From contig CANLAE010000006.1 of NCBI GenBank assembly GCA_947488765.1, positions 62,001 through 126,000 of the forward strand: a stretch of 64,000 nt of DNA. The letters are read 5' to 3'. Each line of letters opens with the position of its first letter. Within the stretch, counting starts at the first letter, position 1. The position numbers were made by a program, and so were the translations under genes. The notes beneath the pieces were generated by a model. It was not told the DNA's origin and did no database searches. It was given only the letters and a program-made list of their open reading frames with translations. Source of the stretch: Chitinophagaceae bacterium. Its GTDB lineage: Bacteria > Bacteroidota > Bacteroidia > Chitinophagales > Chitinophagaceae. This document shows, piece by piece, positions 1-64,000 of the stretch.

Positions 1-1
1 A

Positions 2-220
2 CAATCTACTAAAATTATTGATGTAAGCGGAGATCCACCAATCGAAATGAAAGGCAGGGTTCCGGCAAGAAGTGTTGTTATTCCTGGAACTTACAACAAG
101 AAATTTCCTGCAGGTGAATTTGGTGTCGGCTGTGCACTCATCATCGGCAAACGCAAGCCTAGCACAGATTTGAAGACAAGCCTTAATGATGCACTAAGAG
201 ATTTCAATGTGAGTGTTTAA
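2..220 (+). CDS. dapD: 2,3,4,5-tetrahydropyridine-2,6-dicarboxylate N-succinyltransferase, C-terminal fragment (5' end outside window)
   Basis: Manual translation of frame 2: QSTKIIDVSGDPPIEMKGRVPARSVVIPGTYNKKFPAGEFGVGCALIIGKRKPSTDLKTSLNDALRDFNVSV*, typical of the Bacteroidota DapD C-terminus. Confidence 0.85.
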   Translation, partial: QSTKIIDVSGDPPIEMKGRVPARSVVIPGTYNKKFPAGEFGVGCALIIGKRKPSTDLKTSLNDALRDFNVSV

Positions 221-245
221 TCAATTCTTTTTTTGATTGATTCTA

Positions 246-1667
246 TTATTTTAACCCTATAACTGCTCCACTTAATTTTTTATAAACGTGGGGCAGTATT
301 TTTTTAAATCGGTCATAAGTAGCCAAAGAAACATTTTTGGTATCAAAAGGTACATATTGCACATATTGTTTTTCAGCACCTGCTACCCTACCGTATTTGT
401 ATTGGTAGGTAAACCAACCATCAGGCTGCAAGCTCGCTTCAGCCAAAGAAGTATTGGGAATTGCAATAAAAAACTGACTACTTAAATCGATGTTTTTATT
501 ACTCAATAAAGTATTCTTTAATTGTAGTTGATGCAGTACAACATAAGCTGCCTTTGCTGTTTCCACTGCAGGGTCTATGAGTTGTACATAATTTGCCAAT
601 ACATTTCTATAACGATAATTCCCATTTTTTTGATAGTTATATAATTCAATCAACACTTTTTGAATAGTGTCTTTCATGTATGGATAATGTGTACAACCTA
701 AAATCAAAGTATTCATGGGTGGTGCGTTGGGTGCTGTTTTGTTGTTCCGCATTTTTTCTAACAAACTCACCAAATGATAACGTACATAATTTGCAGGTTC
801 ATTAATTTGAACATCAGTACAAGTGCCTTTATCATCAAATTCACACAACAATTGATTATAGCTTTTATTAAAATGATACATCTCTAACAATGCAGTATCA
901 ATTGGATAATTTTCATTTTTATAAGAAGGACCTTTATAACCTTTTCTGGGCGTTTTAGCAGAATCGATATAATAACTCCAATCTCTGTCGATACTCTCTG
1001 CAAGACCAACTCCACCCTGACTTACGATAGATAAATTATTCAATCCGTAACTCTTTGCCATTGCATTTAATGTCAATGGATATCCATTACTTGCAACAGT
1101 TCCTGCAGTTGCAAAAACACCAATGGTACCTTGTTGTTTTTTTTGATAATCAAGTGCTGCTTTTGAGCCTGCTTCAATTACACCAACAACAGGAAAATTA
1201 GCATTAGAAAATGATTGCGAAAACTTTTTTACTTCGGGCAAAGCATAAGCTGTGGCTGTGTTACAAGCCAATATGATCATTTTTACAGGCATTTTTTTTT
1301 GTGAAATCCAACTCTCATTTTCTTTGGTAACAAATTTTTGCTGTAAAAAAAAATTCATATTTTTCAAGATGTGTTCTTTCAATAAATCTGTTTTATGTTC
1401 GGCTGCATAATTACCATAAGGCATGTTAGCTTGATCTGCTAAATACTGATAATATTCACCTGCAAAATCCAACTTTCCATCAGCTCCAGGTTTGCCTGTT
1501 ATATTATTAAAAGCATCTAATGTTAGCATGGCTTCTAAAACAGTAAGTCCACCAGTGCCTGAATCAAAAACCCCAATCGGATTATTGTTTAGTTTAACTT
1601 CTTTTTTTTGTGCTATGCTTGTCAAACCAAACACTAACAATAACAACAAGATTTGAAATGCTTTCAT
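246..1667 (-). CDS. Asp/Glu racemase family protein (MurI-like) with N-terminal signal peptide
   Basis: GVFDSGTGGLTVLE, ACNTATAYALP and LILGCTHYPYM motifs (both catalytic Cys present). Preferred start MKAFQILLLLLVFGLTSIAQ gives a signal peptide. About 473 aa, much longer than standard MurI. Confidence 0.85.
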   Translation of the reverse strand: MKAFQILLLLLVFGLTSIAQKKEVKLNNNPIGVFDSGTGGLTVLEAMLTLDAFNNITGKPGADGKLDFAGEYYQYLADQANMPYGNYAAEHKTDLLKEHILKNMNFFLQQKFVTKENESWISQKKMPVKMIILACNTATAYALPEVKKFSQSFSNANFPVVGVIEAGSKAALDYQKKQQGTIGVFATAGTVASNGYPLTLNAMAKSYGLNNLSIVSQGGVGLAESIDRDWSYYIDSAKTPRKGYKGPSYKNENYPIDTALLEMYHFNKSYNQLLCEFDDKGTCTDVQINEPANYVRYHLVSLLEKMRNNKTAPNAPPMNTLILGCTHYPYMKDTIQKVLIELYNYQKNGNYRYRNVLANYVQLIDPAVETAKAAYVVLHQLQLKNTLLSNKNIDLSSQFFIAIPNTSLAEASLQPDGWFTYQYKYGRVAGAEKQYVQYVPFDTKNVSLATYDRFKKILPHVYKKLSGAVIGLK

Positions 1668-1779
1668 GAAAATTAATTTATACAAGTATAGTTCTATTAC
1701 TTTGTGTAATGTAATATCATTTTTTCAATTATTATCAATCAAGATAAAACTTTACAAATTTATCAGCAAAGAAAACCCA

Positions 1780-2706
1780 ATGAAATCAATACCTAATGAG
1801 CAAATTAAACTAAAAGGATTTTTGATTACATTATTGGGTGCAATTTTATTTTCAACCAAAGCAATCTTTATAAAACTTGCGTTTGCCGGTACAAAAGTAG
1901 ATGCAGTTACATTGCTTTCTTTACGCATGCTTGTTGCACTTCCATTTTATATTGCTGCTGCAATTATGAGTTATAGAAAACCAACAAATCAACCTATAAC
2001 CAAAGTTCAATGGGTGAATATTTTTCTTCTCGGATTATTAGGATATTATATCAGCAGTTTATGCGACTTCATTGGATTGCAATTTATTTCAGCAGGACTA
2101 GAAAGATTAATTCTTTTTATGTACCCTACTCTAGCCATATTAATTAACACTTTTGTTTTTAAAACAAAACTTTCTAAAACACAACTGGCAGCATTGGTGC
2201 TTACCTATCTAGGAATTGGCATCGCCTATTTTGGTGAAATGAAAATTGACACCGAAAACCCTAATTTTTATTATGGTTCATTCATGGTTTTTTTATGTGC
2301 CGCAACTTACTCGGTTTACATAGTAGGCACAGGTAAATTAGTACCCAAAGTTGGTGTAACAAGATTTACAGCAAATGCAATGTTGGCAGCAACTGCAGGT
2401 ATCTTCATTCATTTTATTTTAACTCGTTCAATACACCAAATTACATACAGCAATACGCTGTTATATTATTCATTGGCATTGGGAATTGTTGCTACTGTTC
2501 TTCCATCTTTTATGATAAGTAATGGTATGAAAACAATTGGCATCAATAACGTTGCAGTCATCACATCAATTGGGCCTGTAAGTACTATTATACAAGCGCA
2601 TTTTATTTTACATGAGCCTATTTTTACAGAACAATTAATTGGAACTATTTTGGTTATTATTGGTGTATTATTAATTGGTAGAAAAGCTGCAATTGAAAAT
2701 TCATAG
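1780..2706 (+). CDS. EamA/DMT-family transporter
   Basis: About 10 hydrophobic segments in two repeats; preferred start MKSIPNEQIKLKGF inside the longer ORF. Confidence 0.85.
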   Translation: MKSIPNEQIKLKGFLITLLGAILFSTKAIFIKLAFAGTKVDAVTLLSLRMLVALPFYIAAAIMSYRKPTNQPITKVQWVNIFLLGLLGYYISSLCDFIGLQFISAGLERLILFMYPTLAILINTFVFKTKLSKTQLAALVLTYLGIGIAYFGEMKIDTENPNFYYGSFMVFLCAATYSVYIVGTGKLVPKVGVTRFTANAMLAATAGIFIHFILTRSIHQITYSNTLLYYSLALGIVATVLPSFMISNGMKTIGINNVAVITSIGPVSTIIQAHFILHEPIFTEQLIGTILVIIGVLLIGRKAAIENS

Positions 2707-2714
2707 CAAAAAAA

Positions 2715-2737
2715 ATACCGATAAAAATTATCGGCAT
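2715..2737 (-). terminator. Intrinsic terminator of the citrate synthase gene
   Basis: Minus strand ATGCCGATAA-TTT-TTATCGGTAT followed by a T-run; one G:U pair in the minus-strand RNA. Confidence 0.7.
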
Positions 2738-2759
2738 TTAAATAATATTACAAAAGCAA

Positions 2760-4082
2760 TTATTCCCAAATTTCTTCTTTGCCTTGTAACCACAATTTCA
2801 CACTTTCAGTTGTAACGCTTTTTGGTCTTTCTAATGCAAAGCCCAAAGCTCTATCCCAACAAAGACTTGAAAGCACACCTAAAGCTCTGCTCACAGCAAA
2901 TAGAACTGTATAGAATTCATATTCTACCAAGCCGTAGTGAACTAATAATGCACCGCTATGTGCATCTACATTTGGCCATGGATTTTTAATTTTCCCAAGC
3001 CCTTGTAATATTGGCGGCACAGTTTCATAAATATTCCAAACCGTACGACACAATTTATCTTCAGGCATATGTTTTTTTCCAAATTCCATTTGTGCTGTAA
3101 ATCTTGGATCAGTTTTACGAAGTACGGCATGACCATACCCCGGAACAACTTTCCCACCTTCTAAAGTATCTTTTACATATTGTTCAATTTGTTCTTTTGC
3201 AGGCAAATCTGTTCCTAATTTTTCCTGCATTTCAAATATCCATTTAATCACTTCCTGATTAGCCAATCCATGCAAAGGACCCGCCAATCCATTCATTCCC
3301 GCTGCATAACTTAAATATGGATCACTCAAAGCACTACCTACTAAATGTGTGGTATGTGCCGATACATTTCCGCCTTCATGATCTGCGTGAATGGTCATGT
3401 ATAAACGCATCAGTTCTTTAAAACTATCATCTTCATAACCCATCATGTGCGCAAGATTTCCAGACCAGTCTAACAAACCATTTGGTTGAATGTGCTCATT
3501 ATTTTTGTACTTTCTTCTATAAATGTATGCTGCAATACGGGGTAGTCTTGCTATTAAATCCATTGCATCATCATAAATTGGATTCCAATAATCTTTCTTG
3601 TTGATCCCTTTTGCATATTCTTTTGCAAATAATCCTTCTGTTTGTAATGCCATAACACCCACTACAAACATGGTCATTGGATGTGTACTTAATGGCAAAG
3701 CATCTATCGTTGCAAATACGTGGTTTGGAACATGGCTTCTTCTTTGCCATACACTTGTTAAATGTTGAACATCTTCTTCTGTTGGTAATTCTCCTATCAA
3801 CATTAAATAAAATAATCCTTCAGGTAATGGCTCATTGCCACCTTCAGCGTTTGGTAATTTTTTTTGTAATTCAGGAATGGTATAACCACGAAAACGAATT
3901 CCTTCTTGTGCATCCAATAAACTTGTTTCTGTTACAAGCCCTGTAATGCCACGCATGCCTTGGTAAATTTGAGAAAGCGTAACTTCTCCAACTTTTTTAT
4001 TACCATGATCTTTTAAAATATCTTTAATCTCTGCGTTAGCAATATCCGCCTTTGCTTTAAATCTGTCTTTTACGATTCCCAT
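2760..4082 (-). CDS. gltA: Citrate (Si)-synthase, eukaryotic/mitochondrial-like type
   Basis: GPLHGLANQEV, VVPGYGHAVLRKTDPR, NPWPNVDAHSGALL catalytic blocks; HSDHEGGNVSAHT-like segment (HADHEGGNVSAHTTHLVGSALSDPYLS). Confidence 0.95.
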   Translation of the reverse strand: MGIVKDRFKAKADIANAEIKDILKDHGNKKVGEVTLSQIYQGMRGITGLVTETSLLDAQEGIRFRGYTIPELQKKLPNAEGGNEPLPEGLFYLMLIGELPTEEDVQHLTSVWQRRSHVPNHVFATIDALPLSTHPMTMFVVGVMALQTEGLFAKEYAKGINKKDYWNPIYDDAMDLIARLPRIAAYIYRRKYKNNEHIQPNGLLDWSGNLAHMMGYEDDSFKELMRLYMTIHADHEGGNVSAHTTHLVGSALSDPYLSYAAGMNGLAGPLHGLANQEVIKWIFEMQEKLGTDLPAKEQIEQYVKDTLEGGKVVPGYGHAVLRKTDPRFTAQMEFGKKHMPEDKLCRTVWNIYETVPPILQGLGKIKNPWPNVDAHSGALLVHYGLVEYEFYTVLFAVSRALGVLSSLCWDRALGFALERPKSVTTESVKLWLQGKEEIWE

Positions 4083-4201
4083 CTTTTATTTTTTATTATA
4101 ATAAATATTATTGAAAAATTGATTTACCCATAAAATAATTGAAATGTATTCTCAATTAATTGAAATCTAGTTGTGGCACAATCATTTTGTAGTACAAAAA
4201 T

Positions 4202-4327
4202 ATGGCTAAAAGTAAAGCAACAAAATTCTATATTCAAAGAATTACCATAAGGTTGTTAAAAAACTACTACAACGAAATAGATTTAGAAAAAATTTGCATT
4301 TCTGCAAGAATGGGAGAAAAAGAATAA
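4202..4327 (+). CDS. Candidate 41-aa basic small ORF (MAKSKATKFYIQRITIRLLKNYYNEIDLEKICISARMGEKE)
   Basis: ATG-to-TAA ORF in the gap between two minus-strand genes; not in the supplied ORF track. No homology evidence. Confidence 0.2.
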   Translation: MAKSKATKFYIQRITIRLLKNYYNEIDLEKICISARMGEKE

Positions 4328-4329
4328 CA

Positions 4330-5427
4330 CTATTTAGGAGCCTTTTTGTAAATATAATATGCAATAAAACAAAATACAATATTAGGTATCCAGGCGGCCA
4401 ACATTGGCGGCAAATCTCCTTTAGTTGAAAATATCGTTGAAAACTTATCAGTAATAATGAAAACTGAAGCAGTCATGAAACCCAATGCCAGATGCATTCC
4501 GCTGCCTCCCCTTACTTTTCTGCCAGCAACAACTGCACCAATAATGGTTAATAGAAATACTGTAAACGGCGTGGCATCTCGTTTGTACCTTTCTACTTTT
4601 AAGGTGTTCAATCCTTCGGAACCTCTCAACTCTTCAAGTCGGATATACCTTTTTAATTCGGGTGTAGTTAATTTACTTTGAGCATAATTATCCCGCTTCA
4701 AATCAAATGGCATAAAACTGAATTTATAATAGCGGTCAGTTTCCATTGTTAGTTGCTCTTTCAAACCAATTAATTTTCTGTCAATTACGCCATTTAAATG
4801 CCATTGATTTTTTGGTGGATCCCAAGTAATATTCTCAGCTCTGATATTTTCTACAACTTGGTTACCTTTCATTTTATTCATAAAAAAAGGACCACCTTGT
4901 TTAGTAGCTGTATCATAGCTTATAATGCCAGCATAAGTAAATGAATCAATTTTAAAATACAAATCTCTGCCACGCATTCCTCTTGTTAATGCCTCATAAG
5001 ATGAATTTGCATCTATATATTTTGCTTCAAATCCAGTACGAATAATATTTGCTTTTGGAATAACATACTGATTGGCAAACCACAATATTGAAGCCAAAAA
5101 AATACCCCCAATAAAATATGGTCTTAACCAGCGATTGAAACTTGTACCACTTGCAAGAATGGCAATGATTTCGCTTCTTGTAGCCATTTTTGAAGTAAAA
5201 AAAATTACTGCAATAAAAACAAATAAAGGAAATAACAACCCAATAATATGCGGAACAAAACCAAAATAATAATTGGTGATTACCCCTGTAAAACCAAGTT
5301 TCGACTTTACAAAATCATCCGTCTTTTCACTAATGTCTATTACAACTGCAATAATTGTAAATAGAAATATGGAGAAGAAAAATGTACTAAAAAACTTTTT
5401 TAATATGTACCAGTCAATTTTTTTCAT
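4330..5427 (-). CDS. LptF/LptG (YjgP/YjgQ) family permease
   Basis: MKKIDWYILKKFFSTFFFSIFLFT N-terminus, N- and C-terminal TM clusters, MATRSEIIAILASGTSFNRWLRPY. Confidence 0.85.
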   Translation of the reverse strand: MKKIDWYILKKFFSTFFFSIFLFTIIAVVIDISEKTDDFVKSKLGFTGVITNYYFGFVPHIIGLLFPLFVFIAVIFFTSKMATRSEIIAILASGTSFNRWLRPYFIGGIFLASILWFANQYVIPKANIIRTGFEAKYIDANSSYEALTRGMRGRDLYFKIDSFTYAGIISYDTATKQGGPFFMNKMKGNQVVENIRAENITWDPPKNQWHLNGVIDRKLIGLKEQLTMETDRYYKFSFMPFDLKRDNYAQSKLTTPELKRYIRLEELRGSEGLNTLKVERYKRDATPFTVFLLTIIGAVVAGRKVRGGSGMHLALGFMTASVFIITDKFSTIFSTKGDLPPMLAAWIPNIVFCFIAYYIYKKAPK

Positions 5428-5514
5428 TTCAAATCAATGACAACAAAGATAGGCGGTGAAATTATCGAAGTAGGTAATTTAACTATTTTGTGAATTTTCA
5501 ATTTGAAATAAATA

Positions 5515-6654
5515 CTACAACCTTTGCTTGATGATAGGTAAGATTTCAGCTTTCCAGCTTTTAAAAGTATTGGCTAAAATATGTTTTCTAGCCTCTCCTA
5601 CCAGCCACAAATAAAAAGTCAAATTCTGAATGCTTGCCAATTGCAATGCGAGTAATTCATTGGCTACAAACAAATGTCTCAAATATGCTTTGGTGTAATA
5701 ATTACTAATTTCACTTGGCATTCCATCATCAATAACAGAGAAGTCGGTAGCCCATTTTTTATTTTTGATATTGATAACCCCTTTGGTAGTAAATAACATT
5801 CCATTACGACCATTGCGGGTTGGCATTACACAATCAAACATATCAATTCCTAAATCAATACACTCAAGCAAATTCCATGGAGTACCTACTCCCATTAAAT
5901 AGCGAGGTTTTTCTATTGGCAAATGTTCGGTACACATTGCAGTAAATTCATACATCATTTCTTCAGGTTCACCAACGCTAAGCCCTCCAATTGCATTTCC
6001 TGCAGCATTAATTTCACTGATAAATTGACAAGATGCAATTCTTAAATCTTTGTACGTACTACCTTGTACAATTGGAAATAAATTTTGCGAATAGCCATAT
6101 TTATCAGGTGTTTCAGCTAATCTATGTACACATCGCTGTAACCATCTATGCGTAAGTTCCATACTTTTTTTTGTATAAATATATTCACTTGGGTATGGCG
6201 GACATTCATCAAAAGCCATGATAATATCTGCTCCAATACTACGTTCAATATCCATTACTTTTTCAGGCGTAAATAAATGTCGGCTTCCATCAATATGACT
6301 TTGAAACAATACTCCCTCTTCTGTAATTTTTCTGTTGGCGGCTAATGAAAAAACCTGGTAACCACCACTGTCTGTTAGTATTGGTTTTTTCCAACCCATA
6401 AACTTGTGCAATCCACCGGCTGCTTCAAGTACTTCAATTCCGGGGCGTAAGTATAAGTGATAAGTATTACCTAAAATAATTTGTGCTTGTACATCAATAC
6501 TTAGTTGCTGTTGAGTTACAGCTTTTACACTGCCTACTGTGCCTACAGGCATAAAAATTGGCGTTTGTATTTCTCCATGATCTGTTGAAATAGTTCCTGC
6601 TCTTCCTTTTGAATTGGTGCTCGTATTAATTAAATTAAATTGTAAACATGCCAT
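5515..6654 (-). CDS. tgt: tRNA-guanine transglycosylase
   Basis: IFMPVGTVGSVKAV, LGNTYHLYLRPG, ILTDSGGYQVFSL, DMFDCVMPTRNGRNG motifs. Confidence 0.95.
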   Translation of the reverse strand: MACLQFNLINTSTNSKGRAGTISTDHGEIQTPIFMPVGTVGSVKAVTQQQLSIDVQAQIILGNTYHLYLRPGIEVLEAAGGLHKFMGWKKPILTDSGGYQVFSLAANRKITEEGVLFQSHIDGSRHLFTPEKVMDIERSIGADIIMAFDECPPYPSEYIYTKKSMELTHRWLQRCVHRLAETPDKYGYSQNLFPIVQGSTYKDLRIASCQFISEINAAGNAIGGLSVGEPEEMMYEFTAMCTEHLPIEKPRYLMGVGTPWNLLECIDLGIDMFDCVMPTRNGRNGMLFTTKGVINIKNKKWATDFSVIDDGMPSEISNYYTKAYLRHLFVANELLALQLASIQNLTFYLWLVGEARKHILANTFKSWKAEILPIIKQRL

Positions 6655-6807
6655 ATTGGGTAAAAATAAGTTGAAACTGAATAAGATGATAATGTTTCAT
6701 TAGTGAAGCGTGAATTTGCATTTTCATATTTTAAATTGTAATGTTTCTTTTCCACATATCTACAAAGTGTTCGCAATAGAGTATCCTAACAATTAAATTT
6801 GCAAAAT

Positions 6808-7935
6808 ATGATAACAATACCTGCTGTAGTTTGGGATATAGTTTTTTATGCATTCTGTACAATCATTTTAATACAGATTTTTTATTACTTATTTTTTTTT
6901 AGAAGACTTGCTTTTTATAAAGCACCTCAAAAAAATACTTCAGTAGAATATGCTGTTTCAGTAATTGTTTGTGCTAGAGATGAAGCACATCAATTGTCTA
7001 CCAATCTTCCCGGAATATTGGTTCAGGATTATAAAAGCACACATGAAATTGTAGTAGTTAATGACAATTCGATTGACGATACAAAATATTTACTGGATGA
7101 GTTTAAAAAAAGTTTCAAAAACATTAATCACATACTATTATCACAGGAGGCAAAGTTAATTACTGGTAAAAAATTTCCTTTAAGTATCGGTGTAAAAAGT
7201 GCCAAACATGAAATTCTAATTCTTACCGATGCAGATTGCATTCCGGCCAGTGAGCACTGGATACACACTATACAAAATGCCTATGTGGATGATGTGGAAA
7301 TTGTATTGGGATATGGTGCTTACAAAAAGAAAAGTGGTATTTTAAACAAGCTAATTCGTTTTGAAACTTTTCATACAGCACTGCAATATCTTTCTTATGC
7401 AATTGCAGGGATTCCATACATGGGTGTTGGCAGAAATTTAAGTTATAAGAAAGATGTTTTTATACGCAACAAAGGTTTTTCATCTATCAATATGATACCG
7501 AGCGGAGATGATGATTTATTTATTAATCAAGTTGCAAATAAAAAAAATACAGCAATTGTAATTGACCATGCAGCTCATACAATCAGTGAACCAAAAAACA
7601 CTTGGTCGGAGTGGATGACACAAAAATACAGACACTATACAACAGCAAAATTTTACAAACCAATTCACAGATTTTTATTAGGATTGTATTCATTTAGTTT
7701 ATTTGCACTTTATCCTTTGTTTATTATTTCAATCATTTTTTATAATTGGTGGTTGGTATTGGCTGTATATGGTTTTCGATTAATTATTCAGGGAGTTGTA
7801 CTTTTCAAAAGCATGAAAAAATTAAATGAAACTGATTTATTTCCATGGTTTATTTTATTGGATTTGTGGATGCCTTTATACTATTTGTTTACATTACCCG
7901 CAATATGGAAAAGTCCTAAAAGGACGTGGAGTTAA
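6808..7935 (+). CDS. Glycosyltransferase family 2
   Basis: YAVSVIVCARDEAHQL, EIVVVNDNSIDDT, ILTDADCIPAS; C-terminal TM segments. ATG at 6808 preferred over TTG at 6799. Confidence 0.85.
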   Translation: MITIPAVVWDIVFYAFCTIILIQIFYYLFFFRRLAFYKAPQKNTSVEYAVSVIVCARDEAHQLSTNLPGILVQDYKSTHEIVVVNDNSIDDTKYLLDEFKKSFKNINHILLSQEAKLITGKKFPLSIGVKSAKHEILILTDADCIPASEHWIHTIQNAYVDDVEIVLGYGAYKKKSGILNKLIRFETFHTALQYLSYAIAGIPYMGVGRNLSYKKDVFIRNKGFSSINMIPSGDDDLFINQVANKKNTAIVIDHAAHTISEPKNTWSEWMTQKYRHYTTAKFYKPIHRFLLGLYSFSLFALYPLFIISIIFYNWWLVLAVYGFRLIIQGVVLFKSMKKLNETDLFPWFILLDLWMPLYYLFTLPAIWKSPKRTWS

Positions 7936-7988
7936 TTTTATTTCAGGTAACACACATTAAAACAGTAAGCTAAAACTGATCCCAACAA

Positions 7989-8615
7989 ATGGATATAATT
8001 TTAAAATATTTTTCTGAATTTTCTTCTTTGCAACTTCAACAATTTGAAGCATTAGAAGGGTTGTATAAAGAATGGAATGAAAAGATAAATGTGGTGTCAA
8101 GAAAAGACATTGATCAAATTTATTTACACCATGTATTGCATAGTTTGAGCATAGCAGCAATCGCAAATTTCAAACCCGGTGCAGAAGTAATTGACATTGG
8201 CTGTGGTGGTGGATTTCCATGTATTCCATTAGCAATTTTTTTTCCTGAAGTAAAATTTCATGCGGTTGACAGCATCGGCAAAAAACTCAAAGTTGTTGAA
8301 GCAGTGGCCGAAGGAGCCAACATTAAAAACATCACTACACAACATACCAGAGCAGAAGAAATCAAAAATAGAAAATTTGATTTTGCCATAAGCAGAGCTG
8401 TAGCTCCATTGAAAGAATTGTGGACTTGGAGCAAACCATTACTTAAAAAAGAAAACAGAAATGAAATCAACAATGGATTGATTTGTTTAAAGGGAGGGGA
8501 TCTTCATCAAGAGATTTTCGAAAGTGGCACACGCCCAAAAATGATGAGCGTGTATGACATTTTCAATGAAGATTTTTTTAAAGAAAAATATATTATCTAC
8601 GTAAAGAAAAATTAA
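7989..8615 (+). CDS. rsmG: 16S rRNA (guanine-N7) methyltransferase RsmG
   Basis: LYKEWNEKINVVSRKD, EVIDIGCGGGFPCIPLAI, FDFAISRAVAPL. Confidence 0.92.
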   Translation: MDIILKYFSEFSSLQLQQFEALEGLYKEWNEKINVVSRKDIDQIYLHHVLHSLSIAAIANFKPGAEVIDIGCGGGFPCIPLAIFFPEVKFHAVDSIGKKLKVVEAVAEGANIKNITTQHTRAEEIKNRKFDFAISRAVAPLKELWTWSKPLLKKENRNEINNGLICLKGGDLHQEIFESGTRPKMMSVYDIFNEDFFKEKYIIYVKKN

Positions 8616-8632
8616 TGGTTATTGCATCAAAG

Positions 8633-10579
8633 TTAGTCCGGTATTACTAATTTATTATTACTCCTATTTACATCCGCCATTTGTTGGGATGGGTCAATTT
8701 CAATACTTTTTATCTGATTAATTTTTTTGCTTGTAGTCACTATATACTCAGGATGTGTCCATCTCCATTCTGCATGGATTGTTCTTGGAATTGCCCCATC
8801 ACCAGGCTTTGCACCATACATCAAATTTAACGGCACGTAATGCATCTCTTTAGTCCCATCTTTAAAAGTGATTAGTACATCCACAGGCATTGGCATTTTA
8901 CCAACCCGCTTCAGCATAATTTGTGTGTTACCCGAAGTTGTATCAATAGTAATATTCCCCAATGCATAATCAATTGTTTTGGTACCATGTACCCAATATT
9001 CTTTGTACCATTGTAATGCAATACCGGAATGCTTTTCAGCAACCCTAACAAAATCGTTTACATTTGGATGCTTAAATTTCCATTGATTATAATAATCTAA
9101 TAAAATAGCATCTCGTTCTTTATTCCCAACTATGTATCCGAGTTGATTTATGAAAACTGCTCCTTTGCTATATGCAGCCAAACTGTAGCCAAAATTGGTA
9201 TTGAAATGATCAGCATGTGTTGTCATTGGTTCTTCATACGGGCTTCTTGCAAGTGCAAAATATCCGGCATAATTATCCGCTTGTTTTGCAGGCAAATCCT
9301 CTTTATTTTCATCAATAGTTTTTTGCAAGCTTAGCTTTGATGATTCGGTAGTCCAGGGACTTTTTTGCATCCAATTGTTATTGTAATAATCAGTTATTTC
9401 ATTCTCTGCAAAGCTTGTAAATCCTTCATCCATCCATGCAAATAAACTTTCATTTGTTCCCAAAATATGCTGATACCAACTATGCATCCATTCATGAAAA
9501 ACAGTACCAACACCAGGCCCTTTTAATAAGGTAGCCATTGCATATTCCATACCTCCATCACCTCCTTGAATAAATGAATATTGAGGGTAGGGATATTTGC
9601 CAAACTTACTTTCCATGTATGGCAATACTTTTTCTGCACTCCACAAAACATTACTCCATGCACTATCTGCAAGACCATTTTTTTGCTTATAAAAAACATG
9701 CAAGACTGTGTTACCCACTTTTTTGGAAATATGTTTGTATTGGTCATCTGCTGCCCAAACAAAGTCATGAATATTTTCACCTTTAAAATTCCAAGTAATG
9801 GTATTTGTATTGATTGCAGGCACTTTAACACCTGTAGCTTCGTAACCAAACCCAATGGAATTAGGGTTTTGCAATACTCCTGATGCTGCAATCATATAAT
9901 TTTTATCAATCGTAATTTTCACATCAAAATCTCCCCAAACGCCATAAAATTCTCTAGCGATATAAGGATTGGCATTCCAGCCTTGGTAATCATACTCTAC
10001 CATTTTAGGATACCATTGACTCATGCTATAACGAATTCCTTCAGCATTATCACGACCACTTCTTCTGATTTGAACGGGTACTTGTGCTTCAAAATCTACA
10101 TCCATTAGAATTTTAGAGTTTGGATAAATTGGTTTATCTAAAACTACTTCAACAATAGTTTCATGCAAAAGCAATTTTTGTTGTTTCCCATTAATAACAA
10201 TACTTTTTACATTTTGAAACCCAATTTCTTTTTCTTTCAAAAAGCTGATTCTATTGGTTACACGACTATCCCAATCCAAAACATTTTTACCGTTTCTATC
10301 TTGTCGGATAATTGTTTTACCAAGTTCTCTGCTCCTTGCATCCATACTACTATTTGGCTGAAATGCGTTCCAATATGCATGAAAAAACAATTTACTTAGC
10401 GTATCAGGAGAATTGTTGATGTATTCAATTTTTTCTTTGCCTGTCAACAAATTAGTTGAGACATCCATTTTCACATCAATTTGATATTTTATTTTTTGCT
10501 GCCAACGATAGGGTTGTGCATTTAATTCTGATGAATTTTGTATAACAAACAAAATAAAAAAAAGAGTAATTTTTCTCAT
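8633..10579 (-). CDS. M1 family metallopeptidase, secreted
   Basis: HEWMH-x18-E zinc motif (HEWMHSWYQHILGTNESLFAWMDEGF) and GGMEYA; N-terminal signal peptide. Confidence 0.88.
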   Translation of the reverse strand: MRKITLFFILFVIQNSSELNAQPYRWQQKIKYQIDVKMDVSTNLLTGKEKIEYINNSPDTLSKLFFHAYWNAFQPNSSMDARSRELGKTIIRQDRNGKNVLDWDSRVTNRISFLKEKEIGFQNVKSIVINGKQQKLLLHETIVEVVLDKPIYPNSKILMDVDFEAQVPVQIRRSGRDNAEGIRYSMSQWYPKMVEYDYQGWNANPYIAREFYGVWGDFDVKITIDKNYMIAASGVLQNPNSIGFGYEATGVKVPAINTNTITWNFKGENIHDFVWAADDQYKHISKKVGNTVLHVFYKQKNGLADSAWSNVLWSAEKVLPYMESKFGKYPYPQYSFIQGGDGGMEYAMATLLKGPGVGTVFHEWMHSWYQHILGTNESLFAWMDEGFTSFAENEITDYYNNNWMQKSPWTTESSKLSLQKTIDENKEDLPAKQADNYAGYFALARSPYEEPMTTHADHFNTNFGYSLAAYSKGAVFINQLGYIVGNKERDAILLDYYNQWKFKHPNVNDFVRVAEKHSGIALQWYKEYWVHGTKTIDYALGNITIDTTSGNTQIMLKRVGKMPMPVDVLITFKDGTKEMHYVPLNLMYGAKPGDGAIPRTIHAEWRWTHPEYIVTTSKKINQIKSIEIDPSQQMADVNRSNNKLVIPD

Positions 10580-10724
10580 GGTTGAATAAATTTTAAGCCG
10601 TGTAGGTTGAAATTAATTTTTCAGTTAGTGATATTCATCTTCCAATTATTAATAAAATAATATTATCAAAGAAACGGAGAAATAATAAAATATTTAGCAG
10701 AAATTTTAACGAATTTTAAAACCA

Positions 10725-11465
10725 TTAGCCCAAAAGTGTTTTGTTTTTAAAATCAATGTCTTTCACAATTTTATAAAAGTTTTTGTGCGAAACAAATGCT
10801 TTCATTGCATTGAAATGGTTGGTGTGATGCAAATCTGTTCCAATAAAATCAATCATATTTTCTTTGATTAATTTTAATGCAACTTTTTCAACAGGTTTAC
10901 CATAATAACCTGCAAGGGACAATAGGTTCACCTGAAACAAACATCCAATATCTTTAAGTCGATTATAAATTTCAAAATTTTGATGATAAAAATTGTAACG
11001 TTCGGGGTGTGCTAAAATGGGCTGTAACCCTTTTACCTTTAGCTCAAAAATCATTTTTTCAAAATTGGGAGATGCAGCTACATAGCTCATTTCAACTAAA
11101 ATATAGTTTTTACCAAAAGTTAATAATTGATTTCCGGCATAAAACATTTGTTCAAAATCATAATCAATCATATACTCTGCAGCAGCTTCTAATTTTACTG
11201 AAATGTTATTTTCAATTAAAGCATTTTGCAGCGCTGCTAATTTTGGGAGAATCGTTTCGGGAGAATTTTTATAATAATCTGATAAAATATGAGGTGTGCA
11301 AATCAATTTTTCGTAACCTAATAGTTGCAACTCTTTGATAATTTCAATAGAATCTTCAATGTTTACAAAACCATCATCCAAAGCCGGAAGTAAATGCGAA
11401 TGCATATCAACACCAATGAATGAAAGGTCAGGGATGACATGAGCATTTTTAAAAAATCCAAACAT
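10725..11465 (-). CDS. CpsB/CapC/YwqE-type PHP-fold tyrosine-protein phosphatase
   Basis: DMHSHLLPALDDG, LICTPHI, PILAHPERY, FIGTDLHH metal-ligand motifs. Confidence 0.85.
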   Translation of the reverse strand: MFGFFKNAHVIPDLSFIGVDMHSHLLPALDDGFVNIEDSIEIIKELQLLGYEKLICTPHILSDYYKNSPETILPKLAALQNALIENNISVKLEAAAEYMIDYDFEQMFYAGNQLLTFGKNYILVEMSYVAASPNFEKMIFELKVKGLQPILAHPERYNFYHQNFEIYNRLKDIGCLFQVNLLSLAGYYGKPVEKVALKLIKENMIDFIGTDLHHTNHFNAMKAFVSHKNFYKIVKDIDFKNKTLLG

Positions 11466-11503
11466 TTATAAAATTTATTTTTATGTAAAACATAGCTCAA
11501 CTG

Positions 11504-12010
11504 CTAATTTGCAATACTAACATATTCGTTCGGAAATTCAACTACCATTACTTGTCCTAAACTTTCTAAACGTACATATACTTTTTTCTTACCTCCTTTT
11601 ATAACCGTTCCGGTATTATTCATAAAAACACCATGGTTTATAGACACTAATGTATCTTCTTTAAATCCTTCAATAGAAATAAGAGAAATTTTAGCATCTT
11701 TTTCAGAGAGGTATTTTTTGATATTTTCTATTTCTTCATCTCTTATGATTGCAGGTTCTCCTAGATAATACACAAAATTAATAATGCCCTCTGTCATCAA
11801 AACATTCACACGATCCTCTTCATTTATATTTACAAAAACATAAGAACGAAAAAGTGGATCCTCAATAATTTTTTTTCTGTCGGTCCAGTAACGCTCTACT
11901 TTTTGAGTAGGGCACCAACTCATAATTCCTTTTCGCAATAAGATACCATCCGATTTCTTTTCCCACCTCGGTCTTGTATATACCGCATACCACCTCTTTT
12001 CTTGATCCAT
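11504..12010 (-). CDS. UpxY-like/NusG-like transcription antiterminator
   Basis: WYAVYTRPRWEKKSD N-terminal NGN motif, PLFRSYVFVNI, and C-terminal KOW-like NNTGTVIKGGKKKVYVRLESLG. Confidence 0.85.
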   Translation of the reverse strand: MDQEKRWYAVYTRPRWEKKSDGILLRKGIMSWCPTQKVERYWTDRKKIIEDPLFRSYVFVNINEEDRVNVLMTEGIINFVYYLGEPAIIRDEEIENIKKYLSEKDAKISLISIEGFKEDTLVSINHGVFMNNTGTVIKGGKKKVYVRLESLGQVMVVEFPNEYVSIAN

Positions 12011-12058
12011 ATTTTATTTTATTTACCAACAATTTTTCCAATTGGTCAATCAAAAAAA

Positions 12059-14206
12059 CTATTTGTTTACTGAACTATTTGAATTAGTAATCATATCGCA
12101 AACAATATTTGTAGTTGTTTGAATATACAAATCTGTTTTCAAAAATTTCAGCCATGATTGATAACGTTCCCCTTTCTGTTTATCTGGATTTGCAAAATAT
12201 TTTGAGTAATCAGAAGTGGTAACTGATATATTCATTTCGTCTTTCAGCTTTGTGATAGTACTATTTTGTGCCACTGTAGCACTTATCGACTTTTGAACTG
12301 CCTTATAGGTTTCAACGTTTAAGCTTATTGGTTTTTCGTTATTATTTGCCAACCATTGTGCATTTGACTTAATCAATGAAAGTGAATTATTTGAAGTAAT
12401 CTTAGAGTTAGCCAATTTGATAGCATTATCGTAGCCAAACTTATCTTCTGCAAATTGATAGTTTGCTTTATTGATCTCATCCCAACCCAATGCAACAGAA
12501 TTGTCTTTTTCTCTGATTTTTAAATACTCGTAAGTATCTGGTAATACAACATCAGGTGTTACTCCCTTTAATTGTGTAGAACCTCCATTGATACGATAAA
12601 ATTTTTGAAATGTAAGTTTCACTGCCCCAAACTCTGTTCTGCCTGTGCTATAATCTATTGGATTTCCAAAAGGTACATTGCGCTGTACTGTTCCTTTACC
12701 ATAGGTAGAAGTACTTCCAATAATAATTCCTCGTTTATAATCTTGTATTGCAGCAGCAAATATTTCTGATGCTGATGCACTCAATTCATTTACCATTACA
12801 GCCAACGGACCATCATATAGAACAGAAGTATTATTATCACTTAATACAGATGATTTTCCTTCTTTATCTCTCACTTGTACCACAGGTCCTTGTTTGATAA
12901 AAAAACCAACCATTTGTACTACTTCATACAAAGAACCTCCCCCATTATTTCTTAAATCCAATACAATACCTTCAACCTTTTCTGCTTTTAATTTTACAAT
13001 TTCTTTTGCAACATCTTCCGATGATCGACTTCCTTGCGGATTATCAAAGTCAGCATAAAAATCGGGTAAATATATGTACCCAATTTTATGGTTATTTTCC
13101 ATTACAACTGCACTTCTCGCATTACTTTCATCCTGTACAATTTGATCTCTTTTTAATGCAACAACTTTAGTAGTTCCATCTTGTTTTTTAATTGTCAATC
13201 TTACTTCAGTATCTTTTTCACCACGAATTAATTTTACAGCATCAGCAACATCATATCCTGTAATATCTACAGGAGTTTCCTTGCCTTGAGCAACTTTTAA
13301 TATAATATCATTTGGTGCAATTTCTCCACTGCGTGCAGCAGGATAACCATTTACCAAACTAACAATTTTTACATAACCATCTTGTTCTTGTAATTGTGCT
13401 CCAATACCAAAAAAACTATTACTCATTTGCTCGTCAAATGCTCTTTTTTCAATGGGTGGAAAATAATCAGTATGAGGATCCATTAAATTGGTAATTACAT
13501 TCAGAAAAAAATTAAACCTGTCATCTTCTTTTTGGGTATTTTTTCTTTTGTTATAAAACTTATCCATTGCCTTCAACACTTTTTGTCTTGCATCTTTTTC
13601 TAAAAATTCATCTGTCTGATTTTTAATGCTGTCAACTATGCTTTTACTACGTTGCTCTTGTAAGTCTACATATCGCTCTAGTGTAAAATATTTCATTGAT
13701 TTTCTAATGCGGTCTTTACGTTCATTTTCATCTAATGAATAATTCAATTTTGAAGCTTCAGAAATAAAATTTTCATTTGTTGTAAAGTCAAATGGCTTGG
13801 ATAATATTTCCTGGTAAATGGAAATCACTTCTGCAATTCGCTTGGTATAAATTTTTTCAACTGCAGGCACAAATTCTATAGTACTGCCGTGTATTTCATC
13901 ATCAATTGTATTTTGAAATTTTTGTAATGATGCAATATCTGATTCTAGAAAAATAGTTTTTTCGCCATCAATTTCTTCAAGATATTTTTTAAATACTTCT
14001 GCAGAAAAAGCATCATCAATTTTTTTAGGACTATAATGTTGCTTCTCTAATAAATTTCCAATAGCCGTTAATAATTTTTTTCTTTGCTCTAATGATATGT
14101 CTGTCGGATTATTATTTGTGAAAGCAAAAAACAAACCACCAAATACAAAAGCCATAACCAGTATCAACCCTTTTCTACGCTTCATAAGATTTACAATTTT
14201 TTTCAT
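12059..14206 (-). CDS. Carboxy-terminal processing peptidase, Prc/Tsp-like (S41)
   Basis: PDZ segment, VDITGYDVADAVKLIRG, DLRNNGGGSLYEVV, NELSASASEIFAAAIQDYKRGIIIGSTSTYGKGTVQ (Ser/Lys dyad region). Confidence 0.93.
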   Translation of the reverse strand: MKKIVNLMKRRKGLILVMAFVFGGLFFAFTNNNPTDISLEQRKKLLTAIGNLLEKQHYSPKKIDDAFSAEVFKKYLEEIDGEKTIFLESDIASLQKFQNTIDDEIHGSTIEFVPAVEKIYTKRIAEVISIYQEILSKPFDFTTNENFISEASKLNYSLDENERKDRIRKSMKYFTLERYVDLQEQRSKSIVDSIKNQTDEFLEKDARQKVLKAMDKFYNKRKNTQKEDDRFNFFLNVITNLMDPHTDYFPPIEKRAFDEQMSNSFFGIGAQLQEQDGYVKIVSLVNGYPAARSGEIAPNDIILKVAQGKETPVDITGYDVADAVKLIRGEKDTEVRLTIKKQDGTTKVVALKRDQIVQDESNARSAVVMENNHKIGYIYLPDFYADFDNPQGSRSSEDVAKEIVKLKAEKVEGIVLDLRNNGGGSLYEVVQMVGFFIKQGPVVQVRDKEGKSSVLSDNNTSVLYDGPLAVMVNELSASASEIFAAAIQDYKRGIIIGSTSTYGKGTVQRNVPFGNPIDYSTGRTEFGAVKLTFQKFYRINGGSTQLKGVTPDVVLPDTYEYLKIREKDNSVALGWDEINKANYQFAEDKFGYDNAIKLANSKITSNNSLSLIKSNAQWLANNNEKPISLNVETYKAVQKSISATVAQNSTITKLKDEMNISVTTSDYSKYFANPDKQKGERYQSWLKFLKTDLYIQTTTNIVCDMITNSNSSVNK

Positions 14207-14362
14207 AGTAAGAAGTCAAAAATACTTAAAATAAATATTGAAACATAGTTTACTAAACCTATTAACAAAGGTTTTATATGCATTTGATCATAAATTAAAT
14301 CTGTTAAATTATTTTTCTTTGCGAATGAATGTATTTTTCTATTATTTTCGCACTCTATAAAC

Positions 14363-14437
14363 GGAGGATATAGCTCAGTCGGTTAGAGCGACAGTTTGTG
14401 GCACTGTAGGTCGTGGGTTCGAGACCCATTATTCTCC
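14363..14437 (+). tRNA. tRNA-His (GTG anticodon)
   Basis: Manual fold: G-1 (14363) opposite C73 (14437); acceptor GAGGATA/TATTCTC; D stem GCTC/GAGC; anticodon stem ACAGT/ACTGT with loop TTGTGGC; T stem GTGGG/CCCAT. CCA not encoded. Confidence 0.96.
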
Positions 14438-14441
14438 CATC

Positions 14442-14477
14442 AAAACCTTGTAACCAAAAAAGTTACAAGGTTTTTTT
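14442..14477 (+). terminator. Intrinsic terminator of tRNA-His
   Basis: AAAACCTTGTAAC-loop-GTTACAAGGTTTTTTT, perfect stem plus T-run. Confidence 0.88.
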
Positions 14478-14493
14478 CAAACAAATTATTCAA

Positions 14494-15093
14494 ATGATTT
14501 ACAAATTATTATTAATACCCATTATTTCTGCATTCATAGGTTGGTTTACCAACTGGATTGCAATAAAAATGTTGTTCCATCCCAGGGTTCCCACTAAAAT
14601 TTTAGGAATTACTTTCCATGGTATATTTCCCAAACGCCAAAAACAATTTGCCGAAAAACTTGGAAAGCTGGTAAGTAATGAATTGTTGTCTTTTAAAGAT
14701 ATTGAGCAAAAAATTACGGATCCAAATAACATCAAAAAAATAATGCCTCATGTTGAAGGACATATTGATCATTTTTTGAGAAACAAATTATCCGAGCAAA
14801 TGCCGATGATTAGTATGTTTATTGGAGATAAAACAATTGCTCAATTAAAATCTGTATTTATTGCCGAACTGGAAATTTTATTTCCAACAATAATGACTAA
14901 TTACATGGAAAATCTTCAGCATGAATTGGACTTAGAAAAAATAATTACAGAAAAAGTATCAGGATTTTCTTCAGATAAATTAGAAGAAATCTTAAACGCA
15001 ATTATGAGTAAAGAATTCAGATTCGTTGAAATTATTGGAGCTGTACTCGGATTTGTAATTGGACTAGTTCAAGTGCTCATTTCTTTACTATAA
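14494..15093 (+). CDS. DUF445 family membrane protein
   Basis: MIYKLLLIPIISAFIGWFTNWIAIKMLFHP...ITFHGIFPKRQKQFAEKLGKLV. ATG at 14494; the longer track ORF overlaps the tRNA. Confidence 0.85.
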   Translation: MIYKLLLIPIISAFIGWFTNWIAIKMLFHPRVPTKILGITFHGIFPKRQKQFAEKLGKLVSNELLSFKDIEQKITDPNNIKKIMPHVEGHIDHFLRNKLSEQMPMISMFIGDKTIAQLKSVFIAELEILFPTIMTNYMENLQHELDLEKIITEKVSGFSSDKLEEILNAIMSKEFRFVEIIGAVLGFVIGLVQVLISLL

Positions 15094-15275
15094 TCAGCTC
15101 ATCCATTATTTTAAACCTTAATCAAATCTTGAATTTGCACTATAAAAGCTGCCAATAGCCGATTTTAAAGCATTTCAGAACTATTTACAACTAATTTTGT
15201 TACCGTTTAAATAAAACAAAGTCTGTTTAAAAATATTACACAGAAACTTTGCAATTGTACAATTTAAAAAGCATC

Positions 15276-17945
15276 ATGAAAAGATTTTTTATTCTCGCAT
15301 TACTAGCATTTATTTCGAATATTGTTTTTGCACAACCACCAAGTGGAATGGGCAGAAGCGGAGGAAGAGGCTCATTTAGTAGCAGTACCGGACATTTTTA
15401 TGGCAAACTTGTTGACGGTAAATCGAACAAAGGAATTGATGGGGCAACCATTTTATTATACGGTAATAAGTTTGATACTGTTACTAAAAAAATGAAAGAA
15501 GTGACCTTAAAAACAATGATTTCATCAAGCAATGGTGATTTCAGTATTGAAGGTTTATCCATCATGGGAAATTATAAATTTAAAGCAACTGCAATTGGTT
15601 ACAAGCCATTTGAAAAACCTTTAAAATTTGATGTGAAGTTTGGCGGACAAGATGGCACACCTGATATGCAGAAAATTATTGGAATGACCGACGTTGATTT
15701 AGGTAATTTAAAAATGGAAATCAATACGAATGACCTAACTAATGTTACCGTAACCGCAAGCAAACAATTATTTGAATTAGGAATCGACAGAAAGGTTTTT
15801 AATGTAGATAAAAATTTGGTGAGTACCGGACAAACGGCAACTGAAATAATGAAAACAATTCCATCATTAAGTGTTGATATTGATGGTAACGTTCAGCTAA
15901 GAAACGCAGCACCACAAATATTTGTAGATGGTCGTCCTACAACACTTACACTTGATCAGATACCCGCAGACATTATTGATAAAATAGAAATCATTACAAA
16001 CCCATCTGCTAAGTTTGATGCCAGTGGTGGTAATGCTGGAATATTAAATATTGTATTGAAGAAAAATAGAAAGAATGGTTACAACGGGGGATTAAGAGCA
16101 GGTGTAGACAGCCGTGCAAAAATCAATTTAGGAGGTGATATCAACTACAGAGAAAACAAAATCAACTTCTTTGCAAGTGGTTCTTATTATGAAAGAAAAT
16201 CTATTGTAACATCTGGTACAAATACGAGTTTTTTAGATAATGCAAAAACAAAAGTAAACTCAGATCAAACGAATACAAGTAATGGCTATTTCGCATTTTT
16301 CAGAGGCGGATTGGATTATTTTGTAGATAACAGAAATACATTTACCATCAATGCAAATATCAATCAAGGACAATTTGATAATGATGGAGATCAAAAAATT
16401 GATTCTTCTGCAACAGCAGTGATTTCAAATACAAACAGAAATACACTTTCTACTTCCACTTTCAAAAACTTTGGCGGACAATTTAGCTACAAACATAATT
16501 TTGCAAAAAATGGCCATAATATCAGTGGAGATATTAACTACAACTCAAGCACCAATGATAATGATAACAATATCAACTCAATAATAAATACTGCATCGGG
16601 AGCACAAAAATATCCTATATATCAGCAACGTAGCTTGGGTGATGGTTACAATAAATTTTTAACTATTCAGTCTGACTACGAAAATCAAATTTCAGAAAAT
16701 ACAAAATTAGAAGCAGGTGTAAGAGGTGCAATTCGTGACTTTGGTTCTAATATTTATCAGTATGTAAATGGAAGCGGTATCAACAACAACTTTGTATTAA
16801 GCAGCAAATCTAGCAGCCGTTATAAATTTAATGATGAAGTATATGCAGCCTATACTTCATATAGTTTTAAACATAAAAAATTCAGTTACCAGTTAGGACT
16901 TCGTTTAGAAAGTTCTAACTACACTGGAAATTTATTTACCATCAATGGTACCGATTCAAATACCTTCAAAGTAAACTATCCTTTAAGTTTATTTCCAAGC
17001 GCATTTATTACTTATAAACTAACGGAAAAGCAAGATTTGCAATTGAATTATTCAAGAAGAGTAAACAGACCTAACTTTTTTCAATTGTTACCAGCATACG
17101 ATTTTACCGATCCACAAAATCCAAATGTTGGAAATCCAAATTTGAACCCTGAATTCACGCATTCTCTTGAGTTTTCCTACAGTAATAACTACAAAAAGAA
17201 TGCAAACTTTTTAGCTACTGCTTATTTCAAATACAGCACCAATTTAATTACAAGATATGTGTATAAAGACATCAATAAAAATGTTCAGTCTGGACAAACT
17301 GCAACAGACAGTTTATATTACACAAGCTATATCAATGCAAGCAATAGTTATAATTATGGATTGGAACTAACAGATAAAATGCCTGTTACAAAATGGTGGG
17401 ATATTACCTTGAACTTAAATTTATTTTTCACGCAAATTAATGCAGAAGTTCCCGGACAAACTATCAACAACAACATTGTAAGTTGGTTAGGGAAAGTGAA
17501 TAATTCTTTTAAATTAGCCAATACAATTTCATTACAAATTTCAGGAGAATGCCGTTCGAAAGTATTGATTCCACAAAGTGGTGGCGGACGTTATGGTGGC
17601 GGAATGTATTATGGCGGTGGCAGTCAGCAAACACTAGCACAAGGTTATATTTTGCCAAGATACTTTGATGTGGACTTAGCACTTAAAAAAGATTGGACCT
17701 GGAAAAATGGCAAAAGCGGTTCATTAACTTTAAGCATGAATGACTTATTCAGAACACAAACACAAACACATACAGAAGCTATTTATTTTACACAGGATAC
17801 CAACAGAAGAAGAGATCCACAAGTACTTCGCTTAAATTTCAATTACCGTTTTGGTAAATTTGATATGACATTATTTAAACGTAAAAACAACAAAGCCGAT
17901 CAGAGTGGCGGAAGCGACATGGGCGGTATTGGTGGTGGTCAATAA
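15276..17945 (+). CDS. TonB-dependent-receptor-like outer membrane beta-barrel protein with carboxypeptidase-regulatory-like N-terminal domain
   Basis: Signal peptide MKRFFILALLAFISNIVFAQ, plug-like QIFVDGRPTTLTLDQIPADIIDKIEIITNPSAKFDASGGNAGILNIVLKK, long beta-barrel region. Confidence 0.9.
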   Translation: MKRFFILALLAFISNIVFAQPPSGMGRSGGRGSFSSSTGHFYGKLVDGKSNKGIDGATILLYGNKFDTVTKKMKEVTLKTMISSSNGDFSIEGLSIMGNYKFKATAIGYKPFEKPLKFDVKFGGQDGTPDMQKIIGMTDVDLGNLKMEINTNDLTNVTVTASKQLFELGIDRKVFNVDKNLVSTGQTATEIMKTIPSLSVDIDGNVQLRNAAPQIFVDGRPTTLTLDQIPADIIDKIEIITNPSAKFDASGGNAGILNIVLKKNRKNGYNGGLRAGVDSRAKINLGGDINYRENKINFFASGSYYERKSIVTSGTNTSFLDNAKTKVNSDQTNTSNGYFAFFRGGLDYFVDNRNTFTINANINQGQFDNDGDQKIDSSATAVISNTNRNTLSTSTFKNFGGQFSYKHNFAKNGHNISGDINYNSSTNDNDNNINSIINTASGAQKYPIYQQRSLGDGYNKFLTIQSDYENQISENTKLEAGVRGAIRDFGSNIYQYVNGSGINNNFVLSSKSSSRYKFNDEVYAAYTSYSFKHKKFSYQLGLRLESSNYTGNLFTINGTDSNTFKVNYPLSLFPSAFITYKLTEKQDLQLNYSRRVNRPNFFQLLPAYDFTDPQNPNVGNPNLNPEFTHSLEFSYSNNYKKNANFLATAYFKYSTNLITRYVYKDINKNVQSGQTATDSLYYTSYINASNSYNYGLELTDKMPVTKWWDITLNLNLFFTQINAEVPGQTINNNIVSWLGKVNNSFKLANTISLQISGECRSKVLIPQSGGGRYGGGMYYGGGSQQTLAQGYILPRYFDVDLALKKDWTWKNGKSGSLTLSMNDLFRTQTQTHTEAIYFTQDTNRRRDPQVLRLNFNYRFGKFDMTLFKRKNNKADQSGGSDMGGIGGGQ

Positions 17946-17997
17946 TATTTGCAATATAAAAAAATACAGTTGATTCAATCTTCTGTAATGCAGTACT

Positions 17998-18034
17998 AAA
18001 AAGGGTTTCAATCGAAATGATTGAAACCCTTTTT
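17998..18034. terminator. Bidirectional intrinsic terminator between convergent genes
   Basis: 16-bp perfect stem AAAAAGGGTTTCAATC-GAAAT-GATTGAAACCCTTTTT. Confidence 0.85.
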
Positions 18035-18190
18035 AGTTTTATTAATTTTTAGATGAAAGTTTTTTATAATCAATTATATTAAAATACCAAGCTTCCTTTT
18101 CCAGATTCCATTTTTCTTAATAAATTATTTGTAAATCTGTAAATAAAATAGCTATATATATAAAAGTGAAAGAAATAAATACACATAAAA

Positions 18191-18215
18191 AAGGAGCTGC
18201 AAAATGCAACTCCTT
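18191..18215 (-). terminator. Intrinsic terminator of the pnt operon
   Basis: Minus strand AAGGAGTTGC-ATTTT-GCAGCTCCTT then T-run; one G:U pair on minus strand (C:A mismatch on plus). Confidence 0.75.
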
Positions 18216-18258
18216 TTCTTTTATTCATTCAAATAAACTACGAACTCAATAAGCGTAA

Positions 18259-19779
18259 TTAAACATTTTTAATTTCGGCTAATAATTTTTGTAATGCAGC
18301 TTTTGCATCACCAAACAACATAGATGTTTTTGGTGCAAAGAACAAGTCATTTTCAATTCCTGCATATCCTGGCTTCATACTTCTTTTATTTACAATAATT
18401 GTTTTTGCATTTTCTACTTCTAATATTGGCATACCATAAATTGGAGAAGCAGGGTCATTTTTTGCAGCAGGATTTACCACATCATTTGCACCAAGTATCA
18501 ATACCACATCGGCAGTTTTAAATTCTTCATTGGCATCTTCCATTTCCAATAATTTATCATAACTCACATCAGCTTCTGCCAATAATACATTCATGTGCCC
18601 AGGCATACGACCTGCCACAGGATGTATCGCATATTTAACTTCAACTCCTTTTTCTTCTAATGTTTTTTCCAACTCATGACAAGTGTGTTGTGCTTGTGCA
18701 ACAGCCAACCCATAACCAGGTACAATCATCACTTTATTAGCATAAGCCATTACAGTAGCAGCATCGCTCAAAGAAATTTCTTTGTAATTGCCTTGTTCTT
18801 TTGCACCACCACCTGATTTTGCAGCACTTCCGAATGCGCCAAGTAATACATTTTGCAAACTTCTGTTCATTGCCTTACACATCAGTAAGGTTAACAATGT
18901 TCCGGCAGCTCCTACTAAAATACCTCCGGTTAGCATTACTTGGTTGCCATATAAAAAGCCTCCAAATGCTGCAGCCATTCCTGTAAATGAATTTAACAAT
19001 GAAATTACAACTGGCATATCTGCACCACCAATTGGCAATACAAACATCACACCGTATACCAATGCAAGTACTAAAATTCCGTAAAACAAATAAATCTGTA
19101 TCGGCTGTAAACCATGTGTGGCAATCGTTCCATCGGTTAAGGTAAACCCAATACCACCAACATCAGAACTGCTGATTGGTGTATGGTACACATACCAACT
19201 ACACAATCCTACCAATGCAAGTAACAATGCAAGATTTACATAAGTTTGTCCGTTGTAATTAAGGTCTTTTACTTTTCCATTTAATTTCCCCCATGCAATC
19301 ATGCTACCCGAAAAAGAAACAGAACCAATAACCATTCCTACTACAATAATCAACATGTGTAAATGATTGATGTTGCCAACGATTAACATAAAGCCTGGCA
19401 AACTTGAAACGCCTTCCCACACAAACGCATGATCTGTAATATGTTTAAACTCCATAATGCTGATGAGCATTGCACAAGCTCCGCCCATACCATTGAACAA
19501 ACTTACCATTTCGGGCATTGCAGTCATCTGTACTTTTTTGGCTACAATAAATCCAACAACAGTACCTAATAGCAATGCACCAAATATCCAACCATAGTTA
19601 TGTAGTTTTTGTCCATCTTCTTGGTACAAAAAAATTGTTCCAAAAATTGCAATTGTCATACCTACTGCTGCAACTAAATTCCCTTTACGTGCAGACTCGG
19701 GATGCGCCAACATTTTTAACCCAATAATAAAAGTTAATGAGCCAATTAAATAACAAAGGGTTAATAAATTCAATTCCAT
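18259..19779 (-). CDS. pntB: NAD(P)(+) transhydrogenase beta subunit
   Basis: VMIVPGYGLAVAQAQHTCHELEKTLEEKGVEVKYAIHPVAGRMPGHMNVLLAEADVSYD; many TM segments. Confidence 0.95.
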   Translation of the reverse strand: MELNLLTLCYLIGSLTFIIGLKMLAHPESARKGNLVAAVGMTIAIFGTIFLYQEDGQKLHNYGWIFGALLLGTVVGFIVAKKVQMTAMPEMVSLFNGMGGACAMLISIMEFKHITDHAFVWEGVSSLPGFMLIVGNINHLHMLIIVVGMVIGSVSFSGSMIAWGKLNGKVKDLNYNGQTYVNLALLLALVGLCSWYVYHTPISSSDVGGIGFTLTDGTIATHGLQPIQIYLFYGILVLALVYGVMFVLPIGGADMPVVISLLNSFTGMAAAFGGFLYGNQVMLTGGILVGAAGTLLTLLMCKAMNRSLQNVLLGAFGSAAKSGGGAKEQGNYKEISLSDAATVMAYANKVMIVPGYGLAVAQAQHTCHELEKTLEEKGVEVKYAIHPVAGRMPGHMNVLLAEADVSYDKLLEMEDANEEFKTADVVLILGANDVVNPAAKNDPASPIYGMPILEVENAKTIIVNKRSMKPGYAGIENDLFFAPKTSMLFGDAKAALQKLLAEIKNV

Positions 19780-19822
19780 ATTTTAATTTTTTTCAGGATT
19801 CAAAAATTGAGTTGATCTTTTT

Positions 19823-20149
19823 TTATTTAGCAGAAGTACTTTTCTTTTTCTTAAACATTTCCAGCATTCTGTCGGTAACAACAAAACCACCCACTACGTT
19901 TAATGTGCCTAGTACTACAGCTAAAAACCCAATTACCAATGCCAGATAATTATTAGGCTCTACCCTTCCCATTACAATGATTGCACCAATAATCACCACG
20001 CCATGAATCGCATTTGCACCACTCATTAAGGGAGTATGCAACACGCTTGGCACTCTGCCAATTACTTCTATTCCCAAAAAAATAGAAAGTATAACGATGT
20101 ACACCATTTCTATATGTAACGTAAACCAGTCAAATAAACTTTGTACCAT
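19823..20149 (-). CDS. pntA2: NAD(P) transhydrogenase alpha subunit, membrane part
   Basis: LGIEVIGRVPSVLHTPLMSGANAIHGVVIIGAI; sits between pntA1 and pntB. Confidence 0.93.
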   Translation of the reverse strand: MVQSLFDWFTLHIEMVYIVILSIFLGIEVIGRVPSVLHTPLMSGANAIHGVVIIGAIIVMGRVEPNNYLALVIGFLAVVLGTLNVVGGFVVTDRMLEMFKKKKSTSAK

Positions 20150-20170
20150 AATATTTCTTTTAAATAAATT

Positions 20171-21292
20171 TTATAATAAACTATTCACTCTTTCGTTAAC
20201 TACATTTCCTGCATTGGTAATACAACAACCTTTCACCAAATCATCTTCAAAATTCAAATTCAAATTCCCTTCTTTATCTATGATTAGCTGTAAAAAGTTC
20301 AATACATTTTTACCATACATTTTACTTGCATCAAAAGGCATTGTACTTGGTAAATTGCTATCTCCAACAATCAATACACCTTTATCTGTTTTAAAATGTG
20401 CATTGTTTTTTGTCATTGGTGTATTACCTCCTGTAGCAGCAGCTAAGTCAATGATTACACTTCCGTTTTTCATACTATCCAACATAGGTTGGGTTATTAA
20501 AATCGGCGCTTGTCTGCCTGGTATTTGAGCTGTAGTAATAATTACATCACTCTTTGCAACTGATTCAGCAATTTTTGCCTGTTGCTTTTGTTTGTATTCT
20601 TCAGATTGTTCAACTGCATAACCGCCTGCTTTACTTGCATCGGCTGCACCTTCTACTTCAATAAATTTTGCAGCCAAACTTTGTACCTCTTCTTTTACTG
20701 CAGGCCTTGTATCAAATACTTCTACTACGGCGCCCAATCTTTTTGCAGTTGCAATTGCTTGTAATCCTGCAACACCAGCTCCTAATATCAAAACCTTTGC
20801 AGGAGCAATGCTACCGGCAGCTGTCATAAACATTGGAAAATAACGGGGTAATAAAGTAGAAGCCAATAACACTGCTTTGTAACCTGCAATGTTTGCCTGA
20901 CTGCTTAATACATCCATACTTTGAGCCCTTGTAGTTCTTGGAATCATATCCAAACTAAAAGTAGAAATATTTTTATCTGCCCAGTTTTTCACTTGCTGAA
21001 AATTGAACAGAGGTTGATAGACTCCTAACAAAACAGTTCCTTCTTTTACCTGTTGCATATCAGCATCGGTAAGTGGGTTAATGCTAAGTACCAAATTGCT
21101 TTGTAACACTTCGGCTCTGCTTGCAATCGTTGCACCCTTGGAAGTATAGGCATCATTAAATGCGCTTGCATTATTACCTGCATTTGCTTCAACAACTACT
21201 TGTACATTTTTTTTTATTAAAACTTCTACTTGTTCGGGTAAAAGCGATACCCGGTTTTCACCTTGAGGTTCTTGTAATATTCCTGCAATCAT
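20171..21292 (-). CDS. pntA1: NAD(P) transhydrogenase alpha subunit, NAD-binding part
   Basis: RVSLLPEQVEVLIKKNVQVVVEANAG, VLILGAGVAGLQAIATAKRLGAVVEVFDTRPAVKEEVQSLAAKFIEVE. ATG at 21292 preferred. Confidence 0.93.
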   Translation of the reverse strand: MIAGILQEPQGENRVSLLPEQVEVLIKKNVQVVVEANAGNNASAFNDAYTSKGATIASRAEVLQSNLVLSINPLTDADMQQVKEGTVLLGVYQPLFNFQQVKNWADKNISTFSLDMIPRTTRAQSMDVLSSQANIAGYKAVLLASTLLPRYFPMFMTAAGSIAPAKVLILGAGVAGLQAIATAKRLGAVVEVFDTRPAVKEEVQSLAAKFIEVEGAADASKAGGYAVEQSEEYKQKQQAKIAESVAKSDVIITTAQIPGRQAPILITQPMLDSMKNGSVIIDLAAATGGNTPMTKNNAHFKTDKGVLIVGDSNLPSTMPFDASKMYGKNVLNFLQLIIDKEGNLNLNFEDDLVKGCCITNAGNVVNERVNSLL

Positions 21293-21477
21293 GCGCTGGT
21301 TAATTTGGTCGCAAAAATATTGATTTAATTGCAAAGAAGGAAGATAAATACGAAATCATTTCCGAGGGAATGCTTACAGAATAAAGATCATAATTGATTT
21401 GGATGTCAATATTAAATTATTGTATCCTTCAACTTCATCATAATTACTCATTTAAATTGCAGTAAAATCAACACAAT

Positions 21478-21978
21478 ATGGCAATCATTAAATTGCATTG
21501 TTTGAAAACAACAGATGAAAATGGCAAAAATATTTTTGAACTTTGTAAAAATGATGAGTCAATTTTACGAATAACTTTTAATCCCAAAAAACAAACAGCA
21601 AAAATCAATTGCTTTGATACAAGAAGAAAATTTAAAATTGATAAGGAAGGGTTTTTAAGTAATAAAACAATTTTAAAAAATGAATACGGAGTAAAAATCG
21701 GGCAGCTTAAATACGAGAACTGGAATAAAATTGAGGGTTCAATTGAATTGAACGGGGAGCGATATTACTATTCAAATAAAATACAAACAGAACTGATTTT
21801 TCGAAAAAATAAAAGTAAAGAACCAGTTTTAATTTGTGAGCTGAAACCCAATCATATCAATAAGTTTGAACATTACAGCAATTTAAATGAGGCAACGGAT
21901 TACACTTATTTATTAATGGCATTGGGTTGGTTTTTATTAGTGCCAGCTGCTAAAGAAAAGATTTTAGCTACGCATTAA
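21478..21978 (+). CDS. Hypothetical protein, beta-rich with C-terminal hydrophobic segment; possible tubby/LURP/scramblase-like fold
   Basis: Single ORF; pattern ITFNPKKQTAKINCFDTRRKFKIDKEGFLSNKTILKNEYGVKIGQLKYENWNKIEGSIELNGERYYY, TM-like YLLMALGWFLLVPAA. Confidence 0.6.
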   Translation: MAIIKLHCLKTTDENGKNIFELCKNDESILRITFNPKKQTAKINCFDTRRKFKIDKEGFLSNKTILKNEYGVKIGQLKYENWNKIEGSIELNGERYYYSNKIQTELIFRKNKSKEPVLICELKPNHINKFEHYSNLNEATDYTYLLMALGWFLLVPAAKEKILATH

Positions 21979-22187
21979 ACAGTATTGAAAAAAAGTTGCA
22001 CTAAAACACCCAAACAATAATTTAACATAATCAGAACTTATATCACCTTATCTTCGCAAAGTTAATTTGAGTTTCTCAGCATTTTGTAATTGAACGATAT
22101 TTTCTGCTACGCATTTTTCAGCTAATAGTTAGTCTTCTTTACTCAGGCTTTTTTCTCAAGCATTTTTTATTTAATTATTTTTTTAAG

Positions 22188-22493
22188 ATGAACATTTATG
22201 TTTCAAACTTAAGTTTCAACGTTCAAGACGATGACTTAAGAGGTTTTTTTGAAGGCTACGGAGAAGTAGCTAGTGCTAAAATTATTACAGACAAATTTAC
22301 AAACAAAAGCCGCGGCTTTGGATTTGTAGAAATGCCTAATGATGCAGAAGCTGCAAAAGCTATTGCAGAATTAAACGGTGGAATGGTGGAAGGTAGAACG
22401 ATCAGTGTAACTGAAGCTAGACCTCGTGAAGAAAGACCAAGAACGGATAACAAACGTTCCTTTAACAACAATAACAACAGCAATCGTTGGTAA
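22188..22493 (+). CDS. RNA-binding protein with single RRM
   Basis: RNP motifs NIYVSNLSFNVQDDDL and KSRGFGFVEM; Arg/Asn-rich tail. Confidence 0.95.
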   Translation: MNIYVSNLSFNVQDDDLRGFFEGYGEVASAKIITDKFTNKSRGFGFVEMPNDAEAAKAIAELNGGMVEGRTISVTEARPREERPRTDNKRSFNNNNNSNRW

Positions 22494-22512
22494 TAGTATT
22501 GTTTTAGTATTG

Positions 22513-22547
22513 AAAAAGCAGCCCCTCTTGGAGGCTGCTTTTTTTAT
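22513..22547. terminator. Intrinsic terminator between convergent RRM and DsbA-like genes
   Basis: AAAAAGCAGCC-loop-GGCTGCTTTTTTT. Confidence 0.88.
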
Positions 22548-22566
22548 GTAGTAATTTGTATAAAAA

Positions 22567-23130
22567 TTATTTAGAAGCACTTTTTGAAGGCTTTACTTTT
22601 TTCAAAGCAGCTTCAATTTCTTTGCTTAAATTCTCGACTGTGGGTTTTGCAGTAACCATTACACCATTTACAAAAAATGCAGGAATTTCTGTAACCCCCA
22701 TTTTCTTGCCGTAAGCAATATCATCATGTACATTTTGCCCATAAGTGCTGTTTACCAACTCTTCCAACATTTGTTTGCGATTCACCCCAGCATCTTTGGC
22801 ATGTAACTTTAATGTTGTAGTTCCTAAGTTTCTTCTGTTTGCAAATAATGCATTGTGCATTTCCCAAAACTTACCATCTTGTGCTGCTGAAATTGCAGCT
22901 TCAGCTGCTTTCTGACTGCGCTGATGAATTTTAGTTAATGGAAAATGTCTAAAATTGAATTTAATTTTACCCTTGTAATTATCCAATATTTTTTTTACAA
23001 CTTCATTTACTTTAGCACATTCTTCGTTTTCATATTCTCCAAACTGCATCAATGTTACAGGTGCTTTTGGATCACCTGTAAAAACATCTTTAGTTTCAAT
23101 TACTTCAATTACTTCTTTATTAAATGCCAT
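22567..23130 (-). CDS. DsbA-fold thioredoxin-like protein with degenerate active site
   Basis: APVTLMQFGEYENEEC (position of CxxC), FNFRHFPL, KFWEMHNALF, VTEIPAFFVNG (cis-Pro). No signal peptide. Confidence 0.85.
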   Translation of the reverse strand: MAFNKEVIEVIETKDVFTGDPKAPVTLMQFGEYENEECAKVNEVVKKILDNYKGKIKFNFRHFPLTKIHQRSQKAAEAAISAAQDGKFWEMHNALFANRRNLGTTTLKLHAKDAGVNRKQMLEELVNSTYGQNVHDDIAYGKKMGVTEIPAFFVNGVMVTAKPTVENLSKEIEAALKKVKPSKSASK

Positions 23131-23328
23131 ACAATTATTTCTTTTAATAATAATAAAGTTAATTTACCAATCAAATTGACCTTATCATTTTGTTTGAAGC
23201 AAACATAAGGGATTTTTAATCTTGATATCAATAAACTGTACTTATGGTAAATACAAGTTTAAAATATTGGTAACACCTTAACAAACCAGCCTACTTTTTA
23301 TCTTAATATTGATTGTATTCTTAATTTA

Positions 23329-24918
23329 CTACTTTACTTCTAAAATTCCAATTACATCTTTAGCAGCCGAAAATAAACCTCCATTTTTTTGTGCATATAA
23401 TCCAATTCTATTTTTACCAATTACCGGACATTCTCTGATACATACAGTAAGTTTGGTATCCGTATGATCAAATATGGCATCTCTTGTAAAATTACCTTTA
23501 GAATCAATTACTGTTTTTACCAACACACATTTGCTGAATTTGGATAGAGTTTCGGGTTTTCTACTCAAATCTCTATCAATATTGTCTTTATCATCATTGT
23601 AAAACAACAACAATTTATCTTTATATGGTAGCACTTGAAAATTACTGTAAATTCTGATATTTGTAGAAGTTTGCATTTTAGGTATTCTTGCTAAAACTGT
23701 AGAATTATTAGGCTTAATAGATACATCTATAATATCTCCATAATTGTAAACCCAATAGCCCGACACATAAACATTGCCTGAATAATGCCCTTGTAGATAA
23801 TATTCATTGGTATATTCTAGAATATAATCTTTACTTCCATCTTCCCTATCTACAACATTAACCAATCTGAAGCTTGAGCTTATCCCTGGATCTTTTTCTT
23901 TATCACTACCTTGTTTATCAACTGCAATCATTTCTAAAAACGCAGATGGGAAAGCATCCATCTTTTTGTTGGTAACTACTTTTGTTTCTTTATTAATAGT
24001 GGTAATAAAATAGCCTGTAACATATCCGTTATATTTATCCTTATATAACCCAAATAAAGTTAAGTCATTATTATTGTCGCTTGTAAGTTGTAATGACTGA
24101 ATAAATTTGTTGTTTAATCCCAACACAAACTCTATCGGAGTTTTCACATCTTTTTCATAAATCAATAATTTTGTTGTATTGGCAGGAACTCTTTCGCCTT
24201 CTTTTTTTACGGTTTCTTTTGAAACTTCCTGGTCATAATGTTTCAACAAAACACCCACTTTGCCATTATTTAATACCATTTGGTCTGTAATGTTAACAAA
24301 CTTATCCTTGTATGGTAATTCTACCGTATTATCCCATAATTTATTCATGCCGTTATCATAAACAGCCATATAGTATTTTTCATTGTCTTTTTTAGAATAA
24401 GGAGATGCCCCAAACATTAAAATTTTTGAAGAATCTTTTGAAAATTCATATCCAACAACAGATTGAGACGTTTTATTTACCGCATCAAATGAGCCCAAAT
24501 TCTTTGGTTTCCCTACAGGATTCAAAGAAACAATATCTAAAGGTTGACAATAAAAACTAGTAGACTTTGTATCCTTTACATATTGACTAGTGAAAATGTA
24601 TAAATTATCTTTTATACTCATTAAATTATTAAAGCTGATGCCGTCTTCATTTACTTCATATCTTTTTACGGCTTGTTCGTTTAACTTATCTGTGTATCTT
24701 GAAATGATAGGTGTCGTAGTTCTTTTACCACCAAACAATCCTCCACCACTATACTCGAAACACAATTTAATCATGTCTGTTCCTTTGCCACTCACAAAAG
24801 AATTATAGGAAAGTTCCACTTTACTTTCCTCGCCCCACTTCAAAGTAACTTGTTGTGCGTGTGAAAAGGATAAGATCCCTAAAAAGAGAACTACTGAATA
24901 AAGAAATTTATTTTTCAT
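23329..24918 (-). CDS. Secreted hypothetical protein (about 529 aa)
   Basis: Signal peptide MKNKFLYSVVLFLGILSFSHAQ; no recognised domain. Confidence 0.7.
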   Translation of the reverse strand: MKNKFLYSVVLFLGILSFSHAQQVTLKWGEESKVELSYNSFVSGKGTDMIKLCFEYSGGGLFGGKRTTTPIISRYTDKLNEQAVKRYEVNEDGISFNNLMSIKDNLYIFTSQYVKDTKSTSFYCQPLDIVSLNPVGKPKNLGSFDAVNKTSQSVVGYEFSKDSSKILMFGASPYSKKDNEKYYMAVYDNGMNKLWDNTVELPYKDKFVNITDQMVLNNGKVGVLLKHYDQEVSKETVKKEGERVPANTTKLLIYEKDVKTPIEFVLGLNNKFIQSLQLTSDNNNDLTLFGLYKDKYNGYVTGYFITTINKETKVVTNKKMDAFPSAFLEMIAVDKQGSDKEKDPGISSSFRLVNVVDREDGSKDYILEYTNEYYLQGHYSGNVYVSGYWVYNYGDIIDVSIKPNNSTVLARIPKMQTSTNIRIYSNFQVLPYKDKLLLFYNDDKDNIDRDLSRKPETLSKFSKCVLVKTVIDSKGNFTRDAIFDHTDTKLTVCIRECPVIGKNRIGLYAQKNGGLFSAAKDVIGILEVK

Positions 24919-24969
24919 AAAAAATTTTTGGAATAGTATTAAAACTATTTTCGTCACCAAAATAATATT

Positions 24970-25749
24970 ATGAATACACCAAACAAGTTTTTATTAATTA
25001 TTGTATTTTTTATTGGTACAATTTTTAACACTACAGCACAATCAAAAAAAGCGGCCAAAGACAGCACAACAGTTATCATATTTAACAGCCCTTCTGGAAG
25101 CTCAAACAAAAAAAAGAAAACTGGTGAGGACAACATTATTAAAATTGCACCACTAGGTTTAATCAGTGGAACTTTTCCGGTTTTCTATGAAAGAAGACTT
25201 ACTGATTTCTTGGGTCTGTAAGTAGGGTTTGGTATCACAAGCAAGAACTATGTAAGAGCCGGTCTTCAACAGGATTTTAATGACACAAAAATTATTTATG
25301 CCCCAAATACAATTACAGATGATGTTTCAGAAGGAATTTATGGATTTGATTATCGTACTGTAAAAACAGGAACCATGTTTACGATACAGCCTCGTTTTTA
25401 CTTTGATAGCGAAGGTTTAGATGGGAGCTTCTTGGGTTTATCATTTGATAATTATACCTATAATTTTGAAATTCCTGGAATAGTTGGTAATTCTAGTTCA
25501 TATTCTCAAAAAGGTTCAATTAAATCTGAAAACGAAAAAATTTCTGATTTTATGGTACATTTTGGCTACCAAAATATTTATGACAGATTAACTTTAGAGT
25601 GGAGCACTGCGGTAGGTATTAGAAATGTTACTGGAACAAAATACGCTGCAGGTTTTGGTACAACTGGAGCTTTAATTGAAGGCACAGGCACTTACAAACA
25701 AAACTTATTAAATTTCAATATTGGTTTGAAAGTTGGCTACCACTTTTAA
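24970..25749 (+). pseudogene. Outer-membrane beta-barrel-like protein interrupted by in-frame TAA at 25219-25221
   Basis: Signal peptide and ...YERRLTDFLGL*VGFGITSKNYVRAGLQQDFNDTK...LNFNIGLKVGYHF; the same frame stays open for 175 codons after the stop. Confidence 0.8.
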
Positions 25750-25772
25750 ATTTTAGATAACTAATTATATTT

Positions 25773-25826
25773 CAGCTCCATTGTTTATGCTTTTTTTAGC
25801 ACATAAACAATGGAGCTGCTTTTTTT
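25773..25826 (+). terminator. Intrinsic terminator with 17-bp perfect stem overlapping the 3' end of the opposing methyltransferase CDS
   Basis: CAGCTCCATTGTTTATG (25773-25789) / CATAAACAATGGAGCTG (25802-25818) then CTTTTTTTT. Confidence 0.85.
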
Positions 25827-26684
25827 TGCATTCATTAAAGATTGTAATGTTGTTATTGCACCGATAAAAAAAGCTTTTAGCAAATTGTTTTTTCCGTTTT
25901 TGTATTGCTCGCTCAACATTGCCACATAAAAACTATCAAACCACATTGGCTTGAAAGCCTTTACAGCAAAGCCTTTGGCAGCAGCCAACAACTCCATACT
26001 TTTAGGTGAAAAGTGATACAAATGTCTTGGCACATCGTACGCAGCCCAATATTGCTGATAGCTTTTTGCGTCATAACAAGTGTAATTAGGAACAGCAATA
26101 AAAACAGTGCCATTCTGTTTTAATATGCCGCTGAATTTTTCTAAGTACCCATGCAAATCATGTACATGTTCCAACACATGCCACATGGTAATCGCATCAA
26201 ATTGATTCGATGGCAAATCATAAATATTTTCAGAAGATTGTAATTGCAATTGGTATTTATTCAACGCAATTTTTCTTGCATTTTCATCGGGTTCTAAAGC
26301 GGTAATTTTCCAACCTGCAAGTTGCATCGTATGCGCAAATGCACCCGTGCCTGCGCCAATATCCAATAAACTTCCTTTCTGCAATCCTGTAAATTTTTGT
26401 ATTAAACTGCACTTGCCTTTTAATGTATATCGTCTAACAACATGGTACAACCGATTCACCAAACCTTCCTGCGTATCGGAATGAGAAACATACGCATCAG
26501 ATTGATAGTAAGGTGCTATTGCTGCTGCATTTGGAACATCTTGCGTAAACCGAAAACTACACGTACCACACTCCCACACGGCAAATATTTCATTGCTTAC
26601 GGTATAATCTTTTGCTGTTAAAACTTCTTTGATTGAAGTGCTTTTACAAGCAGGGCAACTGTTATAATGTATGTGTGTTTCCAT
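25785..26684 (-). CDS. Class I SAM-dependent methyltransferase with N-terminal zinc-ribbon-like CxxC motifs
   Basis: CPACKS, WECGTCSFRF, SLLDIGAGTGAFAHTM, ITMWHVLEHVHD. Confidence 0.88.
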   Translation of the reverse strand: METHIHYNSCPACKSTSIKEVLTAKDYTVSNEIFAVWECGTCSFRFTQDVPNAAAIAPYYQSDAYVSHSDTQEGLVNRLYHVVRRYTLKGKCSLIQKFTGLQKGSLLDIGAGTGAFAHTMQLAGWKITALEPDENARKIALNKYQLQLQSSENIYDLPSNQFDAITMWHVLEHVHDLHGYLEKFSGILKQNGTVFIAVPNYTCYDAKSYQQYWAAYDVPRHLYHFSPKSMELLAAAKGFAVKAFKPMWFDSFYVAMLSEQYKNGKNNLLKAFFIGAITTLQSLMNAKKSSSIVYVLKKA

Positions 26685-26760
26685 GAATAGCAAATAAACA
26701 AAACTTTGCGATATAAAGAATATTTATGTACCCAACTTACCAAATCTTTGTGCAGCTTTA

Positions 26761-26965
26761 GTTGCGTCGCACACTTGTAATGTTGAATGTATTTTCAGCA
26801 TGCAACAAAATAAATTGTACGATGCACCTTTTTTTTCTCGCAGATAACACCGATCACACAAAAGATATTAATCAAAAAATATTTGGTATAAATTTTAATT
26901 ACACTTGAAATGAATTGAATAAAAAAAGGTCACTATTGATATGCAGTACAAGTGTGCGACGCAAC
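26761..26965. repeat. Intergenic element bounded by 19-bp perfect inverted repeats of the TGTGCGACGCAAC family
   Basis: GTTGCGTCGCACACTTGTA (26761-26779) and TACAAGTGTGCGACGCAAC (26947-26965). Confidence 0.85.
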
Positions 26966-26986
26966 GGAAGTAACATATTTATTCTA

Positions 26987-27982
26987 CTATTCACTCCAAA
27001 AATAATGCAACTCCTTAGCAAAATCCATGTAAGGAAATGTTTCTTGCAGTTGTTTGGTTTTAATAAAATAAGACTCCAGGAATTTTTTGTGTTGTTGCGA
27101 AGTTGGGTTGAAAGCCTTGTGGTTAAAGGCTAAATTGATAGCAGCAATTTCTTCCATGAGTTGTTTGGTATCTTGACTCATGCAAGCATTCACAAATTTT
27201 TCCCAAACATATTGCGTTGCATGGTAATTGGGATGCACCAAATCTTCTGCAAAAAAACGATAATCTCTTAAATCATCAATCACCAATTCGTAAGCAGGGA
27301 AATAATACAACTTTGGTAATTGTTCAATCAAATGATGTACAGCAGAAATCAAAACCGCTTTGCTTCTGTTGTTGTCAATCACGCCTTCACGCAAATGCCT
27401 AACCGGACTGATTGTAAAAATAACTTTGATGTTTGGGTTTAAAGCGCCTAGCCTGTCGAGCATTGTTCCTAACACAGTAATCACTTGCCCAAACTCCATC
27501 AAACGCCTGTTAAACCAATCTGCCGGAGCCTTGTGGTTATTGGCTGCCACGGTTCCAACCTTTGCATTACTAGCATTTTCAGTAAGTGTATAAATCCATG
27601 CAGAACCTAAAGTGACCATGAGATAGTCGGCATTTTTGATGTACTCATGAGCTTCTTTTGTGGAAGTATTTATTTTCTGTAAAGCATCTTCAATCGATAA
27701 TCCGGAAAAACGGCTATGGTGTTGCCAACTATGCCATGCTTCATTATGTTGAAATAAATCTGTGGTATCGTATTGTTTGTTCTCTACAATATTGATGATT
27801 GTTTCTGCAACACTCACTGGATTAAACACAATGCCATTGGGGTTTTCAAGCACTTTGAATTTATGTTTCTTTAATTTCTCACCAATATTTTCTGTAAAGC
27901 AACTACCCACCAATAATATATTGTGCACATGGTTAATTGGTTCTGCCAATGACTTAATATCAAACTCGTAATGAAACTTCAT
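26987..27982 (-). CDS. GSCFA domain-containing protein
   Basis: LLVGSCFTENIGEKL, GIVFNPVSVAETI, VTLGSAWIY, FTISPVRHLREG, YELVIDDLRDYRFFAEDLVHPN. Confidence 0.92.
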   Translation of the reverse strand: MKFHYEFDIKSLAEPINHVHNILLVGSCFTENIGEKLKKHKFKVLENPNGIVFNPVSVAETIINIVENKQYDTTDLFQHNEAWHSWQHHSRFSGLSIEDALQKINTSTKEAHEYIKNADYLMVTLGSAWIYTLTENASNAKVGTVAANNHKAPADWFNRRLMEFGQVITVLGTMLDRLGALNPNIKVIFTISPVRHLREGVIDNNRSKAVLISAVHHLIEQLPKLYYFPAYELVIDDLRDYRFFAEDLVHPNYHATQYVWEKFVNACMSQDTKQLMEEIAAINLAFNHKAFNPTSQQHKKFLESYFIKTKQLQETFPYMDFAKELHYFWSE

Positions 27983-28033
27983 AGTGCTTAAATTTTGCTC
28001 AATTCTTTCAACTCAAATTTTAAGGAAATCCAA

Positions 28034-28909
28034 TTAAATAAATATTTCTGTTGCTATTTGCAAGCTCTCTGCCAATGCTATTTGATTGATATTGCTCAAC
28101 CTATTTTTACTGATGAAGTAATCAATCATTTGTTCAGAATTCATGTTTCCTACCAAATCATCTTGTGCCATCGGGCAACCGCCAATTCCTTTCAAAGCCC
28201 CGTCAAATCTGCAACAGCCGGCATTGACAGCTGCTTGTAATTTTATATTTTGATCAGTAATTTTCGAATGCAAATGAACACCAAAAGTAACAGTAGGATA
28301 TTTGGGAATTAATGTTTGCAATGCAAATTCTATTTGCTGTGGCGTTGCAATACCAACCGTATCTGATAAAGAAATTATTTTAATACCACGTTGCACCATC
28401 GCATCGGCGTAATGCAACAAAATAGATTCGTTGTAAATATCGCCATAAGGATTGCCAAAGCCCATACTTAAATACACCACCAATTGTTTGTCATATTGTA
28501 AACAAAGTGATTGAATTGCGTCAATATGAATTAAGCTTTCTTCAATAGTTGCATTGGCATTTCGCAATTGAAAAGTAGGTGATATAGAGAAAGGAAACCC
28601 AATGTCTGTAATGCTTTCATATTGCATGGCATCTGCTGCACCTCTGATATTTGCTACAATTGCCAACAATCTTGTAGTATTATTTTCAAGTTGTAAATTT
28701 TGAATAACCTCTTTTGTATCTGCCATTTGTGGTATGGCTTTTGGAGAAACAAAACTTCCAAAATCAATGGTATGAAACCCCACTTTTAAAAGGGAATTGA
28801 TGTAACGTATTTTATCTGCTGTTTTAATAAAATGTTTCCAACCCTGCATAGCATCACGAGGACATTCTATCAATTGAAAATTTGGGGTTGAAGAAATATT
28901 TACAGCCAT
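28034..28909 (-). CDS. Hydroxymethylglutaryl-CoA lyase-like aldolase
   Basis: LIECPRDAMQ (RD motif), TIDFGSFVSPKAIPQMADT, GVHLHS, GIGGCPMAQDDLVGN. Confidence 0.85.
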   Translation of the reverse strand: MAVNISSTPNFQLIECPRDAMQGWKHFIKTADKIRYINSLLKVGFHTIDFGSFVSPKAIPQMADTKEVIQNLQLENNTTRLLAIVANIRGAADAMQYESITDIGFPFSISPTFQLRNANATIEESLIHIDAIQSLCLQYDKQLVVYLSMGFGNPYGDIYNESILLHYADAMVQRGIKIISLSDTVGIATPQQIEFALQTLIPKYPTVTFGVHLHSKITDQNIKLQAAVNAGCCRFDGALKGIGGCPMAQDDLVGNMNSEQMIDYFISKNRLSNINQIALAESLQIATEIFI

Positions 28910-28913
28910 TGAA

Positions 28914-29669
28914 TTAACTATTAAGAGATGATATTCTTTGCTTCATAGATTCGTATAAAATCATTCCTGCTGCAACAGAAACATTTAAACTTTCAAATTG
29001 ATTTACCATTGGAATATGAAAGGTTTCATCACATATTTTCATTAATGCGGGATACACTCCTTTTTCTTCACCTCCCATAACAATAGCACATGGTTCAACT
29101 AATTCTAAATTAAATAATTTTTGTTTGGCGGTCATTTCACTTGCAAATACTTTGATACCATTGAGATGCAATTCATCAACTGCTTTCATTAAACTATTTA
29201 CTCTGCAAATATTAATTTGTTCCAATGCGCCGGCACTTGTTTTTACTGCATCTTCATTCAAAGCTCCTACACCTTTATCTGGAATAATAATTGCATGAAC
29301 ACCGCAACAGACAGCTGTTCTGGCTATTGCACCAATATTCCTGACATCTGTAACACCATCTAAAATAACAAACAACGGTGCTTCTCCTTTTTCAATAACC
29401 CAATCAATTACTTGTTGTAAATCCTGGTAACGAACTGCACTTTTAAATGCAACTACACCCTGATGTTGTACATTGGTTAATGAATTTATTTTTTCGATAG
29501 GGACATATTGTACAGGAACATTACTATTTTTTGCCAATAGCCTGATTTCATTAATTACATCACCGCTTGCATTTTTGGAAAGTAAAATCTTATCAATTGT
29601 TTGGGCGTTTTTCAATGCTTCAACAACAGGATTTCTGCCAACAATAATATTTTTTTTGGGTATAAACAT
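28914..29669 (-). CDS. rlmB: 23S rRNA (guanosine-2'-O)-methyltransferase RlmB/TrmH family (SPOUT)
   Basis: IIVGRNPVVEAL, VILDGVTDVRNIGAIARTA, MGGEEKGVYPAL, FESLNVSVAAGMILYE. Confidence 0.93.
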   Translation of the reverse strand: MFIPKKNIIVGRNPVVEALKNAQTIDKILLSKNASGDVINEIRLLAKNSNVPVQYVPIEKINSLTNVQHQGVVAFKSAVRYQDLQQVIDWVIEKGEAPLFVILDGVTDVRNIGAIARTAVCCGVHAIIIPDKGVGALNEDAVKTSAGALEQINICRVNSLMKAVDELHLNGIKVFASEMTAKQKLFNLELVEPCAIVMGGEEKGVYPALMKICDETFHIPMVNQFESLNVSVAAGMILYESMKQRISSLNS

Positions 29670-30172
29670 TATACTTTTTTCTTTGAAATGATTTGCACCA
29701 TTATAGATGCAGTAATAATATAAATAACAACGAGTGCAGCTAATGAAAACTTACAGATTGCCGCCCATTTACTGATAAGCACTGAGAGGTCGCTGCCATA
29801 ACCACCAAGCGTAATCAGTAAAGCAATATTTTCAATTAAATCCAAAATACCAACTAATACACATAGTTCTAAAAAAATAAATCCAATTGTTTTAAAACGG
29901 GAATTTTGATATTGATCCATTAAAGCTTTGCAACAAAAGAAGAAAAACAAAGAATAACAAACAATAAAAACAAAGTCTATCGTAACATTAAGTTGCATAG
30001 TGCGTTTGCCTACGATATCAATCATCATTTTGGCATCTTTGAAATGATGCATCAATTCAAAGTCAATAATACCCATAGGATATTGACTTGAATAAAATGC
30101 AGCGCCTTGCCATCTTAAAGCGAGGAGAACAAGTAGTGATAAGATACCGGAGTATAAAATCTTTTTTCTCAT
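29669..30172 (-). CDS. Hypothetical integral membrane protein
   Basis: Four hydrophobic segments; no recognised family; abuts rlmB. Confidence 0.65.
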   Translation of the reverse strand: MRKKILYSGILSLLVLLALRWQGAAFYSSQYPMGIIDFELMHHFKDAKMMIDIVGKRTMQLNVTIDFVFIVCYSLFFFFCCKALMDQYQNSRFKTIGFIFLELCVLVGILDLIENIALLITLGGYGSDLSVLISKWAAICKFSLAALVVIYIITASIMVQIISKKKV

Positions 30173-30187
30173 AGTGCAAATAAACAA

Positions 30188-30217
30188 AAAACCTCTGCCA
30201 ATTAATGCAGAGGTTTT
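30188..30217 (-). terminator. Intrinsic terminator of metK
   Basis: AAAACCTCTGC / GCAGAGGTTTT stem, T-run on minus strand. Confidence 0.82.
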
Positions 30218-30238
30218 AAAAATATAATGATTGTTTGA

Positions 30239-31492
30239 TTATTTAATGCCAAATGCTTTTTTAACCTTAGCTACATAATCTAATTTTTCCCATGTAAACA
30301 ATTCTACTTTAACGCTCTTTGTTTTACCATTGGGTGTTTTGAATTGTTTGGTAACCACTTCATTTTTACGACCCATGTGTCCGTAAGCTGCAGTTTCGCT
30401 GTACATTGGCGTACGTAATTTCAAACGTTGCTCAATGAAGTAAGGTCTCATATCAAAAATTGATTCTACAATTTTACCAATTTGTCCATCAGTCATATCA
30501 ACATGAGCAGTACCAAATGTTTTAACATTGATTGATGTGGGCTGTGCTACTCCAATTGCATAACTCACTTGAACTAACACTTCAGAAGCTACACCTGCAG
30601 CCACTAAATTTTTAGCAATATGACGAGTTGCATATGCTGCACTACGATCTACTTTGCTTGGATCTTTTCCACTAAAAGCACCTCCACCATGAGCACCTTT
30701 GCCGCCATAAGTATCAACGATAATTTTTCTTCCGGTTAAACCTGTATCGCCATGCGGACCACCAATTACAAACTTCCCTGTTGGGTTGATATGGTATTTA
30801 ATATTGTTGTTGAAAAGCTTAGCATATTTCTTATACTTTGCTTTTACACGAGGAATTAAAATTTCAACAATATCCTTTTTAATTTTAGCCAACATTTTTT
30901 GTTCAGAATCAAAATCATCATGCTGAGTAGAAACTACAATCGCATCAATTCTCACAGGAACATTATCATCATTGTATTCCAATGTAACCTGACTTTTTGC
31001 ATCAGGACGTAAATATTTGATGGCTTTATTTTCTCTTCTTAGAGCAGCTAATTCAATTAAAATTTTATGAGCAAGATCTAATGCTAAAGGCATGTAGTCT
31101 TCTGTTTCATTGGTTGCATAACCAAACATCATTCCCTGGTCGCCTGCACCTTGTTCTTCTTTTTTCTTTTTATCAACACCTTGATTGATATCAGCACTTT
31201 GTTCGTGAATAGCCGATAAAATACCACAGCTATTTGCTTCAAACATGTATTCACTTTTGGTGTACCCAATTTTACGAATTACCCCACGAGCAATTTCTTG
31301 CACATCTAAGTATGCTTTAGATTTTACTTCTCCTGCAAGTACAACTTGGCCTGTTGTAACAAGCGTTTCACAGGCAACTTTACTTTGTGCATCAAATGCC
31401 AAAAAATTATCGATTAATGCATCAGAAATTTGATCGGCTACTTTATCTGGATGCCCTTCAGAAACACTTTCAGAAGTAAATAAATAAGACAT
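30239..31492 (-). CDS. metK: S-adenosylmethionine synthetase
   Basis: [69 protein letters not shown]. Confidence 0.97.
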
Positions 31493-31552
31493 GTGTTATT
31501 ATTTTATTGTTTTAAGATGTGCAAATATAATAGCTACTTAAATTTCAATTTC

Positions 31553-32980
31553 TTATATCTTAGAGTAAATTATACGCAACCTCATTTTTCTTTGAGTTTG
31601 TTTACTATTTCCACCCAACAACCTAACCCTTCCAATGCCTGGTGGATTTAATATAGAATTAGAAATAGGATACAAATATTGCAAAGATTCGCTCATATTT
31701 ACATAATCATACACTGGTGCAAATAGGTATAAGTCATATATTTTTTCTGCTTTTGTAGCAATTCCTTGTACATAGCGGGAAATATTAAAATTGTAAGAAG
31801 CCACTCTTTTGCCAAAAGGATCATTTTTGTAGATAACATACCCTCCAAAAGAATTCAAATTTGTTGCGTTTCCGTTTTGTCCTAGAGCAATATCATTGGG
31901 CACATAAAATCTTCTTGCAGAGTCTAGATTCATCGCACACAAAAACAAATTTGGCTGTGTGTAAATACCATCTGTATTTACATCTCCAGCTTGTTGCTCC
32001 ATTAACAATTCAGCTCTATGAATCACCCGATTTGTGAGACCAGTCAACCCTGGTGTTTTAATTTTAATATACAATCCAGGACCTGATTGCAGGTACAATA
32101 AACTATCCGCATCGGCTGCAGGATTGGTTAAAAAAGTATTTACCTCTGCACCTGTTCTTGTACGTACAATATTATTTGCTGCACCTGCATAAGCACCTGT
32201 TCTAAAATATCTTACAACAGTATCTTTATTACCATCTCGTTTTGTGTAGCGGTAATATAAAGCAACTTTGGAATTGGTATCTGTTAATGAAACTCTCAAC
32301 AAGGTATTACTGCCAGTCTCGGGAACTATAGAAATTCCACGAAAAGTACTTGTAAATTGAGCATCACTTTGATAGGCATTCGTACTATCAAATCCTTTCA
32401 GTAATTTATTTCCAAACGTGATGTTAAGTGGAATTCTTATTTGATTTTTAGCTTGTTCTCTTCTTGGAAAAACGGAATCTCCCAATCTTCTTGGATCAGC
32501 AATAGTACCTGCACCAATTTGATCGGCAATGTTCATTGTAGCATAACTGGGATAAACTGAATCTGCACTCAATTTACTAGTTTGAGCAATTTCATATATT
32601 TTAAACTTCATTTGATTGGCTGAATCGCCCCATAATCCCTGATAGCTTAAAACCAATATTGCAGAATCTAAAAATAGACTATCCTTACTTACTTCAAAAT
32701 AATGAGGATAAAAAACAGGCTTGAATTCAGCGTTAATAATCGCTTTGGTTGTGCCCATTAAAGGATCATTTGAAATACTTCCTAAAGCAAATTCTTGGTA
32801 TTTAGAAACACGGATAGAATCTAATGCCATGTTTTGTGTAATCACATCAATTGTAGTATCAATGGTATTTATGCCATCAATTGGTGGTATTAAACCGGTT
32901 CCTATTTCTGTTGTTGAAATTCTGGTGCAAGATGCAGATACAATTAAAACAATGATTGAAAGTAGTAAATTATTCTTCAC
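31553..32980 (-). CDS. DUF4270 family lipoprotein
   Basis: Lipobox-like IVSASC, followed by GTGLIPPIDGINTIDTTIDV; adjacent to the GT5-like gene and panC. Confidence 0.8.
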   Translation of the reverse strand: MKNNLLLSIIVLIVSASCTRISTTEIGTGLIPPIDGINTIDTTIDVITQNMALDSIRVSKYQEFALGSISNDPLMGTTKAIINAEFKPVFYPHYFEVSKDSLFLDSAILVLSYQGLWGDSANQMKFKIYEIAQTSKLSADSVYPSYATMNIADQIGAGTIADPRRLGDSVFPRREQAKNQIRIPLNITFGNKLLKGFDSTNAYQSDAQFTSTFRGISIVPETGSNTLLRVSLTDTNSKVALYYRYTKRDGNKDTVVRYFRTGAYAGAANNIVRTRTGAEVNTFLTNPAADADSLLYLQSGPGLYIKIKTPGLTGLTNRVIHRAELLMEQQAGDVNTDGIYTQPNLFLCAMNLDSARRFYVPNDIALGQNGNATNLNSFGGYVIYKNDPFGKRVASYNFNISRYVQGIATKAEKIYDLYLFAPVYDYVNMSESLQYLYPISNSILNPPGIGRVRLLGGNSKQTQRKMRLRIIYSKI

Positions 32981-33009
32981 GCAAATGATAATTAAATTAA
33001 AGATTAGTT

Positions 33010-33825
33010 TTATTTGCTCGCAAGGTCGTTGTACAATTCTAAATACTCTGTTAAATCAGTATCCCAACCTTTGAATGGCAATACTTTTTTACCTCTTACT
33101 TTAGAAAATTCTTCAACTAATTTTTTATCTGGCTTTTCTGCTCCGAAAGTAATTGCATCAGCATAAGTAGCACCTCCGCGAAACATCGCTGTATTATTGG
33201 TGTCTTTAAATACTTCTAAATCTTTAGGAGTAATACTATTGTTGATTAATGCTAATTTCAAAAGATTATTGCCCAATTTTTCTTTAAAAGTATTTTCACC
33301 AATAGTAAATACAATTTTGCTGTGAGCAAAAACTGGTTCTCTTTTATAAGCTGTTTTAATAAATGCAGGTATTAATCCGGTCATCCAGCCGCTGCAATGA
33401 ATAATATCCGGAGGCCAGCCAAATTTACGTACCGTTTCCAAGGCTCCTTTTGCAAAAAATACAGTTCTCAATGCATTATCATCAAACCATTTCTCTTCTT
33501 CGTCATGAAAAATATGTTTGCGTTTAAAAAAATCTTCATTCTCTAAAAAGTAAACCTGCAATCTTGCATTAGGTAATGATGCCACTTTAATTTGTAATGG
33601 ATGATCTTCATCTGCAACAGAAACATTAATACCGCTCAATCTTACCACTTCATGCAAGCGATGTCTACGTTCATTAATAACACCAAAACGGGGCATAATG
33701 CAACGCACTTCCAACCCACTATCATTACTTTTTATAGCCAATTTGTTCACTATTTCAGCAAACTCTGTCAACTCTAGGTATGGTGACATTTCGGTGGCTA
33801 TAAATAAAATTCTTTTCTTTGACAT
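33010..33825 (-). CDS. Glycogen/starch synthase-like protein, GT5 N-terminal domain only
   Basis: KKRILFIATEMSPYLELTEFAEIVNKL, RCIMPRFG, WPPDIIHCSGWMTGLIPAFIK. Ends at 271 aa with no C-terminal nucleotide-sugar-binding domain. Confidence 0.85.
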   Translation of the reverse strand: MSKKRILFIATEMSPYLELTEFAEIVNKLAIKSNDSGLEVRCIMPRFGVINERRHRLHEVVRLSGINVSVADEDHPLQIKVASLPNARLQVYFLENEDFFKRKHIFHDEEEKWFDDNALRTVFFAKGALETVRKFGWPPDIIHCSGWMTGLIPAFIKTAYKREPVFAHSKIVFTIGENTFKEKLGNNLLKLALINNSITPKDLEVFKDTNNTAMFRGGATYADAITFGAEKPDKKLVEEFSKVRGKKVLPFKGWDTDLTEYLELYNDLASK

Positions 33826-33930
33826 CAGGTTAGTCAGTTTTTAGGGATGCATTAAATAGTTTGCAAAAGTAAACATTTTAAGTTTAAAAGCAATTACTAC
33901 CTAATTTAAACATAAAATACCTGTAACATT

Positions 33931-34785
33931 ATGATTATTTGCAAAACAATAAGTTTGTTAAAGCTGCAACTTAATTTAATAAAAGAAAAGCAGCTTTCAA
34001 TTGGATTTGTACCTACGATGGGTGCACTACATGAAGGGCATCTTTCATTGGTTCGTGCAAGTATTAGCCAAAATGATTGTACTGTTTGCAGCATTTTTGT
34101 TAACCCTACTCAATTTAATAACCAAGAAGACTATAATAAATATCCAAACACAATCACACACGATATTTACCAATTGGAACTTGCAGGTTGTTCCATCTTG
34201 TTTCTTCCGGATGTTGAAGAAATTTATCCAGAGGGGATATTGTCTAACAAGAAATACAATTTAGATTACTTAGAAACTGTTTTAGAAGGAAAATTCAGGC
34301 CCAATCATTTTCAAGGAGTTTGTCAAATTGTTGAAAAATTATTGGTCATAGTAGAACCTAATCAACTTTTTTTAGGACAAAAAGATTATCAGCAATGTAT
34401 GGTAATTGAGAAATTGATTGAATTAATGGATAAAAAAAGAGAAATTGAATTAGAAATTATCCCAACAATCAGAGAAAAGACAGGACTTGCAATGAGCAGC
34501 AGAAATGCACGATTAAATGAGACTGAAAAAGAAAATGCAACTGCGATTTTTAAGGCAATGGTGCATATTAAAAATTATCTCAACGAAAAAAACTTTGATG
34601 AATTAGAAAAAGAAGCAAATGAATTACTCCAAAAAAATGGATTTGAAAAAATTGATTACATCAAAATTTGTAATGCGTCTGATTTACAAGAAGTGCATAG
34701 TAGAAAATCAAATCAAAAACTTGTTGTTTTGATAGCTGGATTTTTAAATGGCGTAAGACTAATTGATAATATGCAATTAATTTAA
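33931..34785 (+). CDS. panC: Pantoate--beta-alanine ligase
   Basis: IGFVPTMGALHEGHLSLVR, SIFVNPTQFN, LFLGQKDYQQ, GLAMSSRNARL. Confidence 0.96.
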   Translation: MIICKTISLLKLQLNLIKEKQLSIGFVPTMGALHEGHLSLVRASISQNDCTVCSIFVNPTQFNNQEDYNKYPNTITHDIYQLELAGCSILFLPDVEEIYPEGILSNKKYNLDYLETVLEGKFRPNHFQGVCQIVEKLLVIVEPNQLFLGQKDYQQCMVIEKLIELMDKKREIELEIIPTIREKTGLAMSSRNARLNETEKENATAIFKAMVHIKNYLNEKNFDELEKEANELLQKNGFEKIDYIKICNASDLQEVHSRKSNQKLVVLIAGFLNGVRLIDNMQLI

Positions 34786-34864
34786 AAAAACTCAATACTA
34801 ATTTATTTAGGGTAATATTGATTGGATAGATAGCTTTGGCGGAAATAAATTTCAAGATAATTTT

Positions 34865-35209
34865 ATGCAGATACAAATATTAAAATCAAAAATTCATAGG
34901 GCAACAATTACTGAAGCCAATTTAAATTATGTGGGCAGCATCACAATTGATGAAACCCTTATGATTGCAGCAAATTTGATTGAAAATGAAAAAGTTCAAG
35001 TTGTAAACGTAAATAATGGCGAAAGATTGGAAACATACATTATTAAAGGGCAAGAAAATAGTGGTGTAATTTGTTTAAACGGACCTGCAGCTCGAAAGGC
35101 AGCTGTTGGAGATATTGTAATCATTATTTCATATGCAACTATGGATTTTGATGAAGCCAAAAAATTCAAACCAAATGTCATATTTCCAAATGAATTAAAT
35201 AACCTTTAA
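34865..35209 (+). CDS. panD: Aspartate 1-decarboxylase
   Basis: [23 protein letters not shown] (pyruvoyl cleavage site G-S), [12 protein letters not shown]. Confidence 0.96.
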
Positions 35210-35242
35210 ATTACTTATGCTTTGTTAACTTGCACAGAATAA

Positions 35243-36271
35243 ATGGGTATGAATAAAAAACTAGTCGGTTTTATAAAATATGCATTCTTTTTTGGACTAG
35301 GTATTTTCTTGGTATGGCTTAGCATACACTCTATGCAAGGCAACCCCAAAGAATGGAATGCATTTATACAGTCAATTTCCAATGCTAATTATTGGCTGAT
35401 TATTCCTGTATTTTTCATTTTGAGTTTAAGCCATATTTTAAGAAGCTTGCGTTGGAGAATTTTATTACAACCTATGGGCTATCAGCCAAGTTTTGCCAAT
35501 ACTTTTTTTTCAGTAATGATTGGATATTTAGCCAATATGGCTGTTCCTAGACTTGGTGAAGTTTTAAAATGTACCATTCTTTCAAAATATGAAAAAATTC
35601 CCGTCGAAAAAATTGTAGGAACAATAGTTGCAGAAAGGGCTTTTGATGTTTTGAGTCTGGGAATTATTTTTTTATTAGCAATTATTTTTCAATTTGATGT
35701 TGTTTTTGCAAGCTTTAAACAAGTGCAACTAATGATGTCTGGAAGTCCTGAACACCCAATGAGTCAAACAAAAAAAATTATCTTTATTACTCTAGCAATT
35801 TTATCCATTTTAGTTGTTGTGTATTTTGCAGTTACAAAACGTTTACAACAATTTTTAAAAAAAATTAAAAAAATATTTTTTGGCGTATGGGAGGGACTAA
35901 TCACTGCAAGAAAATTGAAACAAAAAAAATTATTCTTCTTCTACTCTGCAAGTATTTGGATTTTGTATTTGGTAGGCACATGGGTAGGATTTTATGCCAC
36001 GCAAGGCACAGTGGGATTGGGTATTACACAAGCAATCAGTTGTCTTGCGTTTGCCAGTATTGGAATGATTGTTACTCCTGGCGGTATTGGAGCTTATGCT
36101 TTTTTAATTGCAAAAGTGCTTGAATTACAAGAGCCAAGTATTGAAAACTCTGTAGGGTATGCAAATGGAACATTGCAATGGGCTGCGCAATGTATGATTG
36201 TACTTATTGTTGGCTTAATTTGTACAATACTTTTACCATGGTATAATAAAAAATATAAAAACATTTTATAA
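35243..36271 (+). CDS. Flippase-like (LPG synthase TM region/YbhN-like) membrane protein
   Basis: LSHILRSLRWRILL, GYLANMAVPRLGEVLKCTILSKYEKIPVEKIVGTIVAERAFDV, TPGGIGAYAFL. Confidence 0.9.
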   Translation: MGMNKKLVGFIKYAFFFGLGIFLVWLSIHSMQGNPKEWNAFIQSISNANYWLIIPVFFILSLSHILRSLRWRILLQPMGYQPSFANTFFSVMIGYLANMAVPRLGEVLKCTILSKYEKIPVEKIVGTIVAERAFDVLSLGIIFLLAIIFQFDVVFASFKQVQLMMSGSPEHPMSQTKKIIFITLAILSILVVVYFAVTKRLQQFLKKIKKIFFGVWEGLITARKLKQKKLFFFYSASIWILYLVGTWVGFYATQGTVGLGITQAISCLAFASIGMIVTPGGIGAYAFLIAKVLELQEPSIENSVGYANGTLQWAAQCMIVLIVGLICTILLPWYNKKYKNIL

Positions 36272-36377
36272 TTTAGAACTATCAAATAAATTCAATACTC
36301 AGGATAATTTTACTTGTAAAAATAAAGGCAACTATTTTTTTACATAATATTGATACAACTCTAAAATTAACTTTCTA

Positions 36378-36869
36378 ATGAAACAATCCGAATCAATACA
36401 ACATAAAATTTTTGATGTACAACAACTGATTAAACAAGTTGCAAGTTGGAGAGTTTTAGGAAAAAAAGTTGCATTCACAAATGGTTGTTTTGATATTTTA
36501 CACGATGGCCATATCTTCTCATTATCACAAGCTGCAAAATGTGCAGATTATCTGGTTGTTGGGGTGAACAGTGATTTGAGTATTAAAAGATTAAAGGGAG
36601 AAGAACGACCAATAAATAATGAACAAAGCAGGTGCTTATTGTTGGCAAGCTTATTAATCACAGATGCTGTAGTTCTTTTTAATGAAGATACTCCGCTACA
36701 AATAATAACCGCTATACAACCGGATGTACTTGTAAAAGGCGGTGACTATACAATTGATGAAATTGTAGGTGCAAAAGAAGTAATAGCAAATGGAGGAAAA
36801 GTAATTATTAATCCGATTGTTGAAGGATTTTCAACTACTGCAATTATCAAAAAATTAAGAGATAATTAG
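36378..36869 (+). CDS. rfaE2: D-glycero-beta-D-manno-heptose 1-phosphate adenylyltransferase-like (RfaE domain II)
   Basis: KVAFTNGCFDILHDGHIFSLSQAAKCADYLVVGVNSDLSIKRLKG, DVLVKGGDY. Confidence 0.9.
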   Translation: MKQSESIQHKIFDVQQLIKQVASWRVLGKKVAFTNGCFDILHDGHIFSLSQAAKCADYLVVGVNSDLSIKRLKGEERPINNEQSRCLLLASLLITDAVVLFNEDTPLQIITAIQPDVLVKGGDYTIDEIVGAKEVIANGGKVIINPIVEGFSTTAIIKKLRDN

Positions 36870-36995
36870 TTTGTGAAATACAAATGAATAAATAGTTTAA
36901 AAAATCTCTGAGTAAGTAGTTACCATTATTTACCAAAAACTTAATATTTACCACGATACTTCTTCGCTATTTTTGAGCTACAAGATCAATCCCAA

Positions 36996-39077
36996 ATGGT
37001 TAAAAAACAATTTATACAAAGAGATATCAGCTGGCTTAGTTTCAATGCTAGAGTACTGCAAGAAGCAAATGATCCAAGTGTTCCATTAAAAGAACGCATT
37101 CGGTTTTTAGGAATTTTTTCAAACAACAGTGATGAGTTTTTTCGGGTACGTGTTGCAACATTAAAACGCATGGTTGAGTTTGCTGAAAAACGCAAACGAG
37201 CAAATATGCACATGGAAGAAAAGCCACAAGCTATTTTGGATCAAATACAAATGATTGTTTTACAACAACAAAATGAATTCAATAGAATTTGGAATGGTAT
37301 TTTAAAAGAATTAAAAAAAGAAAAAATTTTATTAGTTGATGAAAACCATCTCTCAAAAGATCAACAAGTTTTTGTTAAACATTTTTTTGATGAACAAGTT
37401 CGTGGCAATGTAATTCCATTGATGATTGAAAGCCTGCCACAACTTCCTTATTTAAGAGATAAAAGTATTTTTTTAGGCGTTGTAATGCGAAAGAAAAATT
37501 CAGCCTATCAGCAAAAGTATGCACTGATTGAAGTGCCTGCAAAAGCTATTGGAAGATTTGTTACACTGCCATCAAAAGCAGGCGAACAGCACATTATGTT
37601 GTTAGAAGATGTAATTCGTTTCAACTTGCCGCACATTTTTTCTTACTTCGAGTACGATCATTTTGATGCACATATTTTTAAAGTAACCAAAGATGCAGAA
37701 ATTGATATTGACAATGATTTATCTACCACGTTTGTTGAAAAAATTGAGAAAGGTTTAAAGAATAGAAGAAAGGGGAAACCTGTTCGATTTGTGTATGACA
37801 AAGAAATGGATGCAGGATTATTAGAGTACTTGATTAGAAGATTAAACTTAAACAGAAAAAGCAATATTATTCCTGGTGGACGTATTCATAACTTCAGACA
37901 TTTTATGGATTTTCCTGATGTTTTTTCAGATAAAAGTTTGAGAAATACATCCTTTATCCATCCTGCATTAGCAAGTGCTTCAAGAGTTACCGATATCATC
38001 AACAAGCATGATGTTATGTTACATTTTCCTTATCATTCTTTTAATGCAGTAATTGATTTATTGAGAGAAGCTGCGATGGACCCCGATGTAAATAGTATTA
38101 AACTTACAGCTTATCGATTGGCAGGGAATTCAAAAGTTATCAATGCCTTAATCAATGCAGCCCGTAACGGAAAAGAGGTAGTTGTGATGCTTGAATTAAA
38201 AGCAAGATTTGATGAAGAAGCAAATATTGAATGGAAAAGTATTTTAGAAGAAGAAGGTGTTAAAGTATTACTGGGTGTTCCTAAAATGAAAATTCATGCC
38301 AAGCTATGTATCATAAAAAAGAGGGTAAAAAACAAAACAATACAATATGGTTTTGTTAGTACAGGAAATCTCAATGAAAAAACTGCTAAAGTATATGGAG
38401 ACCATTGTTTGCTAACAAGCAACAGAAATGTTATGGCTGATATTAATAGAATTTTTAGATACTTAGAACATTGGAAAACCGGAGTTGCACAATTACAAGA
38501 ATGTAAAACTTTATTAGTTTGCCCAAATAATATGCGCAAGCATTTAGATACCTTAATTACAAAAGAAATTAAAAATGCACTTGCCAAAAAACCTGCAAGC
38601 ATTACGCTAAAAATGAACTCTTTAAGTGATGCTCAGTTCATTACAAAATTGTATGATGCAGCAACCGCTGGTGTAGATATTAATATTATTGTGCGAGGAA
38701 TTTTTTGTCCAATGATGGATAATAAGAAATTTAAAAAAACTCCTCAATGCATTAGTATTGTTGATGAATACTTAGAACATGCAAGGGTTTTGATTTTTCA
38801 CAATAGTGGTAATGAAAAAATATTTATTTCCTCGGCAGACTGGATGGTAAGAAATTTAGATCACAGGGTTGAAGCAGCATTACCCATTTTAGATAAAAAC
38901 ATCAGAGAAGAATTGAAAGATATTATCCACATCCAATTAAGAGACAATGTAAAAGCTCGGGTATTAGACAACGAACTTTTAAATAACTATGTACCTTTAT
39001 CAAATAATAAAAAGATACGTTCTCAGATTGAAACATATCAATACCTGCACCAAAAAACTATTGAGTCAACGAAATGA
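36996..39077 (+). CDS. ppk1: Polyphosphate kinase 1
   Basis: QRDISWLSFNARVLQEA, FIHPALASASRVTDII, LKARFDEEANIEWKSILEEEGVKV, KMKIHAKLCIIKK. Confidence 0.95.
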   Translation: MVKKQFIQRDISWLSFNARVLQEANDPSVPLKERIRFLGIFSNNSDEFFRVRVATLKRMVEFAEKRKRANMHMEEKPQAILDQIQMIVLQQQNEFNRIWNGILKELKKEKILLVDENHLSKDQQVFVKHFFDEQVRGNVIPLMIESLPQLPYLRDKSIFLGVVMRKKNSAYQQKYALIEVPAKAIGRFVTLPSKAGEQHIMLLEDVIRFNLPHIFSYFEYDHFDAHIFKVTKDAEIDIDNDLSTTFVEKIEKGLKNRRKGKPVRFVYDKEMDAGLLEYLIRRLNLNRKSNIIPGGRIHNFRHFMDFPDVFSDKSLRNTSFIHPALASASRVTDIINKHDVMLHFPYHSFNAVIDLLREAAMDPDVNSIKLTAYRLAGNSKVINALINAARNGKEVVVMLELKARFDEEANIEWKSILEEEGVKVLLGVPKMKIHAKLCIIKKRVKNKTIQYGFVSTGNLNEKTAKVYGDHCLLTSNRNVMADINRIFRYLEHWKTGVAQLQECKTLLVCPNNMRKHLDTLITKEIKNALAKKPASITLKMNSLSDAQFITKLYDAATAGVDINIIVRGIFCPMMDNKKFKKTPQCISIVDEYLEHARVLIFHNSGNEKIFISSADWMVRNLDHRVEAALPILDKNIREELKDIIHIQLRDNVKARVLDNELLNNYVPLSNNKKIRSQIETYQYLHQKTIESTK

Positions 39078-39952
39078 GATTAGCAGCAATTGATATAGGC
39101 AGTAACGCAGCAAGATTACTGATTAGTGATGTAAAACTTGATTCATTTGGTAACCCCGTTTTTAATAAGCTCAATTTAATCAGAGTGCCATTAAGATTGG
39201 GATTTGATGTTTTTGAAAAAGGCATCATCTCAAAAGAAAAGCGTTTGATGGTTTTACAAACTATGAAAGCTTTTGCACACTTAATGAAAGCATATGATGT
39301 ACAACATTTAAAAGCTTGTGCTACAAGTGCCATGAGGGATGCAGGGAATAGTAATGATATCATCAAAAAGATAAAACTGGAAACAGATATTGAAATAAAA
39401 GTTATTACCGGTGATGAAGAAGCAAACTACATTTATGAAAATCATATAGCTGAAAACTTAGATAAACTACACGCATATTTGTACATTGATGTTGGTGGCG
39501 GAAGTACAGAAATTACTTTTTTTTCGGAAGGAAATTTAAAATACAAAGAGAGTTTTAATATTGGAACTATTCGCTTACTTAAAAACCAAGTATCCGAAAA
39601 TAATTGGAATGAATTAAAAGACCATATAAAACAAAATACAAAAAGCAATTTGCCTATAATTGCTATTGGCAGTGGTGGCAATATCAATAAAATTTTTTCA
39701 TTAAGTAAAAAGAAGGAAGGCAAACCACTTAGCCTTGATTTATTGAAAGACTATTACAAAGAACTATCCGCTGTATCAATTGAAGACAGAATTAAATTAT
39801 ATAAACTTCGTGAAGATAGGGCTGATGTTATTGTTCCTGCATTGCAAATTTATATCAACATAATGCGGTGGGCAGAAATTACAGAAATTTATGTTCCAAA
39901 AATTGGACTTGCAGATGGATTAATTCAAAGCTTATACGAAGAGGTGAAATAA
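39074..39952 (+). CDS. Ppx/GppA phosphatase family (exopolyphosphatase)
   Basis: LAAIDIGSNAARLLI, CATSAMRDA, YIDVGGGSTEITFF; ATGA overlap with ppk1. Confidence 0.92.
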   Translation: MRLAAIDIGSNAARLLISDVKLDSFGNPVFNKLNLIRVPLRLGFDVFEKGIISKEKRLMVLQTMKAFAHLMKAYDVQHLKACATSAMRDAGNSNDIIKKIKLETDIEIKVITGDEEANYIYENHIAENLDKLHAYLYIDVGGGSTEITFFSEGNLKYKESFNIGTIRLLKNQVSENNWNELKDHIKQNTKSNLPIIAIGSGGNINKIFSLSKKKEGKPLSLDLLKDYYKELSAVSIEDRIKLYKLREDRADVIVPALQIYINIMRWAEITEIYVPKIGLADGLIQSLYEEVK

Positions 39953-39978
39953 AAAATTATAACTACTAAATCAGAAAA

Positions 39979-40794
39979 ATGTCGATACATTCAGAAGTAA
40001 AAAAAGTTACTACAAATACGTTGCAGAAAATGAAAGCCAAAGGTGAAAAGATTTCTATGCTTACTGCATACGATTATTCTTTTGCAAAAATTATTGATCA
40101 GGCGGGAATTGATGTGATATTGGTTGGTGATAGTGCAAGCAATGTAATGGCAGGTCATGAAACTACTTTGCCTATTACACTTGAGCAAATGATTTATCAT
40201 GCACAAAGCGCTGTAAGGGGTATTCAAAGATGTTTGGTAGTAGTTGATATGCCCTTTGGAACTTATCAAAGTAATAGCGATGTTGCTTTGGCTTCGGCAA
40301 TAAGGATTATGAAAGAAACGGGAGCTCATTCCGTAAAACTGGAAGGTGGGATTGAAGTTTTGGAGAGTATCAAAAAAATTGTTGGTGCAGGAATTCCAGT
40401 GATGGGGCATTTAGGTTTAACACCACAAAGCATTTATAAATTTGGAACATATACAGTAAGAGCAAAAGAACTTGAAGAAGCAGAAAAATTAAAAAATGAT
40501 ATTGTATTATTACAAGAGGCAGGATGCTTTGCAGTTGTTTTAGAAAAAATACCCTCTGCTTTAGCTAAAGAAGTAAGTGAACTTATTCATATACCAACAA
40601 TTGGAATAGGTGCAGGAAAATATTGTGATGGACAAGTATTGGTAATGCATGATATGCTTGGAATTAATACAGAATTTAAACCAAGATTTTTAAGAAAATA
40701 TTTGAACATTCATGAACAAGCTACTGATGCTATTAAAAGTTATATCAATGATGTAAAGAATAATGATTTTCCAAATGAAAGTGAGAGCTATTGA
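39979..40794 (+). CDS. panB: 3-methyl-2-oxobutanoate hydroxymethyltransferase
   Basis: [74 protein letters not shown]. Confidence 0.96.
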
Positions 40795-40800
40795 TTGTAT

Positions 40801-40860
40801 TGCTGAATAACGTTATTTTGTAGATGTGTGCGACGCTACAAAAGCTACATGAATGATTTG
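40801..40860 (+). repeat. Dispersed repeat copy B (core TGTGCGACGCTAC at 40827-40839)
   Basis: Matches the TGTGCGACGCAAC core with one mismatch; flanks resemble the reverse complement of the 26761 copy. Confidence 0.65.
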
Positions 40861-40901
40861 TTGCTGATAACAAAAATAATTAGATCCTACAACTAAATTA
40901 A

Positions 40902-41924
40902 ATGATATACCGAAGTAAAGCTCCGTTAAGAATTGGATTGGCAGGAGGCGGAACGGATGTAAGCCCCTACAGTGATGAATTTGGAGGTGCCATTTTAAAT
41001 GCAACACTCTCGTTGAATGCATACGCTAGCATTGAACCAATGCAAGAAGGTGGAATTGTATTAGAAGCTTTGGATCGTAAAGAAAAACAAGGTTTTGAAT
41101 GGAAGAGTGAATTGCCTATAAATGGCACATTAGATTTGTTGAAAGGCGTATACAATCGGATTCAAAAAGATTATGGAATAACCCAAAAAAACTTCAAACT
41201 AAGTACATACGTAGATGCTCCGGCGGGCAGTGGATTAGGCACTTCTAGCACATTGGTAGTAGCAATTTTAGGGGCATTTGTTGAAATGTTGAAACTGCCT
41301 TTGGGTGATTATGATATTGCACATTATGCATATGAAATTGAAAGAAATGATTTGCAACTTGCAGGCGGCAAACAAGACCAATATGCTGCTACATTTGGGG
41401 GTGTAAATTTTATGGAATTTTTTGGTGACAGAGTAATTGTAAATCCGCTCAGAATAAGACAAGAATATATTAATGAACTAGAAAATAATTTGTTATTATA
41501 TTTCACTGCAACAAGCAGAGAAAGTGCAACAATTATAAAAGAGCAACAAAAAAATGTTACCCAAAAAAACGAATCCAGCATTGAAGCAATGCACCAATTG
41601 AAAGAGCAAGCTAAAATGATGAAGGAAGTTTTATTGAGAGGAAAACTGAATGAGATAGGGCATATACTGGATTTTGGTTTTGAACAAAAAAGAAAAATGG
41701 CACATAATATTTCTAATGAAGCCATTGAAAATATTTATGAAGCTGCAAAAAAATCGGGTGCTACCGGTGGTAAAATAAGTGGTGCCGGTGGCGGTGGATT
41801 TATGATATTTTATTGCCCGGGCAATACCAGATATCAAGTAATGGAAACATTGAATAATTTTGGAGGTGTAATAAAACCATACCAGTTTACTCAAAATGGA
41901 TTAACCACTTGGATCTCACAATAA
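40902..41924 (+). CDS. hddA: GHMP kinase, HddA-like D-glycero-D-manno-heptose 7-phosphate kinase
   Basis: RSKAPLRIGLAGGGTDVSPYSDEFGGAILNATL, DAPAGSGLGTSSTLVVA, GGKQDQYAATFGG, GGKISGAGGGGFMIFYC. Confidence 0.88.
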   Translation: MIYRSKAPLRIGLAGGGTDVSPYSDEFGGAILNATLSLNAYASIEPMQEGGIVLEALDRKEKQGFEWKSELPINGTLDLLKGVYNRIQKDYGITQKNFKLSTYVDAPAGSGLGTSSTLVVAILGAFVEMLKLPLGDYDIAHYAYEIERNDLQLAGGKQDQYAATFGGVNFMEFFGDRVIVNPLRIRQEYINELENNLLLYFTATSRESATIIKEQQKNVTQKNESSIEAMHQLKEQAKMMKEVLLRGKLNEIGHILDFGFEQKRKMAHNISNEAIENIYEAAKKSGATGGKISGAGGGGFMIFYCPGNTRYQVMETLNNFGGVIKPYQFTQNGLTTWISQ

Positions 41925-41936
41925 TCAGAAGAAAAA

Positions 41937-42509
41937 ATGGAAAATAAAATCAAACAAATCATTGGAGCATCTATTCAGGTAAAGCAACAAATACAGCAAG
42001 ATGAAACATTGTTGACAACAATTGGACTTTGCGTAGATGCTATTGTTGCTGCCTTTGAAAAAGGAAATAAAGTTTTGTTTTGTGGAAATGGAGGAAGCGC
42101 CGCAGATGCTCAACATTTGGCAGCTGAGTTTAGCGGCAGATTTTACAAAGACCGAAAAGCCTTACCAGCAGAGGCTTTGCACTGTAACACCTCGTATATT
42201 ACTGCTGTAGCAAATGATTATAGTTATGATGTTATTTACAGCAGAATGGTTGATGGCATTGGAAATGACGGAGATGTTATCGTTGGATTAAGTACCAGTG
42301 GCAATAGTAAAAATATTATCAAAGCTTTTGAAACTGCCAAAGAAAAAAATATGATTACAATAGGCTTTACAGGAACAACTGGCGGAGGCATGAAAGCTGT
42401 AAGTAATTATTTAATCAATATACCAAGTACAGATACGCCGCGTATTCAAGAAAGCCATATCATGATTGGACATATTATTTGCGAGTTGGTTGAGGCACAA
42501 TTATTTTAA
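41937..42509 (+). CDS. gmhA: D-sedoheptulose 7-phosphate isomerase (SIS domain)
   Basis: NKVLFCGNGGSAADAQHLAAEFSGRF, GLSTSGNSKNIIKA, RIQESHIMIGHIICELVE. Confidence 0.92.
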   Translation: MENKIKQIIGASIQVKQQIQQDETLLTTIGLCVDAIVAAFEKGNKVLFCGNGGSAADAQHLAAEFSGRFYKDRKALPAEALHCNTSYITAVANDYSYDVIYSRMVDGIGNDGDVIVGLSTSGNSKNIIKAFETAKEKNMITIGFTGTTGGGMKAVSNYLINIPSTDTPRIQESHIMIGHIICELVEAQLF

Positions 42510-42514
42510 TTTAT

Positions 42515-43084
42515 TTGTTTTACAACATGTTACATCTTGCTGCAATTGATAAATCTTATACTTTATTTATAGACCGTGATGGCGTAATAAATTATGAAAA
42601 AAAAGAGAGTTATATTTTAAACTGGAATGAATTTCAATTTTATGGAAATGTACCCAGTGCCATGAAAATTATCAATGAAATCTTTGGAACGATTGTTATG
42701 GTTACCAATCAAAAAGGCATTGGAAAAAAATTGATGACTACAGATGATTTAAATTACATTCATCAAAATATGCAGCTTCATATAGAATCTGCAGGGGGTA
42801 GAATAGATAAAATTTATTATTGTTCAGATTTAGATGATACTTCTATCAACCGGAAACCCAACCCCGGTATGGCTTTCCAGGCAAAAGCAGATTATCCGTT
42901 GATTGATTTTAGCAAAAGCTTCATGATTGGAAATAAATTAAGTGATATGCAATTTGGAAGAAATGCAGGTATGAATACTGTTTATTTGGCAACAACAAAT
43001 CCGGAAGTTTCGTTTCCACACCCCGATATTGATTTTAGATTTAACACATTATTTGAATTCGCTTTAGCATTGATAACTAAATAG
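42515..43084 (+). CDS. gmhB: HAD-IIIA heptose-bisphosphate phosphatase-like (GmhB-like)
   Basis: LFIDRDGVINYE, VMVTNQKGIGKK, NRKPNPGMAFQAK, FMIGNKLSDMQFGRNAGM; directly downstream of gmhA. Confidence 0.8.
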   Translation: MFYNMLHLAAIDKSYTLFIDRDGVINYEKKESYILNWNEFQFYGNVPSAMKIINEIFGTIVMVTNQKGIGKKLMTTDDLNYIHQNMQLHIESAGGRIDKIYYCSDLDDTSINRKPNPGMAFQAKADYPLIDFSKSFMIGNKLSDMQFGRNAGMNTVYLATTNPEVSFPHPDIDFRFNTLFEFALALITK

Positions 43085-43158
43085 TATTTTTTCAAGATAA
43101 TTTTGTGAAATTTTAAATATTTCATACCGTAATTTAGCAAACACATAATCTCCCTTTA

Positions 43159-44199
43159 ATGAAACCATTTTTTTTATTTGCTTTAATATTATTGGGCCAA
43201 TTTATCCGGGCACAAAAATTAACCACTCCTCAGTTAATGCAATTGAAACAACTGGAACAAGAAATTAAAAAAAGTTCAGTGGATTTAATTGAAGCAGATG
43301 ACGCTATTGATAGATATAGGGCAGATAGTTTTTTTACAAGGGGTTTAGTAAAAGCATTGAAAACTCCTAATTCCTTTTACTACAATTTCGATTCAATAAA
43401 AACTATTTCTAAAATATATGCCCCAGACAGCAGTTTCAAAATATTTACCTGGCAATTGACGAAAGATTTTACAAGTGTAAGACAAAAGGGTGCTATCCAA
43501 ATGAGAACAGAAGATGGCAGTTTAAAATTGATTCCTTTGATCGATAATTCAGACAATTCAAACAATCCGTTTGACTCAGTAAGATCTAATCAAAGGTGGA
43601 TTGGTGCTATTTATTATAAAATTGTACTAACAAAATACAACAATGAAAATATTTATACATTATTGGGATATGACGAAAATGATGAAAAAACAAATCGTAA
43701 ATGGATGGAGGTTTTAACTTTTGACAAAGTTGGAGGCGCACAATTTGGTGGCAGGTATTTTCAATATCCAAACGATGATATTAAACCAAAACAGCCGGCA
43801 TTTAGATTTTGTTTGGAATATAAAAAAGAAGCTAAAGCAAGATTGAATTTTGATACCTCTATTAATATGATTGTTTTTGACCACCTTATCAGTGAAGAAA
43901 AAAATCCTGGAATAAAACAAACACTCATTCCTGATGGAGATTTTGAAGGTTTTAAATGGGTTGAAAATAGGTGGGTGTATGTTTCTAAATTATTTGATTA
44001 CAAAGTAGATATGCAAGGTATAGATCCTATTTTAGGAAATGCTCCAACTCCGGCGCCATTAAAAGATAAAAATGGAAGAAGTAATGAAAAGGTTTTAGAT
44101 GAAATATCCAGAAAAAATGGAGCTCCTCTTACAAGTCCGTATAGAGTTGATGACAAAAAAAAGAAGAAGGAAGATCCTAAACAAAAAGAAGAATATTAA
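43159..44199 (+). CDS. Secreted hypothetical protein with Lys-rich charged C-terminal tail
   Basis: Signal peptide MKPFFLFALILLGQFIRAQ; tail VDDKKKKKEDPKQKEEY. Confidence 0.7.
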   Translation: MKPFFLFALILLGQFIRAQKLTTPQLMQLKQLEQEIKKSSVDLIEADDAIDRYRADSFFTRGLVKALKTPNSFYYNFDSIKTISKIYAPDSSFKIFTWQLTKDFTSVRQKGAIQMRTEDGSLKLIPLIDNSDNSNNPFDSVRSNQRWIGAIYYKIVLTKYNNENIYTLLGYDENDEKTNRKWMEVLTFDKVGGAQFGGRYFQYPNDDIKPKQPAFRFCLEYKKEAKARLNFDTSINMIVFDHLISEEKNPGIKQTLIPDGDFEGFKWVENRWVYVSKLFDYKVDMQGIDPILGNAPTPAPLKDKNGRSNEKVLDEISRKNGAPLTSPYRVDDKKKKKEDPKQKEEY

Positions 44200-44205
44200 T
44201 TTACT

Positions 44206-45792
44206 TTACCGATTAATTTTATATATCCAAACTGTTCCTTTATACACATCAACAGGATGATATTTTCTTAACCAAGCCAAAGTATCTGGTGTTGATTTGT
44301 TTACATGAATTACCTGTAACGCCCTTACAGCATACTTCCCGGCTGCTTCAATTGAAGTTGGCAAAACATATTCAACATTATTTTTAATAAAATTTTTAGG
44401 GGCAGAATTATTTTGCCCATAGTCCAAACTACCGTCACTTAACCAATTTATAATTGAAATTTTATCGTACGCAAATTCATTTGTATAAGCAATATAGTTA
44501 TTGAAATATTTTACTAATGAAATTGTTTGAATAAAAGCCAATAGAATTAAAATGATTTTTACATTTCTATTTACGGTAATGTATTCAATTAACTGAGCAA
44601 ACAAAATATAAAATGTTGGGAGTAAAAAAATGAGATGCCTTACTCCTATTTGAATTGGATTAAAAAAACTCAACACAACAAAATAAATCAAAGAAGGTAT
44701 TAAAATGCAGTAATGTAAAATTGATAACTGCTTTTTGATGAATATTTTTTTGATTAATAGCAATATTCCAATTACAGATAAACAAATAATTGCCGTAGGC
44801 ATTTTAAAAAATAAATTGACTAAATAATAATACCAGAAACCATTGTGATAACTTTCATTACCAAGCACAGTAACAGGATTATAAGTACTTTCCGGTTTGC
44901 CGCCACCAATTTGTCCATGGTAACTAAACAGATCAAACCCTTGTACAAAAGAGCTTGGCAAGGGTAAGGGAATATTAGAAAGTCTTGTGTAGGACGATTG
45001 AAAATTTTTAAAAAATGTACTTTGAAAATGATATTGATTCAGACTTGTAAAAGTACCATGACGATAAAATGCCAAATTAATAACCAGTAAAACAATCAAA
45101 AAAAATGAAATAGATTTTAATATAGCATTCAAAGAAAAAAAACTCATTAATTCTTTTTGCAGGAGCTTATGAATAAAAACAATTAACGGAACAAAGCCTG
45201 CCATCAAAACCATGTTCTGTTTTACAATACAAGCAAATCCTACATAGAAAGTACAAGCAAAAAAATCAAACCAGTTTTGCCGGTTCAAATATTTCCACAA
45301 ATGATATAGAATAGCAATAAATGAAAAGGCACAAGCAATATCAGTTCCTATCATACCACTGTGGCCAAGAATTAGCGGATCAAATAAAAATAATACAACA
45401 GGGAGTAAATTCCATTTTGGAAATAAGATTTTCTTGCTCCAAAAATAAATATAAATAGAAGTGAGTAGTGTAAATAAAATCATCATGTACCTTCCAATTT
45501 CCTGATCACTTTTCCCCCAATCATTCTTATGTATCGGATTTTTTAAAACTTGATTGATGATTCTTGGAACCCACGCAACTATAACAACGGGCGACTTACT
45601 ATCATACAACGCGTAACTTCTTTCGGGATTGCCTTGTAACCATTTTCGTGCATATTCTAAATAATCAGGCTCATCAGAGCAAATATCTCTTTGATTAATG
45701 TATAAAGCAGCAAAAAAAGTATGTAATAAAATTAGCAGAATAATTTGCCAATTTTTTTTTAGCTTTTGTCCTATGAAATGAACCATCATCAT
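44206..45792 (-). CDS. GT39/ArnT-like glycosyltransferase, polytopic membrane protein
   Basis: SDEPDYLEYARKW near the N-terminus and multiple TM segments; 4-bp overlap with truB. Confidence 0.7.
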   Translation of the reverse strand: MMMVHFIGQKLKKNWQIILLILLHTFFAALYINQRDICSDEPDYLEYARKWLQGNPERSYALYDSKSPVVIVAWVPRIINQVLKNPIHKNDWGKSDQEIGRYMMILFTLLTSIYIYFWSKKILFPKWNLLPVVLFLFDPLILGHSGMIGTDIACAFSFIAILYHLWKYLNRQNWFDFFACTFYVGFACIVKQNMVLMAGFVPLIVFIHKLLQKELMSFFSLNAILKSISFFLIVLLVINLAFYRHGTFTSLNQYHFQSTFFKNFQSSYTRLSNIPLPLPSSFVQGFDLFSYHGQIGGGKPESTYNPVTVLGNESYHNGFWYYYLVNLFFKMPTAIICLSVIGILLLIKKIFIKKQLSILHYCILIPSLIYFVVLSFFNPIQIGVRHLIFLLPTFYILFAQLIEYITVNRNVKIILILLAFIQTISLVKYFNNYIAYTNEFAYDKISIINWLSDGSLDYGQNNSAPKNFIKNNVEYVLPTSIEAAGKYAVRALQVIHVNKSTPDTLAWLRKYHPVDVYKGTVWIYKINR

Positions 45793-46490
45793 ATCTCAGG
45801 ATGATCATTTTTATGAAGTGATTGCACCATTGATTCAAAGCTTTCAAAACTGTAAGCATCTGCTAAATTAAAATTACCAATTCTGGTTCTGCATAAACTA
45901 CTCATGTAACTCCCAACTCCTAATGCAGCTCCAAAATCATTTGCCAAACTTCTGATATAAGTTCCGGTACTGCAAACAACTTTAAAATGCACAACAGGTA
46001 ATTCAATTTTTGTAATTACAAATTCAGAAATATTCACTTTGCGGGGATCTACTTTCACTTCAATACCCAATCGGGCAGATTCATACAACCTTTTACCATC
46101 TTTTTTAATAGCAGAAAATTGAGGCGGCATTTGTAAAATATCTCCTGTAAAGGCTGCTGTTGCTGCATTAATTGCATCTTCAGTTAAATGTGAAATATCT
46201 TGAAAATTTTCAGGGGCTGCTTCTAAATCATAAGTGGGGGTAGTTGCACCAAGTGTAAATGTGCCGGTATATTCTTTTTCCATTCCCATGTAGTCAGAAA
46301 TTTTTTTAGTAAATTTTCCTGTACAAACAATTAATAAGCCGGTTGCCAAGGGATCTAACGTGCCTGCATGGCCAACTTTTTTAACCTTGGCTAAGTACCT
46401 TACTTTTTTAATTACTGCAAAACTGCTAAGTCCGTAAGGCTTATCAAACAATAATACTTGGCCATCTAAAAAATATTGAGCTGAATACAT
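45789..46490 (-). CDS. truB: tRNA pseudouridine(55) synthase
   Basis: LLFDKPYGLSSF, KVGHAGTLDPLATGLLIVCTGKFTKK, QMPPQFSAIKKDGKRLYE, STGTYIRSLANDFG. Confidence 0.96.
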   Translation of the reverse strand: MYSAQYFLDGQVLLFDKPYGLSSFAVIKKVRYLAKVKKVGHAGTLDPLATGLLIVCTGKFTKKISDYMGMEKEYTGTFTLGATTPTYDLEAAPENFQDISHLTEDAINAATAAFTGDILQMPPQFSAIKKDGKRLYESARLGIEVKVDPRKVNISEFVITKIELPVVHFKVVCSTGTYIRSLANDFGAALGVGSYMSSLCRTRIGNFNLADAYSFESFESMVQSLHKNDHPEI

Positions 46491-46662
46491 AGTTTACGAA
46501 GATAAGCGGATGTTGTTTTAATTTTTAAAAGCGTCAAATGATAATTTATATTGAAATTTTTAAGCAGTTATTTTGTTTAATGATTGTATTTTATTTAACA
46601 ACAAAGCAAGTATTCATTTGGGTTAAAATAAATATATTTACTACATCAAAAAAAAATATTTT

Positions 46663-47070
46663 ATGGATAGAAAAGAATTTTTTTCTCAAATTGGAGTTGG
46701 AGCTGCAGCTCTTTTAGTTCCTGCATGTTTGGGTGGTTTAACAGGATGTAGTAAATCTGTTTCAGCACCTACAAACGTTGATTTTACTATTGATGTAAGC
46801 ACTGGCAGTTTGGCCACCAATGGAGGCTATTTAGTTCAAAACGGTGTATTGGTTGCCAGAACTACTTCGGGAAGTTTTTTAGCTGTTTCTGCTGCATGTA
46901 CGCATGAAGGAACGAATGTTAAATACGTTTCGAGCAGCAATAGTTTTACGTGCCCAAATCACAATGCCCAATTTAACAGTACTGGGGCTGTAACGCAAGG
47001 ACCTGCAACAACAAGTCTTACTAAATATAATACAACATTAACAGGCACATCACTTCGTGTATATTCTTAA
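46663..47070 (+). CDS. Rieske [2Fe-2S] domain protein, putative lipoprotein or exported
   Basis: CTHEGTN...CPNHNAQF Rieske ligands; N-terminus MDRKEFFSQIGVGAAALLVPACLGGLTGC. Confidence 0.88.
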   Translation: MDRKEFFSQIGVGAAALLVPACLGGLTGCSKSVSAPTNVDFTIDVSTGSLATNGGYLVQNGVLVARTTSGSFLAVSAACTHEGTNVKYVSSSNSFTCPNHNAQFNSTGAVTQGPATTSLTKYNTTLTGTSLRVYS

Positions 47071-47124
47071 TTGGCAACATTTGATGATGGATTTTTTAAT
47101 ATGAAAACCTATGATATTGCTGAA

Positions 47125-47784
47125 CTATTGAATACTCATTTCCGGAACAAAATCCGGTATGATTAGTTTACCTACAGTTTTATTTTTAATTTCTTCAACG
47201 GTGACACCAGGAGCAGTTTCCAATAAAAGAAATCCTGAGTCTGTTATTTCCAATACCGCTAGCTCCGTTACAATTTTTTTCACACAATGTACACCTGTCA
47301 ATGGCAGTGTACATCGATCTAAAAGCTTGCTTTCACCTTTGGGATTGGTATGCATCATTGCAACAATTATATTTTTAGCACTTGCTACCAAATCCATTGC
47401 ACCACCCATTCCCTTGACCATCTTACCTGGAATTTTCCAGTTAGCAATATCACCATTTTCACTCACTTCCATTGCACCTAAAACGGTTAAATCAATCTTT
47501 CCGGCACGAATCATTCCAAAACTTTCAGCGCTGTCAAACAAAGCTGCGCCATCAATTAACGTTACAGTTTCTTTACCGGCATTAATGAGGTCTGCATCCA
47601 CTTCTTCCTCCAAAGGATATGGACCAATACCAAGAATTCCATTTTCACTTTGAAGTATTACTGTAATATTTTCCGGAATATAATTTGCAACAAGTGTTGG
47701 AATTCCGATACCAAGATTTACATACATACCATCTTTTAATTCCTGTGCTATTCGTTTTGCGATACCGTATTTATCCAATGCCAT
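47125..47784 (-). CDS. scoB: 3-oxoacid CoA-transferase subunit B
   Basis: [52 protein letters not shown]. Confidence 0.93.
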
Positions 47785-47836
47785 AATTAATATTTTAAGT
47801 CTTTAAACAAAAGCTACAAATTGATATCATACGAAT

Positions 47837-48535
47837 TTATTTTGGCAAGTGCAATGTTTTTTTTTCGATTCTTTTTTGATAATTGCTTCCTTGAAAAATT
47901 CTATGTACATAAATTCCTGCTACATGAATAGCATCAGGATCTAATTCGCCGGGGTCTACCAAATGTTCAACTTCTGCAATAGTTATGTTCCCTGCTTTAG
48001 CCATTGAAGTTGAAAAATTACGAGTCGTTTTTCTAAAAATCAAATTGCCCAATGTATCACCTTTCCATGCCTTTACAATGGCGAAATTGGCGTGCAGTGC
48101 ATGTTCCATCAAATACATTTTCCCATTAAACAATCTGGTTTCTTTACCAATTGCAATTTCTGTTCCAACACCAGCTGGTGTAAAAAAAGCCGGTATTCCC
48201 ATGCCCGCCATTTGAATTTGGGTTGCTAAAGTTCCTTGAGGAGTCAAATCAACTTCCAGTTCGCCTGATAAAAGCTGTCGTTCAAATTCTGCATTTTCTC
48301 CTACATAACTACTGATCATTTTTTTTATTTGTCTGGTCTTCAATAAAAGTCCAAGACCAAAATCATCTACCCCTGCATTATTACTGATACAAGTAAGATT
48401 ATTTACACCACTTTCAACCAATGCATCAATACAATTTTCCGGAATTCCATTTAATCCAAATCCACCTAGCATAATGGTACTTCCGTTGGTGATATCGGCA
48501 ACTGCATCATTGGCATTAGCAACAACTTTATTCAT
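47837..48535 (-). CDS. scoA: 3-oxoacid CoA-transferase subunit A
   Basis: GSTIMLGGFGLNGIPENCIDAL, MAGMGIPAFFTPAGVGTEIA, DPGELDPDAIHVAGIYVHRIF. Confidence 0.93.
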   Translation of the reverse strand: MNKVVANANDAVADITNGSTIMLGGFGLNGIPENCIDALVESGVNNLTCISNNAGVDDFGLGLLLKTRQIKKMISSYVGENAEFERQLLSGELEVDLTPQGTLATQIQMAGMGIPAFFTPAGVGTEIAIGKETRLFNGKMYLMEHALHANFAIVKAWKGDTLGNLIFRKTTRNFSTSMAKAGNITIAEVEHLVDPGELDPDAIHVAGIYVHRIFQGSNYQKRIEKKTLHLPK

Positions 48536-48559
48536 AGCCCAACCTATTTTATTAAAAAA

Positions 48560-48916
48560 TTAATTAAGAGAAGATGATTTTGGAATCAAATTATTAGGAA
48601 CACTCCTTTGTCTCATTCCATAAGCCTGAACCGAGTCAATTAATGTTTTATACTGATCTGCATGTTCCTGATAAAATTTATAAGAACTATAAAATTGGTC
48701 TTTAGAAATTTTGTGAACTAAGAATACTTGTTCATACAATCGAATATTTTCTTTTTTCTTGATTAAGGTAGAATCTTTGTGCATTTTTTCTATGTATAAT
48801 TCATCGGCGCAAGCCATATCCCAAACAATCACTTTCATTTTATTTAAAGGGATATTTTTTGAAGTACATGAAGCCAAAAAAAATAACAGTATCAAAAAAT
48901 AATTCAGTTTTTTCAT
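48560..48916 (-). CDS. DUF4296-like lipoprotein
   Basis: Lipobox LASC, MKVIVWDMACADELY, ISKDQFYSSYKFYQEHADQYKTLIDSV. Confidence 0.75.
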   Translation of the reverse strand: MKKLNYFLILLFFLASCTSKNIPLNKMKVIVWDMACADELYIEKMHKDSTLIKKKENIRLYEQVFLVHKISKDQFYSSYKFYQEHADQYKTLIDSVQAYGMRQRSVPNNLIPKSSSLN

Positions 48917-49836
48917 TACTTTAATTCTTCTTTATATTTTGATGCATTGGAAATATCTAACTGACCAAGAATTTCGATAGTCCTTTGTTTTTCTTGGGGT
49001 GTCCCTTTCTTAAAAATACCAATTAGTTCGGCAGATTTACTTTGCATAAAAAACTGAACAAACATTGTATTTGCATTTTCTTTATTAAAGGCTTGCAACT
49101 GAACTAAAGATTGTAAAATATTATTTCTTGCCTCCGCTTCGGCATCATACATCTTATCGAAGCCGGCACGATAGTATGAATAAACAACATCGTGAATAAT
49201 ATTATATCGATTGTTGGTTAAATTTTCAGACAAAAAATATCGATTACGCAAACCATCAAATACTCTCCAACCGCTGATACTTTTTCCTTCAGGTGCATTA
49301 TTTACTACGTTCAAAGCCTTTTGAAAATATTGTTCCCCGCCTTTTGGAGAAAATGAATCATAATCCATCCCAATGATAATATATGCATAGTATGCAAAAA
49401 TTGCAGTAAGGTTTGAAGCCATTGCATCTGTTCCGGCTACTCTGTTATCATTAAATTCTACAGGCTGATATTCGATATATTTAAAAGCCACATCAGCATC
49501 CATAAAATTGATAAGAGCTGCCTGATAAGATGAATTAAATGTTGGTCTTGCAGCTTGTACTGTAAGTGATGCTTTATAAACATTGGGTTCTATCACACTT
49601 TCAATATTCAGCAAAAAATTACATTCAATTTTTTCGGATTGTTTAAATACATCACTACCCCACTTTCTATTGTTCAATAAATTGGTTAGCTGAGTTTGCA
49701 GTGTTGTAAATATTTTTTTATCTACTGTTGTTGGAACTCTGCTGGCTATCACTGTAACTTTTGCAAATAACTCTTCAGCATGAACTCCGGAAAAAACCAG
49801 TACAAAGAAAACAGTTAGGATTAATTTATTTTTCAT
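48916..49836 (-). CDS. DUF4835-like secreted protein
   Basis: Signal peptide; NRKWGSDVFKQSEKIECNFLLNIE, RPTFNSSYQAALINFMD; overlaps the coaBC 3' end. Confidence 0.8.
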   Translation of the reverse strand: MKNKLILTVFFVLVFSGVHAEELFAKVTVIASRVPTTVDKKIFTTLQTQLTNLLNNRKWGSDVFKQSEKIECNFLLNIESVIEPNVYKASLTVQAARPTFNSSYQAALINFMDADVAFKYIEYQPVEFNDNRVAGTDAMASNLTAIFAYYAYIIIGMDYDSFSPKGGEQYFQKALNVVNNAPEGKSISGWRVFDGLRNRYFLSENLTNNRYNIIHDVVYSYYRAGFDKMYDAEAEARNNILQSLVQLQAFNKENANTMFVQFFMQSKSAELIGIFKKGTPQEKQRTIEILGQLDISNASKYKEELK

Positions 49837-51025
49837 GGATTTTATCAGTAATAAATGAAATTATATCTTTTGCAACATCTTTTTTATTTTTTAATTCAAA
49901 TTTAGATGTTGTACCATCCTTGTACAATATAGTTATTTTATTTGTATCAAACCCAAAACCTGCATTGGTATCATTTAAAGAATTTAAAACAATGGCATCA
50001 GCATTTTTATTCTTTAATTTTTTATGTGCGTTTTCAATTTCATTTTCTGTTTCTAAAGCAAAGCCCACTAAAAATTGACTTTTTGTTTTTTGTTTGCCTA
50101 ACTGAAAAAGAATATCTGTTGTTTTTTGCAATTTAAGATCCCATTCTGCATGCTTCTTTTTAATTTTATTAGACAAGATTTCTATGGGTTGATAATCTGC
50201 TATAGCTGCACTCATTATAGTAATATTTGCTTGTTTAAATAGTTTCAAACAGGCTTCATACATTTTATTTGCAGTAGTAACTCTAATTAATTTTATTGAG
50301 TTATAATTTAATTGTTCGTGGGAAGGTCCAGAAATAAGTGTTACATCGGCTCCTTGTAAATAGGCTTGCTCTGCGATTGCAAAACCCATTTTACCTGATG
50401 AATAATTTCCAATAAATCTAACAGGATCCAGAGGTTCATAAGTAGGTCCTGCGGTAATTAAAACCTTCTTGTTTTTTAAAGTTGTTCCTCTGAAAAAATT
50501 TTCAATTAAATAAGTAATGATTGTAGCCGGTTCAGCCATTCTTCCTTCGCCAAATAATCCGCTTGCCAATTCGCCATTATCAACTGGAATAATAAAATTC
50601 CCGTATTTTTTTATTCTATCAAGATTATTTTTAGTAGCTGGATGATGCCACATATCTTCATCCATTGCAGGTGCAACTACTACGGGGCATTTAGCTGATA
50701 AATAAACCGCCAACAACAAATTGTCACAATGACCATTAGCCATTTTAGCAAGTGTATTACAGCTTAATGGTGCAATTAAAAAAACATCAGCCCATCTTCC
50801 CAATGCAACATGATTGGCCCAGGAATTTTCTTCAACCAAATCAATATAAACTTTGTTTTTGGATAAGGTAGACAATACTATAGGAGCAACAAATTCTTTG
50901 GCTGCAGGAGTCATTATAATTTTTACCTCTGCTTCTTGTTTTACCAATAATCTTACGAGGAAAATTATTTTATAGGCAGCAATACTACCTGTAATTCCTA
51001 TTAATATTTTCTTTCCATGCAGCAT
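49826..51025 (-). CDS. coaBC: Bifunctional phosphopantothenoylcysteine decarboxylase/synthase
   Basis: ILIGITGSIAAYKI, APAMDEDMWHHPATKNNL, VLITAGPTYEPLDPVRFIGNYSSGKMGFAIAEQA. Confidence 0.95.
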   Translation of the reverse strand: MLHGKKILIGITGSIAAYKIIFLVRLLVKQEAEVKIIMTPAAKEFVAPIVLSTLSKNKVYIDLVEENSWANHVALGRWADVFLIAPLSCNTLAKMANGHCDNLLLAVYLSAKCPVVVAPAMDEDMWHHPATKNNLDRIKKYGNFIIPVDNGELASGLFGEGRMAEPATIITYLIENFFRGTTLKNKKVLITAGPTYEPLDPVRFIGNYSSGKMGFAIAEQAYLQGADVTLISGPSHEQLNYNSIKLIRVTTANKMYEACLKLFKQANITIMSAAIADYQPIEILSNKIKKKHAEWDLKLQKTTDILFQLGKQKTKSQFLVGFALETENEIENAHKKLKNKNADAIVLNSLNDTNAGFGFDTNKITILYKDGTTSKFELKNKKDVAKDIISFITDKIHEK

Positions 51026-51101
51026 GATAACTAAATATAAAATTAAAACAAAAACGACAGTAAATCATACTGTCGTTATGCATTAAAAAGATGGCATTAT
51101 A

Positions 51102-51443
51102 TTATCTGAATAAATCTTCTTCGTTCTTTCTAAAATATACTTTATTCTCCATGAATTCTTGTGTTGCAAGAATAGCTGCGTTTGGCATTTTTTCGTATGC
51201 TCTTGATATTTCAATTTGTTCTTTATTTTCATGAACTTCTTCCAAAGAATCAGTATGACTTGCAAACTCTTCTAATTTATTATGAAGTTCTTCTCTCAAG
51301 GAAATGTTTATTTGATTGGCTCTTTTGCTGATAATTGAAATTGATTCGTACAAATTACCAGTTTTTGCTTTGATATCTATCAAATTTTTAGTTTCAACTA
51401 CACTAGTGGTATTAGCACTAAGCTGTCTTCTTAGCTTACTCAT
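51102..51443 (-). CDS. rpoZ: RNA polymerase omega/Rpb6-like subunit
   Basis: TGNLYESISIISKRANQINISLREELHNKLEEF; position between coaBC and bamD as seen in other Bacteroidota. Confidence 0.75.
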   Translation of the reverse strand: MSKLRRQLSANTTSVVETKNLIDIKAKTGNLYESISIISKRANQINISLREELHNKLEEFASHTDSLEEVHENKEQIEISRAYEKMPNAAILATQEFMENKVYFRKNEEDLFR

Positions 51444-52236
51444 GTTTTAAAGTTTTTATAAAGTTATTCGATAAATTTTTATAGGTCTCTGCTTCTGCAA
51501 CAAATTTACTTTCTTTAAATCGTTCTATAAATTCACTACATTCAGCAAGAACTTTTTCATAACGTTCCAATTGTTTTTCCTGAATACTCATTTCGGCATA
51601 TTTGTAATATGATTTTATCACCAACAATTTGTATTCATCACTTTTTTTAGAATCGGGGAAGTTATCTGAAACAGACGAAAAGCTTATGGCTGCTGCCTTA
51701 TAAAATCCAAGATCATAATATAATTGAGCACTTTTATATTCCTTCGCCTCTAATTTTTCTCTGCATTTATCCATAATCAACATCGCATCCTTAACTCTCG
51801 GGGATGTGGGATGTGTATTAATGAATGCCTGCATTAGGTTGATTGTTTTATTGGTATTGGTTTGGTCCAACTCAACTTTAGGAGATTGTTTATAGTAGCT
51901 AAAAGACCTCATGTATTCACATTCTTCTGCTTTTGTACTGTTTGGAAATGTTTCTACGAAAGTTTTGAATAAATTTTCTGAATTCAAATAATCTTTTTCA
52001 TAGTAGGAGCAGTATGCAAATTTATAATACACTTCTTCGAATGAAGCGGTCCCTTTAATATATGGGAATACTTCTTCGAATAGTATTTGAGCGTAATTGT
52101 AGTTCTTAGTAGAATAATATTGCTCAGCCATTTTTAATTTATACTGATAGTCTTTGCTTTTTTGAATTTTGGCAAACTTAGAAGTACAGCCACTCAAAAT
52201 AGCAATTGATAATATGAGCGTAATAATTTTTTTCAT
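51436..52236 (-). CDS. bamD: Outer membrane protein assembly factor BamD
   Basis: Lipobox ILSGC, YYSTKNYNYAQILFEEV, SENLFKTFVETFPNSTKAEECEYM TPR-like repeats. Confidence 0.9.
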   Translation of the reverse strand: MKKIITLILSIAILSGCTSKFAKIQKSKDYQYKLKMAEQYYSTKNYNYAQILFEEVFPYIKGTASFEEVYYKFAYCSYYEKDYLNSENLFKTFVETFPNSTKAEECEYMRSFSYYKQSPKVELDQTNTNKTINLMQAFINTHPTSPRVKDAMLIMDKCREKLEAKEYKSAQLYYDLGFYKAAAISFSSVSDNFPDSKKSDEYKLLVIKSYYKYAEMSIQEKQLERYEKVLAECSEFIERFKESKFVAEAETYKNLSNNFIKTLKHE

Positions 52237-52319
52237 GAAAGGGTACAAAAGTATGGTTTTAAGGGCAAAATAAAAACTGATTATGTTATATAATTGAAAT
52301 TACTCGTTAATATTAATAC

Positions 52320-52352
52320 AAAAAGCCCTCAGTTGTTAGCTGAGGGCTTTTT
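52320..52352. terminator. Intrinsic terminator of the OmpA-family gene
   Basis: 13-bp perfect stem AAAAAGCCCTCAG-TTGTTAG-CTGAGGGCTTTTT. Confidence 0.88.
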
Positions 52353-52372
52353 AATGTATCTATGATATTGGC

Positions 52373-53917
52373 TTATTTGCCTTTTAAATTTGGATGAGGA
52401 GCTGGAACCACATTAGGTCCTTCTTCTGCTGTAAACTGAACATCTACAGTATTTGGATCTCCTTCTTGACCATAAGTAAAAATAAATCTGTTTTCAGCAA
52501 TACCTTGTTTTTCTACTAAGTACTTAATTACAGCATTTACTTTTTCCCAACTAGCTTGTTGAGCTTTTTTGTCTGTTGCACCATATCCAATTACTTTAAC
52601 TCTGCTATTTGGATTGTTTTTCATTTTTTGCGCAATTGAAGCCAACAAATCCTGAGCTACTTTATCCAATTTAGAGTTGTTTTTTCCTTTAAATTGAATA
52701 CTTGGCAATTCACCTAAATTTGGATCTAAAGAAGGCTTTGTTAATTTTGTTGCAAGTTCTTCTTTTAACTTAGAAACTTCATCCTTCATTTCCTTGCAAC
52801 ATGCAGGATCTGGACAAGTACCAACACCTTCGTTATTTACAGGGAAACATTTTTGACTAGTCAACATTTCTTTATCCTTAAAATCAGGAACCCCATCTCC
52901 ATCTGTATCTAATGCACGACCATGAGTATCTACTTTTGCTCCAGCAGGCGTATTTGGTTCTAAGTCAAATTGATCAGTAACACCATCGCCATCTTTGTCA
53001 TCCAATTTAACCTTTGGCATCTTCATATGCTGCGGCTTGTTCACTTCATTATAGATATAGTTATTTGGATTAATCCAATACAGTGGCTGAACCCTCTTGG
53101 ATGAATTGCCCATATTTATATTTAATCTTAAAGAAGTATAAGAATAGTAGTCATTACTGTTACCTGATTTAAATCCATCTGCATAGTCATAACCTGGAGA
53201 AGTTAATGAAACTTTATTCTCAAATCCGACATTTATTTTGTTATTAATTTTGTAAGCAACCCCTGCACCAAAATTTACAGTAGGCATAACCGACCAACCT
53301 TTCCTGCCATTAACTGTTACGCCACCTACTGTTGTAATAATACCCTTTTGGTCATTATTTTCACCAATTCCGTAAAATATTCTTTCCCCTCTAGTTCCAC
53401 CATAATCAACTTTCACCTGAGTTGCAATCAATGAAGTACCACCTAAAATGTAAAAATTAAACTTCGGGTTGCCTCTGTAAAAGCCTAGAGTGTTCAAAGA
53501 AGCAATCACATCAATACCAAGGTGATGAGTTTGTGACTTATAAGCTTTTTGCCCGATAACAGAATCATATTTTGTAGTAGGTGCACCTGAGTTAAAACTA
53601 CCAATATATTGTGCTCTTAATGAAAAAATATGCCCTAATGCTTTTCTGGCAGATAAGGATCCACCGAATCCAACTTTGGATTTCACATCACCATAAATTC
53701 TAGAAACTCCTGCAGCAAAACCCAATTCCCATTGATCTCTAGGCTTTGCAGGATAAGGATAATTGTTATTCAAAAACTCATTATGCTGAGGCATACGCTT
53801 TGCAGGTATTTTTGAACTGTCTTTCCAGTCCCAACCCCAATCATTAACTTGTGCAATTCCTGATGATTGTAGTATTACAACCAAGAACGCAAATAAAAGA
53901 TACTTTTTTGTTGACAT
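52373..53917 (-). CDS. OmpA-family outer membrane protein with calcium-binding type-3-like repeats
   Basis: DKDGDGVTDQFDLEPNTPAGAKVDTHGRALDTDGDGVPDFKDKE followed by a C-terminal peptidoglycan-associated domain (RVKVIGYGATD...RFIFTYGQEG). Confidence 0.9.
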   Translation of the reverse strand: MSTKKYLLFAFLVVILQSSGIAQVNDWGWDWKDSSKIPAKRMPQHNEFLNNNYPYPAKPRDQWELGFAAGVSRIYGDVKSKVGFGGSLSARKALGHIFSLRAQYIGSFNSGAPTTKYDSVIGQKAYKSQTHHLGIDVIASLNTLGFYRGNPKFNFYILGGTSLIATQVKVDYGGTRGERIFYGIGENNDQKGIITTVGGVTVNGRKGWSVMPTVNFGAGVAYKINNKINVGFENKVSLTSPGYDYADGFKSGNSNDYYSYTSLRLNINMGNSSKRVQPLYWINPNNYIYNEVNKPQHMKMPKVKLDDKDGDGVTDQFDLEPNTPAGAKVDTHGRALDTDGDGVPDFKDKEMLTSQKCFPVNNEGVGTCPDPACCKEMKDEVSKLKEELATKLTKPSLDPNLGELPSIQFKGKNNSKLDKVAQDLLASIAQKMKNNPNSRVKVIGYGATDKKAQQASWEKVNAVIKYLVEKQGIAENRFIFTYGQEGDPNTVDVQFTAEEGPNVVPAPHPNLKGK

Positions 53918-54103
53918 AAACGTAATTTAAGTGAATATTTATTTTAAAATTTATAAAATCTTTGAACAAAAATAATTAAAAAAGCAAATCAAACCGCAAA
54001 TAATTACCAATAGTTACTAATTATTTCATTTTGACAATTTATTTATAAAAAATGTTGCACCATTACTTTTATTTATTAAAAGTATATTGCACCATTCTAA
54101 AAA

Positions 54104-55066
54104 ATGAACTTAACAAAAAAAATATTAGCGGAAGAACTAAAGCAATTTGAAGTACACTTCAGAGATGCAGTTAAAAGCAGGGTTGCATTGTTAGACAGAA
54201 TTATGCAATATATTGTCAAAAGAAAAGGCAAGCAGTTGAGACCAATGTTTGTGTTGTTAAGTGCAAAATTAGGTGGCAGTATAAATGAAACTACATATAG
54301 AGCTGCATCCTTAGTTGAACTATTACACACTGCTACTTTGGTTCACGATGACGTTGTAGATGATGCTATGGAAAGAAGAGGTTACTTTTCAATCAATGCC
54401 TTATGGAAAAATAAAATTGCAGTATTAGTAGGCGATTATCTTCTATCAAAAGGGCTTCTACTTTCATTAAACAACAAAGATTTTAAAGTACTTCAAATAC
54501 TATCAACTGCCGTAAAAGAAATGAGTGAGGGTGAATTATTGCAAATGGAAAAATCACGAAAACTTAACTTAGACGAGGCTGTTTATTATGAAATAATCAA
54601 AGGGAAAACGGCATCATTACTGGCTTCTTCCTGTGCTGCTGGAGCTTCTTCAACTTTTGAAGACGATACATTAATCGAAAAAATTCGCTTATTTGGCGAA
54701 AAAACAGGAATGGCTTTTCAAATTAAAGATGATCTATTTGACTATGGAAATGCTGATATTGGCAAACCAACCGGAAATGATATCCAGGAAAAAAAATTAA
54801 CCCTACCGCTTATTTACACCTTGAACAAATGTGATGCTGCTACAAAAAAGAAACTCATTTACATTATCAAAAATGAAAATACTAATAAAGCCAAAGTACA
54901 AATTGTAATTGATACCGTAAAGCAAACAGGGGGTATTGATTATGCCACCAATAAAATGTTAGCATACCGAGACGAAGCTTTAAATTTATTATATGAGTTT
55001 CCTAAAAACGATGTAAGAGATGCCCTTGAGGAATTAGTACGATACACAACAGACAGGATTTATTAA
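54104..55066 (+). CDS. Polyprenyl synthetase
   Basis: GKQLRPMFVLLSAKL, LVHDDVVDDAMERRG, FQIKDDLFDYGNADIGKPTGNDIQEKKLTLPLIY. Confidence 0.94.
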   Translation: MNLTKKILAEELKQFEVHFRDAVKSRVALLDRIMQYIVKRKGKQLRPMFVLLSAKLGGSINETTYRAASLVELLHTATLVHDDVVDDAMERRGYFSINALWKNKIAVLVGDYLLSKGLLLSLNNKDFKVLQILSTAVKEMSEGELLQMEKSRKLNLDEAVYYEIIKGKTASLLASSCAAGASSTFEDDTLIEKIRLFGEKTGMAFQIKDDLFDYGNADIGKPTGNDIQEKKLTLPLIYTLNKCDAATKKKLIYIIKNENTNKAKVQIVIDTVKQTGGIDYATNKMLAYRDEALNLLYEFPKNDVRDALEELVRYTTDRIY

Positions 55067-55176
55067 AATTTACTTGTTTTAAAATAAATTTAATATATTT
55101 ATTTCTATAGTTGGTTGATGTTCAAATTAAATAATAACAAGAAATTTTTTCTTGTTATATAATTAAAAATCCGCTC

Positions 55177-56874
55177 ATGCAAAAACGTTGGAAAATTTTA
55201 CCATCACATACAACAGCAACAGATGAGCTTCATAATTCCCTAAAAATAAATAAAATTCTTTGTAACATTCTTGTACAAAGAGGCTTGAATGATTTTAATA
55301 AATCAAAAGATTTTTTTCGTCCTCAGCTCAGTGAACTGCATAGCCCTTGGCTGATGAAGGATATGGATAAGGCTGTTGAAAGAATTTTACAAGCAATTGA
55401 CACTAACGAAAAAATTTTGGTTTACGGCGACTATGATGTAGATGGCACAACAAGTGTGGCTTCTATGTTTCAGTTTATACAACAACTTACCAAACAGGTA
55501 GAATTTTATATACCTCATCGTTACAGAGAAGGTTATGGTGTAAGTAAAATGGGCATTGATTATGCCAAAGAAAATGGCTTTTCGCTAATTGTTTCTTTGG
55601 ATTGTGGCATTAAAAGTATTGACCTGATAGCTTACGCAAAAACACTTGATATAGATTTTATTGTTTGCGACCACCATTTACCAGATAATGAATTACCTGA
55701 AGCTGTTGCAATTTTAAATGCCAAACAAGTTGATTGCAATTATCCCTACAAAGAACTTTGTGGTTGTGGAGTTGGTTTCAAACTCATGCAGGCACTTTCA
55801 GAAAAATTACAAATACCTGAAGAATCCTATTTACAATACCTCGATTTAGTTTCTATTGCAATTGCTGCTGATATTGTACCAATTACCGGAGAAAATAGAA
55901 TTTTGGCTTATTATGGTTTGCAACGTGTTAATGAAAACCCAAGCGCCGGAATAAAAGCATTGATGCAACTTGCAGGAGTACAAAAAGTAATGTACATCAC
56001 CAATCTTGTTTTCATAATAGCGCCAAGGGTAAATGCTGCCGGCAGAATGGATGATGCAAAAAAAGCAGTACAACTTTTTATAGAAAAAGATGTAAACAAG
56101 GCAATGGAATTTTCGGAGATGTTGCACAGCGATAATACCGACAGAAAAGAAGCTGATTCAAGCACTACACTAGAAGCACTGGCAATTATTGAAAAAGATG
56201 AAAATAATATAAATAGAAAATCAACTGTTGTTTACCAAGAACATTGGCACAAAGGCGTGGTAGGCATTGTAGCAAGCAGATTAATTGAAACTTATTACAG
56301 ACCAACAATTGTATTAACCAAAAGTGGTGAATACATTGCAGGCAGCGCAAGAAGCGTTGCAGGATTTAATTTATACGAAGCAATTTACGCATGCAAAGAA
56401 CATTTATTGGGTTATGGCGGTCACTTTGCGGCAGCAGGAATGACTTTACTGGAAGAAAACATTGAAGCCTTTAGCAATGCGTTTGAAAAAGTAGTAAGCG
56501 AAACAATTCCTGATGAATTATTGATACCAGAAATTGTAATTGATGCTGAAGTTTCATTGAAAGATTTGACCATGCCATTTTTCAATATTCTCTCACAAAT
56601 GGAGCCATTCGGACCGGGAAATATGAGACCTGTTTTTGTTGCTAAAAAACTAATAGATACCGGTTTTAGTAAAGTTGTGAAAGAACAACATTTGCGTTTT
56701 TCTGTAAAACAAAATGATATTCACTTTACCGGTATCGGTTTTGGAATGGCAGACAAATATGCTTTGATGCAAAACAATCAGTTGGTAGATATTGTTTTTA
56801 CGCTTGACCTCAATGAATTTAACGGGCAGCAAAATTTGCAGATGAAAGTAATTGACATGAAATTGAGCGAATAA
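55177..56874 (+). CDS. recJ: Single-stranded-DNA-specific exonuclease RecJ
   Basis: ILVYGDYDVDGTTSVASM, VSLDCGIKSID, VCDHHLPDNELPEAVAILNAKQ, GYGGHFAAAGMTL. Confidence 0.95.
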   Translation: MQKRWKILPSHTTATDELHNSLKINKILCNILVQRGLNDFNKSKDFFRPQLSELHSPWLMKDMDKAVERILQAIDTNEKILVYGDYDVDGTTSVASMFQFIQQLTKQVEFYIPHRYREGYGVSKMGIDYAKENGFSLIVSLDCGIKSIDLIAYAKTLDIDFIVCDHHLPDNELPEAVAILNAKQVDCNYPYKELCGCGVGFKLMQALSEKLQIPEESYLQYLDLVSIAIAADIVPITGENRILAYYGLQRVNENPSAGIKALMQLAGVQKVMYITNLVFIIAPRVNAAGRMDDAKKAVQLFIEKDVNKAMEFSEMLHSDNTDRKEADSSTTLEALAIIEKDENNINRKSTVVYQEHWHKGVVGIVASRLIETYYRPTIVLTKSGEYIAGSARSVAGFNLYEAIYACKEHLLGYGGHFAAAGMTLLEENIEAFSNAFEKVVSETIPDELLIPEIVIDAEVSLKDLTMPFFNILSQMEPFGPGNMRPVFVAKKLIDTGFSKVVKEQHLRFSVKQNDIHFTGIGFGMADKYALMQNNQLVDIVFTLDLNEFNGQQNLQMKVIDMKLSE

Positions 56875-56876
56875 AA

Positions 56877-56906
56877 AAAGGATGAAAACTATTGTCTTCA
56901 TCCTTT
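56877..56906 (-). terminator. Intrinsic terminator of htpG
   Basis: Minus strand AAAGGATGAAGAC-AATA-GTTTTCATCCTTT then T-run; one G:U on minus (A:C mismatch on plus); the T-run abuts the recJ stop. Confidence 0.78.
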
Positions 56907-56928
56907 GTAAATATATACTTTTTTACTC

Positions 56929-58770
56929 CTATACTTCCATCAAAGAAACACTTCTGTTAATAAAACTTGTCAACTCCGCTCCTTTCAATAATCCTTGAGA
57001 AAGCAAAGCTAAGTCAGCTAAATTTCTAATTTGTTTACTTTGTAAATCAACATTGGATTCTTTCAATAATGTTTGATAAATAGGGTGATTGCCATTTATA
57101 GTTAAAGTAACTTCATCTGACATTTGTGCATAAAACGCAGTCATACCGCCACCTGCAGCGCCCATGTCTTTCATTCTGCGCATAAACTCAGGTCTTGTTG
57201 CAACAACAGGCGCAGCTTCTTTGCTTAATCCTTTTACTTCAATTGTTACATGCAAATCGCTAATTGGAAATTCAAACATCTTTTTCAAATTTTCAGTTTC
57301 TTCTTTGCTCAAAACACTTTCAGCACCTTCTTGTTTGTCGATTAAATTATCTACAATATCTGCATCAACACGAACGAAAGTGGTATTCTCCCATTTCATT
57401 TCCATATTATTGATGAAAGCCGCATCTACCAAGGTTTCCATCTTCACAACAACATATCCTTTTGCAACAGCTGCTTGTATGTAAGCATCTTGCTGTACAG
57501 GATTGGTTGTGTAAATAACTACTTGTTTGCCTTCTTTATTTTTTTGTAAAACTTCTGTTGCTGTTTTGTATTCTTCTACTGTATGAAACTTTCCGGCAGT
57601 ATCTTCCATTACCAAAAATTTGTTGGCTTTGTCCAAAAATTTATCGTCGGTCATCATACCATATTTCACAAACAAACCAAGACTTTCCCATTTTGCTTCA
57701 AACTCTGTTCTTTCATTTTTGAAAATCTCTTCTAGTTTATCAGCAACTTTTTTGGTAATGTGTGCATTGATTTTTCTAACATTCGGATCGCCTTGTAAGT
57801 AGCTACGGCTTACATTTAACGGGATATCCGGACTATCAATAACACCTTGTAACAACATCAAAAATTCGGGAACAATTTCTTTTACTTCATCCGTTACAAA
57901 AACTTGATTGCTGTATAACTGAATTTTATCTTTTTGAATTTCGTGGCTTTGTTTAATTTTCGGGAAATATAAAATACCCGTTAAATTAAAAGGATAATCT
58001 ACGTTCAAATGAATCCAAAACAAAGGAGTTTCATTAAATGGATACAACTCTTTGTAAAATTTTTCGTAGTCTTCTTTGGTTAAATCGCTTGGTTTTTTAA
58101 CCCAGATAGGATTGGTATTGTTGATTGATTTTTCCGCTTCCTCTTTTTTCTTTTCTTCAGCAACGTCTGTAAAATAAATTGGAATAGGCAAAAATTTACA
58201 GAACTTTTCTAAAACAGATTTTACTTTATGCGCCTCTAAAAAATCTTTACTTTCTTCATTAATGTGTAAAATAATTTTAGTCCCTCTTTCCTTTTTTTCT
58301 ACTTCATACAATTCAAACTCAGGGCTTCCATCGCAGCTCCAATATACTGTAGCAGCAGTGTTATCATGGCTTTGTGTAATTACTTCAACTTTTTCTGCCA
58401 CCATAAATGCACTGTAAAAACCCAATCCAAAATGCCCGATAATGCTGGCATCTTTATACTTTTCTACAAATTCTTCGGCACCGCTGAAAGCTACTTGATT
58501 CAAGTATTTATCTACTTCTTCTTTGGTCATTCCAACGCCCTTGTCTATAAAACTCAATGTTTTTTCTTTGGTATCCAACACTACATCAATTCGCAATTCA
58601 CCCAGCTCCCTTTTCACTTCACCAAGTGAAGAGAGGGTTTTAACTTTTTGACTTGCATCGGTTGCATTACTAATTAATTCACGTAAAAAAATGTCGTGTT
58701 CGCTGTAAAGAAATTTTTTAATAATTGGAAAAATGTTCTCGGTATGTACCCTGATTTGTCCTTTTTGCAT
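56929..58770 (-). CDS. htpG: Molecular chaperone HtpG (Hsp90)
   Basis: HDIFLRELISNATDASQKVK, FIDKGVGMTKEEV, IGHFGLGFYSAFMVAEKVEV, IPLNVSRSYLQGD. Confidence 0.97.
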   Translation of the reverse strand: MQKGQIRVHTENIFPIIKKFLYSEHDIFLRELISNATDASQKVKTLSSLGEVKRELGELRIDVVLDTKEKTLSFIDKGVGMTKEEVDKYLNQVAFSGAEEFVEKYKDASIIGHFGLGFYSAFMVAEKVEVITQSHDNTAATVYWSCDGSPEFELYEVEKKERGTKIILHINEESKDFLEAHKVKSVLEKFCKFLPIPIYFTDVAEEKKKEEAEKSINNTNPIWVKKPSDLTKEDYEKFYKELYPFNETPLFWIHLNVDYPFNLTGILYFPKIKQSHEIQKDKIQLYSNQVFVTDEVKEIVPEFLMLLQGVIDSPDIPLNVSRSYLQGDPNVRKINAHITKKVADKLEEIFKNERTEFEAKWESLGLFVKYGMMTDDKFLDKANKFLVMEDTAGKFHTVEEYKTATEVLQKNKEGKQVVIYTTNPVQQDAYIQAAVAKGYVVVKMETLVDAAFINNMEMKWENTTFVRVDADIVDNLIDKQEGAESVLSKEETENLKKMFEFPISDLHVTIEVKGLSKEAAPVVATRPEFMRRMKDMGAAGGGMTAFYAQMSDEVTLTINGNHPIYQTLLKESNVDLQSKQIRNLADLALLSQGLLKGAELTSFINRSVSLMEV

Positions 58771-58901
58771 ATAAATTGTATTTTTTATTTTTTATCGAGC
58801 ATTTGAATCTTTTCTCAACACCTATTGTGTCACACCCTTATACTGTAACAAGTACTTCAGCAATTCTTTGATGATGCTTCATTTGTATTCAAAAGCTGAA
58901 A

Positions 58902-58914
58902 TGTGCGACGCAAC
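58902..58914 (+). repeat. Dispersed repeat copy C (core TGTGCGACGCAAC)
   Basis: Exact 13-mer shared with both 26761-26965 arms. Confidence 0.75.
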
Positions 58915-59012
58915 AACAGTTTGGATTTTTTACAACTGTTATTGCATTAATTATTTTCTTAGGGCTTTCAAACAAAATACCAAACCATATTTTGCTGACA
59001 GGATGACAAAAA

Positions 59013-59040
59013 AAAAGCTGCTTCTTTCGAAACAGCTTTT
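59013..59040 (-). terminator. Intrinsic terminator of the DUF5689 gene
   Basis: Minus strand AAAAGCTGTTTC-GAAA-GAAGCAGCTTTT then long T-run; one U:G on minus. Confidence 0.8.
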
Positions 59041-59056
59041 GTAGTATTTTTTTTTA

Positions 59057-60403
59057 TTACCTGGAGATCTTAATGTCATCAGGTTCATAAGTACCAGCTG
59101 CACTTGCTGCTGTACCAGCGGGCACTTCATAACGAAATGCAATGTTTATTTTTTGTCCGGCATATGCGGTAAAATTGTAAGGACCAAAAGTGTCAAAAGG
59201 TGTAAATGCTGCTGCAGTTCCAGCAGGCACTGTAGCCAATAAAGTCCAAGTTGCTGTTGCTAAATTGGCACCTGTAAAATTAGTAGAAACATACGCTTTA
59301 AATGTTCCGGCAGTATATCTGCGAGCACAAGTAAATGAATACTTTGGTGCAACGCCTGTAGGTATATTGATATCTGGAGAAATTAACCAACTAGAAATAT
59401 TTGTTGTAGCCATTACTGCCGATGTAAAAGCAGAAACTTTAGGGAAAACGCTTCCACTGAATGCAGCTAAAACATAAGGCACATCACCTTTTTCCTGAAT
59501 ATTTCTCCAACCATTGATTACCAAAGGTGCAGTACCTGTAGCAGCATAGTTATTGAAATCTTCTTCAAACAAATTACATCTTGCGCCAGTAAAAAGAATA
59601 TCGCTTGGATCACGTAAAACCAATTGTTTGGTAGTTCCATAAACAGTATAAACTGCATAGATACTACCATTGCCTCTTGCAGGTTTAGATGCAGCAAAAT
59701 TTGCATAACCACTTGTACGGATAATGATTGCAGCAGCACCACTACAATCATTGATAGTTAGGTTCGCTGAATTTTTATAAGCAGAAGTATCTGCAAATGT
59801 TTTGGTGGTATCTCCTTTTGCAAACTCATAATTATCTAATCGGATTAAGCTACCTAAGTTAACATCTTGCATATCTGTTGTTAACTGGCTTACGGTAACT
59901 AATTTAGGAGTAACAACGTTATTGATAGATCCTCCGGTAACATATTGACTAATTAAACCACTAGGAATTGCTTCTAATGAAGGGCTTCCAGAAACAGTAG
60001 CTTTGATACCTAACTGAATCATTCTGTTGTAATCGCTTAAACAAAGCCCCTTGCAGTTAATAAAAACTCTTCTGCCAACTGGGTACGTAGCATAAAGACT
60101 TCCTGCATCTAATAAGATATTAATAGCTCCTGTACTATCTTGGATGTAAATATTTTTGTACAAATTCCCGCTTTTATCATCAGCAACTACAACACCGGCA
60201 ATTATTTTATCTGTTGTGATTAAATCATAAGCACCAGCAACAGTATGCGTTGCCTTCAAAGCTTTGATGGTTGTATTAGCTGTTATATTTGGATCAGCAG
60301 GAAAAGGCGGTTCGTCAAATTTCTTTTTACAAGAACTAATGATGCTTGACGTTGCAAATACTGCAATCAAGATGGTTGTAGTTAGGATTATTTTGTTCTT
60401 CAT
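59057..60403 (-). CDS. DUF5689-containing lipoprotein (OB-fold-like N-terminal domain)
   Basis: Lipobox ISSC; IIAGVVVADDKSGNLYKNIYIQDSTGAINILLDAGSLYATYPVGRRVFINCKGL; C-terminal jelly-roll-like domain. Confidence 0.82.
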   Translation of the reverse strand: MKNKIILTTTILIAVFATSSIISSCKKKFDEPPFPADPNITANTTIKALKATHTVAGAYDLITTDKIIAGVVVADDKSGNLYKNIYIQDSTGAINILLDAGSLYATYPVGRRVFINCKGLCLSDYNRMIQLGIKATVSGSPSLEAIPSGLISQYVTGGSINNVVTPKLVTVSQLTTDMQDVNLGSLIRLDNYEFAKGDTTKTFADTSAYKNSANLTINDCSGAAAIIIRTSGYANFAASKPARGNGSIYAVYTVYGTTKQLVLRDPSDILFTGARCNLFEEDFNNYAATGTAPLVINGWRNIQEKGDVPYVLAAFSGSVFPKVSAFTSAVMATTNISSWLISPDINIPTGVAPKYSFTCARRYTAGTFKAYVSTNFTGANLATATWTLLATVPAGTAAAFTPFDTFGPYNFTAYAGQKINIAFRYEVPAGTAASAAGTYEPDDIKISR

Positions 60404-60438
60404 TATTAAGTATTAAAAAGTTGATTGTTTAATTTATT

Positions 60439-62997
60439 TTAGAATCTAATTGTTGCGCTTAAGAAGTAGTTTAATCCATAAGCATAATATGATTTCCTTG
60501 GGAACTTGTCTACATTTTTTTCTCTAAAGTCAAAACGCAACTGCTCATAACCACCAGTAACCATATTTTGATTATCTAATAAATTAGAGACACCTGCATT
60601 CAGAATAAAAAACACATTTTTGCTAAACCCTAAGCTTTTAGGCAGTTTCCAAGAGTAACTTGCAAAAAAATCAACAGTATATTGGGATGTAAACCGATGT
60701 TGATCTATGATATTATTCCACAAATCAGATTTATAATCAACTCCATCAACTGCCGAACTAGTTCTGCGAAGTGGATTAATATCCAACCACATTTGATCAA
60801 AATAATTACCAGTTAAACTCAATGACCAAAACTTTGGAGAACGATAATAAATACCTAAGCTGTATGCTTCCTGAGGTGTACCACCCACTCTAAAATTTTG
60901 AGAGAAAACAGTGTCCTTGCTTAAAACACTTGCATCATTATCTAATGTAACAGTTGCATTTTGCCTGCTATTGAAATAATATCTTCCAATTGCAGCAGCT
61001 CCGTTTAAAGTAACATTAGGTAAAATTTTTGCTTCAAATCCAAACTCACCACCAAAGTGCAGTTTATCAATATTTGTAACTGCATAGTTTACTAAATTTT
61101 GATAGCTGTCGTGGTAAAAAGGCATTACATTCATTTGATCCTGGAACTCTGTGTAATAGCCTGTCATCCTTAGTTTTAACTTAGGTGCATTTAACACATA
61201 CCCTCCCTCTAATGAACTAATTTTTTCATTGGTTACATTATCTTGTTGTACATCTCTTGTTCTTACAGATAAATAAACGTTATCAAAAAATGGAGCCTTC
61301 GTCATATAAGCACCATTTACATAAAAATAATTTCTACCGTTCAATTTATAAGTTGCACCACCTTTTACAGCAATATTGGTAAATTCATTATCTGCAGATT
61401 TTCCTAAAGAATTATTTGGGAACAAACCATTTTTTACATTTCCAGTTCTCCAGAAATCTGTGTAAGAAAGTTCAGCTGCTGCAAAGAAATCAAATTTTTT
61501 CAATTTCAATACGGCTTGTGACCAAGCTGATGCTTTGATAATGTTAATGTCATAATCATAAGAATATCTGTCTCCCACTTTTACAATTCTATTAAATCTG
61601 TTCAAATCATTTTGAATAACATTTGGATTATTTGGATAACTTCTTTCTGCAAATTGATTTAAGTCTACATGGAAATCTGCACCTAACAAATCATTTGCTT
61701 GCCTGAAATAATTATTTTTCATCCAAGAATAAGAAGCACCGCCTGTGAATTCAATATTTTTTCCAATTCTTGAATTAATTACTGTATTGTAATTGAACCT
61801 GTTGCTTTGAATTACATTTTCGCTCAATAAATATTTAGCACGTTTTCCGGAAGTCCCATTAAAGTTTTCAAAATTTGATCTGTTGGCATCGTATAATTTA
61901 GCCCAATTAATTTGACTTACATCTGTGTTGTTTTGCCATTGATTTGCAACCATTTTTGCCAACATTGGATCTTCCATATAAGATGGTAAGTAACGATAAT
62001 AATCTGGACGAGGATCTGCGGCATTAAACCAATCTAATGATGACGCACTTCTTTTCCCCGATGACATGCTTACAGCACTTGTAATAGTTGTGTTATTATT
62101 GAAACGATGCTCTTGTGTGATAATTAACACCGGCTGATCTGTTTTACCAATGTTTGCATTTCTTTTCTTACCATTTTGATAACCCCAATAAGGGTTGTAG
62201 TAATTGTTTAATGTAAGATTTCTTGATTCTTGAAGAGAAGCTCCTTGCTTTCCATTTTCGGTAGGTGCACCAAAGAAAACGACTGAGAATAAATTCTTTT
62301 GTCCAAACCTTTTATCTATTCCAATAAAATAACTCCAGCCATTGTAATATGTACCGGGAATGTAGCCTTCGTCTGCATATCTTCTGCTTCCGCTTAAGGT
62401 ATAAGCCCAACCTTTTTTACTAATACCGGAACTGTAAGTAACACCTACTTTGTGTGTATAATTTCTATTAGAGAAATCGTACTCTACTTCTGTTTGTTTG
62501 CGTTGTTTGCTGGCACGTGTGTCAATGTTGGTTGAACTTCCTAAATCACCAAATGAAAAAGTATTGTATTTTAAACCAATAGAAACATCTTTATTACGGG
62601 TAACATCGTTCAATCCGCCCCATAAACCAAATGGTGTAAATCCATTGTCTAGATTTTCCATTGGCACGCCATTCATATATGCATTGAATAAGTCTCCATC
62701 ATATCCACGAACCCTAAATCTTAATGCACTGAAGTTAAAAGAAGTTGCTGAAAAGAAAGGATCACGACCTGCCGTAAGAACAGAGGATACGTTTTGAGTA
62801 CTTGCATCGCCCATATCATTTTCATCTAATGATACAATAGCAATATTGTCAAGGTCAATTCCATCTTCCAAAACAACAGCTTCAGCTTTTTTATTGTTGG
62901 TTGTATCTTTTTTTGTTTTTTGTGGACTTGTTTTTTGAGCCTTTGCAGATGAAACAGCAACAATCATCAACAGTGTTATCCATAATAGTTTTCGCAT
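60439..62997 (-). CDS. TonB-dependent receptor
   Basis: Signal peptide MRKLLWITLLMIVAVSSAKAQ; VSSVLTAGRDPFFSATSFNFSALRFRVRGYDGDLFNAYMNGVPMENLDNG plug; beta-barrel and terminal LSATIRF. Confidence 0.9.
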   Translation of the reverse strand: MRKLLWITLLMIVAVSSAKAQKTSPQKTKKDTTNNKKAEAVVLEDGIDLDNIAIVSLDENDMGDASTQNVSSVLTAGRDPFFSATSFNFSALRFRVRGYDGDLFNAYMNGVPMENLDNGFTPFGLWGGLNDVTRNKDVSIGLKYNTFSFGDLGSSTNIDTRASKQRKQTEVEYDFSNRNYTHKVGVTYSSGISKKGWAYTLSGSRRYADEGYIPGTYYNGWSYFIGIDKRFGQKNLFSVVFFGAPTENGKQGASLQESRNLTLNNYYNPYWGYQNGKKRNANIGKTDQPVLIITQEHRFNNNTTITSAVSMSSGKRSASSLDWFNAADPRPDYYRYLPSYMEDPMLAKMVANQWQNNTDVSQINWAKLYDANRSNFENFNGTSGKRAKYLLSENVIQSNRFNYNTVINSRIGKNIEFTGGASYSWMKNNYFRQANDLLGADFHVDLNQFAERSYPNNPNVIQNDLNRFNRIVKVGDRYSYDYDINIIKASAWSQAVLKLKKFDFFAAAELSYTDFWRTGNVKNGLFPNNSLGKSADNEFTNIAVKGGATYKLNGRNYFYVNGAYMTKAPFFDNVYLSVRTRDVQQDNVTNEKISSLEGGYVLNAPKLKLRMTGYYTEFQDQMNVMPFYHDSYQNLVNYAVTNIDKLHFGGEFGFEAKILPNVTLNGAAAIGRYYFNSRQNATVTLDNDASVLSKDTVFSQNFRVGGTPQEAYSLGIYYRSPKFWSLSLTGNYFDQMWLDINPLRRTSSAVDGVDYKSDLWNNIIDQHRFTSQYTVDFFASYSWKLPKSLGFSKNVFFILNAGVSNLLDNQNMVTGGYEQLRFDFREKNVDKFPRKSYYAYGLNYFLSATIRF

Positions 62998-63018
62998 AGG
63001 TAATTTTTATTCCAATGA

Positions 63019-63026
63019 CAAATGTA
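63019..63026 (-). promoter_or_regulatory. Candidate Bacteroidota -7 box (TACATTTG) for the TonB receptor
   Basis: Matches TAnnTTTG, about 22 nt upstream of the start codon. Confidence 0.45.
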
Positions 63027-63111
63027 ATAAGCTAAAGCATACAAAATTCAAAATTTAATAGGATTACAATATTTTAATAAAGGCAGTGACAAACTTAACT
63101 TTTATGTTCCT

Positions 63112-63119
63112 TATGTTTG
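63112..63119 (+). promoter_or_regulatory. Candidate Bacteroidota -7 box (TATGTTTG) for the secreted EEP nuclease
   Basis: Matches TAnnTTTG, 17 nt upstream of the ATG at 63137. Confidence 0.45.
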
Positions 63120-63136
63120 TAACCTCAAACCGAAAT

Positions 63137-64000
63137 ATGAAGAGATTATTTTTCTTATTGCTGACCATTTTTTTTTCAACTGTTTTATACGCACAAAAAC
63201 AAAACTATAAGGCCTCAGTTATAGCTTTTTATAACTTGGAAAATTTTTACGATACCATAGATAACCCAATTGTTAGAGATGAAGAATTTACCCCTAAAGG
63301 TGAAAGAAACTACAACTCTGATATTTACTTTAATAAAGTAGGTAAACTGGCAAGTGTATTGGCACAAATTGGCACTGATGAGAATCCGAAAATACCCGAT
63401 GGACCAGCAATTATTGGCGTTGCAGAGATAGAAAATGATACGGTATTGAATGATTTAATAAATCATCCATTGATACAAAAAAGAGGCTATAAATTTATAC
63501 ACTATGATAGTAAAGATGCCAGAGGCGTTGATGTTGGCTTACTTTATAATCCTAAATATTTTAAACCTGAAGACAGTAAAGCATTGTTTGTAAACCTACC
63601 ATCAGGATCAAAAGATGCTTATTTTACGAGAGATGTTTTGTGGGTAAAAGGGAAATTAGACGGAGAAACAATTCATATTTACGTCAATCATTGGCCCTCA
63701 AGATTAGGAGGTGAAGAAAGAAGCGCACCCGGCAGAGCTGCAGCTGCAATGGTCAGTAAATACCACATGGATAGCATTAATAAAGCCGATGGCGAACAGA
63801 AATTTATAATAATGGGCGATTTAAATGACGACCCTATTAGTCCTAGTATTACCAAGGTTTTACAAGCAAAAGGTAAAATTGAAGATGTAGTTGCAGGCGG
63901 TATTTTTAACCCATGGATTGATATGTACAAAAAAGGTTTTGGAACATTAGCTTACCAAGATGCTTGGGGTTTATTTGACCAGGTAATGATTAGTTATAAA
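63137..64000 (+). CDS. Secreted endonuclease/exonuclease/phosphatase (EEP) family protein, truncated by window edge
   Basis: Not in ORF track (no stop in window). Manual translation MKRLFFLLLTIFFSTVLYAQKQNYKASVIAFYNLENFYDTIDNP...IIGVAEIEND...VNHWPSRLGG...FIIMGDLNDDP. Confidence 0.9.
   Translation, partial: MKRLFFLLLTIFFSTVLYAQKQNYKASVIAFYNLENFYDTIDNPIVRDEEFTPKGERNYNSDIYFNKVGKLASVLAQIGTDENPKIPDGPAIIGVAEIENDTVLNDLINHPLIQKRGYKFIHYDSKDARGVDVGLLYNPKYFKPEDSKALFVNLPSGSKDAYFTRDVLWVKGKLDGETIHIYVNHWPSRLGGEERSAPGRAAAAMVSKYHMDSINKADGEQKFIIMGDLNDDPISPSITKVLQAKGKIEDVVAGGIFNPWIDMYKKGFGTLAYQDAWGLFDQVMISYK

Follow-up and report, generated by a model that had tools for sequence, protein, structure and literature searches.

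A dispersed, polar intergenic element with a selectively conserved core in Chitinophagaceae

A facing pair of elements between two genes

The window, by which we mean the whole 64,000-nucleotide stretch of a Chitinophagaceae contig analyzed here, contains a gap between two minus-strand genes, namely those for a SAM-methyltransferase (25785-26693, with its ATG start at 26684) and a GSCFA-family protein (27982-26987). Within this gap, the 19-bp sequence GTTGCGTCGCACACTTGTA (26761-26779) is matched by its exact reverse complement at 26947-26965, with 167 bp between them; together with their flanks, the arms of this inverted repeat reach 27 nt with 89% complementarity. A first-pass annotation had reported the perfect 19-bp repeat, its setting between two minus-strand genes and the lack of an ORF of size inside the 205-bp region, all of which we recovered at exactly those coordinates. 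The repeat is far beyond chance: allowing up to three mismatches, the window yields 3 matches to the 19-mer and 100 shuffles yield 0. We found that the 205-bp inverted repeat is constituted by two facing copies of a longer, polar intergenic element of ~83 bp (Table 1), with the first copy turning its T-run end toward the methyltransferase start codon, which is ~80 bp away from its core. Seven other readable, more distant congeners lack the pair at this site, where their surroundings are too diverged to define an empty site. In the window, matches to the arms without a core are no more frequent than in the null.

Table 1. Element copies and their parts in the window
Feature	Position	Strand	Remarks
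Element copy 1 (T-run box, left arm, core, right arm)	26721..26802	+	Boundaries from the 336-copy profile (-43..+38 around core)
Core of copy 1, GTTGCGTCGCACACTTGTA	26761..26779	+	Identical in the sister genome G005
Spacer between the facing copies	26803..26923	.	No ORF; diverged between the window's genome (G000) and G005
Element copy 2	26924..27005	-	T-run overlaps the last GSCFA codons (stop 26987-26989)
Core of copy 2, facing copy 1	26947..26965	-	Core kept in G005
Degenerate solo copy, core GTAGCGTCGCACACATCTA, left arm recognizable	40821..40839 (core 40824-40836)	-	In a 107-bp gap between two + strand genes; core intact in G005
Second facing pair, upstream of htpG (start 58770)	58814..58924	.	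More degenerate than the 26761-26965 pair
Variant core TTGTGTCACACNCTT of the htpG pair	core start 58827	+	13-nt core kept in G005 except free base N9
Variant core GTTGCGTCGCACATTTCAG of the htpG pair	core start 58911	-	13-nt core kept in G005 except free base N9

An information profile built from 336 copies places the element at -43 to +38 around the core and resolves the following parts: a T-run at about -42 to -36, a C/G-rich box at -31 to -27, a C at -8, the core at -2 to +16 with a free base at +9 (N9), and a YCARC box at about +31 to +35. The 16-base polar core, TTGCGTCGCACNCTTGTAC, is flanked by a left and a right arm, which are similar as direct repeats offset by 43 bp. Both arms come in recurring variants, with the left and right variants of a copy being nearly independent of each other (correlation 0.08). 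Such discrete variants look like descent by copying, and a simple binding site leaves them unexplained. In some genomes the right arm runs into a longer common tail, GAGCTTTTACCGAAGTCTCCCAGCAACGGCGG or one containing CGAAGCGTAGATTGAAG (L118, L130, L132, L203 and others). In the first core of the htpG pair, two symmetric changes preserve the odd palindrome TGYG-T-CRCA; palindromic covariation from TGCG/CGCA to TGTG/CACA was rejected as it is seen at one site only.

Distribution, placement and conservation of the core

The first-pass annotation had made its reading depend on there being further copies in the genome, and these are plentiful, so that the objection it foresaw fails: the window's genome has 77 exact and 15 one-mismatch copies of GCGTCGCACNCTT, as against one control match, and the 18-mer TTGCGTCGCACACTTGTA occurs 74 times at up to three mismatches, as against 0 for the reversed control. 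Counts of GCGTCGCACNCTTG among 61 relatives range from 0 to 379 within Chitinophagaceae, a family of soil and water bacteria in which many genomes are at zero, and the 24 genomes of other families have none; the density of copies is ~30-95 per Mb. Among the exact matches listed, the named records are mostly from Chitinophagaceae or Chitinophagales (for example Limnovirga, Segetibacter, Hydrotalea, Pinibacter, Paracnuella and Ferruginibacter, with Limnovirga soli, Hydrotalea sandarakina and Segetibacter aerophilus as cultured species that carry the motif), and the remaining ones are MAGs labeled merely as Bacteroidota/Bacteroidetes or Sphingobacteriales. In a closed genome (G014), copies occur in mixed orientations and the sampled GC skew is too weak to place the origin and terminus; the 1.5-2.5 Mb stretch of its chromosome (G014:C1) has about twice the copy density of the rest.

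Based on simple ORF calls, ~95% of the copies are intergenic. Across 289 copies, the flanking genes are in all four configurations, namely 81 (> >), 59 (> <), 50 (< >) and 99 (< <), and we recovered no enrichment of any neighboring gene family. Stop codons are frequently positioned right at the boundary of the T-run, which is equally strong beside a gene start or a gene end, whatever the direction of the upstream gene. In one pair of orthologous copies (L002 and L155), the element occupies the beginning of an ORF, with the core encoding part of an apparent signal peptide (MILPLRRTLVRSVLLFSFF), an arrangement conserved in another genome.

The comparison with the sister genome G005, which shows 95% amino acid identity in the adjacent GSCFA protein and has 73 exact and 13 one-off cores, reveals how the parts of the element evolve. 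When paired on both flanks, 78 of 91 copies in the window's genome find their counterpart sites in the sister, as do 78 of its 86 copies in the opposite direction; hence, there has been little gain or loss between the two. Over the 78 orthologous pairs, which were selected so that neither member has more than one core mismatch, the 12 fixed positions of the core show 14 differences in 936 (1.5%), as against 13-14% in the arms, 14% at N9 and 7% in the T-run (Fisher p ~7e-37 for core vs arms, 1.0 for N9 vs arms and 3e-6 for T-run vs arms). Substitution at N9 proceeds at the neutral rate, and the T-run changes half as fast. The core is intact in 64 of the 78 pairs (binomial p 3e-18) and, when all unpaired copies are treated as losses, in 64 of 91 as against 16% expected (p 4e-30). 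Given that the core diverges at 1.5% against ~14% in both the arms and N9, it is the 16-base core itself that is under purifying selection. This conservation is similar across all four flanking-gene configurations. A coding peptide repeat, LRRTLV, was rejected: the third-codon positions 3, 6 and 12 are unchanged in 60 orthologous pairs while N9 is free, and the core is therefore not coding.

Retention of position also extends to more distant, few-copy congeners, wherein about half of the 30 copies read adjoin the same gene as in the window's genome, with the side retained and the gene orientation mostly unchanged. From the starts of their translated sequences, we take these shared neighbors, which are housekeeping genes, to be secA, fusA, odhB, carB, metG, groES-groEL, nuoF and ftsW-murG; some of these sites are found again in other contigs of the family.

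Mobile, RNA-level and uptake-signal alternatives

In bacteria, a dispersed repeat is commonly interpreted as a parasite or as a hairpin structure. The first-pass annotation had suggested a MITE-like or REP/BIME-like element, with a RAYT as the possible mobilizing enzyme, or else a large RNA or cruciform. The REP, BIME and REPIN sequences associated with RAYTs include the GTAG and CGTC superfamilies (PMC3733652), with the TnpA-REP subclasses (PMC6006769), and the CGTC REPs lack a dedicated transposase, a feature shared with the present element (PMC3733652, PMC6006769). Like them, the present element is short, high-copy and intergenic, occurs as singlets and close opposite-orientation doublets and lies near gene ends, often hard against stop codons; together with the swing in copy number between genera from 0 to ~380 and the shared arm families, this favors a non-autonomous REP/REPIN-like repeat, spread by an unseen, perhaps lost, transposase and serving no present role. 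We nevertheless regard such an origin-without-function as unlikely. In contrast to the REPs, the units are of ~83 bp and their core is polar and invariant; the purifying selection is confined to that core, and the difference in rate between core and arms contradicts the lack of a present role; the near-complete conservation of position between the sister genomes also argues against this explanation. While the dispersed intergenic distribution of singlets and facing doublets bears out the REP/BIME-like proposal in part, the structure is not that of a REP, since a single copy is neither palindromic nor hairpin-forming. Nor is it a CGTC-tagged REP, as the CGTC lies inside the core and no stem follows it. 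A search for the Y1 transposase (PF01797) returned no match in the sister genome or in G033, a genome with 160+ copies. The only Y1 gene of the window's genome, of the IS200-like/RAYT type (G000:C13:48572, L068:1426-1974), is flanked on both sides (L068 1110-1190 and 1976-2055) by a different repeat with the hairpins CGGACACAGTCCG and CCGCAATAGCGG; on these grounds mobilization by a RAYT was rejected. The MITE-like proposal likewise does not survive: most copies are solo, the arms and interiors of pairs are unrelated, little gain or loss is detectable between the sisters and the core is under purifying selection. Finally, a 19-bp inverted repeat around ~170 bp between genes resembles an invertible promoter with recombinase sites, as in Bacteroides phase variation, an explanation that we find scarcely credible given the same unrelated arms and interiors, the identical orientation of the spacer of the window pair in both sister genomes and the predominance of solo copies (~four fifths, with 43-44 close pairs among 456 collected copies).

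As to structure, the window pair, when taken as a single DNA strand, does fold into a long hairpin (z -3.3) because it is an inverted repeat; the solo copies cannot do so. In 150 sampled single copies the mean MFE z against shuffles is -0.24 to +0.39 and pair covariation is absent, and no Rfam match at the gathering score was found in the window pair region; accordingly, an RNA family or hairpin was rejected. The element could still act at the RNA level when reversed, as a part of mRNA 5′ leaders with an A-run before the start codon and the core reading GUACAAGNGUGCGACGCAAC, thereby controlling the translation or stability of housekeeping mRNAs. Consistent with this, a gene start is on the T-run side in 60 of 89 intergenic copies in the window's genome and in 12 of 17 same-side neighbor matches with distant congeners, wherein the core is 41-101 bp from the ATG, and a TAnnTTTG promoter box is found upstream of some cores. 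However, such boxes may precede or follow the core, other genera show gene starts about as often as stops on the T-run side, antisense (> >) and convergent copies are about as well conserved, and RNA structure and covariation are wanting, all of which renders this explanation improbable. A promoter or leader role was itself rejected on account of an inconsistent promoter-box metaprofile. The 5′-of-gene enrichment in the window's genus counts against the recognition-site reading proposed below, in that it leaves room for a leader or promoter role there, and, with some copies in probable leaders, a part-time regulatory effect is possible in that genus. We consider it very improbable that the element serves natural transformation as a DNA uptake sequence and owes its retention to biased uptake. 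It does share with the uptake sequences of Pasteurellaceae and Neisseriaceae (PMC2346458) a polar conserved core, many copies in both orientations and close facing pairs, and some copies are near core genes. Against this, the copies are almost never inside genes, and no T2SSE/PilB/PilT ATPase (PF00437) above the cut-off was detected in the motif-rich genomes G000, G005, G012, G014, G033 and G034. Moreover, at its low density per Mb the element is about ten or more times sparser than uptake sequences.

A candidate recognition site for a host protein

Hence, we propose, with a probability of roughly 55%, that the element is an ancient, vertically inherited recognition site for a putative sequence-specific host protein. 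As selection acts on a nucleotide word, rather than on a peptide, a fold or an orientation relative to transcription, the simplest agent would be a protein reading double-stranded DNA; both this protein and the reading of the core as DNA instead of RNA are what we infer from the pattern of conservation. The putative protein might bind the odd palindrome TGCG-T-CGCA, perhaps as a dimer, and contact CTTGTAC and the T-run in addition. Its role would most likely be in chromosome organization or the marking of gene boundaries, as opposed to the transcription of any one gene. The element may have once spread by copying, whereas today it would be inherited vertically and retained for its core. That many members of the family have zero copies is odd for an important chromosomal site and counts against the recognition-site reading.

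SBS, NBS, matS and parS, the sites respectively of SlmA, Noc, MatP and ParB, are short palindromes, with tens of dispersed DNA sites under selection. The present element is comparable to them in having tens of dispersed sites kept by selection and differs from them in its 83-bp modular context and in that its cognate protein is putative. We found no prior description of the element in the literature searched, which comprised openly accessible papers, and we assign it to no existing family. More tentatively, and at rather less than even odds, the element could represent an undescribed chromosome-organizing or boundary system of Chitinophagaceae, in which the putative protein reads the 16-nt polar word at 80-400 intergenic sites and joins facing ones, the sites having first multiplied as a repeat before selection came to retain them. 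A repeat family that forms no hairpins and is not visibly mobile over ~14% neutral divergence, with a 16-nt word nearly fixed at ~80 orthologous sites, offers a testable case of repeats serving as host recognition sites, and the invariant core word is an ideal bait for the protein that reads it.

The proposed joint holding of two facing sites by this putative protein draws on the arrangement of close copies. Among distinct pairs less than 300 bp apart, 43 of 44 are facing, mostly at spacings of 100-137 bp, and the first 100 copies listed for the closed genome G014 include 8 close pairs, every one of them facing; this regularity points to an interaction between two bound sites. A point against the proposal is that helical phasing of the spacings is weak (R 0.30 for a period of 10.5 bp) and not significant over the periods tried. 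In three pairs of G014 (L360, L362 and L363), the spacers carry another common repeat, a hairpin of the CGGAGCCG type, with GTATTGTCTGCTCGTC present in two of the three, an arrangement that looks like insertion of other repeats between the facing elements.
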